The notes beneath the pieces are model-generated. The model saw nothing but the letters and a program-made list of their open reading frames with translations, was not told the DNA's origin and searched no databases. This document shows positions 1 through 43,880 of a stretch of 43,880 nt of DNA, piece by piece. The translations under genes were made by a program, and so were the position numbers. This DNA is from Syntrophus gentianae (GTDB taxonomy: Bacteria > Desulfobacterota > Syntrophia > Syntrophales > Syntrophaceae), in assembly GCF_900109885.1 (NCBI RefSeq), contig NZ_FOBS01000026.1, forward strand, positions 1 through 43,880. Reading direction: 5' to 3'. How positions within the stretch are numbered: position 1 is the first letter of the stretch; each line of letters opens with the position of its first letter.

Positions 1-1
1 C

Positions 2-391
2 GGTCGATTGTGGCAGAACCGATTCTTTTCGACAATTATTGATACGGAATCCTATTTATGGGCAGTGGCAAGATACATTGAGCAAAATCCTGTAAAATCG
101 GCGCTGGTGACACGTCCGGAGGACTATCTTTGGTCGAGTTGCCGAGCCAATATTAGGGGACAAGAAGACGGATTGGTTACAGGTAAAGGGTGGCTTGATG
201 AAAAAGATCGGGAAGCCTACCGAACATTCCTAATGCAAACAGATACGCTGATGGATCAAAAGATCAGGGTGAATACTTCAACGGGGCGTCCTTTGGGAAG
301 CGAAGAATTCCTTTCGGAATTGGAAAATAAACTTTGCCGAAAGATATTACCAGGCAAGGATGGTCGCCCCAAAAAGCAGAAATTAATATAA
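2..391 (+). CDS. REP-associated (RAYT/Y1-type) transposase, C-terminal part, cut by window edge
   Basis: This is the C-terminal 129 residues of a transposase of the IS200/IS605-like Y1 family that mobilises or processes REP sequences. The reading frame is open to the first base of the window, so the gene starts outside; the TTG at position 8 is internal, because the two preceding codons (Gly-Arg) complete the family's GRLWQ-RF stretch. Visible family signs are YIEQNPV followed by DY-WSS, and the late GRPLGSEEF motif with a basic GRPKK tail. The HUH and catalytic Tyr region would lie mostly upstream and cannot be checked. Two REP-like hairpin units follow directly after the stop codon, which fits a RAYT with its cognate repeats. 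Intactness is unknown. Confidence 0.85.
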   Translation, partial: GRLWQNRFFSTIIDTESYLWAVARYIEQNPVKSALVTRPEDYLWSSCRANIRGQEDGLVTGKGWLDEKDREAYRTFLMQTDTLMDQKIRVNTSTGRPLGSEEFLSELENKLCRKILPGKDGRPKKQKLI

Positions 392-460
392 TACGGGAAG
401 TGTCCCCCTATTTTCAATACGGGAAGTGTCCCCCTATTTTCCCCTATTTTCCCTATTTTC
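390..460 (+). repeat. Two tandem 26-bp REP-like hairpin units plus CCCTATTTT microrepeats
   Basis: A 26-base unit occurs twice without a gap (390-415 and 416-441). Each copy contains GGGAAGTGTCCC, which folds as a GGGA/TCCC stem with an AGTG loop, followed by CCTATTTTC. The tail then repeats as a 9-base unit, CCCTATTTT, at 442-450 and 451-459. The array starts inside the stop codon of the RAYT transposase, where REP units are often found, so these are probably its substrate sequences. The exact repetition is read directly; the link to the transposase is inferred. Confidence 0.7.
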
Positions 461-527
461 CCTATGCCATTGATATGACGAAACTATTTTTTAACAACTG
501 TAAAACTTCAGTCTGGCTTAGCTTTGT

Positions 528-585
528 CGTGCGCCTTTCAGCACGCTTGACATTGATCGCTTGTTATCGTACGTTATGTAGTACG
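528..585 (+). promoter_or_regulatory. Probable yefM-yoeB promoter with operator-like inverted repeat
   Basis: A perfect -35 hexamer TTGACA lies at 547-552, with a weak -10 candidate TACGTT at 570-575 (17-base spacer). Over the -10 lies an inverted repeat CGTAC-N8-GTACG (568-572 and 581-585), ending 15 bases before the yefM start. YefM-family antitoxins autoregulate by binding palindromes with GTAC cores over their own promoter, so this is the likely operator. Just upstream, CGTGC-N8-GCACG (528-545) forms a further hairpin of unknown role. The sequence elements are seen; regulation is inferred. Confidence 0.5.
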
Positions 586-600
586 TAAAGGAGATACGAT

Positions 601-843
601 ATGCCTATCCTAACAGCAACCGAAGCAAGAAAACGTTTATATAGCCTAGTTGATGAGGTTAAAGAATCTCATGAGCCGATTCAAATCGTAGGGAAAAGGG
701 GCTCAGCTGTTCTTATTTCCGAGGATGATTGGCGAGCAATACAAGAAACATTGTATCTTACATCAATACCGGGGATGCGTGAATCCATCCAAAAGGGGCT
801 CAGTACTCCAATTGAGGAATGCGATGAGGGAATAGACTGGTGA
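601..843 (+). CDS. yefM: YefM/Phd-family antitoxin
   Basis: This 80-residue protein matches the YefM/Phd fold. It has the N-terminal TATEARKRLYSLVDEV dimerisation and DNA-binding segment, then the PIQIVGKRGSAVLIS strand region, EDDWRAIQETLYL, and a short acidic C-terminal tail (EECDEGIDW) of the sort that wraps the toxin. It should neutralise the YoeB-like toxin encoded immediately downstream and repress the operon. The start is the ATG at 601, preceded by AAAGGAG at a good distance. The last four bases overlap the toxin's GTG start, so the two are translationally coupled. It sits in accessory DNA between a RAYT remnant and the core block starting with tcdA. Confidence 0.9.
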   Translation: MPILTATEARKRLYSLVDEVKESHEPIQIVGKRGSAVLISEDDWRAIQETLYLTSIPGMRESIQKGLSTPIEECDEGIDW

Positions 844-1103
844 GTTGGAGATTGGTTTTTACCAAACAAGCAAAAAAGGATGCAAAAAAAATAGCGCATT
901 CTGGGTTAAAACCCCAAGCAGAGCATTTGCTTGAAATTCTTAAAAAAGATCCCTACCAAACACCCCCACCATTTGAAAAATTGCTAGGCGATTTATCCGG
1001 AGCGTGCTCTCGAAGAATTAACATTCAACTTAGAATGGTTTATCAAGTTCTGGAAGACATAAAAACTATTAAAGTCATCCGTATGTGGACACATTACGAA
1101 TAA
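840..1103 (+). CDS. yoeB: YoeB/Txe-family mRNA interferase toxin
   Basis: This 87-residue protein aligns along its length with YoeB, a ribosome-dependent endoribonuclease that cleaves mRNA in the A site. The landmarks are present: a Pro-rich loop with PPFEKL (Glu equivalent to the catalytic Glu46), LSGACSRRI, the Arg in LRMVYQV (equivalent to Arg65), and the C-terminal WTHYE carrying the His-Tyr pair. YoeB usually ends at that Tyr, so the extra Glu is slightly unusual. Start is GTG at 840, overlapping the antitoxin stop by four bases (GTGA). All expected catalytic positions are kept, so the toxin looks functional. Confidence 0.9.
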   Translation: MSWRLVFTKQAKKDAKKIAHSGLKPQAEHLLEILKKDPYQTPPPFEKLLGDLSGACSRRINIQLRMVYQVLEDIKTIKVIRMWTHYE

Positions 1104-1351
1104 CGGATGATACTGGCGAAAAAACAAATCCACCCGACTGCTAACAGCGCGTTGCTGCGCGTCTGCCCTTGCTCCGCGTCACGTCCGGTGGTGCTTTTTA
1201 GTAACTATCCCAGCTATGGTAGCAGCGGGTGATTTTAGCGTTACACTATTTTGATAAGCAATCAATGGTTAAAAAACAATCTTAAGCTTTCACTTCGTGG
1301 ATGTAGTCGCCTCCAACAAAATAAATCCCCTTTATGGAATTCTGTGGGTGG
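1104..1351. other. Non-coding, dyad-rich stretch between yoeB and tcdA
   Basis: No convincing gene is seen here. From about 1139 to 1245 the DNA is rich in short dyads: GCGC-N6-GCGC near 1147-1161, a GCTA-TGG-TAGC hairpin near 1213-1223, and outer TAAC (1142) and GTTA (1241) boxes. This loosely recalls an integron attC site, which often trails a toxin-antitoxin cassette, but the outer boxes do not pair properly and the assignment is not supported. The rest shows no terminator or promoter that I can defend. Confidence 0.4.
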
Positions 1352-2131
1352 TCATGAAGTTTTCTCACCTCCCACATTTTTGCTGTCCTTCAATATTTCG
1401 AAAATGACGAAATTGGCGGCCATCAGCCCGATAATGCCCGGTAGAGTGGAGATGCTGGGAAGCGCGCGGCGCGTGCGACCGCGGACATAGGGGCCTGTGG
1501 ATTCTACATTTTCCGGAAAATCATCTTCCTCGCAAGCGGTTATGGGTGGCTCTGTCGAATAGAGAACGAGAGGGTCCGCAGTAATCTTTCTACTGCGGAA
1601 ATGACGCCGCAGCGCCCTCGCCAGAGGGCAGACGCCGGTTTTATTCAGCTTATCGATACGAATCGCGAATGGATCAGTCCGGCAGCTTGCGCCCAGGGCC
1701 GAAATGATCCGTAGATTTCTTTCAGTGCAGTGCTGGATGAGGGCTGCTTTCGGATTGAGGCTGTCGATGGCGTCCACGACAAAATTGAGATCCGGTGTGA
1801 TCAACTCATCGGCCGTATCGAAATGGAAAAAAGCGTGACGCACATCCAATTGAAGGTTTGGGTTAATTGCGAGAAGGCGCTCCCGGCCGGCCTCGACTTT
1901 CGGCGTGTCCAGATTATTGGAATGTGCGATCAACTGGCGGTTTACATCCGTCGCTTTGATGACATCGCAGTCGATGATGCGGAGGCCTCCGATACCGGCT
2001 CGGACTAAGGCTTCCGCGGCATAGGACCCGACGCCGCCCATACCCACAACTGCGACATTCGCCTTCTGCAGCCGTTCAAAGCCCGCTTTGCCGTATAGCA
2101 TGATACTGCGCAAAAAAATGTTCTCGTTCAT
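1352..2131 (-). CDS. tcdA: tRNA threonylcarbamoyladenosine dehydratase (TcdA/CsdL, ThiF/E1-like)
   Basis: This is a ThiF/MoeB/E1-like ATP-dependent enzyme of the TcdA group, which converts t6A to its cyclic form at position 37 of ANN-decoding tRNAs. The nucleotide-binding motif GMGGVGSYAAEALVRAG lies near the N-terminus, followed by DCDVIKATDVNRQ (Asp and the DxxxxxNxxRQ substrate loop). Later come VVDAIDSLNPKAALI and the ISALGASCRTDP region typical of TcdA. I chose the ATG at 2131 (MNENIFLRS-MLYG), which matches the family's usual start; a GTG at 2203 overlapping the tatD stop would add 24 unrelated residues but would give coupling. It is the last gene of the Re-citrate synthase-tatD-tcdA unit. 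Confidence 0.88.
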   Translation of the reverse strand: MNENIFLRSIMLYGKAGFERLQKANVAVVGMGGVGSYAAEALVRAGIGGLRIIDCDVIKATDVNRQLIAHSNNLDTPKVEAGRERLLAINPNLQLDVRHAFFHFDTADELITPDLNFVVDAIDSLNPKAALIQHCTERNLRIISALGASCRTDPFAIRIDKLNKTGVCPLARALRRHFRSRKITADPLVLYSTEPPITACEEDDFPENVESTGPYVRGRTRRALPSISTLPGIIGLMAANFVIFEILKDSKNVGGEKTS

Positions 2132-2199
2132 ATTATTGAGCTGTTGATCTATCTGCAAATCTGTTCGTCTTCCCGGAAAATGATCCGCCTGTCCAGCCC

Positions 2200-3030
2200 T
2201 CACAATGCCGGTATCCTGTCAAACAATCGCAGGGCATTCCCGGTACTGACCCGGCAAACCTCCGACAGCGTCAGGCCCCGGATTTCGGCGATCTTTTGTG
2301 CAACATCCAGCACATGACAGGGTTCCACCTTGGAGGCAACCGTTGATTCCGTGGCGATGAAAGGCGCGTCCGTTTCCAGAATAATCCGGTCCGGAGGCAC
2401 GGCTCCCGCCGTCTTGTGATACTTCCTGGCATTGCGGCGCGTAACCGATCCGGAAAATGAAATATAAAAATCCAGGTCGATAAAACGGGCCATCCCCTCT
2501 TTTCCGCCAGAGTAGGAATGAAGGACGCCCCTGAGTTTTCCCTTATAGGGTTTCAATATTTCATACAGCTGATCATAGGCTTTTCGGCAATGGATCAGTA
2601 CAGGAAAGCCAAGCGCTGCTGCCATGTCCAGCTGGCGAATCAGCACCGGCGCCTGAATGTCTGCTGGGGGACATTCGGGGGAAAAGTCCAGTCCGATTTC
2701 CCCGACGGCTACCGTATTATTGAGGCTGATATAAGAGTGAAGGATAGGGAAATCAAGAGGCTCATTGATAAACCAGGGATGAAGTCCGTAAGCGGGAAAG
2801 ACAAAATCGGGATAGCGTTCTGCCAGTATGGCCGTGCGCTCGAGGGATCCCATGTCATACGCCGGTACGATAAAGGCACACACGCCGGCGGCTTTCGCAC
2901 GCCCGATCACTTCGGGGAGCGTGGTGGAGAAAGCCAGGTCGTTCAAGTGACAATGGGTGTCAATGAGCGGATAGCGCTTTGATGGAGAATAGGAATTACA
3001 TCCAGCGGTCGGATTTGTACTTCGCGTCAT
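2200..3030 (-). CDS. tatD: TatD-family metal-dependent hydrolase (DNase)
   Basis: This 276-residue protein has the TatD signature of a TIM-barrel metal hydrolase. DTHCHLND (His26, His28) provides two metal ligands, AVGEIGLDF the bridging Glu, PVLIHCRKA and GVLHSYSG further His ligands, and LETDAPFI the catalytic Asp. TatD enzymes act as 3'-5' nucleases or D-aminoacyl-tRNA-type hydrolases; the exact substrate is not predictable. The ATG at 3030 is the only plausible start and overlaps the end of the upstream gene by 35 bases, so translation is probably coupled. It has a non-homologous 20-residue N-terminal extension before the first strand. It overlaps the GTG candidate of tcdA by four bases. 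Confidence 0.9.
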   Translation of the reverse strand: MTRSTNPTAGCNSYSPSKRYPLIDTHCHLNDLAFSTTLPEVIGRAKAAGVCAFIVPAYDMGSLERTAILAERYPDFVFPAYGLHPWFINEPLDFPILHSYISLNNTVAVGEIGLDFSPECPPADIQAPVLIRQLDMAAALGFPVLIHCRKAYDQLYEILKPYKGKLRGVLHSYSGGKEGMARFIDLDFYISFSGSVTRRNARKYHKTAGAVPPDRIILETDAPFIATESTVASKVEPCHVLDVAQKIAEIRGLTLSEVCRVSTGNALRLFDRIPAL

Positions 3031-4885
3031 ACTCCGCCTTGAGGGCGATCTGGGTCGCTTCGGCGATATATTCAGGCTCTTTCACCAGGTCTTCCACCTT
3101 GAGGTCTACACCGAAAATTCCGACCATCTCGTCATTGTCATCCGTAATGGGTTCAGAAACGGTGAAGCAGAGGGCGCCGGTCATCTTCGAAATGTAGAAA
3201 TCGGTGACATGGAGCTTCCCCTTGCGCATCGGTTCGATAAACCACTCGCGATCGGACTGATCCGTCCCGACGCCGTAGTTTTCATATTTGGCCCGGTCAG
3301 CGATATTGGTAATGTTTCTCGTTGTTTTCTTGCCGTTCATATCGACGACGTAGGCAAACTGGATCGAAGGGTACTCTTCGATAAACCGCTGCATCACCGG
3401 TTCCTGGAGCTCCGGCTTCATGGTCCTCAAGGCGGGATCGTTGACGATCTTGCGGAGCACGGCGGTGGCGGCCTCGGCAGCCTGAAATTTGATCCGTTCC
3501 AGATCGGACATGAAGAGTTCCGGCAGATATTTGCGCACCTTGGCTTCCATCTCCTCGGACGATATCGTGGTCATGCGCCCGTCTTCATACTCTTCATTGA
3601 TCCATTTGTTGATCCTGGAAATCCCCGGATGCCTTTTGTCGATGGCGTTAGCCCCGGTCAGCCCGAAATGCGAATTGATCCAGTAGGCGATGCCGGCTTT
3701 TCCCGACTTGTCCGCAATCATGGGAACGATGGGCCGCTTCAGAATTTTCGTCGTGTCGAAAATGTTGTAGATCTCTTCATTCTTGATCAGCCCGTCGGCA
3801 TGGACACCTGCCCGGGTCACATTGAAATCAATCCCCACGAAGGGCATATTGGCCGGGATCTTGAAGTCGATCTTGTTCTTGAAGTACTGGGCGATGTCGG
3901 TGATGACCGTCGTATCGATCCCGTTGGCCGTCCCCATGAGACCGATATATTCCATGATCAATCCCTCAATGGGCGGGTTGCCGGTGCGCTCTCCCAGGCC
4001 GAGGAGGGTGGAATTGGCGGCGCTGCAGCCATAGAGCCAGGCTGTGGTCGCGTTGATCAGGGCCTTGTGAAAATCATTGTGACCATGCCATTCCAGGAGA
4101 TGACCGGGCACATCGGCGTCCTCAATGAAGGCCCTCACCATCTTGTCTACACTGCGGGGCAGTGAGGTCCCCGGATAGGTCACCCCGTAGCCCAGGGTAT
4201 CGCAGAGGCGGATTTTGATATCGATGCCGCTTTCCTCGCGGAGCTTCATCAGCTCGATCGCAAAGGGGATGCAGAATCCGTAGATATCGGCCCGGGTGAT
4301 GTCTTCAAAATGACAACGGGGCTTGATCCCGGCATCCAGAATGGCTTTGACGATTTCCAGATAACCGTTAAGGGCTTCGCTACGTTTTTTATTCAATTTG
4401 AGAAAGATATGGTAATCGGAAACAGAGGTGAGAATCCCCGTTTCCCTGAGCCCCGCTTCCTTCACCAGGGGAATGTCTTCCATGGCCGCACGGATCCATC
4501 CGGTGATCTCCGGAAAGGGGAGGCCGAGATCCTGACATCTTCTGACAGCTTCCTTGTCCTTCTTGCTGTAAAGGAAAAACTCCGTCTGGCGAATGATTCC
4601 ATTTTCTCCGCCCAGCCGGCTCATCATCGTAAAGAGATCGACGATCTGCTGAACCGTGTAAGGCGGACGCGCCTGCTGTCCATCCCGGAACGTCGTATCG
4701 GTAATAAAAATTTCCTCTGCCGGCTGGAGGGGAAGAATCCGATGATCGAAATCGATCCGGCTGACTTCATCGTAAGGAAAGACTTCCTTCTGCAGATTCG
4801 GTTCTTCCACGTCCCGCAGTTCGCAACGCCAGAACCGGGTATGTTCGTGATTCAGGACTCTCTTCTGGGGATTCCATTTCGCCAT
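2996..4885 (-). CDS. Re-citrate synthase-like HMGL-family enzyme with C-terminal Cache-like sensor domain
   Basis: Residues about 58-450 form a DRE-TIM/HMGL-like enzyme related to isopropylmalate and homocitrate synthases. DTTFRDGQQ (63-71) holds the metal-binding Asp and catalytic Arg; WHGHNDF gives the His-x-His metal ligands, followed by GLGERTGNPP and GVHADG. The overall sequence resembles the Re-face citrate synthase known from Syntrophus aciditrophicus and Clostridium kluyveri, which makes citrate from oxaloacetate and acetyl-CoA on the way to glutamate. From about residue 458 a different domain follows: YPSIQFAYVVDMNGKK, DREWF (545-549), TDFYISKMTGALCFTVSEPI and VGIFGVDL, the pattern of an extracytoplasmic Cache/PDC sensor, here with no signal peptide or membrane segment. 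Start ATG 4885 has GGAG nine bases upstream; GTG 4903 is an alternative. Homocitrate or isopropylmalate synthase activity cannot be excluded. Confidence 0.82.
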   Translation of the reverse strand: MAKWNPQKRVLNHEHTRFWRCELRDVEEPNLQKEVFPYDEVSRIDFDHRILPLQPAEEIFITDTTFRDGQQARPPYTVQQIVDLFTMMSRLGGENGIIRQTEFFLYSKKDKEAVRRCQDLGLPFPEITGWIRAAMEDIPLVKEAGLRETGILTSVSDYHIFLKLNKKRSEALNGYLEIVKAILDAGIKPRCHFEDITRADIYGFCIPFAIELMKLREESGIDIKIRLCDTLGYGVTYPGTSLPRSVDKMVRAFIEDADVPGHLLEWHGHNDFHKALINATTAWLYGCSAANSTLLGLGERTGNPPIEGLIMEYIGLMGTANGIDTTVITDIAQYFKNKIDFKIPANMPFVGIDFNVTRAGVHADGLIKNEEIYNIFDTTKILKRPIVPMIADKSGKAGIAYWINSHFGLTGANAIDKRHPGISRINKWINEEYEDGRMTTISSEEMEAKVRKYLPELFMSDLERIKFQAAEAATAVLRKIVNDPALRTMKPELQEPVMQRFIEEYPSIQFAYVVDMNGKKTTRNITNIADRAKYENYGVGTDQSDREWFIEPMRKGKLHVTDFYISKMTGALCFTVSEPITDDNDEMVGIFGVDLKVEDLVKEPEYIAEATQIALKAEYDAKYKSDRWM

Positions 4886-4946
4886 GATCTTACACTCCAA
4901 CACATAAGGCTATCGCTAAAGAGGCAATTCCAAAGCGGATGCCTTT

Positions 4947-4974
4947 AATATAAACCGTCGCGATTACCTGTCAA
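4947..4974 (-). promoter_or_regulatory. Sigma70-type promoter for the Re-citrate synthase gene
   Basis: On the minus strand a perfect -35 TTGACA (4974-4969) is followed after 16 bases by TATATT (4952-4947), a five-of-six -10 match; TATTAA with an 18-base spacer overlaps it. It lies about 60 bases upstream of the start at 4885 and just after the aspS stop, so the citrate synthase-tatD-tcdA unit can be expressed apart from hisS-aspS. Confidence 0.6.
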
Positions 4975-4985
4975 CACAGAATACG

Positions 4986-6761
4986 CTAAACAATCTTGAG
5001 GGATAATTCCATCAATTGTTCGATACTGACCGTCGATGGGGCGTCCGTCATCAGACAGGTCGCCTTCTGGGTTTTGGGGAAGGCGATCACGTCGCGAATG
5101 GATTCCGTTCCCGTCATCATCATGATCAGTCGATCCAGACCGAAGGCAATGCCTCCATGAGGCGGCGTCCCGAATTCCAGGGCGTCGAGGAGAAAGCCGA
5201 ACTTGGTGCGGACCTCTTCGCTCTGGAGCCCCAGGGCCTCGAAGATGAGGGACTGAATCTCTTTCCGGTGGATTCGGATGCTTCCCCCGCCGACTTCTGA
5301 ACCATTGAGGACGAGGTCGTAAGCCCGCGCCCGGACTTTGCCTGGATTTCCGGGAAGATGCTTGACGTCCTCCGGAACGGGAGAGGTGAAGGGGTGATGG
5401 GTTGAAACATAACGCTTTTCCGTATCGCTGAATTCCATGAGGGGAAACTCGGTAATCCAGACAAAGGCGAATTCACTGGGATCGATCAAATTGAGCTTCT
5501 TTGCCAGATGGGTCCGCAGATTTCCGAGGGAATCTTTGACCACGGTGGGCGTATCCGCGACAAAAACCAGGGCATCGCCTTCGACGGCCTCCATCCTCGC
5601 ATTGATCTGCGATACTTCCTCCGCAGACAGAAACTTGAATATCGGCGAGGTCCATCCTTCAGCGGTGATCCGGGCCCAGGCAAGCCCCTTGGCCCCGTAA
5701 ATCGCGACAAAGTTCTGGAGCTCGTCCAGGTCTTTCCGGGAAAGACGCTTCCCGTCGGGAATGCGGATGGCCTTGATCACGCCTCCCGCGGCCGCCACTT
5801 CACGGAATACCGTAAAGCCGGTATTGGTGAGGATATCGGTCAGATCCCGGAGTTCAAGGCCGAACCGGACATCGGGGTTGTCCTTGCCGAAACGTCCGAT
5901 GGCTTCCGCATAGGAAAGGCGGGGGAAGGGAAGGGTAAGCGTCCGGTTCAGGCAGCGGGAAAAGAGGCGCGCCATCAGGCCTTCCATAATCGCAATGATG
6001 TCGTCTTCCGTAATGAAAGACATCTCCACATCGATCTGGGTAAACTCAGGCTGACGGTCCGCCCGGAGGTCCTCATCCCGGAAGCATTTGACGATCTGGA
6101 AATAGCGATCGAAGCCGGATACCATGAGCAACTGCTTGAAAATCTGCGGCGATTGGGGAAGGGCGTAGAAGGTCCCCTTGTTGATGCGGCTGGGAACCAG
6201 GTAGTCCCGGGCGCCTTCCGGCGTGCTTTTGGTCAGGAAGGGGGTTTCGATTTCAAGGAAGCCTTCTTCCTGGAAGTACTGCCGCGCTTCTGACGCCACG
6301 CGGCTCCGTAACATGATATTTTTCTGGAGGTGCGGCCGGCGAAGATCCAGGTAACGGTACTTCAGCCGCACATTTTCCGAAATTTCGCTGTCCGTTTCGA
6401 GGCTGAAAGGGGGCGTCTGGGATTCATTGAGAATTTCCAGCTCGTCGACCATCACCTCGATGGAGCCTGTCTTTAAATCGGGATTGATCATCCCTTCGGG
6501 GCGCTGACGGACCGTTCCCCGGATCGCCAGGACAAATTCGCTGCGGATCCTGTGGGCTTCCCGGTGGGCCTCAGGGCTGTGCTCCGGATTGAAGACGATC
6601 TGGACGATGCCTTCGCGGTCGCGGAAATCCACAAAAATAACCCCGCCATGATCCCTGCGGCGGTGTGCCCAGCCCATGAGAATGACTTCCTTCTCGATTT
6701 GATCGGTACCCAGTTGCCCACAGTAATGCGTTCTCTTCTTCGTTATTATGAAATCCGACAA
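4986..6761 (-). CDS. aspS: Aspartyl-tRNA synthetase, bacterial type
   Basis: This 591-residue class II synthetase charges tRNA-Asp in the cytoplasm. Order of domains: N-terminal OB-fold anticodon-binding domain ([20 protein letters not shown]), catalytic core with motif 1 around [19 protein letters not shown], motif 2 around [19 protein letters not shown], the bacterial GAD insertion (about 300-410), and motif 3 [11 protein letters not shown] near the end. Length and the GAD domain identify the bacterial rather than the archaeal form. Whether it also makes Asp-tRNA-Asn cannot be told from this window. It starts six bases after the hisS stop, so the two synthetases are co-transcribed. Confidence 0.97.
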
Positions 6762-6767
6762 AGGTCG

Positions 6768-8033
6768 TTACCTCTCTTTTATAAGTTTCAGGATTGATTG
6801 ATCCAGATTATCCAGGGGAAGGGTCTGTTGCGTCCCCGCTTTCATGTCCCGGAGTTCGGCCTTTTTTTCCTCTATTTCTCGATCTCCCAGAATCAGCGTA
6901 TAGGCGCAGTTCAGGCGGTTTGCCTTCTTCATCTGGCTTTTCAGGCTCTTGGCGGAAAAGTCCTGCTCCGCATGGATTCCTTTTCGTCTTAGAGAATTGC
7001 ACAGAACAAAGGCCATTTTCTGCGCGGCGTCCCCGAGGGAGGCAACAAAGAGATCCGGGGTGGGCGTAGCGGTGAAATCTGCGCCTTCCAGCAGGGCAAT
7101 CAGCCGTTCAAACCCGACGGCGAATCCGATGCCCGGGGTGTCCGGGCCTCCCAGTTCCTGGACAAGTCGGTCATAACGTCCGCCGCCGGCAACGGCATTC
7201 TGAGATCCCAGATGCTCGGTCGTGACTTCAAAGGCGGTCTTGGTGTAATAATCCAGGCCGCGGACCATCCGGGGGTTTATCTGATAAGGGATTTCGAATT
7301 CCGTAAGCGCCGAGGTCACTGCATCGAAATGCGATCGGCAATCGCCGCAGAGAAATTCGGAGAGGTGCGGGGCATCGGCGATGATCTCCTGGCACTCCCG
7401 GGACTTGCAGTCGAAAACCCTAAGCGGGTTGGAACCCAGGCGCCGCTTACAGTCTTCGCAGAGTCCCTCTTCTTTCCCCTGCAGAAATTCCGTAATGACT
7501 GTCCGGAATGTGGGGCGGCAGGCCGAACATCCCAGGGAGTTCAATTCCAGGCTGACCTTGCTCAGGCCGACGGTAGTCAGGAAATGCATGAGCATCAGGA
7601 TGACTTCCGCATCGGCCCGCGGGTCATCGAGACCCAGCAATTCCACATCGATCTGGTGAAACTGCCGGAAACGGCCTTTCTGAGGTCTTTCCCGCCGGAA
7701 CATGGGACCGATGGTAAAAAGTCGCGTCACCGACTCGGCATTGTAAAGGGAATGTTCCAGGTAAGCCCGGATGACGGAAGCCGTCGCTTCCGGCCGAAGG
7801 GTCAGATACTCGTCCCCCCGGTCACGGAACGTGTACATTTCCTTTTCAACAATGTCCGTGGCTTCGCCGATTCCTCTTTTAAAAAGATCGGTTTTTTCCA
7901 GAACAGGAAGACGGATTTCCTTGAATCCGAAACGGGAAAAAATCTCCCGGGCGATGTTTTCCACATAATGCCACCTGCCCGTTTCCTCGGGCAGAATATC
8001 CTTGAAACCTTTAACTGCTGTAATGACTTCCAT
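6768..8033 (-). CDS. hisS: Histidyl-tRNA synthetase
   Basis: This 421-residue class II enzyme charges tRNA-His. It opens with the typical KGFKDILPEE, has LRPEATASVIRAY, motif 2 with FRRERPQKGRFRQFHQID, the histidine-specific RGLDYYTKTAFEV and GGGRYDRLV boxes, the motif 3 GIGFAVGFERL, and a C-terminal anticodon-binding domain. A pair of Cys pairs (CSACR, CEDCKR, CGDC) in the middle suggests a zinc-like insertion region, seen in some HisRS. It follows comEC after 88 bases on the same strand and precedes aspS by six bases. The ATG at 8033 is the family start; its ribosome binding site is weak. Confidence 0.97.
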   Translation of the reverse strand: MEVITAVKGFKDILPEETGRWHYVENIAREIFSRFGFKEIRLPVLEKTDLFKRGIGEATDIVEKEMYTFRDRGDEYLTLRPEATASVIRAYLEHSLYNAESVTRLFTIGPMFRRERPQKGRFRQFHQIDVELLGLDDPRADAEVILMLMHFLTTVGLSKVSLELNSLGCSACRPTFRTVITEFLQGKEEGLCEDCKRRLGSNPLRVFDCKSRECQEIIADAPHLSEFLCGDCRSHFDAVTSALTEFEIPYQINPRMVRGLDYYTKTAFEVTTEHLGSQNAVAGGGRYDRLVQELGGPDTPGIGFAVGFERLIALLEGADFTATPTPDLFVASLGDAAQKMAFVLCNSLRRKGIHAEQDFSAKSLKSQMKKANRLNCAYTLILGDREIEEKKAELRDMKAGTQQTLPLDNLDQSILKLIKER

Positions 8034-8121
8034 CTTTAATAAACCAAACCATGCCTTATTTTAAAGCCATGTTGCTTAACATAGAACGCATTGAATGACA
8101 ATGAAATTATGTCCTTCGGCT

Positions 8122-10611
8122 TCATGGCCGCCGGGAGTCACCGCTTCCTTTCTTAAACCCTTCCGCCTGAAGATGACTGCCGTCGGTTGTTATGGAAATC
8201 CCCCCTTGCCTGTCCGTACGCAGTATTCTGGCCCCGGCCGCTTGATATCTCGTTAAAACCTCCTCATGGGGAAAACCGAAAACATTGTCAGGACCGCAGC
8301 TGATCACGGCAATCTGCGGCCGAACGGCATTCAAAAAAGGCAGACTGCTGGATATGCGGCTGCCATGGTGAGGAACAAAAAGGACGGTACTGTGGAGATC
8401 AGAGGAATGGATCAACAGATTGTTCTCTTCTTCTGCCGAGATATCACCGGGCAGCAGCAGTGAAACTTTTCCGAAAGTGAGCCTCATCACCAGGGACTTT
8501 TCATTCAGATCCTCACCTGATGTTTTGTCCATTCCCGGATTATAAAGGGAGATTCCGACCTCTCCGACTTTCATGGCGCTTTCCCGATCCCTCAGAATCC
8601 GGTGGCGGATGCCCTTGCGGCGAAGAATCTCAAGAAAGCGTCGATAGAGTTCCGTGTCTGCGGATTCTCCATTGGACCAGACTTCCGAAACGGAAAAATT
8701 CTCCAGGATAAAGGGAAGGCCGCCCAGATGATCCGCATGGGGGTGACTGAGCGCCACGATGTCAACTTTTCGAATTCCCTCGTGCCATAAAAAGGGGGCA
8801 ACCACGGAGCGGCCGATATCAAAGCCGTCGCCGGGAACCCCTCCTCCATCCACAAGCATCGTTTTGCCACCGGGAAAACGGACAAGGGTCGCATTGCCCT
8901 GGTGGACATCGATGGCGGTCACCCTCAGTTCGCGGTTCTGAAATGGTTGCGTATACTGCCGGACAAGAGAAACCGATAGAAAAAGTAAAAGCAAAGAAAA
9001 GGCAATCCAGAGCAGGAGTCGTTTCTTTTTTGGTTCGGACAGGCCTGAAGAACGATAGGAAGAAATCAGGCCAAGAGCGCAGAGTAAAAGGAGATAGAAA
9101 GCGGCGATCTGCCAGAGGGAGGGGGTGCAAAGGTAAAAAGCCGCTCCGGGCAGGCCGGCGAAAAAGTCGACCAGAGAAAGGGAGAGTTTCACCAGCCAGG
9201 CTGAGCAGGAAATCAGGATGCCGGCCAGAGCCTCTGAAAAGGGGCTGACCGCAATGACCAGCATGCTCAGCGGCAAAGCCAGAAGACCAAGAATAGGAAC
9301 GAGAACGGCATTGGCTGGGATGACGAGAAGGGATAGCCGGTTGAAATAAAAGGCAAGGATGGGCAGTGTCCCCAAGGTGGCGCTGATCGTGGTGATGAGA
9401 AACAGCAGGATCTGACCTTGAATTTTATTAAACCAGAACGTTTTGGAGGAAGCGTCGGCGAAAAAGGCCCTGTCCATGGATAATCCGGTAAATAGAGGCG
9501 CTATCAGGATTATCGCGGCAACGGCGGCAAAAGAGAGTTGAAAGGAGAGGTCAAAGAGGGCTTCGGGAGAAAGGATCAGGATCAGAACCGCCGCGGCGCA
9601 AAGGGTATTCATCAGATCCTGTCTGCGGTCCAGGAGCGTGGCAATCATGAAGGTCATGGCCATGAGGGTTGCGCGCAGTACGGACATGCCGGCGCCGGCA
9701 ACGAAGGCGTAAAAGAGAACAGGCGGAAATGCTGACACAAGAGACAGCTTCATGACGTTGAAACGAAGCAGCAGATATTCAGACCTCGAAAAAAGCCAGC
9801 GCATGATCAGGATCGTCCACAAGGCGATCAGGCCGACATTGAAACCGGAAACGGCCAGGATGTGAGAGGTCCCGGTCATGTTGAACTTTTCAAGGATGGG
9901 TTGCGGAATTTCTTTGGAGCTGCCCAGGATCATGGCGGAAAGAATCGTCCGTTCCGGAAAAGGGGCGTTCCTGTAAATCAGGTTGTGAATCGAACTGCGG
10001 AACTCCTCGATAAAACTTTTCAGTTTCTTCCCCTGGCCTTCTCGAAGAACGATCATCTTGGATTCATCGCTTAGAAAGCCGGAATAGGCGATCTTTTCAA
10101 AACGAAGGTGTTTTTCGTAATTGAATCCCCCGGGGTTATTGAAATTTTCCGGCCTGTGCAGGCGGGTTTCACAGCGGAGAAAATCGCCGTATTTCAGAGC
10201 GGGCCGTCCTTTTGCCGTGAGCAGAATCCTTTCCGATAGGGGCGTGTAGGTTCCGGAAGCGACAATCCGTGTCGCCTGCAAGACAAACCTTGTTTGGTCC
10301 GGCGAATATTCCGGAGCCTCGCAGATGATGCCCTCAAGAAGCGTTCTTTTTCCGATCTGCTGCTGGACGGGGTTTGCCGGAGAAGAAGGTGGAAAATGAA
10401 AAGGGAGCATTTGCAGGCTTCCTTGAAAAAACAGGATTGCCCCCACGGTCAAGAAAACAGGAAGGCTTTTTTTGAAATGGACTCCCAGGAGAAGGAAAAA
10501 GAGAAGGGGAACCAGGCAGATTCTCAGATCGAGAGCTGGTGGGAAAAAAGTATCTCCGGCGATAATGCCGGAAATCAGGGCTGCCAGAAAGAAAAGGAAA
10601 GGCCTTTGCAT
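8122..10611 (-). CDS. comEC: ComEC/Rec2 DNA-uptake channel protein
   Basis: This 829-residue inner-membrane protein is a full-length ComEC, the channel that carries single-stranded DNA into the cell during natural transformation. The N-terminus has hydrophobic segments and a DUF4131-like soluble domain (about 100-210). The competence domain with many membrane helices follows (TSHILAVSGFNVGLIALWTI marks its start), and then a metallo-beta-lactamase-like domain with SHPHADHLGG at about residue 620 and a late FVPHHGS. All three modules are intact, unlike the shortened forms in some anaerobes. It heads the leftward block and is divergent from a PilS/PilR-like pair; type IV pili and ComEC work together in uptake, but other pilus genes are not in this window. 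Confidence 0.95.
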   Translation of the reverse strand: MQRPFLFFLAALISGIIAGDTFFPPALDLRICLVPLLFFLLLGVHFKKSLPVFLTVGAILFFQGSLQMLPFHFPPSSPANPVQQQIGKRTLLEGIICEAPEYSPDQTRFVLQATRIVASGTYTPLSERILLTAKGRPALKYGDFLRCETRLHRPENFNNPGGFNYEKHLRFEKIAYSGFLSDESKMIVLREGQGKKLKSFIEEFRSSIHNLIYRNAPFPERTILSAMILGSSKEIPQPILEKFNMTGTSHILAVSGFNVGLIALWTILIMRWLFSRSEYLLLRFNVMKLSLVSAFPPVLFYAFVAGAGMSVLRATLMAMTFMIATLLDRRQDLMNTLCAAAVLILILSPEALFDLSFQLSFAAVAAIILIAPLFTGLSMDRAFFADASSKTFWFNKIQGQILLFLITTISATLGTLPILAFYFNRLSLLVIPANAVLVPILGLLALPLSMLVIAVSPFSEALAGILISCSAWLVKLSLSLVDFFAGLPGAAFYLCTPSLWQIAAFYLLLLCALGLISSYRSSGLSEPKKKRLLLWIAFSLLLLFLSVSLVRQYTQPFQNRELRVTAIDVHQGNATLVRFPGGKTMLVDGGGVPGDGFDIGRSVVAPFLWHEGIRKVDIVALSHPHADHLGGLPFILENFSVSEVWSNGESADTELYRRFLEILRRKGIRHRILRDRESAMKVGEVGISLYNPGMDKTSGEDLNEKSLVMRLTFGKVSLLLPGDISAEEENNLLIHSSDLHSTVLFVPHHGSRISSSLPFLNAVRPQIAVISCGPDNVFGFPHEEVLTRYQAAGARILRTDRQGGISITTDGSHLQAEGFKKGSGDSRRP

Positions 10612-10641
10612 GTGTCGGATCTGTTATCTTAAATATTTGAA

Positions 10642-10647
10642 ATTATA
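10642..10647 (-). promoter_or_regulatory. -10 element upstream of comEC
   Basis: A perfect TATAAT on the minus strand lies 31 bases before the comEC ATG. The -35 region is poor (three of six at best), so the promoter may be weak or activator-dependent. Confidence 0.35.
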
Positions 10648-10677
10648 ACGTCAGGAAACATTTTGAAAGAAAAACTG

Positions 10678-10690
10678 TTCCCTGAGGGAA
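10678..10690. promoter_or_regulatory. 13-bp perfect palindrome between comEC and the histidine kinase gene
   Basis: TTCCC-TGA-GGGAA is a perfect inverted repeat lying in the 117-base divergent gap, about 31 bases upstream of the comEC -10 and 38 bases before the kinase start. Its place suits an operator acting on either or both genes. No -24/-12 sigma54 site is visible in the gap. Confidence 0.35.
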
Positions 10691-10728
10691 TCTACACATC
10701 AAAAAAATCTTAAAAAATTGCTTTTCTA

Positions 10729-12459
10729 ATGAATCCAACTGAGAAACCGACACTGTGGGAGAAAAGATATCTCCAGAGATTGAACGGGCTGATTCTATCC
10801 CGAATCGTCATCGCTACGATTCTTCTGGGAATTTTTGTATTCTTTGATCTCAAGCAAACTTCATCCCACCCGGAAATTCGTTTCCATCCCTTCTATAGCC
10901 TGATCCTGACCACCTATCTCCTCTCTTTTCTCTATGTCATTTTACTGAAAGTCTTCAAAACCTATTCGGTTTCCATGCATCTACAGATGACCTGTGATGT
11001 TCTGCTGATCACAGTCCTCGTTCACATGACAGGCGGAGTCGGCAGCATCTATTCCTCCCTTTACCCTCTGGTGATTATTTACACGGTACTTTTCGCTGAA
11101 CGAAAAGGCGGCTTTATTGTGGCCACTGCCTGCAGCCTGTTCTACGGATCGCTCTTGATCCTGGAGTTTTATGGAATGATCGACCGCGCCTCTTCATCCG
11201 TGGTTCCGGAAATTTCCCGGGATGCCGGTTATCTGTATTCGAGAATCTGTATCCATGCCCTTTCATTTTTCGTCGTGGCCTTTTTGGCCAGTTTCGTCAT
11301 CAAGCAGGAAAAGACGGCTCGAATTCTTCTTGCCGAAAAAGAGAGTGCCCTGGATCGACTGGATATGCTGCATCGGAGCATCATTGAATCGATTGACACC
11401 GGCATCCTGACCGTCAACCTGGAAGGCCGGATTCAATCCTTCAATCGGGCGGCGGTCCAGATCACCGGCCTGTCAGCCGAGAATGTCCTGAATAGGGATA
11501 TCTCATCGATATTTTCTGATTTCTATAGTCTTTTGGATCGCTTTTCCAAGGCGCCCTCCGCTAAAGGGCCTGAGAGACGGATGGAGATGAGAATTCGGAA
11601 TCAGGATCATGAGGAGCAGATTCTCGGCTGTTCTCTGTCTCAACTTAAAGGGAGCCGGGGCGAACACCTTGGGGAGATATTGATTTTTCAGGATTTGACG
11701 GACATCAAAAAGATTGAAGCCGCCTATGAAAAGAGCAGGCGTCTTGCCTTTGTCGGAGAGATGGCCGCGGGCCTGGCGCATGAAATCCGCAATCCCCTGG
11801 CCGCGATCAGTGGTTCGATTCAGATGTTGAAGAAAGACTTGAAATTGGATCCCCTCGATGAACGGTTGATGAAGATCGTGCTTCGGGGAAAGGACCAGCT
11901 CGAGAATGTCATGAAAGATTTCCTCCTCCTGGCCAAACCGGCGGCAGGAAATAAAGAATGGATCAATCTGAATGAACTGATTGAGGAAATTCTTGAATCC
12001 CTTCTTTACATCCCGGACTGGACGGATGAAATCAAGATTGAGAAGAACCTCTCCGATGCCGCCATGTTGTATGTCAACAGGACTGAAATGCAGCATGTCC
12101 TCTGGAACCTGATCATCAACGCCCTGCAGGCCATGCCCGGGGGCGGGCGATTGTCTATCGAAACGAGGTCATTCATCGATGAATCCGGCGAAGATTTTGT
12201 GCAACTGCTCATAGGGGACAGTGGAAACGGCATTTCCAGCGAAGACCTGGAGAAGATATATCAGCCCTTCTTTACGACCAAGGAAAGAGGAACGGGGCTT
12301 GGACTGGCAATTGTCGGCAGGATTATTGAGAACTGTTCGGGATTTCTCGCCGTGGACAGTGAAATAGGGAAGGGGACCGTATTCCGTGTTTGTCTGCCGC
12401 GAAGCAGGGAAATACAGGATGCAGCCCTGCCCGACATGGAAAATACCCGGGCGGCTTGA
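10729..12459 (+). CDS. PilS-like membrane sensor histidine kinase
   Basis: This 576-residue protein has six predicted membrane segments in the first 190 residues, a short coiled linker, and a PAS domain (about 205-320, starting ESIDTGILTVNLEGRI). The kinase core follows: H box AAGLAHEIRNPLAAISG with phospho-acceptor His351, N box LWNLIINALQAM, G1 GDSGNGIS and G2 GTGLGLAIV. The six-helix N-terminus plus PAS is the architecture of PilS, which senses pilin levels and controls pilus genes through PilR. It is followed after 21 bases by a sigma54 response regulator, its obvious partner. Specificity for pili is inferred from architecture and the nearby comEC; other NtrB/ZraS-type roles remain possible. 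Confidence 0.85.
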   Translation: MNPTEKPTLWEKRYLQRLNGLILSRIVIATILLGIFVFFDLKQTSSHPEIRFHPFYSLILTTYLLSFLYVILLKVFKTYSVSMHLQMTCDVLLITVLVHMTGGVGSIYSSLYPLVIIYTVLFAERKGGFIVATACSLFYGSLLILEFYGMIDRASSSVVPEISRDAGYLYSRICIHALSFFVVAFLASFVIKQEKTARILLAEKESALDRLDMLHRSIIESIDTGILTVNLEGRIQSFNRAAVQITGLSAENVLNRDISSIFSDFYSLLDRFSKAPSAKGPERRMEMRIRNQDHEEQILGCSLSQLKGSRGEHLGEILIFQDLTDIKKIEAAYEKSRRLAFVGEMAAGLAHEIRNPLAAISGSIQMLKKDLKLDPLDERLMKIVLRGKDQLENVMKDFLLLAKPAAGNKEWINLNELIEEILESLLYIPDWTDEIKIEKNLSDAAMLYVNRTEMQHVLWNLIINALQAMPGGGRLSIETRSFIDESGEDFVQLLIGDSGNGISSEDLEKIYQPFFTTKERGTGLGLAIVGRIIENCSGFLAVDSEIGKGTVFRVCLPRSREIQDAALPDMENTRAA

Positions 12460-12480
12460 GATCCTAAGTAGGAGGGAAAT

Positions 12481-13848
12481 ATGGCAACAATCCTTGTTGT
12501 GGATGATGATAAAGGGATGCGGGAATTCCTCGACATCATGCTGACCCGTGAAGGTTACGATGTCCGTTGCGCTTCCAGTGCCGCAGAAGCATTGAATTCC
12601 TGCAGAAAACATTCCTATGATCTGATTCTGACGGACTTGAAGATGCCCAAGATGGACGGACTGGAATTTCTCAAGGTGGTCAAGGAGATTTCCCCGGAAT
12701 CCCTTGTTATTCTGATTACGGCCTATGCCTCCGGAGATACAGCGGTCAGGGCGATGAAAGACGGAGCCTACGATTATATAGAGAAGAACTTTAACCTCGA
12801 AGAATTTACAGCGACGATCCGCAATGCCCTTGAATCCAACGGAAGGATGCGGAATGACGCAAAATTTCTCCGGGAGATGGAAAATGCCGTCTCCTTCGGA
12901 GAGATCATAGGTAAGAGCAGAGAAATGGTCAAAGTTTATTCCCTGATAAAAAAAGTGGCCGAGACAACGGCCAATGTCCTGATTCTCGGAGAGAGTGGAA
13001 CGGGGAAGGAGCTTGTCGCCAAAGCCATTCATGCAAACAGCCCGCGCAAGGAAAAGCCCTTTGTTGCCATCAATTGCGGCGGCATTCCGGAAAATCTCCT
13101 GGAAAGTGAATTGTTCGGTTATCAGAAAGGTTCCTTCACCGGCGCCTATGCGGATAAGGCGGGACTTTTCGAAATCGCCCGAGGGGGGACGATTTTCCTG
13201 GATGAGGTGGGGGAATTGCCCCCTGTTCTCCAGGTCAAGCTTCTGCGAGTGGTTCAGGAGAAAACCTTCCTGAGAATCGGCGGGACGGAAAATATCCGGG
13301 TGGATGTCCGGATCATCTCGGCAACGAACCGCAACCTGGAAGAGATGATTCGGAAAGGAGAATTCCGGGAGGATCTTTATTACCGCCTGAATGTCATTCC
13401 TGTGCGCATCCCGCCCCTTCGGGAAAGAAAGGAGGATATTGCGATCCTCACTCGTTTCTTCATTGAAAAATATGCCCGAGAATTCGGAAAGGGCATAAAA
13501 AATATTTCCAACTATGGTTTGGAGCTTCTCATGGAGTATTCCTTCCCGGGGAATGTTCGAGAGCTGGAGAATATTATCGAACGAAGTGTCGCCTTGGAGC
13601 AGTCGAGTATCGTGCTTCCCGAAAACCTGGTGATATCCAAGGGAAATTCGGAGGAACAGGCTGACGTCTCTAAAATGGGGCAATTCCCCGATCAGGGGAT
13701 AAATCTGAATACGGAAATGGCAAGGTTCGAACGGGACATGATCGAGAAAGCCCTGGAAAAATCCAACGGCTCAAAAACAAGGGCGGCGGAGCTTCTGCAG
13801 GTCAGTTTTGATTCCCTTCGCTACCGCATCGAGAAACTCGGGATGTAA
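12481..13848 (+). CDS. PilR-like sigma54-dependent response regulator
   Basis: This 455-residue NtrC-family activator has three domains. The receiver (1-120) has the acidic pair DDD near residue 8-10 and phospho-acceptor Asp52 in LTDLKMPKMDG; the usual KPF switch loop reads KNF. The AAA+ domain has Walker A GESGTGKE, the sigma54-contact loop as GSFTGA instead of GAFTGA, and Walker B FLDEVGELP. The C-terminal Fis-type helix-turn-helix ends SFDSLRYRIEKLGM, very like PilR. It should drive sigma54 promoters after phosphorylation by the upstream kinase; the 20-base gap carries a GGAGGG ribosome site. The stop lies only three bases from the recJ stop on the opposite strand. Confidence 0.88.
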   Translation: MATILVVDDDKGMREFLDIMLTREGYDVRCASSAAEALNSCRKHSYDLILTDLKMPKMDGLEFLKVVKEISPESLVILITAYASGDTAVRAMKDGAYDYIEKNFNLEEFTATIRNALESNGRMRNDAKFLREMENAVSFGEIIGKSREMVKVYSLIKKVAETTANVLILGESGTGKELVAKAIHANSPRKEKPFVAINCGGIPENLLESELFGYQKGSFTGAYADKAGLFEIARGGTIFLDEVGELPPVLQVKLLRVVQEKTFLRIGGTENIRVDVRIISATNRNLEEMIRKGEFREDLYYRLNVIPVRIPPLRERKEDIAILTRFFIEKYAREFGKGIKNISNYGLELLMEYSFPGNVRELENIIERSVALEQSSIVLPENLVISKGNSEEQADVSKMGQFPDQGINLNTEMARFERDMIEKALEKSNGSKTRAAELLQVSFDSLRYRIEKLGM

Positions 13849-13851
13849 TCT

Positions 13852-15588
13852 TCAGTTCCCGCTTATTGCGATATCCTTCATCTTCAATTGGATGTCCGAG
13901 GAGCCGTTCCAGTAGTTGATCTGAGGCGTGAAGGCGATATCAAGGGACGAATCGTTAAGATCATGAATAAAATGTCCCTGGCTGAACCAGATCGTATTGC
14001 GGGACACGCCGGATTCCGAAACGCGCATCCGGAGATGATTCTTCCCCACAATCGAAGGCGATAAGAAGTTGACATTCCTCACACAGAGGACCGGTTCGGG
14101 GTTCCTGCTTCCAAAGGGGGCAAGCAGCTCCATCTGGGACAGCAGTTCATGGGTAATATCGTTCAGGTGACACTGCGCCTCAATAACCGTCGCAGAGACG
14201 GAATCCGATTGCTGCAGATTTTCCCGGACAATTTCATCCAGCAGATCGGAAAATTTTTCGATGTCTTCTTCCAGAATGGAAATGCCGGCTGCATAGCGGT
14301 GACCGCCGTAGGAGATCAGACAGTCTTCACATTCTTTCAATCCCTGAAAGATGTTGAAATTTGCGATGCTTCTACCTGAACCCTTTCCGACGCCATCCTT
14401 CAGGCTGATCAATATTGCCGGGCGATCGTAGCGATCGGCGATTTTTGAAGCCACAATCCCGATGACACCGGGATGCCATTTGTCGGAGGCCAGAACGAAC
14501 GCGGTTCTGTTCCGGGAGTCGGTTGTATTTTCAATGTTGTCAATAATGTCATCCAGAATGGCTTTTTCCAGGGCTCTGCGTTTCCGGTTATAATTTTCCA
14601 GTTTTAACGCCAGTTCCCTTGTTTCGACAACGGAGTCGCTTAAAAGCAATTCCACCGCTTCTTCAGGCAATCCAACCCTGCCGGCGGCATTGATTCGAGG
14701 AATCAGGGAAAAGGAGGCCTTCTCGGAATCAACCGTTGAGCTCTCCAGCCCGCTGATTTCTTTCAGCGCCCGAATGCCCGCCCTTTTTCCTTCCGTAAGA
14801 AGCTCAAGACCAACCCGGCAAAAAATCCTGTTTTCATCGATCATCGGGCAGATGTCGCCGATCGTGCCCAAGGCGACAAGATCGAGGTATTCCTTTAAAT
14901 TGGGATACGGTTTATTGTGCCAAAATCCGTTTTTCCTGAGGCTTCCCCGAAGGGCGATCAGGAAATTGAAAACGATGCCCACGGCGGCTAGGTGCTTCAT
15001 GGGAAAAGAGTCATCAGGCCTTTTGGGGTTTATCGCGGCCACTGCCTTGGGAAGAGGTCCGGAAACTTCGTGGTGATCGAGAATAACGGTATCCAGACCC
15101 ATGGAACTGGCGTACAGAACTTCATCGCGATCGGAAATGCCGCAATCCACGGTGATAATCAATGCCGCGCCGCTGTCTTTGATCTTGTCGATGGCTTTCT
15201 GGTTCAGGCCGTATCCCTCTTCCATCCGGTCGGGAATGTAATAACTGACATCGGCCTGGATCTCGCGGAGAAATCTGACCAGGACGGCAACAGAGGTAAT
15301 GCCGTCGGCATCATAATCCCCGTAGACGACAACCTTCTCTTTCTTATAAACAGCTGCGATCAGCCGGTCGACCCCGGGGAGCATGTCCTTCATGAGAAAA
15401 GGATTGTGAAGATCATGGAGGGATGGATAGAGATATCTGCGGGCATCGTCGGGCGTCCGAATGTCCCGGCCAATCAGGATAGAAGAAACAATCCAATGAA
15501 TTCCGAGTTCTCTGGCAAGAAGATGCTGCACATCCCTGTCGGCGTCGGGCAAAATCCAGTTTGTCGTTGGTAAACATTTTCTAAACAT
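13852..15588 (-). CDS. recJ: Single-stranded-DNA-specific exonuclease RecJ
   Basis: This 578-residue protein is a DHH-superfamily 5'-3' exonuclease acting in RecF-type recombination and repair. The motifs GDYDADGITS (90-99), VDCGISD (148-154) and LDHHEVSG with the DHH at 171-173 are present, then the DHHA1 domain with the Gly-rich SGRSIANFNIF and YGGHRYAAG. The C-terminal OB-fold ends near 570. Length is usual for the family. It is transcribed towards the PilR-like gene with only three bases between the stop codons and no terminator there, so the two transcripts probably overlap at their 3' ends. Its promoter must lie in the 15589-16045 gap; I could not pick one with confidence. Confidence 0.96.
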   Translation of the reverse strand: MFRKCLPTTNWILPDADRDVQHLLARELGIHWIVSSILIGRDIRTPDDARRYLYPSLHDLHNPFLMKDMLPGVDRLIAAVYKKEKVVVYGDYDADGITSVAVLVRFLREIQADVSYYIPDRMEEGYGLNQKAIDKIKDSGAALIITVDCGISDRDEVLYASSMGLDTVILDHHEVSGPLPKAVAAINPKRPDDSFPMKHLAAVGIVFNFLIALRGSLRKNGFWHNKPYPNLKEYLDLVALGTIGDICPMIDENRIFCRVGLELLTEGKRAGIRALKEISGLESSTVDSEKASFSLIPRINAAGRVGLPEEAVELLLSDSVVETRELALKLENYNRKRRALEKAILDDIIDNIENTTDSRNRTAFVLASDKWHPGVIGIVASKIADRYDRPAILISLKDGVGKGSGRSIANFNIFQGLKECEDCLISYGGHRYAAGISILEEDIEKFSDLLDEIVRENLQQSDSVSATVIEAQCHLNDITHELLSQMELLAPFGSRNPEPVLCVRNVNFLSPSIVGKNHLRMRVSESGVSRNTIWFSQGHFIHDLNDSSLDIAFTPQINYWNGSSDIQLKMKDIAISGN

Positions 15589-15674
15589 GATCGGCTAAAT
15601 TGAAAAAGACTCGGTTCACAGGGATAATAAAAACATTAAACCAATGAAGCATAGTCAGGTTTTTTTTGATGTCA

Positions 15675-15864
15675 AGGAAAAGGTTTTGGTCAGGTCAAGA
15701 CCGATGGCGGATAGATTGCTGGATGTATTCAACGTTTGACAATTCGAACCTGTTTTTTAGCCTTCCTGATCAACGGTTTGGAAACAGACGCCGAAAGCAC
15801 GTAAGGACGTATGGCATATGACTTGTATATGGGCAGGAAAAGCTTTGGACAGGTCAATCCGGAT
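15675..15864 (+). repeat. Imperfect direct repeat pair in the secA leader
   Basis: Positions 15675-15705 and 15835-15864 match at 25 of 31 aligned positions with one single-base gap. The shared blocks are AGGAAAAG, TTT, GG and CAGGTCAA, ending in GAT. The copies are about 160 bases apart. The role is unknown; paired protein-binding sites are one option. Confidence 0.55.
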
Positions 15865-15883
15865 TTCCTGTAAAGCTCCAGAA

Positions 15884-15920
15884 ATCCACCAAAAACTCTT
15901 GTATATGAAGTCTGGTGGAT
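15884..15920 (+). promoter_or_regulatory. 8-bp inverted repeat upstream of the secA promoter
   Basis: ATCCACCA (15884-15891) and TGGTGGAT (15913-15920) are perfect complements separated by 21 bases. The right arm ends 34 bases before the secA -35 box. It could be an operator with two half-sites or a terminator-less RNA stem on an upstream transcript. Confidence 0.35.
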
Positions 15921-15954
15921 CGAAAAACAGGAACATTGGCTGTTTGATGAACGG

Positions 15955-15982
15955 TTGACATCCTTGTAAAATGGTGTATGAA
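15955..15982 (+). promoter_or_regulatory. Sigma70-type promoter for secA
   Basis: A perfect -35 TTGACA (15955-15960) and a -10 TATGAA (15977-15982, four of six) are separated by 16 bases. This leaves a 5' leader of about 55 bases before the secA ATG at 16046. Confidence 0.55.
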
Positions 15983-16045
15983 AAGCAGATTAATTGTACG
16001 CTGACCTGCTGTCAGTATCTCTCAAAAGAAAAAAGGTTATAACCT

Positions 16046-18562
<2,517 letters not shown>

Positions 18563-18625
18563 CGTTCCATTTTTAGAATAAAGGGTTCCCGCTCGACAGA
18601 GGGAGATTGAAAGGCAGGATATATC

Positions 18626-19819
18626 GTGAATGTTGACGAATATATTGTCCCCGGTTTTCTGGCCAACGGAATATCCGCAGGGATCAAGGAACAGGGGCGG
18701 AAAGACCTTGCCCTGATTTTTTCAGAAGTTCCAGCCAGAACGGCAGGCGTCTTTACGACCAACTGTTTCAAGGCGGCCCCTGTTCTGGTGGATATGGAGC
18801 GGATATCATCCGGAATGGCCCAGGCCATCGTGACCAACAGCGGCAATGCCAATGCCGCGACGGGAGCGAAGGGATACCAGGATGCCTTGGCCATGTCCCG
18901 GGCCGCCGCGATGGGGCTGAATATTTCCGAGGAGCTGGTGATGGTGGCTTCCACGGGTGTCATCGGTCATCCCCTGCCTGTGGAGAGAATAGAAAAGGGA
19001 ATGGGACCCCTTGTGGGCGGTCTGCGTAGAGAAGGGATTCCCGATGCCGAGGCGGCAATGATGACGACGGACCGTTTTCCCAAGATGTCCTGCCGGAAGG
19101 CACGAATCGGTTCCCGGGATGTGACCCTCTGCGGCATTGCCAAGGGGGCGGGAATGATCCAGCCGAATATGGCCACCATGCTGGCCTATCTGATGACGGA
19201 TGCCGATATTGACAGCGCTGCGCTTCGGACGGTTTTTTCGGAAGGAATTGCGCAGAGCTTCAATGCCATCTCCGTGGATGGCTGTATGAGCACCAATGAT
19301 ACGGCCCTGATCCTTGCCAATGGCAGGGCCGGGAATCGGCAGATTCGTCGCCGTTCACGTGAGTATGCCCCTTTTCGGGAGATGCTCTTTGCCGTCCTGG
19401 ATGACCTCTGCCGGGGGATGGTGCGCGACGGTGAGGGGGCAACAAAGCTGATCGAACTGGTGGTTGACGGTGCGCGGACCGAGGGGGAGGCCCGTCGAGT
19501 GGCCTACGCCGTGGCCAATTCCAACCTGGTTAAAACCGCCTTTTACGGGGGCGATCCTAACTGGGGACGGATCATTTCCGCGGCCGGATCTATCGGCATA
19601 CCCCTTCCCGTGAATGCGGTGCGGCTTGTCTTTGAGGAGGTTTGCCTTTTCGAAGCAGGGCAGGGGACAGCGTTTCCAGCCGATCGTGTGGCAGCCATCA
19701 TGGCCCAGGAGACGATACGGGTCCGCCTTGAACTCGGGATGGGAAACAAGGGCTTCCGGATCTATGCCTCCGATCTTCCCTTTGAATACGTAAAAATCAA
19801 CGCCCATTATCATACCTGA
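18626..19819 (+). CDS. argJ: Glutamate N-acetyltransferase / ornithine acetyltransferase ArgJ
   Basis: This 397-residue Ntn-fold enzyme transfers the acetyl group from N-acetylornithine to glutamate in the cyclic arginine pathway; many members also use acetyl-CoA. Self-cleavage occurs before the Thr nucleophile, which is Thr184 in the conserved KGAGMIQPNMATML. Other family boxes are VVTNSGNANAATG (near 70) and DPNWGRIISAAG near the end. The GTG start at 18626 is preceded by a GGCAGGAT ribosome site and gives the usual N-terminus (IVPGFLANGISAGIK). Whether it is bifunctional cannot be told by eye. Confidence 0.96.
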   Translation: MNVDEYIVPGFLANGISAGIKEQGRKDLALIFSEVPARTAGVFTTNCFKAAPVLVDMERISSGMAQAIVTNSGNANAATGAKGYQDALAMSRAAAMGLNISEELVMVASTGVIGHPLPVERIEKGMGPLVGGLRREGIPDAEAAMMTTDRFPKMSCRKARIGSRDVTLCGIAKGAGMIQPNMATMLAYLMTDADIDSAALRTVFSEGIAQSFNAISVDGCMSTNDTALILANGRAGNRQIRRRSREYAPFREMLFAVLDDLCRGMVRDGEGATKLIELVVDGARTEGEARRVAYAVANSNLVKTAFYGGDPNWGRIISAAGSIGIPLPVNAVRLVFEEVCLFEAGQGTAFPADRVAAIMAQETIRVRLELGMGNKGFRIYASDLPFEYVKINAHYHT

Positions 19820-19875
19820 TCGAATGACCGTTTTCGGAAAGGTATGAAATCCTTTTGTTCATATACGGAAACGCC

Positions 19876-20988
19876 ATGAAGAAATTGTTCGAGACCAGTC
19901 AGATCGGCGGGATGAACCTTGCCAACCGCTTTGTCCGCTCGGCAACATGGGAAGGGCTGGCGACCGCTGAAGGCGGAGTGACGCCAAGGCTGATTGAACG
20001 GATGACCCGCCTCGCCAGAGGCGGAGTCGGCTTGATCATCAGCAGTCATACCTACGTAAGGCCGGAAGGTCAGGCGACCCCCTGGCAACTGGGCATCTAC
20101 AAGGACGAGCTCATTCCGGGCCTTTCGGAGATGGCTGGGGCCGTTCACAAGAACCGCGGACGAATCGTTCTGCAACTGGCCCATGCCGGAGCCTTTGCGG
20201 CTGAATCCGTGATCGACCGGCTTCCCCTTGCCGTATCGAATTATGAGGGCTTGGCCGATTCCCCGCGAAAACAAATTTCCCGACAGGACATAGAGGAACT
20301 TGTTGGCGCCTTTGCAGACGGCGCCCGCAGGGCGAAAGCGGCAGGTTTTGATGGCGTGGAGCTTCATGCCGCCCACGGATATCTCCTCAGCCAGTTCTTT
20401 TCCCCACTCTACAATCGACGCCGGGATGAATACGGCGGCAGCGTTGAAAACCGCGCCCGGGTCTGCCTGGAGATCCTCTCTGCTATCCGGGAAACCGTCG
20501 GCAGGGACTATCCCGTTTTGATCAAGATGAATGGGCAGGATTACAGCAGAGGCGGGCTGGTGCGGGAGGAATCCGTCCAGATCGCCCAGCTTCTCGCCGA
20601 AGTCGGGATCGATGCCGTGGAAGTCAGCGGGGGATTGCTCAAAAGTATCAAGACATCCCCCAGTCGACCGCGGATTGATCAAGTGGAAAAAGAAGTCTAT
20701 TTCCGGGAAGACGCCCGGCTCTTTAAGAAGGTATTGACCATCCCCCTGATCCTCGTCGGGGGAATACGATCCTTCGAGGTTGCCGAACAGCTCGTGGCAG
20801 ACGGGGAAGCCGACTACATCTCCATGAGCCGGCCCCTTATCCGGGAGCCCGAGCTGGTCAGCCGCTGGCAGGCCGGGGATCGTCGCAGAGCGGAATGCAC
20901 CTCGGACAACCTGTGCTTTGCGCCGGGCTTTAAAGGCGAAGGTGTATATTGCGTTTCCCGGGAGAAGGAAACAACACAGATTTCGTGA
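19876..20988 (+). CDS. Old Yellow Enzyme-family NADH:flavin oxidoreductase
   Basis: This 370-residue protein is an FMN-binding TIM-barrel oxidoreductase of the Old Yellow Enzyme family. It starts with KLFETSQIGGMNLANRFVRSA, has LQLAHAG, FDGVELHAAHGYLLSQFFSP with the His pair that holds the substrate carbonyl, RRDEYGGSVENRAR, and VGGIRS followed by SMSRPLI for phosphate binding. It lacks the C-terminal FeS/FAD half of dienoyl-CoA reductase, though Cys residues cluster at the end (CTSDNLCFAPGF, YCVS). The ATG at 19876 is chosen over 19855 because it begins exactly at the family N-terminus. It follows argJ after 56 bases and precedes a deacetylase gene by 13 bases. Substrate unknown; enoate or enone reduction is likely. 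Confidence 0.9.
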   Translation: MKKLFETSQIGGMNLANRFVRSATWEGLATAEGGVTPRLIERMTRLARGGVGLIISSHTYVRPEGQATPWQLGIYKDELIPGLSEMAGAVHKNRGRIVLQLAHAGAFAAESVIDRLPLAVSNYEGLADSPRKQISRQDIEELVGAFADGARRAKAAGFDGVELHAAHGYLLSQFFSPLYNRRRDEYGGSVENRARVCLEILSAIRETVGRDYPVLIKMNGQDYSRGGLVREESVQIAQLLAEVGIDAVEVSGGLLKSIKTSPSRPRIDQVEKEVYFREDARLFKKVLTIPLILVGGIRSFEVAEQLVADGEADYISMSRPLIREPELVSRWQAGDRRRAECTSDNLCFAPGFKGEGVYCVSREKETTQIS

Positions 20989-21001
20989 ATTCCGGGTTTG
21001 T

Positions 21002-21652
21002 ATGAAAGTTCTGCAATGCTGGGATGACGGTGTGGTCAGTGATGTACGCCTCGCCGATCTTCTGCGCCGTCAGAGGGCAAAGGCGACCTTCTGTCTTAAT
21101 CCGGGGCTTTATCAGGATACGCGCTCTTTTGGGTGGCTCGCTGAGGGCAGAGAAATCTGGCGGCTTGGCCATGCGGAACTGAAGTCGGTTTATGATGGGT
21201 TCGAGATCTGTTGCCACTCCATGACCCATCCCTACCTGACTTCCCTGACGAGCAGCCAGCTGGACTGGGAAATCAAGGCCAGCAAGGATCTTCTGGAAAA
21301 AATATTTTCGAAACACGTTTCAGGATTCTGTTATCCCTTCAACGATTACAATGATTCGGTTCTTGCTGCCGTCCGCGCCGCCGGTTATCTCTGGGCGCGG
21401 GGCGGAAAAGAGGAGGCGCACATTTTCCCTCCGGCTGATCCCCTGGCGTTTTCCCCTTCCTGTCACTTCCTCGATCCGGCTTTCTGGGGGAAATACGACC
21501 GCGCAAAGGAGAGGTCGGATGTATTCTTCTTCTGGGGGCACAGCTATGAACTGCATTCGGAGGATATGTGGATCGATTTTGAACGGCGGATTGAGAAGAT
21601 TTCTTCCGACGACGCCGTGGAATGGTCGTTCGTCGGAGATCTTTTCGTTTAA
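21002..21652 (+). CDS. NodB-like polysaccharide deacetylase-family protein, no signal peptide
   Basis: This 216-residue protein has the motifs of the carbohydrate esterase 4/NodB fold. Motif 1 is QCWDDG (Asp8-Asp9), motif 2 is CCHSMTHPYLT with metal-ligand His72 and His76, motif 3 is GFCYPFNDYN, and a WGHSYE near residue 180 resembles the late catalytic His motif. Start ATG 21002 places the first strand at residue 1, so there is no export signal and the protein should be cytoplasmic, unlike most peptidoglycan deacetylases. It lies 13 bases after the oxidoreductase gene and is probably co-transcribed with it. Substrate unknown; a soluble sugar or nucleoside N-acetyl compound is one option. Confidence 0.8.
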   Translation: MKVLQCWDDGVVSDVRLADLLRRQRAKATFCLNPGLYQDTRSFGWLAEGREIWRLGHAELKSVYDGFEICCHSMTHPYLTSLTSSQLDWEIKASKDLLEKIFSKHVSGFCYPFNDYNDSVLAAVRAAGYLWARGGKEEAHIFPPADPLAFSPSCHFLDPAFWGKYDRAKERSDVFFFWGHSYELHSEDMWIDFERRIEKISSDDAVEWSFVGDLFV

Positions 21653-21887
21653 ATGCCATCGGGAAACAGTCCTTCTTTAAAGACTGCTGCTATCCTGTCC
21701 TCAAAAAGAGCCTTCCGATAATCGCGATAATTTGCTGTTTTATCTTGCGTATTATAGATCTTTATGTTATCAGCCTGCCCAACTTCACACATCCTCGGAC
21801 CGGGAGGACGTTGCTTCTGAAATTCAGAAGTTTCCGCTCGGGTTGATGAGGGTGGAGGTAAACTAAAAAACAAAAAGGAGTTAATTT
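21653..21887 (+). other. rpsB upstream region with two adjacent hairpins (possible leader RNA)
   Basis: No gene is seen in these 235 bases. Close to rpsB are two hairpins in a row: TCCTC-N7-GAGGA (21792-21808) and CTTCTGAA-A-TTCAGAAG (21814-21830). There is no T-run after them, so they are not an ordinary terminator. rpsB transcripts in many bacteria carry a leader bound by ribosomal protein S2, and this is a candidate. Promoter candidates around 21731-21758 are weak. The ribosome site AAGGAG sits seven bases before the ATG. Confidence 0.4.
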
Positions 21888-22742
21888 ATGGCGATCATTT
21901 CCATGAAGTCGTTACTGGAGGCGGGTGTTCATTTCGGGCATCAGACCAACAAATGGAACCCGAAGATGAAACCCTATATTTTCGGGGCGAGAAACAATAT
22001 CTACATCATTGATCTTCAGCAGACGGTAGGCCTTTTTCAGACGGCCTATAATTTTGTGATCGATACCGTGACCGAAGGCGGAAATCTCCTGTTCATCGGT
22101 ACAAAGAAACAGTCTCAGGATTCCATCCGTGACGAAGCCGGGCGGTGCGGCATGCCCTTCGTAAACCAACGTTGGCTGGGCGGCATGTTGACGAATTTCG
22201 TCACCATCAAAAAAAGGATCGACCGTTTGAACAACCTGGAACAGATGTTCGAGGACGACAGCGTGCGGGCCTTTCCGAAAAAGGAAATCATGGGGCTTTC
22301 GAAGGAAAAGGAAAAACTGTCGAAGGTGATCGGCGGCATTTCGAAGATGAAAAGCCTCCCCGCGGCGGTGTTTGTCGTCGATCCGAAACGGGAAACCATT
22401 GCCGTCAATGAAGCCAAAAAATTAGGGATCCCTATCGTCGCCATTGTCGATACCAATTGTGATCCCGACGACATCGATTATATCATTCCGGGAAATGATG
22501 ACGCCATCCGGGCGATCAAGCTCTTTTCTTCAAAGTTTGCCGATGCGGTGCTGGAAGGAAAGCGACGGTATGAAGAAAAGATTCAGGCGGAAACGGATAA
22601 GGAATCTGAAACCGTCGAGCAGCAACTGGGAGAAAATTCTGAATCGGATGTTCCCGAGAGCATTGAAACTAAGGAAGGCGTTTCTGCCGCAGCGAATTCA
22701 GATCGGGATGAAACCGAGCAGTCAAATGTAGAGGAGGAATAA
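21888..22742 (+). CDS. rpsB: 30S ribosomal protein S2
   Basis: This 284-residue protein is ribosomal protein S2, recognised by [20 protein letters not shown] at the start, [11 protein letters not shown] (near 95), and the FVVDPKRE and [14 protein letters not shown] segments. The conserved body ends near residue 230; the last 50 or so residues are a low-complexity tail very rich in Glu, Asp and Ser that the usual S2 lacks. The tail probably is disordered. It heads the classical rpsB-tsf-pyrH-frr cluster, with tsf starting three bases after its stop. Confidence 0.98.
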
Positions 22743-22745
22743 AAC

Positions 22746-24117
<1,372 letters not shown>

Positions 24118-24120
24118 GAT

Positions 24121-24678
24121 ATGAAGGATATTATCTTTGATGAGCTGAAGCAGAATATGGAGAAAGGATTGCAGGCCCTGGAAAAGTCCTTTAACAAGGT
24201 TCGCACGGGCAGGGCTTCGTTATCACTGCTTGACGGGATCAAAGTGGATTACTACGGAACCCCGACGCCCCTCAACCAGGTGGCCACGCTTTCAGTCCCG
24301 GAAAGCCGTTTGATCCTGATTTCTCCCTGGGACACGAGCGCCCTGAATGCCGTCGAGAAGGCGATCCAGAAATCTGATCTTGGACTCGTGCCGAACAATG
24401 ACGGCAAAATCATTCGCATTTCCATTCCTCCCCTGACGGAGGACAGGCGAAAGGAACTCGTCAAGGTCGTGCGCAAGATGGCGGAAGAAAGTAAGGTCAA
24501 GCTGAGAAACGCCAGGAGGGATGCCAACGAAGAATTCAAAACCCTGAAAAAGGGCAATGATATTTCCGAGGATCAGATGCATGATTATCAGGAGCAGGTC
24601 CAGAAGATGACGGACAGTTATATTGCGAAGGCTGAGGGGATTCTGGGGGAAAAAGAAAAGGAGATTATGGAGATCTAA
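24121..24678 (+). CDS. frr: Ribosome recycling factor
   Basis: This 185-residue protein splits post-termination ribosomes together with EF-G. The length is exactly usual, with [38 protein letters not shown], the [14 protein letters not shown] hinge segment and the long C-terminal helix. It is the last gene before a clear intrinsic terminator, so rpsB-tsf-pyrH-frr forms a transcription unit that may be partly separated from uppS onward. Confidence 0.98.
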
Positions 24679-24718
24679 TAAGGTTTCCGGAAATCTTTGT
24701 TCCTTGAGGATTACGCGA

Positions 24719-24746
24719 GGGGAGCCGTAAGGCTCCCCATTTTGTT
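24719..24746 (+). terminator. Intrinsic terminator after frr
   Basis: GGGGAGCC (24719-24726) and GGCTCCCC (24731-24738) form a perfect 8-bp GC-rich stem with a GTAA tetraloop, followed by ATTTTGTT. It lies 41 bases after frr and 22 bases before uppS. Confidence 0.85.
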
Positions 24747-24767
24747 CATAGGTGGAATTATTGTTTA

Positions 24768-25514
24768 ATGGATCTTGATCCCAAGAAAATACCGCGCCAT
24801 ATTGCGATCATCATGGACGGCAATGGTCGCTGGGCGGAAAAACATGCCCTTGGACGGATCTTCGGACATAAGAAGGGTGCTGAAGCTGTTAATGTCACGG
24901 TCAGAGCCTGCCGGGAACTTGGAATTGAATATCTGACGCTGTATGCCTTTTCTTCGGAAAACTGGCTCCGTCCCAAGGTGGAGATTTCCGCGCTCATGAG
25001 CCTTCTGGAAGAGTATCTCGGCAGTCAGCTTGGGGAGATGATGGAAAACGGGATCCGGCTGAGGGCAATCGGCGATATCGAGATGCTTCGGGATTCCGTA
25101 AAGAAGATTCTGTTTCAAGTCATGGAAAAGACGGCCGCCAACAAGGCCATGACTCTGACCCTGGCCCTCAGCTACGGGGGAAGGGAAGAAATCCTGAGGG
25201 CTGTAAAAAACATCGTGCAGGACGGCCTGAACGGAAGGATTCGGACTGAAGATGTTAACCGCGAACTTTTCACGAGCTATCTTTATACTGCCGAGATGCC
25301 GGATCCGGACCTTCTGATTCGAACCAGCGGAGAACAGCGCATCAGCAACTTCTACCTCTGGCAGATGGCCTATACCGAGTTCCATTTTACGGATGTGTTG
25401 TGGCCGGATTTTGGTCGGGAGGATCTTGTGCGAGCGATCGCCGATTACCAGTCCCGGGAGAGGCGGTTCGGAATGACGAGCGAGCAGGTTAAAGATATTT
25501 CGAGTAAGTCATGA
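24768..25514 (+). CDS. uppS: Undecaprenyl diphosphate synthase (cis-prenyltransferase)
   Basis: This 248-residue enzyme extends farnesyl diphosphate with isopentenyl units to make the C55 lipid carrier for cell wall synthesis. The catalytic motif IIMDGNGRWAEK includes Asp17, then GHKKGAEAV, YLTLYAFSSENWLRP, and the late LIRTSGEQRISNFYLWQMAY and the YTEFHFTDVLWPDF segment. It belongs with cdsA and dxr directly downstream. A short gap with an intrinsic terminator separates it from frr, so some read-through or a local promoter is needed. Confidence 0.97.
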   Translation: MDLDPKKIPRHIAIIMDGNGRWAEKHALGRIFGHKKGAEAVNVTVRACRELGIEYLTLYAFSSENWLRPKVEISALMSLLEEYLGSQLGEMMENGIRLRAIGDIEMLRDSVKKILFQVMEKTAANKAMTLTLALSYGGREEILRAVKNIVQDGLNGRIRTEDVNRELFTSYLYTAEMPDPDLLIRTSGEQRISNFYLWQMAYTEFHFTDVLWPDFGREDLVRAIADYQSRERRFGMTSEQVKDISSKS

Positions 25515-25521
25515 TCAGCTT

Positions 25522-26328
25522 ATGACACCGCACGTTCAGAGATGGATAACGGGGATCATCGCAGCTCCCGTAGTCTTGGCCTTGACTTATTTTTGTTCCG
25601 AGGCGCTTTTTTCCGGGGTGATGGTTGCGATCATTCTGGTGGCGGCTTTTGAGTATAATGCCCTGATCTTCGGAAAGGGATTTTTCTGGGAAAAGTTGGA
25701 AGTTCTCTGCAGTGCGCTTCTTCTTCCCGTTGCAGCCTATCTTGGCGGGGAAGAGCTGCTCTTCGCTGTTTTGACCTTGTCCGTCCTGATCATTTCTCTG
25801 GACTCCCTGTCGCGCGCAAAAACGGACGAAATTTCCCTCGTTCCCGTCAGTAAAGTCTTATTCGGCCTTGTTTATATCCCTCTAATGCTCTCCTACTTCA
25901 TCCTTCTTCGAAAGACGGAAAACGGTGTCTTATGGATTTTCTTTATCCTCGTGCTGCCGATTTCCGGCGATATCGCCGCGTTTTATTTCGGCCGGACCCT
26001 GGGAAAGCATAAACTTTACCCACGGATAAGTCCTGGAAAGACCGTGGAAGGCGCCATCGGTTCGATGGCCGGAAGTGTCGTGGCCGTTTTGCTCTACTCC
26101 ACCTTTGTTCTGGCTTCTATGCCGATTCTCCATGCCCTTTTGCTGGCGGTCGTTGGAAACTGTATAGCTCAACTGGGCGATCTCTTTGAATCCATGATTA
26201 AAAGGGCGGTCGGTGTCAAGGACTCCGGGAGGATCATGCCGGGGCATGGCGGAATCCTGGACCGGCTGGATTGTTTGATCTTTCTCGTCCCATTCGTTTA
26301 TTATTATCGCATCTATTGGATTCCATGA
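25522..26328 (+). CDS. cdsA: Phosphatidate cytidylyltransferase
   Basis: This 268-residue integral membrane enzyme makes CDP-diacylglycerol from phosphatidic acid and CTP. It has about seven hydrophobic segments and the C-terminal family signature GVKDSGRIMPGHGGILDRLD at about 232-251. It begins seven bases after uppS and its TGA overlaps the dxr ATG (ATGA), so the genes are coupled. Its product feeds pssA, encoded in the same cluster. Confidence 0.95.
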   Translation: MTPHVQRWITGIIAAPVVLALTYFCSEALFSGVMVAIILVAAFEYNALIFGKGFFWEKLEVLCSALLLPVAAYLGGEELLFAVLTLSVLIISLDSLSRAKTDEISLVPVSKVLFGLVYIPLMLSYFILLRKTENGVLWIFFILVLPISGDIAAFYFGRTLGKHKLYPRISPGKTVEGAIGSMAGSVVAVLLYSTFVLASMPILHALLLAVVGNCIAQLGDLFESMIKRAVGVKDSGRIMPGHGGILDRLDCLIFLVPFVYYYRIYWIP

Positions 26329-27488
26329 AAAAGATATCGATTCTGGGTTCTACGGGCTCCATCGGTCGAAATTCTCTCGAAGTGATTCGCAGAAATCCGG
26401 AAAAGTTCAGAATTGTCGCCTTGGCGGCCGGAAGGAATATTTCCGAACTGAAGCGGCAGATCGAGGAGTTCCAGCCCTTGGCCGTATCCGTCATCGATGA
26501 AAGCCACGCCCGGGAACTGAAAAAGGAACTCCCTACATCGGCTGGGGTGGACATTCTCTACGGTCCGGAAGGCTATCGCCAGGTCGCGGGCCTGCCGGAT
26601 GCCGAGATGGTGATCTCGGCCATGGTGGGAGCTTCAGGTCTTATGCCGACCCTGGCGGCTCTTGAGGCGGGGAAGAATGTTGCGCTGGCCAATAAGGAAA
26701 CGCTGGTCATGGCGGGGCAACTCGTTCTTGAGATGGCAAAGGGCAGGGGGGCAAATCTTTTGCCCGTGGACAGCGAGCACAGCGCCATTTTCCAATGTCT
26801 TTCCGGTCAAAGGTCTCAAGGGATAAGACGCATCTATCTGACGGCATCGGGTGGACCATTTTTTCGATTTTCCAAAGAACGCCTGGAAAAGGTGAAACCG
26901 GAAGACGCCCTGAAACACCCGAACTGGAGTATGGGGAACAAAATCACCGTTGATTCGGCAACGATGATGAACAAGGGGCTTGAAGTTATCGAGGCAAAAT
27001 GGCTTTTTGGCGTCGATATCGATCAGATCCAGGTCTGCATTCATCCGCAGAGCATTGTTCATTCCATGGTGGAATTTATTGACGGTTCCGTACTGGCGCA
27101 ACTGGGCATCCCGGATATGAAAATTCCGATTGCCTATGCCCTCTCTTTCCCGGAACGGCTGGATTATCCTGAACTGTCCCTGGATCTTTTCAAAGCCGGC
27201 CCGCTGGAATTTTTCCCTCCGGATCCTGAACGGTTCCCTGCTCTTGCGCTGGCCTGCGAAGCCGCGAGGCAAGGCGGGACCATGCCTGCCGTCCTGAATG
27301 CGGCCAATGAGATCGCCGTTGAGGCGTTCCTTGCCGAGAGCCTGCCTTTTCTGAATATCGCCCAACTTGTCGAAGAGGTCATGGCAGCCCATTCATCAAA
27401 GGGCTCACCGAATATAGAAGACATCCTGGAAGCGGATGCGTGGGCGCGGAGAGAATCACAAAAACTTCTTAAATGCATGAGGGATTAA
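26325..27488 (+). CDS. dxr: 1-deoxy-D-xylulose 5-phosphate reductoisomerase
   Basis: This 387-residue NADPH enzyme makes 2-C-methyl-D-erythritol 4-phosphate, the committed step of the MEP isoprenoid pathway. It has the N-terminal nucleotide-binding ILGSTGSIGRNSL, ALANKETLVMAG, the metal and substrate site PVDSEHSAIFQCL, and HPNWSMGNKITVDSATMMNK (20 residues). Start ATG 26325 overlaps the cdsA stop by four bases and gives the family N-terminus. ispG of the same pathway is also in this window at 35831. Confidence 0.97.
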   Translation: MKKISILGSTGSIGRNSLEVIRRNPEKFRIVALAAGRNISELKRQIEEFQPLAVSVIDESHARELKKELPTSAGVDILYGPEGYRQVAGLPDAEMVISAMVGASGLMPTLAALEAGKNVALANKETLVMAGQLVLEMAKGRGANLLPVDSEHSAIFQCLSGQRSQGIRRIYLTASGGPFFRFSKERLEKVKPEDALKHPNWSMGNKITVDSATMMNKGLEVIEAKWLFGVDIDQIQVCIHPQSIVHSMVEFIDGSVLAQLGIPDMKIPIAYALSFPERLDYPELSLDLFKAGPLEFFPPDPERFPALALACEAARQGGTMPAVLNAANEIAVEAFLAESLPFLNIAQLVEEVMAAHSSKGSPNIEDILEADAWARRESQKLLKCMRD

Positions 27489-27491
27489 AGA

Positions 27492-28592
27492 ATGATCGGA
27501 GTAAGCATACTATCCGTTATAATACTGCTGGGCGTCCTCATATTCGTGCACGAACTGGGGCATTTCCTGGCGGCAAAATATTCCGGGGTCGGCGTCCTCA
27601 AGTTTTCTCTGGGGTTTGGTCCGAAGATCATCGGCCGGAAGAGAGGGGAAACGGAATATCTCCTTTCCCTCATTCCTCTGGGGGGCTATGTCAAGCTTCT
27701 CGGGGAATCTCCCGATGATCAGCTCTCTGAGGAGGATGAGAAAAGGTCCTTCCTGAAGCAGCCTGTATGGAAACGGATTCTCATCGTCGCCGCGGGACCG
27801 CTTTTCAATATCTTCTTTGCCATTCTCCTTTTTACTCTTATCTATATGACGGGAGTTCCTGTTCTTTCGGCCAAAGTGGGGGGCGTTGAAAAAGGGAGCG
27901 TTGCCTATCAGGCGGGGATTCTCAAGGATGATCAGATCCTGGCCGTCAATGGAAAAGCGATCTCCCAGTGGGAGGAGTTGGCTGAGGCCATCGGAAAGAG
28001 CCGGGGAAAGCCTCTGAAACTGAAGATTGAGCGGAACCGGACCGTCCTGGAAGTGACGCTCGTCCCGCAATTGATGAAGGCGAAGAATATCTTCGAGGAG
28101 AATGTGGAAAAGTATCGGATCGGAATCAGCGCTTCCTCTTATATCCTCTTTGAAAGAAAGGGTCCCATTGGCGCCTTCTGGATGAGCCTGAAGCAGACCT
28201 GGACGATCTCGAAGCTGACCCTGGTAGGCATTGTAAAAATGATCGAAGGGGTGATTTCTCCGAAAAATCTCGGAGGTCCGATCCTGATCGCCCAGATTGC
28301 CGGCGCCCAGGTGAAGGAGGGGATCACACCCTTTCTGATGTTTATGGGGCTCCTCAGCATCAATCTGGCCATTCTGAATCTTCTGCCCATTCCCGTTCTG
28401 GATGGCGGCCATCTCTTATTCTTTATTGTGGAGGCGATTATAGGACGAGAGATCAACCTCCACTGGCGGGAAATAGCCCAGCAGGTGGGGCTGGTGATTC
28501 TTATCCTCTTGATGGCTTTTGCCTTTGCAATGGACATTGGCCGCTTGAATATCGGATTTATCAATGATTTACTGAAAATGATCGGCAGGTAA
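27492..28592 (+). CDS. rseP: RIP metalloprotease RseP (site-2 protease)
   Basis: This 366-residue intramembrane zinc protease cuts membrane-bound anti-sigma factors and signal peptide remnants. The zinc motif HELGH is at 20-24 in the first membrane segment (metal ligands His20, His24; catalytic Glu21), and the third ligand lies in LLPIPVLDGGHLLFF near 300. There is a single central PDZ domain (about 115-190), whereas E. coli RseP has two, which explains the shorter length. It starts three bases after dxr and ends five bases before tsaB. Confidence 0.95.
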   Translation: MIGVSILSVIILLGVLIFVHELGHFLAAKYSGVGVLKFSLGFGPKIIGRKRGETEYLLSLIPLGGYVKLLGESPDDQLSEEDEKRSFLKQPVWKRILIVAAGPLFNIFFAILLFTLIYMTGVPVLSAKVGGVEKGSVAYQAGILKDDQILAVNGKAISQWEELAEAIGKSRGKPLKLKIERNRTVLEVTLVPQLMKAKNIFEENVEKYRIGISASSYILFERKGPIGAFWMSLKQTWTISKLTLVGIVKMIEGVISPKNLGGPILIAQIAGAQVKEGITPFLMFMGLLSINLAILNLLPIPVLDGGHLLFFIVEAIIGREINLHWREIAQQVGLVILILLMAFAFAMDIGRLNIGFINDLLKMIGR

Positions 28593-28597
28593 TAACC

Positions 28598-29323
28598 ATG
28601 ATTACGCTTGCACTGGACACATCGGCAAAGACCGTTGGAATTGCGCTTCTGGAAGATGAGAACATTCTTGTGGAGAGTTTCTATAATCTTGGCGTCAATT
28701 CTTCCGTTCTATTGTTGCCGGCCATCGAAGACGTGTTCGGGAAGGCGGGACTGGATGTGGAGCGCGTCGATCTTTTGGCCTGTACCGTGGGGCCGGGTTC
28801 GTTCACCGGCTTGAGAATCGGCCTGGGCACGTTGAAAGGGCTGGCTTTGGCGACAGGCAAGCCCATTGTAGGGGTTTCCACTCTGGAAGCCCTCGCCTTC
28901 AACGGCATCCATGCCTCCGGATGGATCTGTCCCATGATGGATGCGCAGAAAAAGCAGATTTATACCGCGATTTACACATCCGAACCCGATTGTTCTCTAA
29001 GAAGGATCGGCGAGGAGAGACTGGTCGATCTGGATGCATTTTTGCCCCTGATCTCGGAAAAGGCCCTGTTCATCGGTGATGGGGCGATGAAATACCGGGA
29101 CCGGATTGCGGAATTTCTTACGGACCGATCCTCTTTTGCCGCGCCGCACCTTCATGCCGTCCGGGCATCCGCTGTGGGGCTGCTTGCCAGAAGAAACTTC
29201 GCCCGAGGGGAGATCCTCGATCTTATGACTTTTACGCCCCGCTATCTCCGTCTTTCTGAAGCGGAGGTAAAACTTCTTCAAAAAAATGCTGAAGAGGACG
29301 AACAAAGGAATCCCATAAGATGA
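28598..29323 (+). CDS. tsaB: tRNA threonylcarbamoyladenosine biosynthesis protein TsaB
   Basis: This 241-residue ASKHA-fold protein is a partner of TsaD in making t6A on tRNA. Family signs are ALDTSAKTVGIAL at the start, VGPGSFTGLRIGLGTLKGLA (20 residues, near 65-84), VGVSTLEALA and PMMDAQKKQIYTA. It lies in the rpsB-pssA cluster, as often in deltaproteobacteria. tcdA, which modifies t6A further, is in the same window but in a separate unit. Confidence 0.93.
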   Translation: MITLALDTSAKTVGIALLEDENILVESFYNLGVNSSVLLLPAIEDVFGKAGLDVERVDLLACTVGPGSFTGLRIGLGTLKGLALATGKPIVGVSTLEALAFNGIHASGWICPMMDAQKKQIYTAIYTSEPDCSLRRIGEERLVDLDAFLPLISEKALFIGDGAMKYRDRIAEFLTDRSSFAAPHLHAVRASAVGLLARRNFARGEILDLMTFTPRYLRLSEAEVKLLQKNAEEDEQRNPIR

Positions 29324-29474
29324 TTGACAAGCCATTTTAATTAAGATAAGTCTTCCTGGCTTGGGAGGAAAAATCTGAAAGTTGTTAACCATTTATTAAC
29401 AGGGAAGAATTGATCATTTTTTATACAGAGGCTCTCTCGATTCTTTTTCATGGTTTTTTTAGGATTGTTTCAAG

Positions 29475-30116
29475 ATGAAGCATGACAGTCTGATTGTTTT
29501 TGAAGGGCTTCCCTTTATTGCCGCTTTCGGTGTCTTAACCTTCCTTGCCGCCTTTTTTTTCGAATCATTATGGATTGCCGTCATTCCCTTGGTTGCCACG
29601 ATCTTTACGGCCTGGTTTTTTCGTAATCCGGACAGACGGGTTCCCGAAAATGAGAAAGTGATCGTTTCTCCTGCCGATGGCAAAGTGATCAGGATCGATG
29701 AGGGTTTTCATCACGAACTGCTTTCCGGGCCATGCAGGAAAATCAGTATTTTTATGAATGTCTTCAATGTTCATGTCAATAGGGCCCCCTATTCCGGAAC
29801 CGTCGCGGCGATTCGTTACAACCCCGGAAGCTTTCTATCGGCGAATCTGGATAAGGCGTCGGAGGAGAATGAACGAAATGCCATCCTGATCCGGACGGAG
29901 AATGGGCGGGAAATCCTGACCATCCAGATTGCCGGATTGATTGCCCGCAGAATTGTCTGCTGGGTGGACAAGGGGGCAAATCTGAAGCGGGGTGAACGCA
30001 TCGGTTTGATTCGCTTTGGTTCCCGGCTGGAGGTATTTTTGCCGATGGAAACGAAACTATGCGTCGCCAAAGGGGACAAAGTGCAAGCAGGGCAAACGCC
30101 CATAGGGATTTTTTGA
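29475..30116 (+). CDS. psd: Phosphatidylserine decarboxylase, short (archaeal-type) form
   Basis: This 213-residue pyruvoyl enzyme turns phosphatidylserine into phosphatidylethanolamine. Two N-terminal membrane segments (about 10-50) are followed by FRNPDRRVPENEKVIVSPADG, with FMNVFNVHVNRAPYSG for substrate binding, and the self-cleavage site in IRFGSRLEVFLP (Gly-Ser, near 178-179), where Ser becomes the pyruvoyl group. The length fits the short Psd form, not the long E. coli one. The stop overlaps the pssA start by one base, so the enzymes for two successive steps are coupled. The 151-base gap upstream holds a TTGACA at 29324-29329 without a good -10. Confidence 0.94.
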   Translation: MKHDSLIVFEGLPFIAAFGVLTFLAAFFFESLWIAVIPLVATIFTAWFFRNPDRRVPENEKVIVSPADGKVIRIDEGFHHELLSGPCRKISIFMNVFNVHVNRAPYSGTVAAIRYNPGSFLSANLDKASEENERNAILIRTENGREILTIQIAGLIARRIVCWVDKGANLKRGERIGLIRFGSRLEVFLPMETKLCVAKGDKVQAGQTPIGIF

Positions 30117-30880
30117 TGAAAAAAGAGAGAAAAATAGGCAGAAGCCAAATGAAAAAGGGAGTATACCTTTTACCAAATCTTTTTACCTCGGCCAACCTCT
30201 TTTTCGGTTTTTATTCGATTCTCTATTCCATGCGGGGAGCCTTTGTCGAGGCGTCTTTCTTTGTCCTCATTTCCATTGTTCTGGACAGCCTGGATGGCCG
30301 GATTGCGAGAATGACCAATTCCGTAAGCAAATTCGGCATTGAATACGATTCGTTATCCGATCTGGTCGCTTTCGGTGTCGCGCCGGCTGTGCTCGTTTAT
30401 TCCTGGTCCCTTTCAGCTTACGGAAAATGGGGCTCGGTCGCGGCCTGTCTCTTCGTTCTTTGCGGGGCGCTACGGCTGGCACGATTCAATATCCAGATCG
30501 GCATTGTGGAAAGCAAAGTCTTTAACGGCCTGGCCATACCGGCTGCGGCAGCGATCATCGTGACCGGCATTCTTCTCTATGAGGATAAAGTGGGAAAGGG
30601 TCCCTATCCTCACATTCTGGTTCTGATTGCCGTTGTTGTTCTGTCTCTCCTGATGGTCAGCAATGTGAAGTATTACAGCTTCAAGAATCTGAATTATTTT
30701 TCCCGCAAGCCTTTCATGTCTTTTTTGTTGATTGTCTTGGCTTTAATGATAATTGTCGCTGAACCTCAGATCATGCTCTTTGCGGTGATGACGGGGTATG
30801 GCCTTTCGGGACCCGTCTGGTTTCTGATGAGGTGCGTAAATCGTTATCGCAGCCCGCAGACAGAAACTACAAAAACCTGA
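30116..30880 (+). CDS. pssA: CDP-diacylglycerol-serine O-phosphatidyltransferase
   Basis: This 254-residue membrane protein makes phosphatidylserine from CDP-diacylglycerol and serine. The CDP-alcohol phosphotransferase motif DG-x2-AR-x8-G-x3-D-x3-D is complete (LDGRIARM, FGIEYDSLSD), with several hydrophobic segments after it. ATG 30116 overlaps the psd stop (A of ATG is the last base of TGA); an inner ATG at 30149 (MKKGVYLLPNLFTSANLF) is closer to the usual N-terminus and may be the true start. Its substrate comes from CdsA and its product goes to Psd. Confidence 0.94.
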   Translation: MKKERKIGRSQMKKGVYLLPNLFTSANLFFGFYSILYSMRGAFVEASFFVLISIVLDSLDGRIARMTNSVSKFGIEYDSLSDLVAFGVAPAVLVYSWSLSAYGKWGSVAACLFVLCGALRLARFNIQIGIVESKVFNGLAIPAAAAIIVTGILLYEDKVGKGPYPHILVLIAVVVLSLLMVSNVKYYSFKNLNYFSRKPFMSFLLIVLALMIIVAEPQIMLFAVMTGYGLSGPVWFLMRCVNRYRSPQTETTKT

Positions 30881-30939
30881 CTTTCGCAGGGTACGGAACC
30901 ATGAGAAGGAAAGATGGATAAAAAAGGAGATGTGGATAG

Positions 30940-31956
30940 ATGAGTTCATATAATGTAGCCGTCGTCGGCGCAACGGGCGCTGTGGGCAATGAAATGATCC
31001 GGGTTCTGGAGGAACGCAATTTCCCCGTCCGGGAATTGACCCTTCTGGCATCGGAACGGTCGTTAGGGATTGATATTGATTTTAAAGGCAAGTCCATACC
31101 CGTCAAGGTCCTTGATGAAAATTCCTTCGCCGGGATTCAAATCGGCCTGTTTTCGGCGGGGGGAAGTGTGAGCGAACGATTTGCGCCGATCGCCGCCGCA
31201 GCGGGATGCGTGGTCATCGATAACACCAGCGCCTTCCGGATGGCGCCCGACGTCCCTCTGGTCGTTCCCGAAGTCAATCCTGAAGCCATCGCACAGTACA
31301 AAACCAAGGGGATTATTGCCAATCCAAACTGCTCGACGATCCAGATGGTCGTAGCCCTCAAACCGATCCACGATGTCGCCCGAATCCGGCGGATCGTGGT
31401 GTCCACCTATCAGGCGGTATCGGGAACGGGAAAGAAGGCCATAACAGAGCTGGCTGAACAGACCCGGGCGCTAATGAACTGCCAGGAGATTCAGGTCAAG
31501 GTCTATCCCCATCAGATCGCCTTCAATTGTCTACCCCACATCGATGTCTTCCTGGATAACGGCTATACCAAGGAAGAGATGAAGATGGTCAACGAAACAA
31601 AAAAGATCTTCAATGACCCGGCTATTGCGGTGACCGCCACAACGGTCCGGGTGCCCGTATTTTTCGGTCATTCGGAATCGGTGAATATCGAAACGGAAAA
31701 GAAGATTACGGCCGAAGAGGTGCGAAAGCTTCTCGCAACGGCGCCCGGCGTGCGAGTGGTCGATAATCCGAAGGAGAACGCCTACCCCCTGGCAATCCAT
31801 GCGGTAGGACAGGATGATACCTTTGTCGGCAGGATTCGGGAGGATGAATCGATTCCCAATGGCATCAATATGTGGGTTGTGGCGGACAACATCCGCAAAG
31901 GTGCGGCGTCAAACGCCGTTCAAATCGCCGAGGTGCTGATCCGGGATTATCTATGA
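30940..31956 (+). CDS. asd: Aspartate-semialdehyde dehydrogenase
   Basis: This 338-residue NADPH enzyme makes aspartate semialdehyde from aspartyl phosphate, feeding lysine/diaminopimelate, threonine and methionine. It has the N-terminal AVVGATGAVGNEMIRVLEER, the active-site Cys131 in NPNCSTIQM, YQAVSGTGKKAI, and a late PVFFGHSESVNIE with the catalytic His region. The second pattern, with QDDTFVGRIRED near the end, is typical of the longer bacterial group. Its stop overlaps the rsmD start (ATGA). A GGAG site lies about 13-16 bases before the ATG. Confidence 0.97.
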   Translation: MSSYNVAVVGATGAVGNEMIRVLEERNFPVRELTLLASERSLGIDIDFKGKSIPVKVLDENSFAGIQIGLFSAGGSVSERFAPIAAAAGCVVIDNTSAFRMAPDVPLVVPEVNPEAIAQYKTKGIIANPNCSTIQMVVALKPIHDVARIRRIVVSTYQAVSGTGKKAITELAEQTRALMNCQEIQVKVYPHQIAFNCLPHIDVFLDNGYTKEEMKMVNETKKIFNDPAIAVTATTVRVPVFFGHSESVNIETEKKITAEEVRKLLATAPGVRVVDNPKENAYPLAIHAVGQDDTFVGRIREDESIPNGINMWVVADNIRKGAASNAVQIAEVLIRDYL

Positions 31957-32516
31957 GAATCATCGGGGGACAGGCAAGAGGGCGCCGGATTGCCGTTCCG
32001 CCCGGATATGCCGTCCGGCCGACTTCAGACCGGATCAAGGAGGCCTTGTTTAATATGCTGGGTCCTCTTGACGGTCGGAATTTTCTCGACCTTTATGCGG
32101 GGACCGGAAATGTGGGCCTGGAAGCGCTCAGCCGGGGCGCCGCGGAGGTTGTTTTCGTCGAAAGGATTTCCGCTCTGGTCACGGCTCTCAGGAGAAATCT
32201 CGAGGCCTTCGGTTTTTCAGGGCGTTATGAGATTATTGCCACGGATGTCGAACAGGCCATTAACCGCCTGGTTCAGAAGGGCAAGTCCTTTGACTTGATC
32301 TTTTCCGATCCGCCTTATCGAAAGGGGCAGATTGAAAGGACAATATTCCTGTTGAATTCTTCTCCGTCCCTGATGGCAGAAGAGGGCATGCTGATTCTTC
32401 AGCACGCCCTGGCGGAACCCCTGGAGATCGAAGGGGACAAAACATTGAAGCTGGTCGATGAAAGAAGATATGGAGATACCCTGCTTTCCTTCGTGAAGTC
32501 TAATTCAGGATGTTAA
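31953..32516 (+). CDS. rsmD: 16S rRNA (guanine966-N2)-methyltransferase RsmD
   Basis: This 187-residue SAM-dependent enzyme methylates G966 in the 30S subunit. It starts with MRIIGGQARGRRI and RPTSDRIKEALFNML, has the SAM loop FLDLYAGTGNVGLEALSRGA (20 residues) and the catalytic box FSDPPYRKG. ATG 31953 overlaps the asd stop by four bases. The rsmD-coaD pair, ten bases apart, is conserved in many bacteria. Confidence 0.95.
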   Translation: MRIIGGQARGRRIAVPPGYAVRPTSDRIKEALFNMLGPLDGRNFLDLYAGTGNVGLEALSRGAAEVVFVERISALVTALRRNLEAFGFSGRYEIIATDVEQAINRLVQKGKSFDLIFSDPPYRKGQIERTIFLLNSSPSLMAEEGMLILQHALAEPLEIEGDKTLKLVDERRYGDTLLSFVKSNSGC

Positions 32517-32526
32517 AGAGGATGAT

Positions 32527-33021
32527 ATGAAAAAGATTGCTGTCTATCCCGGTTCTTTTGATCCCATTACCAATGGCCATCTTGATATTATCAAGAGGGG
32601 CCTGTCGATGTTCGATGAAATTATTGTCCTCATTGCCTACAATGTGATGAAGACGTCTCTGTTCACCGTTGAGGAACGGGCGGCGATGATCAAGGAGGCG
32701 CTGCACGACAAGAAGAGGGTCCGGGTGGACAGTTATGACGGTCTGCTGGTCGATTATGTCCGAGATGCGGGGGCCAATATCATTCTGCGGGGCTTGAGAG
32801 CCATGTCCGAATTCGAGTATGAGTTTCAGCTGGCCTTGATGAACCGTCGCATCAACCGCAGTGTGGAAACGGTATTCTTCATGACGGGCTATAAGTGGTT
32901 TTATACCAGCTCCACCATCATTAAAGAGGTTGCCCGTCTGGGTGGATCTCCGAAAGGGCTTGTGCCGGAAATTGTGTACCGGAAAATGCAGGAAAAATTC
33001 CCCAGAATGAATAAAATATAG
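32527..33021 (+). CDS. coaD: Phosphopantetheine adenylyltransferase
   Basis: This 164-residue nucleotidyltransferase makes dephospho-CoA from 4'-phosphopantetheine and ATP. It has the T/HxGH-type ATP site YPGSFDPITNGHLDII, the substrate stretch RGLRAMSEFEYEFQLALMN (19 residues) and YTSSTIIKEVARLGG. Length is usual. It follows rsmD closely and is followed after eight bases by an aminotransferase gene, so the asd-rsmD-coaD-aminotransferase run is probably one operon. Confidence 0.97.
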   Translation: MKKIAVYPGSFDPITNGHLDIIKRGLSMFDEIIVLIAYNVMKTSLFTVEERAAMIKEALHDKKRVRVDSYDGLLVDYVRDAGANIILRGLRAMSEFEYEFQLALMNRRINRSVETVFFMTGYKWFYTSSTIIKEVARLGGSPKGLVPEIVYRKMQEKFPRMNKI

Positions 33022-33029
33022 GGACTTCT

Positions 33030-34223
33030 ATGAAACTTGCGTCGAGAGTATCTTTGATCAAACCGTCGCCCACGCTGGTCATTACCGCAAAAGCTGCTGC
33101 CCTGCGTGCCGAGGGGCGGGATGTCGTCGATTTCGGGGCGGGAGAACCGGATTTCAATACCCCGGATTCCATTAAAAACGCGGCGATCCAGGCGGTGGAA
33201 TCCAATTTTACGCGCTATACAGCCGTCGGGGGCATCGATGAATTGAAAGACGCGATTATCCGGAAACTTCAAAGGGATAATTTCCTGTCTTACAAACGTT
33301 CAGAGATTGTCGTCTCCTGCGGGGCCAAGCATACCCTCTTTAATCTCGCTCAAGTCCTCTTTGAGGAAGGGGATGAGGTCATTATCCCGGGTCCATACTG
33401 GGTTTCCTATCCGGATCTGGTCCTTTACACCGGCGCTCAACCGGTGATTGTGAACACACAGGAAAAAAATGGCTTCAAATTGACGCCGGAAGAATTGGAA
33501 GCCGCCATATCGGAAAAAACCAAGGCGCTGATTATCAACAGTCCATCCAATCCGACGGGATGCGCTTACTCGAAAGAAGAGCTTGCCGCACTGGCGGAGG
33601 TGGTGATTCGTCATTCCTTGATGGTCATTTCTGACGATATCTATGAAAAGATCCTCTTTGACGATATGCCCTTCTGGAACATGGCTGCGGTCAATCCCGC
33701 GCTGAAAGACCGGACGGTTGTCGTCAATGGCGTTTCGAAGGCCTACGCCATGACCGGCTGGAGGATCGGCTATGCCGCCGGTCCGGAACCCGTCATCGCG
33801 GCGATGGGGAAGATCCAGAGTCAGAGCACCTCCAACCCGGCTTCCATATCCCAGAAGGCCGCCGTTGAGGCTCTGAACGGCGACCAGCAGGTCCTTGTGG
33901 AAATGGTCCGTGAATTTCAGAAGCGACGGGATTACATCGTTTCCACGCTGAATGCTTTTGAGGGGGTATCCTGCCTCAAACCCCAGGGGGCTTTCTATGT
34001 CTTTCCCAATGTATCCGCATTGTATGGTTTAAGCTGGAAAGATCGAAAGATCACCGATTCCGCGACGATGACCGAGTATCTCCTCGAGGAAGCGGAGGTA
34101 GCCGTCGTGCCGGGCATCGCCTTTGGAGATGACCGCTACATAAGAATTTCCTACGCCACCTCCATGTCGATTATCGAAAAGGGACTGGAAAGGATAGGTA
34201 AGGCACTGAGACGTTTGAGCTGA
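33030..34223 (+). CDS. Aspartate aminotransferase (class I, PLP-dependent)
   Basis: This 397-residue protein is a fold-type I aminotransferase of the Ib aspartate aminotransferase group. The PLP lysine is Lys237 in GVSKAYAMTGWRIGYAAG. Other signs are FGAGEPDFNTPDSIK at the start, INSPSNPTGCAYS with the PLP-contacting Asn, and the C-terminal RISYATS with the carboxylate-binding Arg. It most likely interconverts oxaloacetate plus glutamate with aspartate plus 2-oxoglutarate, which ties it to asd in the same cluster; some members also act on prephenate. It starts eight bases after coaD. Confidence 0.92.
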   Translation: MKLASRVSLIKPSPTLVITAKAAALRAEGRDVVDFGAGEPDFNTPDSIKNAAIQAVESNFTRYTAVGGIDELKDAIIRKLQRDNFLSYKRSEIVVSCGAKHTLFNLAQVLFEEGDEVIIPGPYWVSYPDLVLYTGAQPVIVNTQEKNGFKLTPEELEAAISEKTKALIINSPSNPTGCAYSKEELAALAEVVIRHSLMVISDDIYEKILFDDMPFWNMAAVNPALKDRTVVVNGVSKAYAMTGWRIGYAAGPEPVIAAMGKIQSQSTSNPASISQKAAVEALNGDQQVLVEMVREFQKRRDYIVSTLNAFEGVSCLKPQGAFYVFPNVSALYGLSWKDRKITDSATMTEYLLEEAEVAVVPGIAFGDDRYIRISYATSMSIIEKGLERIGKALRRLS

Positions 34224-34280
34224 GCATTCCCGCTGGAAAGCTGAACAATAAAAAAATAAACAGGGACAGGCATATATACC

Positions 34281-35687
34281 ATGGGCGGTTTATTCGGGGT
34301 TGTTTCGAAAGAGAATTGCATGAAATCCCTTTTTTATGGGACGGATTATCACTCCCACCTGGGAACTGAAAATGGGGGTCTGGCCGTATTCGGGGAAAAT
34401 AATTTTCGTAAGGCCATTCACAGCATCAGCCAGGCACAATTCAAATCGAAATTTGTCGATTATTACCGGCAGATGAAAGGAAATGCGGGAATTGGGGCCA
34501 TTGACGACGACTCGCCTCAACCTCTGATTATCCGCTCCAAATTCGGAACGTTTTCGATCGCCGCAACGGGTCTCGTAACCAACCGGGACCGTCTTGCCTC
34601 CGACCTGCTTCAGGAGGGGACCTCCTTCAGTGAAATAAAGGATGGTGCTGTCAATACCGTAGAACTCGTGGCTAAACTGATCAGCAGGGGAACAAGTCTT
34701 GTTGAGGGCATTGTACGGATGCAGGAGGCGATTGAAGGCTCCATCTGCGTTCTGATATTGACCGATGAGGGGCTCTACGCTGCCCGCGATAAGTATGGCC
34801 GGTTCCCCCTGGCACTGGGCAGGGAACGGACAGGGGCAGGCTATGCGGTCGCAACGGAATCCAGCTCCTTTCCCAATCTAAACTATGAACTGGTTAAATT
34901 TCTCGGTCCCGGTGAGATCGTTCAACTCACTGCCGATGGATATCATATTCTACGGCCCGAAAACAAAGAACGGAAGGTCTGCGCCTTTCTGTGGATCTAT
35001 ACCGGCTATCCGTCCTCCTGCTATGAAGGAATTTCGGTGGAGAATACCAGGGAACGCTGTGGGAGAGCCATTGCCAGGCAGGACAACGTAACGGCGGATC
35101 TGGTCTGCGGAATACCGGATTCCGGTGTCGGACATGCCCTGGGTTATGCTGCCGAATCAAGAATTCCCTATCGCCGTCCCCTGGTTAAATATACCCCGGG
35201 GTATGGCCGGAGTTATACCCCTCCCTCCCAGGATATCCGCGATCTTGTTGCCACCATGAAACTCAGCGCCGTTCATGATGTCATCAACAACAACCGGATG
35301 ATTGTCTGCGATGATTCCATCGTGCGGGGAACACAGTTAAAGAATTACACCATCAAGAAGCTTTGGGAAAACGGTGCTCGTGAGATTCATATTCGAGCCG
35401 CCTGCCCTCCGCTCATGTTTACGTGCCTTTATGGGTCCTCAACCCGCTCCTCGTCGGAACTGGCTGCCAGACGTGCCATTTCGGCCATTGAAGGAAAGGA
35501 ACCCACTGACATTACCCCCTATCTGGATTGCCGTTCAGAGGAATATTCAAGAATGGTTGAATGGATTCGTCAGGATCTGAATGTAACGACTTTGAAATAT
35601 TTGAATATTGAAGCCATGATCGAAGCCATCGGTCTTCCGGCGGATCACCTCTGTCTTCACTGCTGGCGGGGTGGCTCACTGCTTTAA
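34281..35687 (+). CDS. PurF-like phosphoribosyltransferase without the glutaminase nucleophile
   Basis: This 468-residue protein aligns along its length with glutamine PRPP amidotransferase (PurF), first enzyme of purine synthesis. The phosphoribosyltransferase half looks intact: PRPP loop VCDDSIVRGT (about 342-351) and PDSGVGHALGYA. Four Cys (234, 382, 458, 461) match the [4Fe-4S] ligands of the Bacillus-type enzyme. The N-terminal Ntn glutaminase half is not normal: it begins MGGLFGV where PurF has CGVFGI after processing, so the catalytic Cys1 is Gly; the HRGQE substrate box reads HLGTE, and the NGNL and SDTE boxes read TGLV and NTVE. The protein therefore should not use glutamine in the normal way. 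It stands alone between an aminotransferase and ispG, with no other purine gene near. A true PurF is presumably elsewhere. Function unknown. Confidence 0.85.
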   Translation: MGGLFGVVSKENCMKSLFYGTDYHSHLGTENGGLAVFGENNFRKAIHSISQAQFKSKFVDYYRQMKGNAGIGAIDDDSPQPLIIRSKFGTFSIAATGLVTNRDRLASDLLQEGTSFSEIKDGAVNTVELVAKLISRGTSLVEGIVRMQEAIEGSICVLILTDEGLYAARDKYGRFPLALGRERTGAGYAVATESSSFPNLNYELVKFLGPGEIVQLTADGYHILRPENKERKVCAFLWIYTGYPSSCYEGISVENTRERCGRAIARQDNVTADLVCGIPDSGVGHALGYAAESRIPYRRPLVKYTPGYGRSYTPPSQDIRDLVATMKLSAVHDVINNNRMIVCDDSIVRGTQLKNYTIKKLWENGAREIHIRAACPPLMFTCLYGSSTRSSSELAARRAISAIEGKEPTDITPYLDCRSEEYSRMVEWIRQDLNVTTLKYLNIEAMIEAIGLPADHLCLHCWRGGSLL

Positions 35688-35769
35688 GTCTCTTTAAAAA
35701 CCCTTCTTACTATCCGCACAAAAAAACAACCAGCGATTCAGAAGGTTCAATCGGTGGGGATATTCCTCA

Positions 35770-35799
35770 TTGAAGGCCTTCACACCTTTGTGCTATACA
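35770..35799 (+). promoter_or_regulatory. Extended -10 promoter for ispG with a palindrome over the -35
   Basis: TTGAAG (35770-35775, four of six) and TATACA (35794-35799, five of six) are 18 bases apart, and TGC directly before the -10 makes it an extended -10 promoter. The -35 box lies within a perfect 12-bp palindrome, TGAAGGCCTTCA (35771-35782), a plausible operator. It lies about 30 bases before the ispG start. Confidence 0.5.
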
Positions 35800-35830
35800 A
35801 AAAATCAACGAACAAGAACAAGGATTTCCA

Positions 35831-36901
35831 TTGAATAGTCCTGCTGGGAGAAGAAAGACAAAGGCCCTTTGGGTCGGGAATGTCCAGGTTGGCGGAGACG
35901 CACCGATTGTCGTACAATCCATGACCTGTACGGATACACGAAATGTTCCGGCGACGATCGCCCAGATTGAAGCCCTCGAAAATGCCGGTTGTGAGATTGT
36001 CCGGGTGGCCGTACCGGACGCGGATGCCGCCGCCGTGCTCGGGGAAATCAAAAAGGGCATCCGTATTCCCCTGATTGCCGACATTCATTTCAACGCGAGT
36101 TACGCCTTGATGGCGATTGATCAGGATGTGGATGGCATCCGGATCAATCCTGGCAATTTGGGGAGAGAGAAAATTGCCGATATTGTCCGGTCTGCCAGGG
36201 AGCACAATACCGTTATCCGCATAGGCATCAATGCGGGATCCCTGGAGAAAAACCTGCAGGAAAAGTACGGCGGGCCCACCGCCGGAGCCATGGCGGAAAG
36301 CGCCCTCAATCATCTTGCCCTTCTGGAAGATATGGGCTTTGATCGAATCAAACTCTCCCTGAAATCCTCCCATGTTCCCACCATGATCGATGCTTACCGG
36401 ATGGTTGCGGAAAAAACCGACTATCCCCTGCACCTGGGCGTTACCGAGGCTGGGACGCTTGTCAATTCCGCCATAAAATCATCCATCGGGATCGGGCTGC
36501 TCCTTCATGAGGGGATCGGGGATACGATTCGCGTCTCGGTCACAGGCAACCCCGTTTCCGAGATCGGTCTGGCTTATGGCATCCTCCGGGCTCTGGACAT
36601 CCGCAGGATCGGGCCGGACATCATCTCCTGTCCTACCTGCGGCCGCTGCGAAATCGATCTTTTCTCTCTGGTTGAAAGGGTGGAGCAGGCTCTGGTCGGG
36701 ATGAAGGAGGACCTGAAGATTGCCCTCATGGGGTGTGTCGTCAACGGTCCCGGTGAGGCGGCAGAAGCGGATGTCGGCATTGCGGGCGGCCGAGGGACGG
36801 GTTTGCTTTTCAAGAAAGGGCGAGTTGTGCGCAAGATAAAGGAAGAGGAATTTGTCGAAGTCCTGCTTCAGGAAATTGCGGAAATGACGCGACATAAATA
36901 G
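35831..36901 (+). CDS. ispG: (E)-4-hydroxy-3-methylbut-2-enyl diphosphate synthase
   Basis: This 356-residue iron-sulfur enzyme catalyses the penultimate MEP pathway step. The cluster ligands are Cys267 and Cys270 in SCPTCGRC, Cys302 in GCVVNGPGE and the Glu of that motif. The N-terminal TIM barrel shows VQSMTCTDTRN, PLIADIHFNASYALMAI and RINPGNLG. The start is TTG 35831, with AAGGA six bases upstream; it gives an N-terminus ending RRKTKALWVGNV, as in E. coli IspG, and no ATG or GTG fits. It is the direct bacterial-length form without the plant-type insertion. It is monocistronic or leads into proS after 95 bases. Confidence 0.96.
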   Translation: MNSPAGRRKTKALWVGNVQVGGDAPIVVQSMTCTDTRNVPATIAQIEALENAGCEIVRVAVPDADAAAVLGEIKKGIRIPLIADIHFNASYALMAIDQDVDGIRINPGNLGREKIADIVRSAREHNTVIRIGINAGSLEKNLQEKYGGPTAGAMAESALNHLALLEDMGFDRIKLSLKSSHVPTMIDAYRMVAEKTDYPLHLGVTEAGTLVNSAIKSSIGIGLLLHEGIGDTIRVSVTGNPVSEIGLAYGILRALDIRRIGPDIISCPTCGRCEIDLFSLVERVEQALVGMKEDLKIALMGCVVNGPGEAAEADVGIAGGRGTGLLFKKGRVVRKIKEEEFVEVLLQEIAEMTRHK

Positions 36902-36923
36902 ATTTATAACTGTGAAAGAGACA

Positions 36924-36947
36924 GGATCGGCAAAGGCCGTGATCCTT
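36924..36947 (+). terminator. Terminator-like hairpin between ispG and proS
   Basis: GGATCGGC (36924-36931) pairs with GCCG-TG-ATCC (36936-36945) with a two-base bulge and an AAAG loop. Only a short TT follows and then an AT-rich stretch, so it may be a weak terminator or a leader hairpin of proS. Confidence 0.3.
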
Positions 36948-36996
36948 AAATTTCTGACATTCATCTTATTCGCTTATTTACGAACAAGGAGGCTAA

Positions 36997-38736
36997 ATGC
37001 GTTATTCGGAAATGTTCCTGCCCACTGAACGAGAAGTCCCTTCAGATGCCGAGGTCATCAGTCACCAGCTCATGCTTCGGGCGGGGATGATTAGAAAATT
37101 ATCTGCCGGGATCTATTGCTACCTTCCCCTGGGATACCGGGTTATTCGAAAGGTTGAGCAGATTATCCGTGAAGAAATGAATCGGGCCGGCGCCCAGGAG
37201 GTTTTTCTTCCCATGGTCCAGCCGGCGGAACTCTGGCAGGAATCCGGACGCTGGGAGTATTACGGAAAAGAACTGCAGCGCTTCCGGGATCGACACGACC
37301 GGGAGTATTGTCTGGGGCCGACCCACGAAGAGGTCATTACAGACCTGGTCCGCCATGAACTCAAAACCTATCGGCAGCTTCCGAAAAATCTTTACCAGAT
37401 CCAGACCAAGTTCCGGGATGAAATCCGTCCCCGCTTCGGCGTGATGCGGAGCCGGGAATTCGGAATGAAGGACGCCTACAGCTTCGATGCCGACGAGGAA
37501 GGGGCGGAACTCAGTTATGCCAGGATGTTTGAAGCCTATAAACGGATCTTTTCCCGGTGCGGACTTCGCTTCCGTCCCGTAGAAGCGGATTCGGGGACGA
37601 TCGGAGGAAGTTTTTCCCATGAATTCATGGTGATGGCTGATTCAGGGGAAGACGGGCTGGTATTCTGCAGCGAATGCGCCTATGCGGCAAACCTGGAAAA
37701 GGCGGAGGTGCATCCGCCGGAAAAAGCGGATATGTCCGCCATTGAAGAGATGCCTCTGACGGAAGTGCATACCCCGAACATAAGAACCATTGAAGAGGTG
37801 TCCGCCTTTCTAGACGTTACGCCTCAGGACATCGTGAAAACAATGATCTTCAACGCCGATGGGCAGCCCGTTGCCGTACTGATCCGTGGAGATGAAGAGG
37901 TCAACGAGATCAAGGTTAAAAACTATCTGGGCTGTAATGAAATCGAACTGGCCATGGATGATATGATTGAGGAGGTCACGGGCGCCCCTCGCGGATTCGC
38001 CGGGGCGGTCGGCATTCGCGCACGGATTGTTGCCGATAATTCCCTCCTAAATATGAAGAATTTCGTCATGGGAGCAAACCGGGAAGATTATCACGTCCGC
38101 AACGTCAACTTCGGGCGGGACTTCTCGATTGCCGCCTTTGCAGATCTCAAGATCGCCCGGGAGACGGACGCCTGTCCCCGCTGCAGGAAAGCGCTGTCTT
38201 TTGCCCGGGGCATCGAAGTCGGACATGTCTTCAAACTTGGGACAAAGTACAGCAAGGCTATGGGAGCAAGCTTTTTAGATCGGAACGGAAAAGAGCAGAC
38301 GATGATCATGGGGTGCTACGGGATAGGCACCGGCCGGACCGTCGCGGCATGCATTGAACAGAACAACGATGAGAACGGCATCGTCTGGCCCATGCCCCTT
38401 GCCCCTTTCCAGGTCATCATTACGCCGGTCAATATAAATGACAAGGCGCTTGCGGACACTGCGGAACGTCTGTATGATTCTCTTGTCGCCAAAGGCGTCG
38501 AGGCGCTCCTTGATGATCGTGACGAGCGCGCCGGGGTTAAATTCAAGGATGCGGACCTGATCGGCATCCCGATCAGGGTGACGATTGGTCCCAAGAAATT
38601 GGCGGAAGGGAAAGTTGAAATCCGAATTCGGGATACAGGCGAGGTGAACGCGATCCTCCTGGAGCAGGTCGAAGAAACGCTCCTGGGCCAAATCGCCTCA
38701 AAAATGAGGGAAAATGTTTCCGGCTCTCATGATTAA
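36997..38736 (+). CDS. proS: Prolyl-tRNA synthetase, bacterial type with editing domain
   Basis: This 579-residue class II synthetase charges tRNA-Pro. It has the N-terminal motif 1 region ([20 protein letters not shown], 20 residues), motif 2 with [21 protein letters not shown] split around the loop, an inserted YbaK-like editing domain (about 225-405) that removes mischarged alanine, motif 3 [10 protein letters not shown] and the C-terminal anticodon-binding domain. AAGGAGG precedes the ATG at a good distance. The tRNA-Pro(UGG) gene near the end of this window is one of its substrates. Confidence 0.98.
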
Positions 38737-38779
38737 GACCAAGACCGGATCGCTAAGTGATAGGAATTAAAGAGGCTTC

Positions 38780-40951
38780 ATGCGGCGGATCACCGATATC
38801 CTTGATAAAACGCAGGAATATCTAACTCCAGGAGAACAGGAGCTAATCGAAAAGGCTTATATCTTTTCCGCCGCCGTTCATCAGGGGCAAGTGCGCCTGT
38901 CCGGCGAGCCTTACATGACCCACCCCCTGGAAGTGGCGGGAATCCTGGCCGACATGGAGCTGGATGCGGCATCCATCGCGACGGGCCTTCTCCACGACAC
39001 CGTGGAAGACACCCTCACGACCCTGGAACAGGTTGAAGAACTCTTTGGAAAGGACGTCGCCTTCCTTGTCGATGGATTAACCAAAATCAGCAAGATTACC
39101 TTCAGCAGTCAGGAAGAGCGGCAGGCAGAGAATTTTCGCAAGATGATCCTGGCCATGTCCGCAGACATTCGGATTCTCATGGTCCGATTGGCTGATCGCA
39201 CCCATAATATGAGAACGCTTGAATTTCATACTCCGGACAGGCAGCGGTATATTGCGCAGGAAACCATGGAATTGTACGCCCCGCTGGCCAATCGTCTCGG
39301 CATCTATCGGATGCAGGTCGAACTGGAGGATATCGCCTTTCGCTATCTGGATTATGAGGCCTATGCCGATCTCGCGAAGCGGATTTCCGCATCACGGGAA
39401 AAAAGGCATCAATATACCAGGGAAGTTAAACGCATCATTCAGGAAAAGATCGATGAATACGGTCTGAAAGGCGTCGTCGAGGGCAGGGCGAAGCATTTCT
39501 GGAGTATTCACAAAAAGATGCACGAACAGAAGATCGATTTTGACGAGGTCTATGATCTGACGGCATTCCGCATCATTCTGGATTCCGACAAAGAAAAAGA
39601 CTGCTACGAAGCCCTCAGTATCGTTCATGCCCTGTGGATTCCCGTCCCGAGAAGGTTCAAGGATTATATCGCCATGCCCAAGGCGAACAATTATCGCTCC
39701 CTCCATACGACCGTCATCGGCCCCTACGGGCAGCGGGTTGAAATCCAGATCCGGACAAAAGAGATGCATGGGTGGGCAGAAGAGGGAATTGCTGCGCACT
39801 GGAGATACAAGGAAAAAAGGGCCCTTCCCGGCAATGATGAGGAACAGATCCGAAAGCTTCGGGAATTGCTGGAAGTACAGCAGGACTTGAAGAATCCCCG
39901 GGAATTCATGACCAATCTCAAATTGGCCTTATTTCCCGATGAAGTCTACGTCTTTACGCCCGGTGGCGATGTCCGGTCCTTTCCGAAAGGGGCCACACCG
40001 ATCGATTTTGCCTACAGCATCCATACGGATGTGGGACACTCCTGCATCGGGGCAAAGGTGAACCGGAGCATCGTTCCCCTGAAATACGAACTTAAAAACG
40101 GCGATGCCGTTGAGATCATCACCCAGGCCGGACATCATCCCAGTAAGGACTGGTTAAAATATGCCGTCACATCGAGGGCGCGCTCAAAGATCAAAAGCTG
40201 GGTAAAAGCGGAGGAAAGCAAGAAAAGCATCTCTCTGGGCAGAGACCTGCTGGAGAAAGAATTCCGCAAGAATTCTCTCAAGTTGAGTTCGGTCATCAAA
40301 TCGGATGAAATCCGGGAGCTCTATAACGAACTGTCCATCAATTCCCAGGATGATCTCTTTGCCCTGGTGGGATACGGACGGGTTTCCCCGAAAAAGGTCG
40401 TTCATCATTTCATTCATGATGAAATCAGCGTCAGTGAAAGACCGCCTGTCGAGAGCGTGGCAAAAAAGGGGAAAAGGGAAGATTATCAAGGGATCCTGAT
40501 TACCGGCATCGAAGATATCATGGTGCGTTTTGCCCACTGCTGCGATCCCATCCCCGGCGATGAGATTGTCGGTTACATTACCCGTGGGCGGGGCGTTGCG
40601 ATTCATACCGCCAATTGCGAACTGTTGCCGAACCTGGATGCCGAAAGGTTTGTGGATGTTTCCTGGAGTGCAAAGGCATCGCAGACCTATTCCGTGAATA
40701 TGGTCGTAACCTGCAAAGACAAAAAGGGCATTCTGGCGGAAATCAGTTCCGTGATTTCTTCTCTCGATGTCAATATCAGTTCCGCAAGGGTGGATACGAG
40801 CAGGGATCTTCGGGTAAATTGTTTCTTCCGGCTGGATGTTACGGGGTTAAGGCAGCTTAATACTTTGACTTCGTCAATAAAGCAGATCAAAGAGGTCATT
40901 TCCGTGGAAAGGGTGCAGAAGGCGAGGGAACATTCCAGGCAATCCGATTGA
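38780..40951 (+). CDS. Bifunctional (p)ppGpp synthetase/hydrolase Rel/SpoT
   Basis: This 723-residue alarmone enzyme has all RSH domains in order. The HD hydrolase keeps its active motif GLLHDTVEDT (His72, Asp73), unlike RelA. The synthetase domain follows, with RFKDYIA (the RxKD form typical of bifunctional enzymes, not the ExDD of RelA) and NNYRSLHTTVIG. Next come the TGS domain (EVYVFTPGGDVRSFPKGAT, 19 residues, about 390), the Cys-rich FAHCCDPIPGDEIVGYIT, and the C-terminal ACT domain. It is thus likely the single Rel/SpoT-type enzyme of the cell, making and breaking (p)ppGpp in starvation, although others may lie outside the window. Confidence 0.95.
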   Translation: MRRITDILDKTQEYLTPGEQELIEKAYIFSAAVHQGQVRLSGEPYMTHPLEVAGILADMELDAASIATGLLHDTVEDTLTTLEQVEELFGKDVAFLVDGLTKISKITFSSQEERQAENFRKMILAMSADIRILMVRLADRTHNMRTLEFHTPDRQRYIAQETMELYAPLANRLGIYRMQVELEDIAFRYLDYEAYADLAKRISASREKRHQYTREVKRIIQEKIDEYGLKGVVEGRAKHFWSIHKKMHEQKIDFDEVYDLTAFRIILDSDKEKDCYEALSIVHALWIPVPRRFKDYIAMPKANNYRSLHTTVIGPYGQRVEIQIRTKEMHGWAEEGIAAHWRYKEKRALPGNDEEQIRKLRELLEVQQDLKNPREFMTNLKLALFPDEVYVFTPGGDVRSFPKGATPIDFAYSIHTDVGHSCIGAKVNRSIVPLKYELKNGDAVEIITQAGHHPSKDWLKYAVTSRARSKIKSWVKAEESKKSISLGRDLLEKEFRKNSLKLSSVIKSDEIRELYNELSINSQDDLFALVGYGRVSPKKVVHHFIHDEISVSERPPVESVAKKGKREDYQGILITGIEDIMVRFAHCCDPIPGDEIVGYITRGRGVAIHTANCELLPNLDAERFVDVSWSAKASQTYSVNMVVTCKDKKGILAEISSVISSLDVNISSARVDTSRDLRVNCFFRLDVTGLRQLNTLTSSIKQIKEVISVERVQKAREHSRQSD

Positions 40952-40968
40952 TGTTCCGTACTTATTTG

Positions 40969-40998
40969 TTGACAGGGATTCGTTTTTTGCTGTATGAG
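40969..40998 (+). promoter_or_regulatory. Sigma70-type promoter for the amidase gene
   Basis: A perfect -35 TTGACA (40969-40974) is followed after 18 bases by TATGAG (40993-40998, four of six). It lies between the rel stop and the amidase ATG. Confidence 0.4.
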
Positions 40999-41020
40999 AG
41001 GCTCACTTTATGGTTAGGAT

Positions 41021-41743
41021 ATGGGGAAGAATATGCAACAAATATTAAAACCTACTTGGAAAAAGAAATATGCTTGGTGGGTGATTTTGTTGCTTTTTGG
41101 TTTATCCTGGTTACCGCTTTCCGCATCGGCAGAACCCGGAAAGCCCCTGGTCGTCATTGACCCCGCACATGACGGTTCAGATAAGGGGGTCCGATTTTCA
41201 GATGATGTCTATGAAAAGGATGTCACCTTAGCCATCGCCCGCAGTATTCAGAAAGAATTGTCGCCGATTCAGAATCTCCGCGTTCAGCTGACCAGAGATT
41301 CAAATCGAGCAGTCAGCATTCGTGATCGGGAACAATTTGTTCGAAATGCAGCGCCAGATCTGTTCATCAGCCTTCATATAAACGCCGGGTTTGGAAAAAA
41401 GGCATCCGGATTTGAAATATATTTCCCTGGATTCAAGGGACAAGCCCAGAGTGAAAATAAAGATTCCTCCGTCATCCTGACGGACATGGCAAGAAACAAG
41501 CATCTCAATGACAGTGTTCGGTTTGCCTACATCCTACAGAAGAACCTGGAGCAGGTTTTTCCGCGAAAGGGGCGGGGGCTCAGAGAGGCAGCCGTTCCGG
41601 TGTTGGAGGGAATTGCAAAGCCGGCGATTGTTATTGAGTTGGGCTTTGTTTCCAACGCAGAGGATAAGAAGCAGCTGCTGGACAAGGACATCCAACTGGC
41701 CATCGCCAAGGCCATCAGCAAAAGCATTAAGGAACTTTTCTGA
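41021..41743 (+). CDS. Exported N-acetylmuramoyl-L-alanine amidase (Amidase_3)
   Basis: This 240-residue zinc enzyme cleaves the amide between MurNAc and the stem peptide of peptidoglycan. A signal peptide is clear: basic KPTWKKKYA, hydrophobic core to about residue 33, and a likely cut after SASA (residue 37). The catalytic zinc ligands follow: His50 in VIDPAHDG, Glu65 in YEKDV, the His of LFISLHINAG, and the catalytic Glu of IVIELGFVSN. There is no AMIN or SPOR domain, so it is a bare catalytic enzyme placed in the periplasm. ATG 41021 is used; ATG 41033 would also keep the signal peptide. Its own promoter lies upstream. Confidence 0.92.
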   Translation: MGKNMQQILKPTWKKKYAWWVILLLFGLSWLPLSASAEPGKPLVVIDPAHDGSDKGVRFSDDVYEKDVTLAIARSIQKELSPIQNLRVQLTRDSNRAVSIRDREQFVRNAAPDLFISLHINAGFGKKASGFEIYFPGFKGQAQSENKDSSVILTDMARNKHLNDSVRFAYILQKNLEQVFPRKGRGLREAAVPVLEGIAKPAIVIELGFVSNAEDKKQLLDKDIQLAIAKAISKSIKELF

Positions 41744-41800
41744 AAGAAAGACAAGAGTTTCTAACCAGCGGTTCATAAAATAGACAGGAGTATCCTGATT

Positions 41801-42523
41801 TTGAGAAAAAGTGGTCGCCAAAATGATGAAATTCGGGAAGTGAAAATTACCCGGAATTACTTGAAACACCCACAAGGATCCGTTCTGATTGAAATGGGGG
41901 AAACAAAAGTCATCTGTACGGCCACACTGGAAGAGAAAGTCCCCCCGTTTTTGCGAAACTCGGGAAAGGGTTGGCTGACGGCCGAATATGCAATGCTTCC
42001 CATGGCGACCCAAGAGAGAAACAAAAGAGAATCGGCTCAGGGGCGCATTGGCGGGCGTACCCATGAGATCCAGAGGCTGATAGGGCGTTCCCTGAGGGCC
42101 GTTACAGACCTGGAGAGTTTCGGAGAAAAGACGGTTTATATTGATTGCGATGTCATTCAGGCAGATGGAGGAACACGCACGGCATCCATTACGGGAAGTT
42201 TTGTCGCCCTGGTTGACCTCTTCCGCAAGATGATGGAAGAGGGAAAATGTGCCACTATGCCCGTTCAGGATTACGTGTCTGCCGTCAGCGTCGGGATTCT
42301 GGAGGACCAGCTTTTACTGGACCTGGAATATGCAGAGGATTCTCAGGCGGAAGTCGATATGAATGTTGTCATGACGGGCATGGGAAAATTTATCGAAGTG
42401 CAGGGGACCGCAGAAAAAGTTCCCTTTTCCCAGGAGCGATTGCTGGCGATGATTGAGCTGGCAGGGCAGGGGATTCGTAAGCTGACGGAAATTCAGAAGC
42501 AGACCTTGGGAGGGAATCTCTGA
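41801..42523 (+). CDS. rph: Ribonuclease PH
   Basis: This 240-residue phosphorolytic exoribonuclease trims the 3' ends of tRNA precursors. It shows [16 protein letters not shown] near residue 27, [20 protein letters not shown] (20 residues), [17 protein letters not shown] with the phosphate-binding Arg pair, and [18 protein letters not shown]. The start is a TTG at 41801 with AGGAG upstream; no ATG or GTG fits the family N-terminus MR-SGR. Its stop overlaps the rdgB start region, and rph-rdgB is a common pair. Confidence 0.96.
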
Positions 42524-43125
42524 TTAAGATTGTATTGGCGACGAGAAATGAAGGGAAGCTGAGGGAAGTACGGGCAATCCTTGAAGGACTTGATGTAAGT
42601 CTGGAATCGTTGGATGCCTATGAAAACGTTCCGGATGTCGTTGAGGATGGACATTCTTTTTTTGAAAACGCCCTGAAAAAAGCAAAGGTCATTTCCGAAT
42701 ATACGGGTGAGATCGCCCTTGCGGACGATTCAGGCCTGGAAGTGGATGCTTTGAATGGACAGCCAGGCATCTATTCCGCCCGTTTCGCCGGTCCTGAAGC
42801 GGATGACGATCAAAATATTGAAAAATTGCTTGATTTGTTGAAAGATAGCCCGCCGGATAAAAGAATGGCAGCTTTTCGATGCGTTTTAGTCCTTTATTAT
42901 CCTGATGGGACTCATGAGTCTTTTGAAGGAAATTGGAAGGGATTCATCAGTGAAACGAGGCAAGGAAGTAACGGCTTTGGTTACGATCCGGTGTTTTTGC
43001 TTCCTGAATACGACAAGACCGTCGCCCAATTGACCGCAGCGGAAAAGAACCAAAACAGCCATCGGGCAAAAGCCCTCCAGGCGCTGAAGGAGAGTTTGAG
43101 AAAGAAGTCATACAAAATTAAATAG
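42523..43125 (+). CDS. rdgB: XTP/dITP diphosphatase (RdgB/HAM1), probable ATT start
   Basis: This roughly 200-residue house-cleaning enzyme hydrolyses dITP, XTP and ITP. It has IVLATRNEGKLREV, FFENALKKAK, ALADDSGLEVDALNGQPGIYSAR (in two parts: the DDSGLEVDAL core and GQPGIYSAR), FGYDPVF and SHRAKAL. The frame opens just after a TAA at 42478 and contains no ATG or GTG before the conserved IVLATRN strand. A TTG at 42535 would delete that strand and lies 20 bases from the ribosome site. The ATT at 42523 gives (M)KIVLATRN, the normal family start, and sits eight bases after GGGAGGG, overlapping the rph stop. CTG 42520 is the other option. A sequencing error replacing ATG cannot be excluded. Confidence 0.9.
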   Translation: MKIVLATRNEGKLREVRAILEGLDVSLESLDAYENVPDVVEDGHSFFENALKKAKVISEYTGEIALADDSGLEVDALNGQPGIYSARFAGPEADDDQNIEKLLDLLKDSPPDKRMAAFRCVLVLYYPDGTHESFEGNWKGFISETRQGSNGFGYDPVFLLPEYDKTVAQLTAAEKNQNSHRAKALQALKESLRKKSYKIK

Positions 43126-43142
43126 CCGAGATAAAATTCAAA

Positions 43143-43219
43143 CGGGGCGTAGCGCAGCTTGGTAGCGCGCCTGCTTTGGGAGCAGGATGTCGCAGGTTCA
43201 AATCCTGCCGCCCCGACCA
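43143..43219 (+). tRNA. tRNA-Pro (anticodon UGG)
   Basis: A complete 77-base cloverleaf can be drawn. The acceptor stem is CGGGGCG/CGCCCCG and the D stem GCGC/GCGC. The anticodon stem CCTGC/GCAGG carries loop TTTGGGA with anticodon TGG (43177-43179), and the T stem GCAGG/CCTGC carries loop TTCAAAT. Discriminator A and an encoded CCA (43217-43219) follow. The anticodon gives proline. It lies 18 bases after rdgB and marks the boundary to AT-rich accessory DNA; tRNA 3' ends are usual integration sites. Confidence 0.97.
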
Positions 43220-43230
43220 ATAAAAACAAG

Positions 43231-43258
43231 AGGTTGCTAAATTCAGTAACCTTTTTTT
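43231..43258 (+). terminator. Intrinsic terminator after tRNA-Pro
   Basis: AGGTTGCT (43231-43238) and AGTAACCT (43245-43252) form an 8-bp stem with one G-T pair and a six-base loop, followed by seven T residues. Confidence 0.75.
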
Positions 43259-43278
43259 ATTAGCATAATAATATGGTT

Positions 43279-43300
43279 CGGGGTACAATACGGGGTACAA
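43279..43300 (+). repeat. Tandem CGGGGTACAA repeats behind tRNA-Pro
   Basis: CGGGGTACAA occurs at 43279-43288 and 43291-43300, a 12-base period. They lie 60-80 bases after the tRNA 3' end, at the start of AT-rich DNA. Short direct repeats in this place are typical of arm-type or core sites of tyrosine integrases; no integrase gene is visible here. Confidence 0.45.
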
Positions 43301-43495
43301 ATAATGGTGCATCGAGAGTCAGCCTAAATTTTTGACCTATGCTTTTGAGTTTTTCTATGTACATATTTATCAAGATACTGAAGATTCTTTCCACTGAAAT
43401 GGACAAGAAACAAAATGGTCTTCTTGGAAATGCTATTCAGGATCTTTTAATTTAAGAATAAAAATAGAGATAAATAAATTATTACTTCTAAAAAT
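43301..43495. other. AT-rich accessory stretch with no recognised gene
   Basis: Composition turns clearly AT-rich compared with the core genes before the tRNA. A 32-codon open frame at 43357-43455 (begins MYIFIKILKIL) has no ribosome site and no family I recognise. A decayed remnant of an integrated element is the simplest reading. Confidence 0.35.
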
Positions 43496-43627
43496 ATGGC
43501 GCCCGAAATTTTATATCATTACACAACACAGCAAGGTCTTTTAGGAATTTTAAAAGAAAAAGCCCTTTGGGTTACTGCGTATTCCGGGCCATTCCGCCAC
43601 CCGATTCCGTTTGAAAACGCCACCTGA
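43496..43627 (+). pseudogene. DUF2971-like gene fragment interrupted by an IS21-family element
   Basis: From ATG 43496 the frame reads MAPEILYHYTTQQGLLGIL and then KEKALWVT, which matches the N-terminus of DUF2971 proteins (YHYT-LEGLLGIL--K-LWAT), often found in defence or mobile regions. After about 27 codons (near 43576) the frame runs into the IS21-like repeat array, gains unrelated residues and stops at 43625-43627. The rest of the gene would lie beyond the element, outside the window. The N-terminal match is short, so the family call is tentative but the break point is sharp. Confidence 0.65.
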
Positions 43628-43710
43628 TTCCGTTTCATTCCGCCACCCAAATCCGGTGGAAGCCGCCACCTGATTCCGGGCCATTCCGCCACCCCCTGGT
43701 GGATCTCTAG
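43581..43710 (+). repeat. 23-bp periodic array at the IS21 left end
   Basis: GCCACC recurs at 43596, 43619, 43642, 43665 and 43688, a spacing of exactly 23 bases each time. Units 1, 2 and 4 continue with C/T-GATTCCG, unit 3 with CAAATCCGG, and unit 5 diverges. A 21-base segment starting ATTCCGGGCCATTCC is identical at 43581-43601 and 43673-43693. The spacing is close to two helical turns, so all sites face the same side of the DNA, which suits cooperative binding by the transposase. Confidence 0.85.
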
Positions 43711-43793
43711 AGAACGCTGGATAAATCCAATAAAAGCCGATAGAGCCCTCTCAAAAAAACTGGGAGGCTGAAGTGGCGGCGGAAAGGTTATCC

Positions 43794-43880
43794 ATGCGCA
43801 CCATCAAAGAAGTTTTACGACTGAAATGGGAGAAAAAGTTCTCCAACAAACAGATTGAACAGAGCTGCAAAATTGCTCGC
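43794..43880 (+). CDS. istA: IS21-family transposase IstA, N-terminal 29 codons, cut by window edge
   Basis: The frame from ATG 43794 begins MRTIKEVLRLKWEKKFSN and continues KQIEQSCKIAR to the end of the window. This is the N-terminal helix-turn-helix of IstA, which usually reads MRTIKEVLRLK followed by LSNRQIA-S-GI-RSTV. AAAGG lies six bases before the ATG. The catalytic DDE domain and istB would follow outside. Together with the repeat array upstream it identifies the element as IS21-like. Confidence 0.85.
   Translation, partial: MRTIKEVLRLKWEKKFSNKQIEQSCKIAR

Follow-up and report, generated by a model that had tools for sequence, protein, structure and literature searches.

Amidophosphoribosyltransferase, or PurF (EC 2.4.2.14, TIGR01134), is represented by solved structures from B. 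subtilis (1ao0, 1gph), E. coli (1ecf) and A. thaliana (6lbp). When Cys1 of E. coli PurF is replaced by Ala or Ser, glutamine activity becomes undetectable and ammonia can still be used, according to the passages of PMC3261824 on which we draw. The same passages (Brown et al. 2011, PMC3261824) describe crenarchaeal PurF', a PurF paralogue without the N-terminal Cys that is kept beside a true PurF, name ammonia dependence as one possible role for it, and report wrong start codons hiding the Cys for some archaea. Glutaminase-less PurF paralogues are already in print in that part of the source, for Crenarchaeota.

The present work concerns a PurF homologue of Syntrophus gentianae, encoded in a window of 43,880 nucleotides (the whole stretch of DNA that was analysed; Table 1). 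Like crenarchaeal PurF' as portrayed in these passages (PMC3261824), the protein has no N-terminal Cys and shares its genome with a true PurF. In contrast to PurF', many members of which have Ala or Val, the clade of the window protein has Ser, Gly or Thr, and its neighbours are mostly other than the purine genes found near PurF', a comparison made by description only (PMC3261824). In the open-licence PMC literature we found no description of this bacterial and thermoplasmatal clade, of its Q-loop deletion or of its sister clade. The window protein resembles canonical PurF in its two-domain fold, PRPP loop, pyrophosphate loop and the four [4Fe-4S] Cys positions of the B. subtilis enzyme. It differs in the absence of Cys1, the deleted Q-loop, the replaced oxyanion Asn, an altered flexible loop, an insertion ahead of the last two Cys and a score below the family cut-off.

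Table 1. Features of the PurF homologue and its upstream neighbour (positions in the window)
Feature	Position	Strand	Basis or remark
Pyridoxal-phosphate aminotransferase gene	33030..34223	+	57 bases upstream of PurF homologue, same strand
PurF homologue without glutaminase site, 468 aa	34281..35687	+	ATG start, no internal stop, profile and structure matches
Gly codon replacing PurF nucleophile Cys1 (residue 2 of ORF)	34284..34286	+	alignment
DYHSHLGTE, in place of canonical LQHRGQE box	34344..34370	+	alignment
AIDDDSPQP, site of deleted glutamine-binding Q-loop	34497..34523	+	alignment
TGLVTN, in place of oxyanion box HNGNLVN; first Asn replaced by Thr	34566..34583	+	alignment
NTVE, in place of SDTE box	34653..34664	+	alignment
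Cys234, predicted [4Fe-4S] ligand position 1	34980..34982	+	alignment to B. subtilis PurF
Pyrophosphate loop IPDSGVGH	35112..35135	+	alignment
PRPP-site flexible loop KYTPGYGRSYTPPSQ	35187..35231	+	lowest model confidence, residues 306-313
PRPP loop VCDDSIVRGT	35304..35333	+	alignment
Cys382, predicted [4Fe-4S] ligand position 2	35424..35426	+	alignment to B. subtilis PurF
Cys458-x2-Cys461, predicted [4Fe-4S] ligand positions 3 and 4	35652..35663	+	alignment to B. subtilis PurF

Glutaminase and PRPP sites of the protein

The resemblance to PurF is not due to chance, as the TIGR01134 (purF) profile matches the protein with an E of 7e-63 and PurF entries (1ao0, 1gph, 6lbp) come closest among solved structures, by sequence as well as by fold. 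The match reaches 213.5 bits and remains under the curated cut-off of 350 bits, and at E 0.001 the only Pfam match is GATase_7, the class II amidotransferase domain. The predicted model (mean pLDDT 88.8) has the two-domain PurF fold and aligns over its whole length with 6lbp (Z 41.5, rmsd 2.1 A, 425 residues aligned), the comparison with 1ao0 giving a Z of 40.8. A sequence-only reading of this DNA had pointed to Gly in place of Cys1, and this was borne out, the Gly being residue 2 of the ORF. A mis-called start was rejected as the explanation of the missing Cys, because the upstream in-frame extension comprises only seven codons, TGTGIYT, without Cys (open frame of 475 codons). The second PurF with Cys1 that this reading had suggested looking for was found at C13:59672-60997 (518 bits, with Cys1, HVRYST and HNGN all present), so the window gene is not the only PurF of its genome.

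Fifty clade members were aligned together with 4 sister-clade proteins and 14 canonical PurFs. Position 1 of this joint alignment is Cys in 14/14 canonical rows; the 50 clade rows have Ser (31), Gly (15) or Thr (4) there. In a larger set of 113 rows with the residue present, from which duplicate genes were removed via a hand list and in which seven archaeal genes are counted twice (L118-L124, again as L127-L133), Ser occurs in 68, Gly in 38, Thr in 7 and Cys in none. The N-terminus is missing from L066 and L084. Gly is found in Syntrophaceae-type loci, in L096-L101 of the window's phylum and in Bacteroides, Parabacteroides and Peptoclostridium proteins. N-terminal Ser and Thr act in other Ntn hydrolases.

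The altered boxes HLGTE, TGLV and NTVE are as the earlier reading described them, and its list was incomplete, the deletion of the Q-loop having been missed. The stretch corresponding to B. subtilis mature residues 72-79, Arg72 included, is gapped in all 50 clade rows, that of the window among them, as well as in the four sister-clade rows. Oxyanion Asn102 is kept in 14/14 canonical rows, in 0/4 sister rows (Ser instead) and in 6/50 clade rows, the window protein having Thr; these six, among which are the G148, G347 and G125 proteins, lack Cys1 and the Q-loop all the same. Arg26 of HRGQE has become Leu in 42 and Met in 8 of the 50 clade rows, and Asp127, at which the alignment is loose, is kept in 9/14 canonical rows and 1/50 clade rows. 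In canonical PurF these residues bind glutamine. Glutamine use by the window protein is very unlikely.

The former glutaminase domain also has a conserved residue set. Asp22, Tyr23, His26, Gly28, Lys55, Asn101 and Glu128 are invariant in the 29 rows of alignment A2, and Glu118 and Asn125 are present in at least 90% of these rows; His26, Asn101 and Glu128 are common to canonical PurF too, or nearly so. In a set of 115 rows, with L118-L124 entered twice (again as L127-L133), Lys55 is replaced by Arg in 10 and Glu128 by Asp in 2.

On the PRPP side, VCDDSIVRGT and four Cys had been described as kept, and they line up with the corresponding loop and cluster Cys of B. subtilis PurF. The PDSG of the pyrophosphate loop and the four putative cluster Cys (B. 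subtilis type) are invariant in 50/50 clade rows. Across the same rows the PRPP loop reads [DE]DSIVRGT: its first acidic position is occupied by Asp (21 rows) or Glu (29 rows), Ile gives way to Val or Leu in 3, and the other residues (second Asp, Ser, Val, Arg, Gly, Thr) do not vary. The flexible loop of the clade is clade-specific and differs from that of canonical PurF. Judged by its residues, the PRPP side of the window protein looks functional.

Purifying selection on the window gene is strong, with dN/dS of 0.053 and 0.058 against L005 and L006 (88% identical) and of 0.065 and 0.081 for the N-terminal domain in the same comparisons, figures that are rough because dS exceeds 1. Decay of the gene was rejected on these values, and the earlier view of a preserved paralogue stands. 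Mean pairwise identity in the clade is 0.49 for the N-terminal domain vs 0.61 for the PRPP domain, the values for the 14 canonical rows being 0.42 vs 0.49. Relative to the PRPP domain, the N-terminal domain of the clade is thus somewhat less conserved than the canonical one, and conservation alone therefore singles out no new pocket.

Clade, sister clade and the genomes that carry them

The tree was built from 69 hand-picked rows and drawn with a midpoint root, crenarchaeal PurF' being outside the row set. One branch each sets apart the clade (100/100), the canonical PurFs (100/100) and a Cys1-bearing sister clade (100/98), and the clade groups with its sister clade with a support of 100/100. 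With residue 1 considered, as the sequence-only reading had proposed, a single clade emerges (100/100), to which the window ORF belongs and all examined rows of which have Ser, Gly or Thr at position 1. A separate Cys1-to-Ser change is seen in L165 (G097:C38, match 58931-60241), the third PurF homologue of one genome, which starts with MSGIFG, retains HRGQES and EVRYS, and hence an intact Q-loop, and lies on a very long branch on the canonical side of the tree, in no assigned group.

The sister clade (L089-L092, from the window's phylum) is 34-37% identical to the window protein (blastp). It shares with the clade the same Q-loop deletion, the four cluster Cys and a PRPP-loop Cys ahead of the acidic pair; unlike the clade, it retains Cys1 and QHRGQ, its pyrophosphate-loop Asp is Met in 4/4 and its Lys305 is Tyr. 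Since clade and sister clade are both without the Q-loop, the Q-loop was probably lost first and Cys1 later, if the canonical PurFs are the outgroup.

The clade had been suspected to be widespread and misnamed by homology, and it indeed spans several phyla with some members annotated as amidophosphoribosyltransferase. It occurs sporadically in Thermodesulfobacteriota, Thermoplasmatota, Bacteroidota, Clostridia, Planctomycetota, Actinomycetota and Patescibacteria. A scan of species genomes gave, among the best 80 of 90 relatives, Syntrophus, Smithella, Syntrophorhabdus and other Deltaproteobacteria together with Thermoplasmata, Planctomycetota, Actinomycetota, Myxococcota and Patescibacteria. 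In even samples, 18/118 genomes of the window's phylum have the clade gene (at least 48% identity) and another 4 the sister type; the clade gene also occurs in 17/116 genomes of the archaeal phylum of G118 and in 2/145 Patescibacteria (the phylum of G125). Further carriers, from records labelled as plasmids, are Bacteroides, Parabacteroides, Phocaeicola and Peptoclostridium; of their clade members, two are annotated as amidophosphoribosyltransferase, one as hypothetical protein and one has no annotation.

TIGR01134 was searched in 45 clade-carrying genomes (14 of the 18 from the window's phylum, plus 10 and 21). Another, higher-scoring PurF (at least 299 bits) was present in 38/45 carriers, so that need for the clade gene is not shown in these, and none was found in 7/45. 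Of the 38 other PurFs, seven, all among the 17 from the set of 21 genomes, reach 299-340 bits, which is below the 350-bit cut-off and within the scores of the sister clade; they do not belong to that clade, because all seven, like the four inspected over the cut-off, carry the Q-loop with Arg (11/11). Cys1 was seen in 9 of these 11, the G292 and G330 frames as read starting behind it.

Four of the seven carriers without another PurF have a PurD homologue: G148 (502 bits), G347 (552 bits), G280 (545 bits; clade gene split across contigs) and G282 (255 bits, under the cut-off of 288). In the patescibacterium G148, whose clade gene is at locus L111, purM (263 bits), a purN-like ORF, purD and purL (1396 bits) follow one another on the contig of the clade gene, ~17 kb from it, all above their cut-offs except the purN-like ORF (116 bits), and GlmS is the sole other TIGR01134 match of the genome. 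The PurD search gave no match in G125 and G127 and in G123 only weak ones not exceeding 46 bits, and profile searches of these three genomes found no canonical PurF, PurM or AIRS-domain protein. Among sister-type genomes, G031 (one contig, estimated 85% complete) has PurD and no other PurF was found in it; the other three each carry canonical PurF, whole or as a fragment where a contig ends. Where canonical PurF was not found, the assembly is a draft that may lack the gene, and each single absence of PurF or PurD is thus weak. Taken together, the PurD-positive genomes with a sole PurF favour phosphoribosylamine synthesis, and the PurD-negative carriers leave room for another product.

Gene neighbourhood

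Neighbours within 700 bases were counted at 111 loci, including the window and 4 sister-type loci; the ORF caller prefers the longer of two overlapping frames, which placed L010, L038, L143 and others outside later counts, and the hand list of duplicates likewise placed G057 outside the neighbour count. The commonest neighbour is the aminotransferase (22/111), restricted to Syntrophaceae-type loci, the window's relatives: a similar gene lies at most 414 bases upstream in 21/110 other loci examined. For the window's aminotransferase, the best NCBIfam match is aspartate transaminase, at 506 bits under the model cut-off of 617. A carB gene adjoins 8/111 loci (5 clade, 3 sister; 6 upstream, 2 downstream), a Q-loop-type purF 3/111, all archaeal and none beside the window gene, guaA or a GuaA-like ATPase gene 2/111, glutamate dehydrogenase 1/111 and pepT 3/111. 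The carB and glutamate dehydrogenase neighbours were confirmed by NCBIfam for L094, L095 and L136, and the vicinity of L095 has an NrpR-type nitrogen regulator and a glutamate-synthase-domain gene. As raw counts, these nitrogen and purine neighbours are no more than suggestive of the ammonia-using role proposed below. In the window genome the canonical purF likewise lies 3' of carB, whose C-terminal half lies in the locus, and the association with carB may have come down from the canonical gene.

A fixed operon partner was rejected, as clustering and listing of the flanking genes gave lineage-level neighbours only. Neighbours vary from clade to clade and therefore no single pathway can be named. 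In L102, L103 and L104 (Peptoclostridium, Bacteroides finegoldii and Parabacteroides, respectively) the peptidase T gene is directly 3' of the PurF relative. The other PurF, whose gene comes next after the clade gene in L067 and L071, has the Cys, but its Q-loop Arg is Tyr (HTYYS).

Of the carriers, 8/18 have a GuaA-like ATPase that lacks a glutaminase domain, vs 11/100 other genomes (Fisher p 0.0017), or, with the sister clade counted in, 10/22 vs 9/96 (p 0.0002), in tests that treat genomes as independent and ignore kinship. In the window genome it was not found at the limit used. Stand-alone ATPases of this GuaA C-terminal type (L126:2968-3924 and L063:10611-11576) share ~68% identity between an archaeal and a bacterial genome and occur in 19/118 genomes of the window's phylum; they are likewise amidotransferase relatives without glutaminase. 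The loci L062:596-6149, L063:6001-11576 and L038 have a PurF relative, a radical SAM plus methyltransferase protein, a glucokinase-like gene and a GuaA-like ATPase gene in a row.

Candidate functions

The sequence-only reading had offered three functions: use of free ammonia, another nucleophile, or a regulatory role. The first is best supported, because four draft genomes combine a PurD homologue with this protein as the sole PurF homologue found, and we put it at slightly better than even that the window protein is a glutamine-independent, ammonia-using phosphoribosylamine synthase. This is favoured on the grounds that the protein very probably makes no use of glutamine, that its PRPP side looks functional and that E. 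coli Cys1 mutants can use ammonia. The C-terminal domain would bind PRPP and Mg, and free ammonia would attack C1 of PRPP to give 5-phosphoribosylamine. The remodelled N-terminal domain might now be structural, or might bind ammonium or an effector. The enzyme would serve as an ammonia-driven back-up alongside canonical PurF and would be the only PurF in a few genomes. The clade-specific flexible loop counts against an ammonia synthase. In G123, G125 and G127, where PurD, PurM and AIRS were not found, phosphoribosylamine would have no known use, unless these assemblies are incomplete. The sister-type genome G031 is an imperfect stand-in for the clade because of its Met for the pyrophosphate-loop Asp and its Tyr for Lys305.

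The main rival, possible and on the whole unlikely, is an enzyme that transfers phosphoribose from PRPP to another amine (amino acid, aminoarene or base), which it would bind in the remodelled pocket or directly in the PRPP domain. The new, nearly invariant residue set of the former glutaminase domain and the clade-specific flexible loop are consistent with it, as are the three carriers without PurM, an AIRS protein or a PurD over the cut-off, and the row of radical SAM, glucokinase-like and GuaA-like genes in L062, L063 and L038. However, a conserved partner pathway is absent, the neighbours varying by clade; the N-terminal domain is not specially conserved (0.49 vs 0.61; canonical 0.42 vs 0.49); and in G148 the protein is the sole PurF of a genome with purM, a purN-like ORF, purD and purL. 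A more specific form, that the former glutaminase pocket, putatively rebuilt around Asp22, Tyr23, Lys55, Glu118 and Asn125, binds a new amine and that the product lies outside purine synthesis, seems doubtful to us; it would account for the clade in small Patescibacteria in which no purine genes were found.

We consider improbable a regulatory role, in which a paralogue of little catalytic power would sense PRPP or nucleotides and control canonical PurF, for instance via mixed oligomers. The other, higher-scoring PurF in 38/45 carriers and the adjacency of both genes in 3 archaeal loci would suit such a role, but a canonical PurF to control was not found in seven carriers and the PRPP-site loops are nearly invariant; a pure regulator fits the four PurD-positive sole-PurF genomes poorly. 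As for another nucleophile, it fails for the window protein, which has Gly, and Ser is available in 68/113 rows of the clade. Retained hydrolysis of glutamine or another amide, via Ser, Thr or a water molecule, is hardly credible: Ser (68) or Thr (7) at position 1 of the 113 rows (seven genes counted twice) and the oxyanion Asn of 6/50 rows, including G148 and G347, speak for it, against which stand Gly in 38 rows, window included, the Q-loop missing in 50/50 and the undetectable glutamine activity of E. coli PurF with Cys1 changed to Ser, as given in the passages cited (PMC3261824).

If the protein is an ammonia-using phosphoribosylamine synthase, purine synthesis would have a second, glutamine-independent entry, which may be the sole entry for certain small genomes of bacteria or archaea and may serve others as a back-up. 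Metabolic models would then misdescribe many proteins that bear the name amidophosphoribosyltransferase. Moreover, the sister clade, which lacks the Q-loop and bears Cys1, gives a likely and testable order of events in the loss of the glutaminase site.
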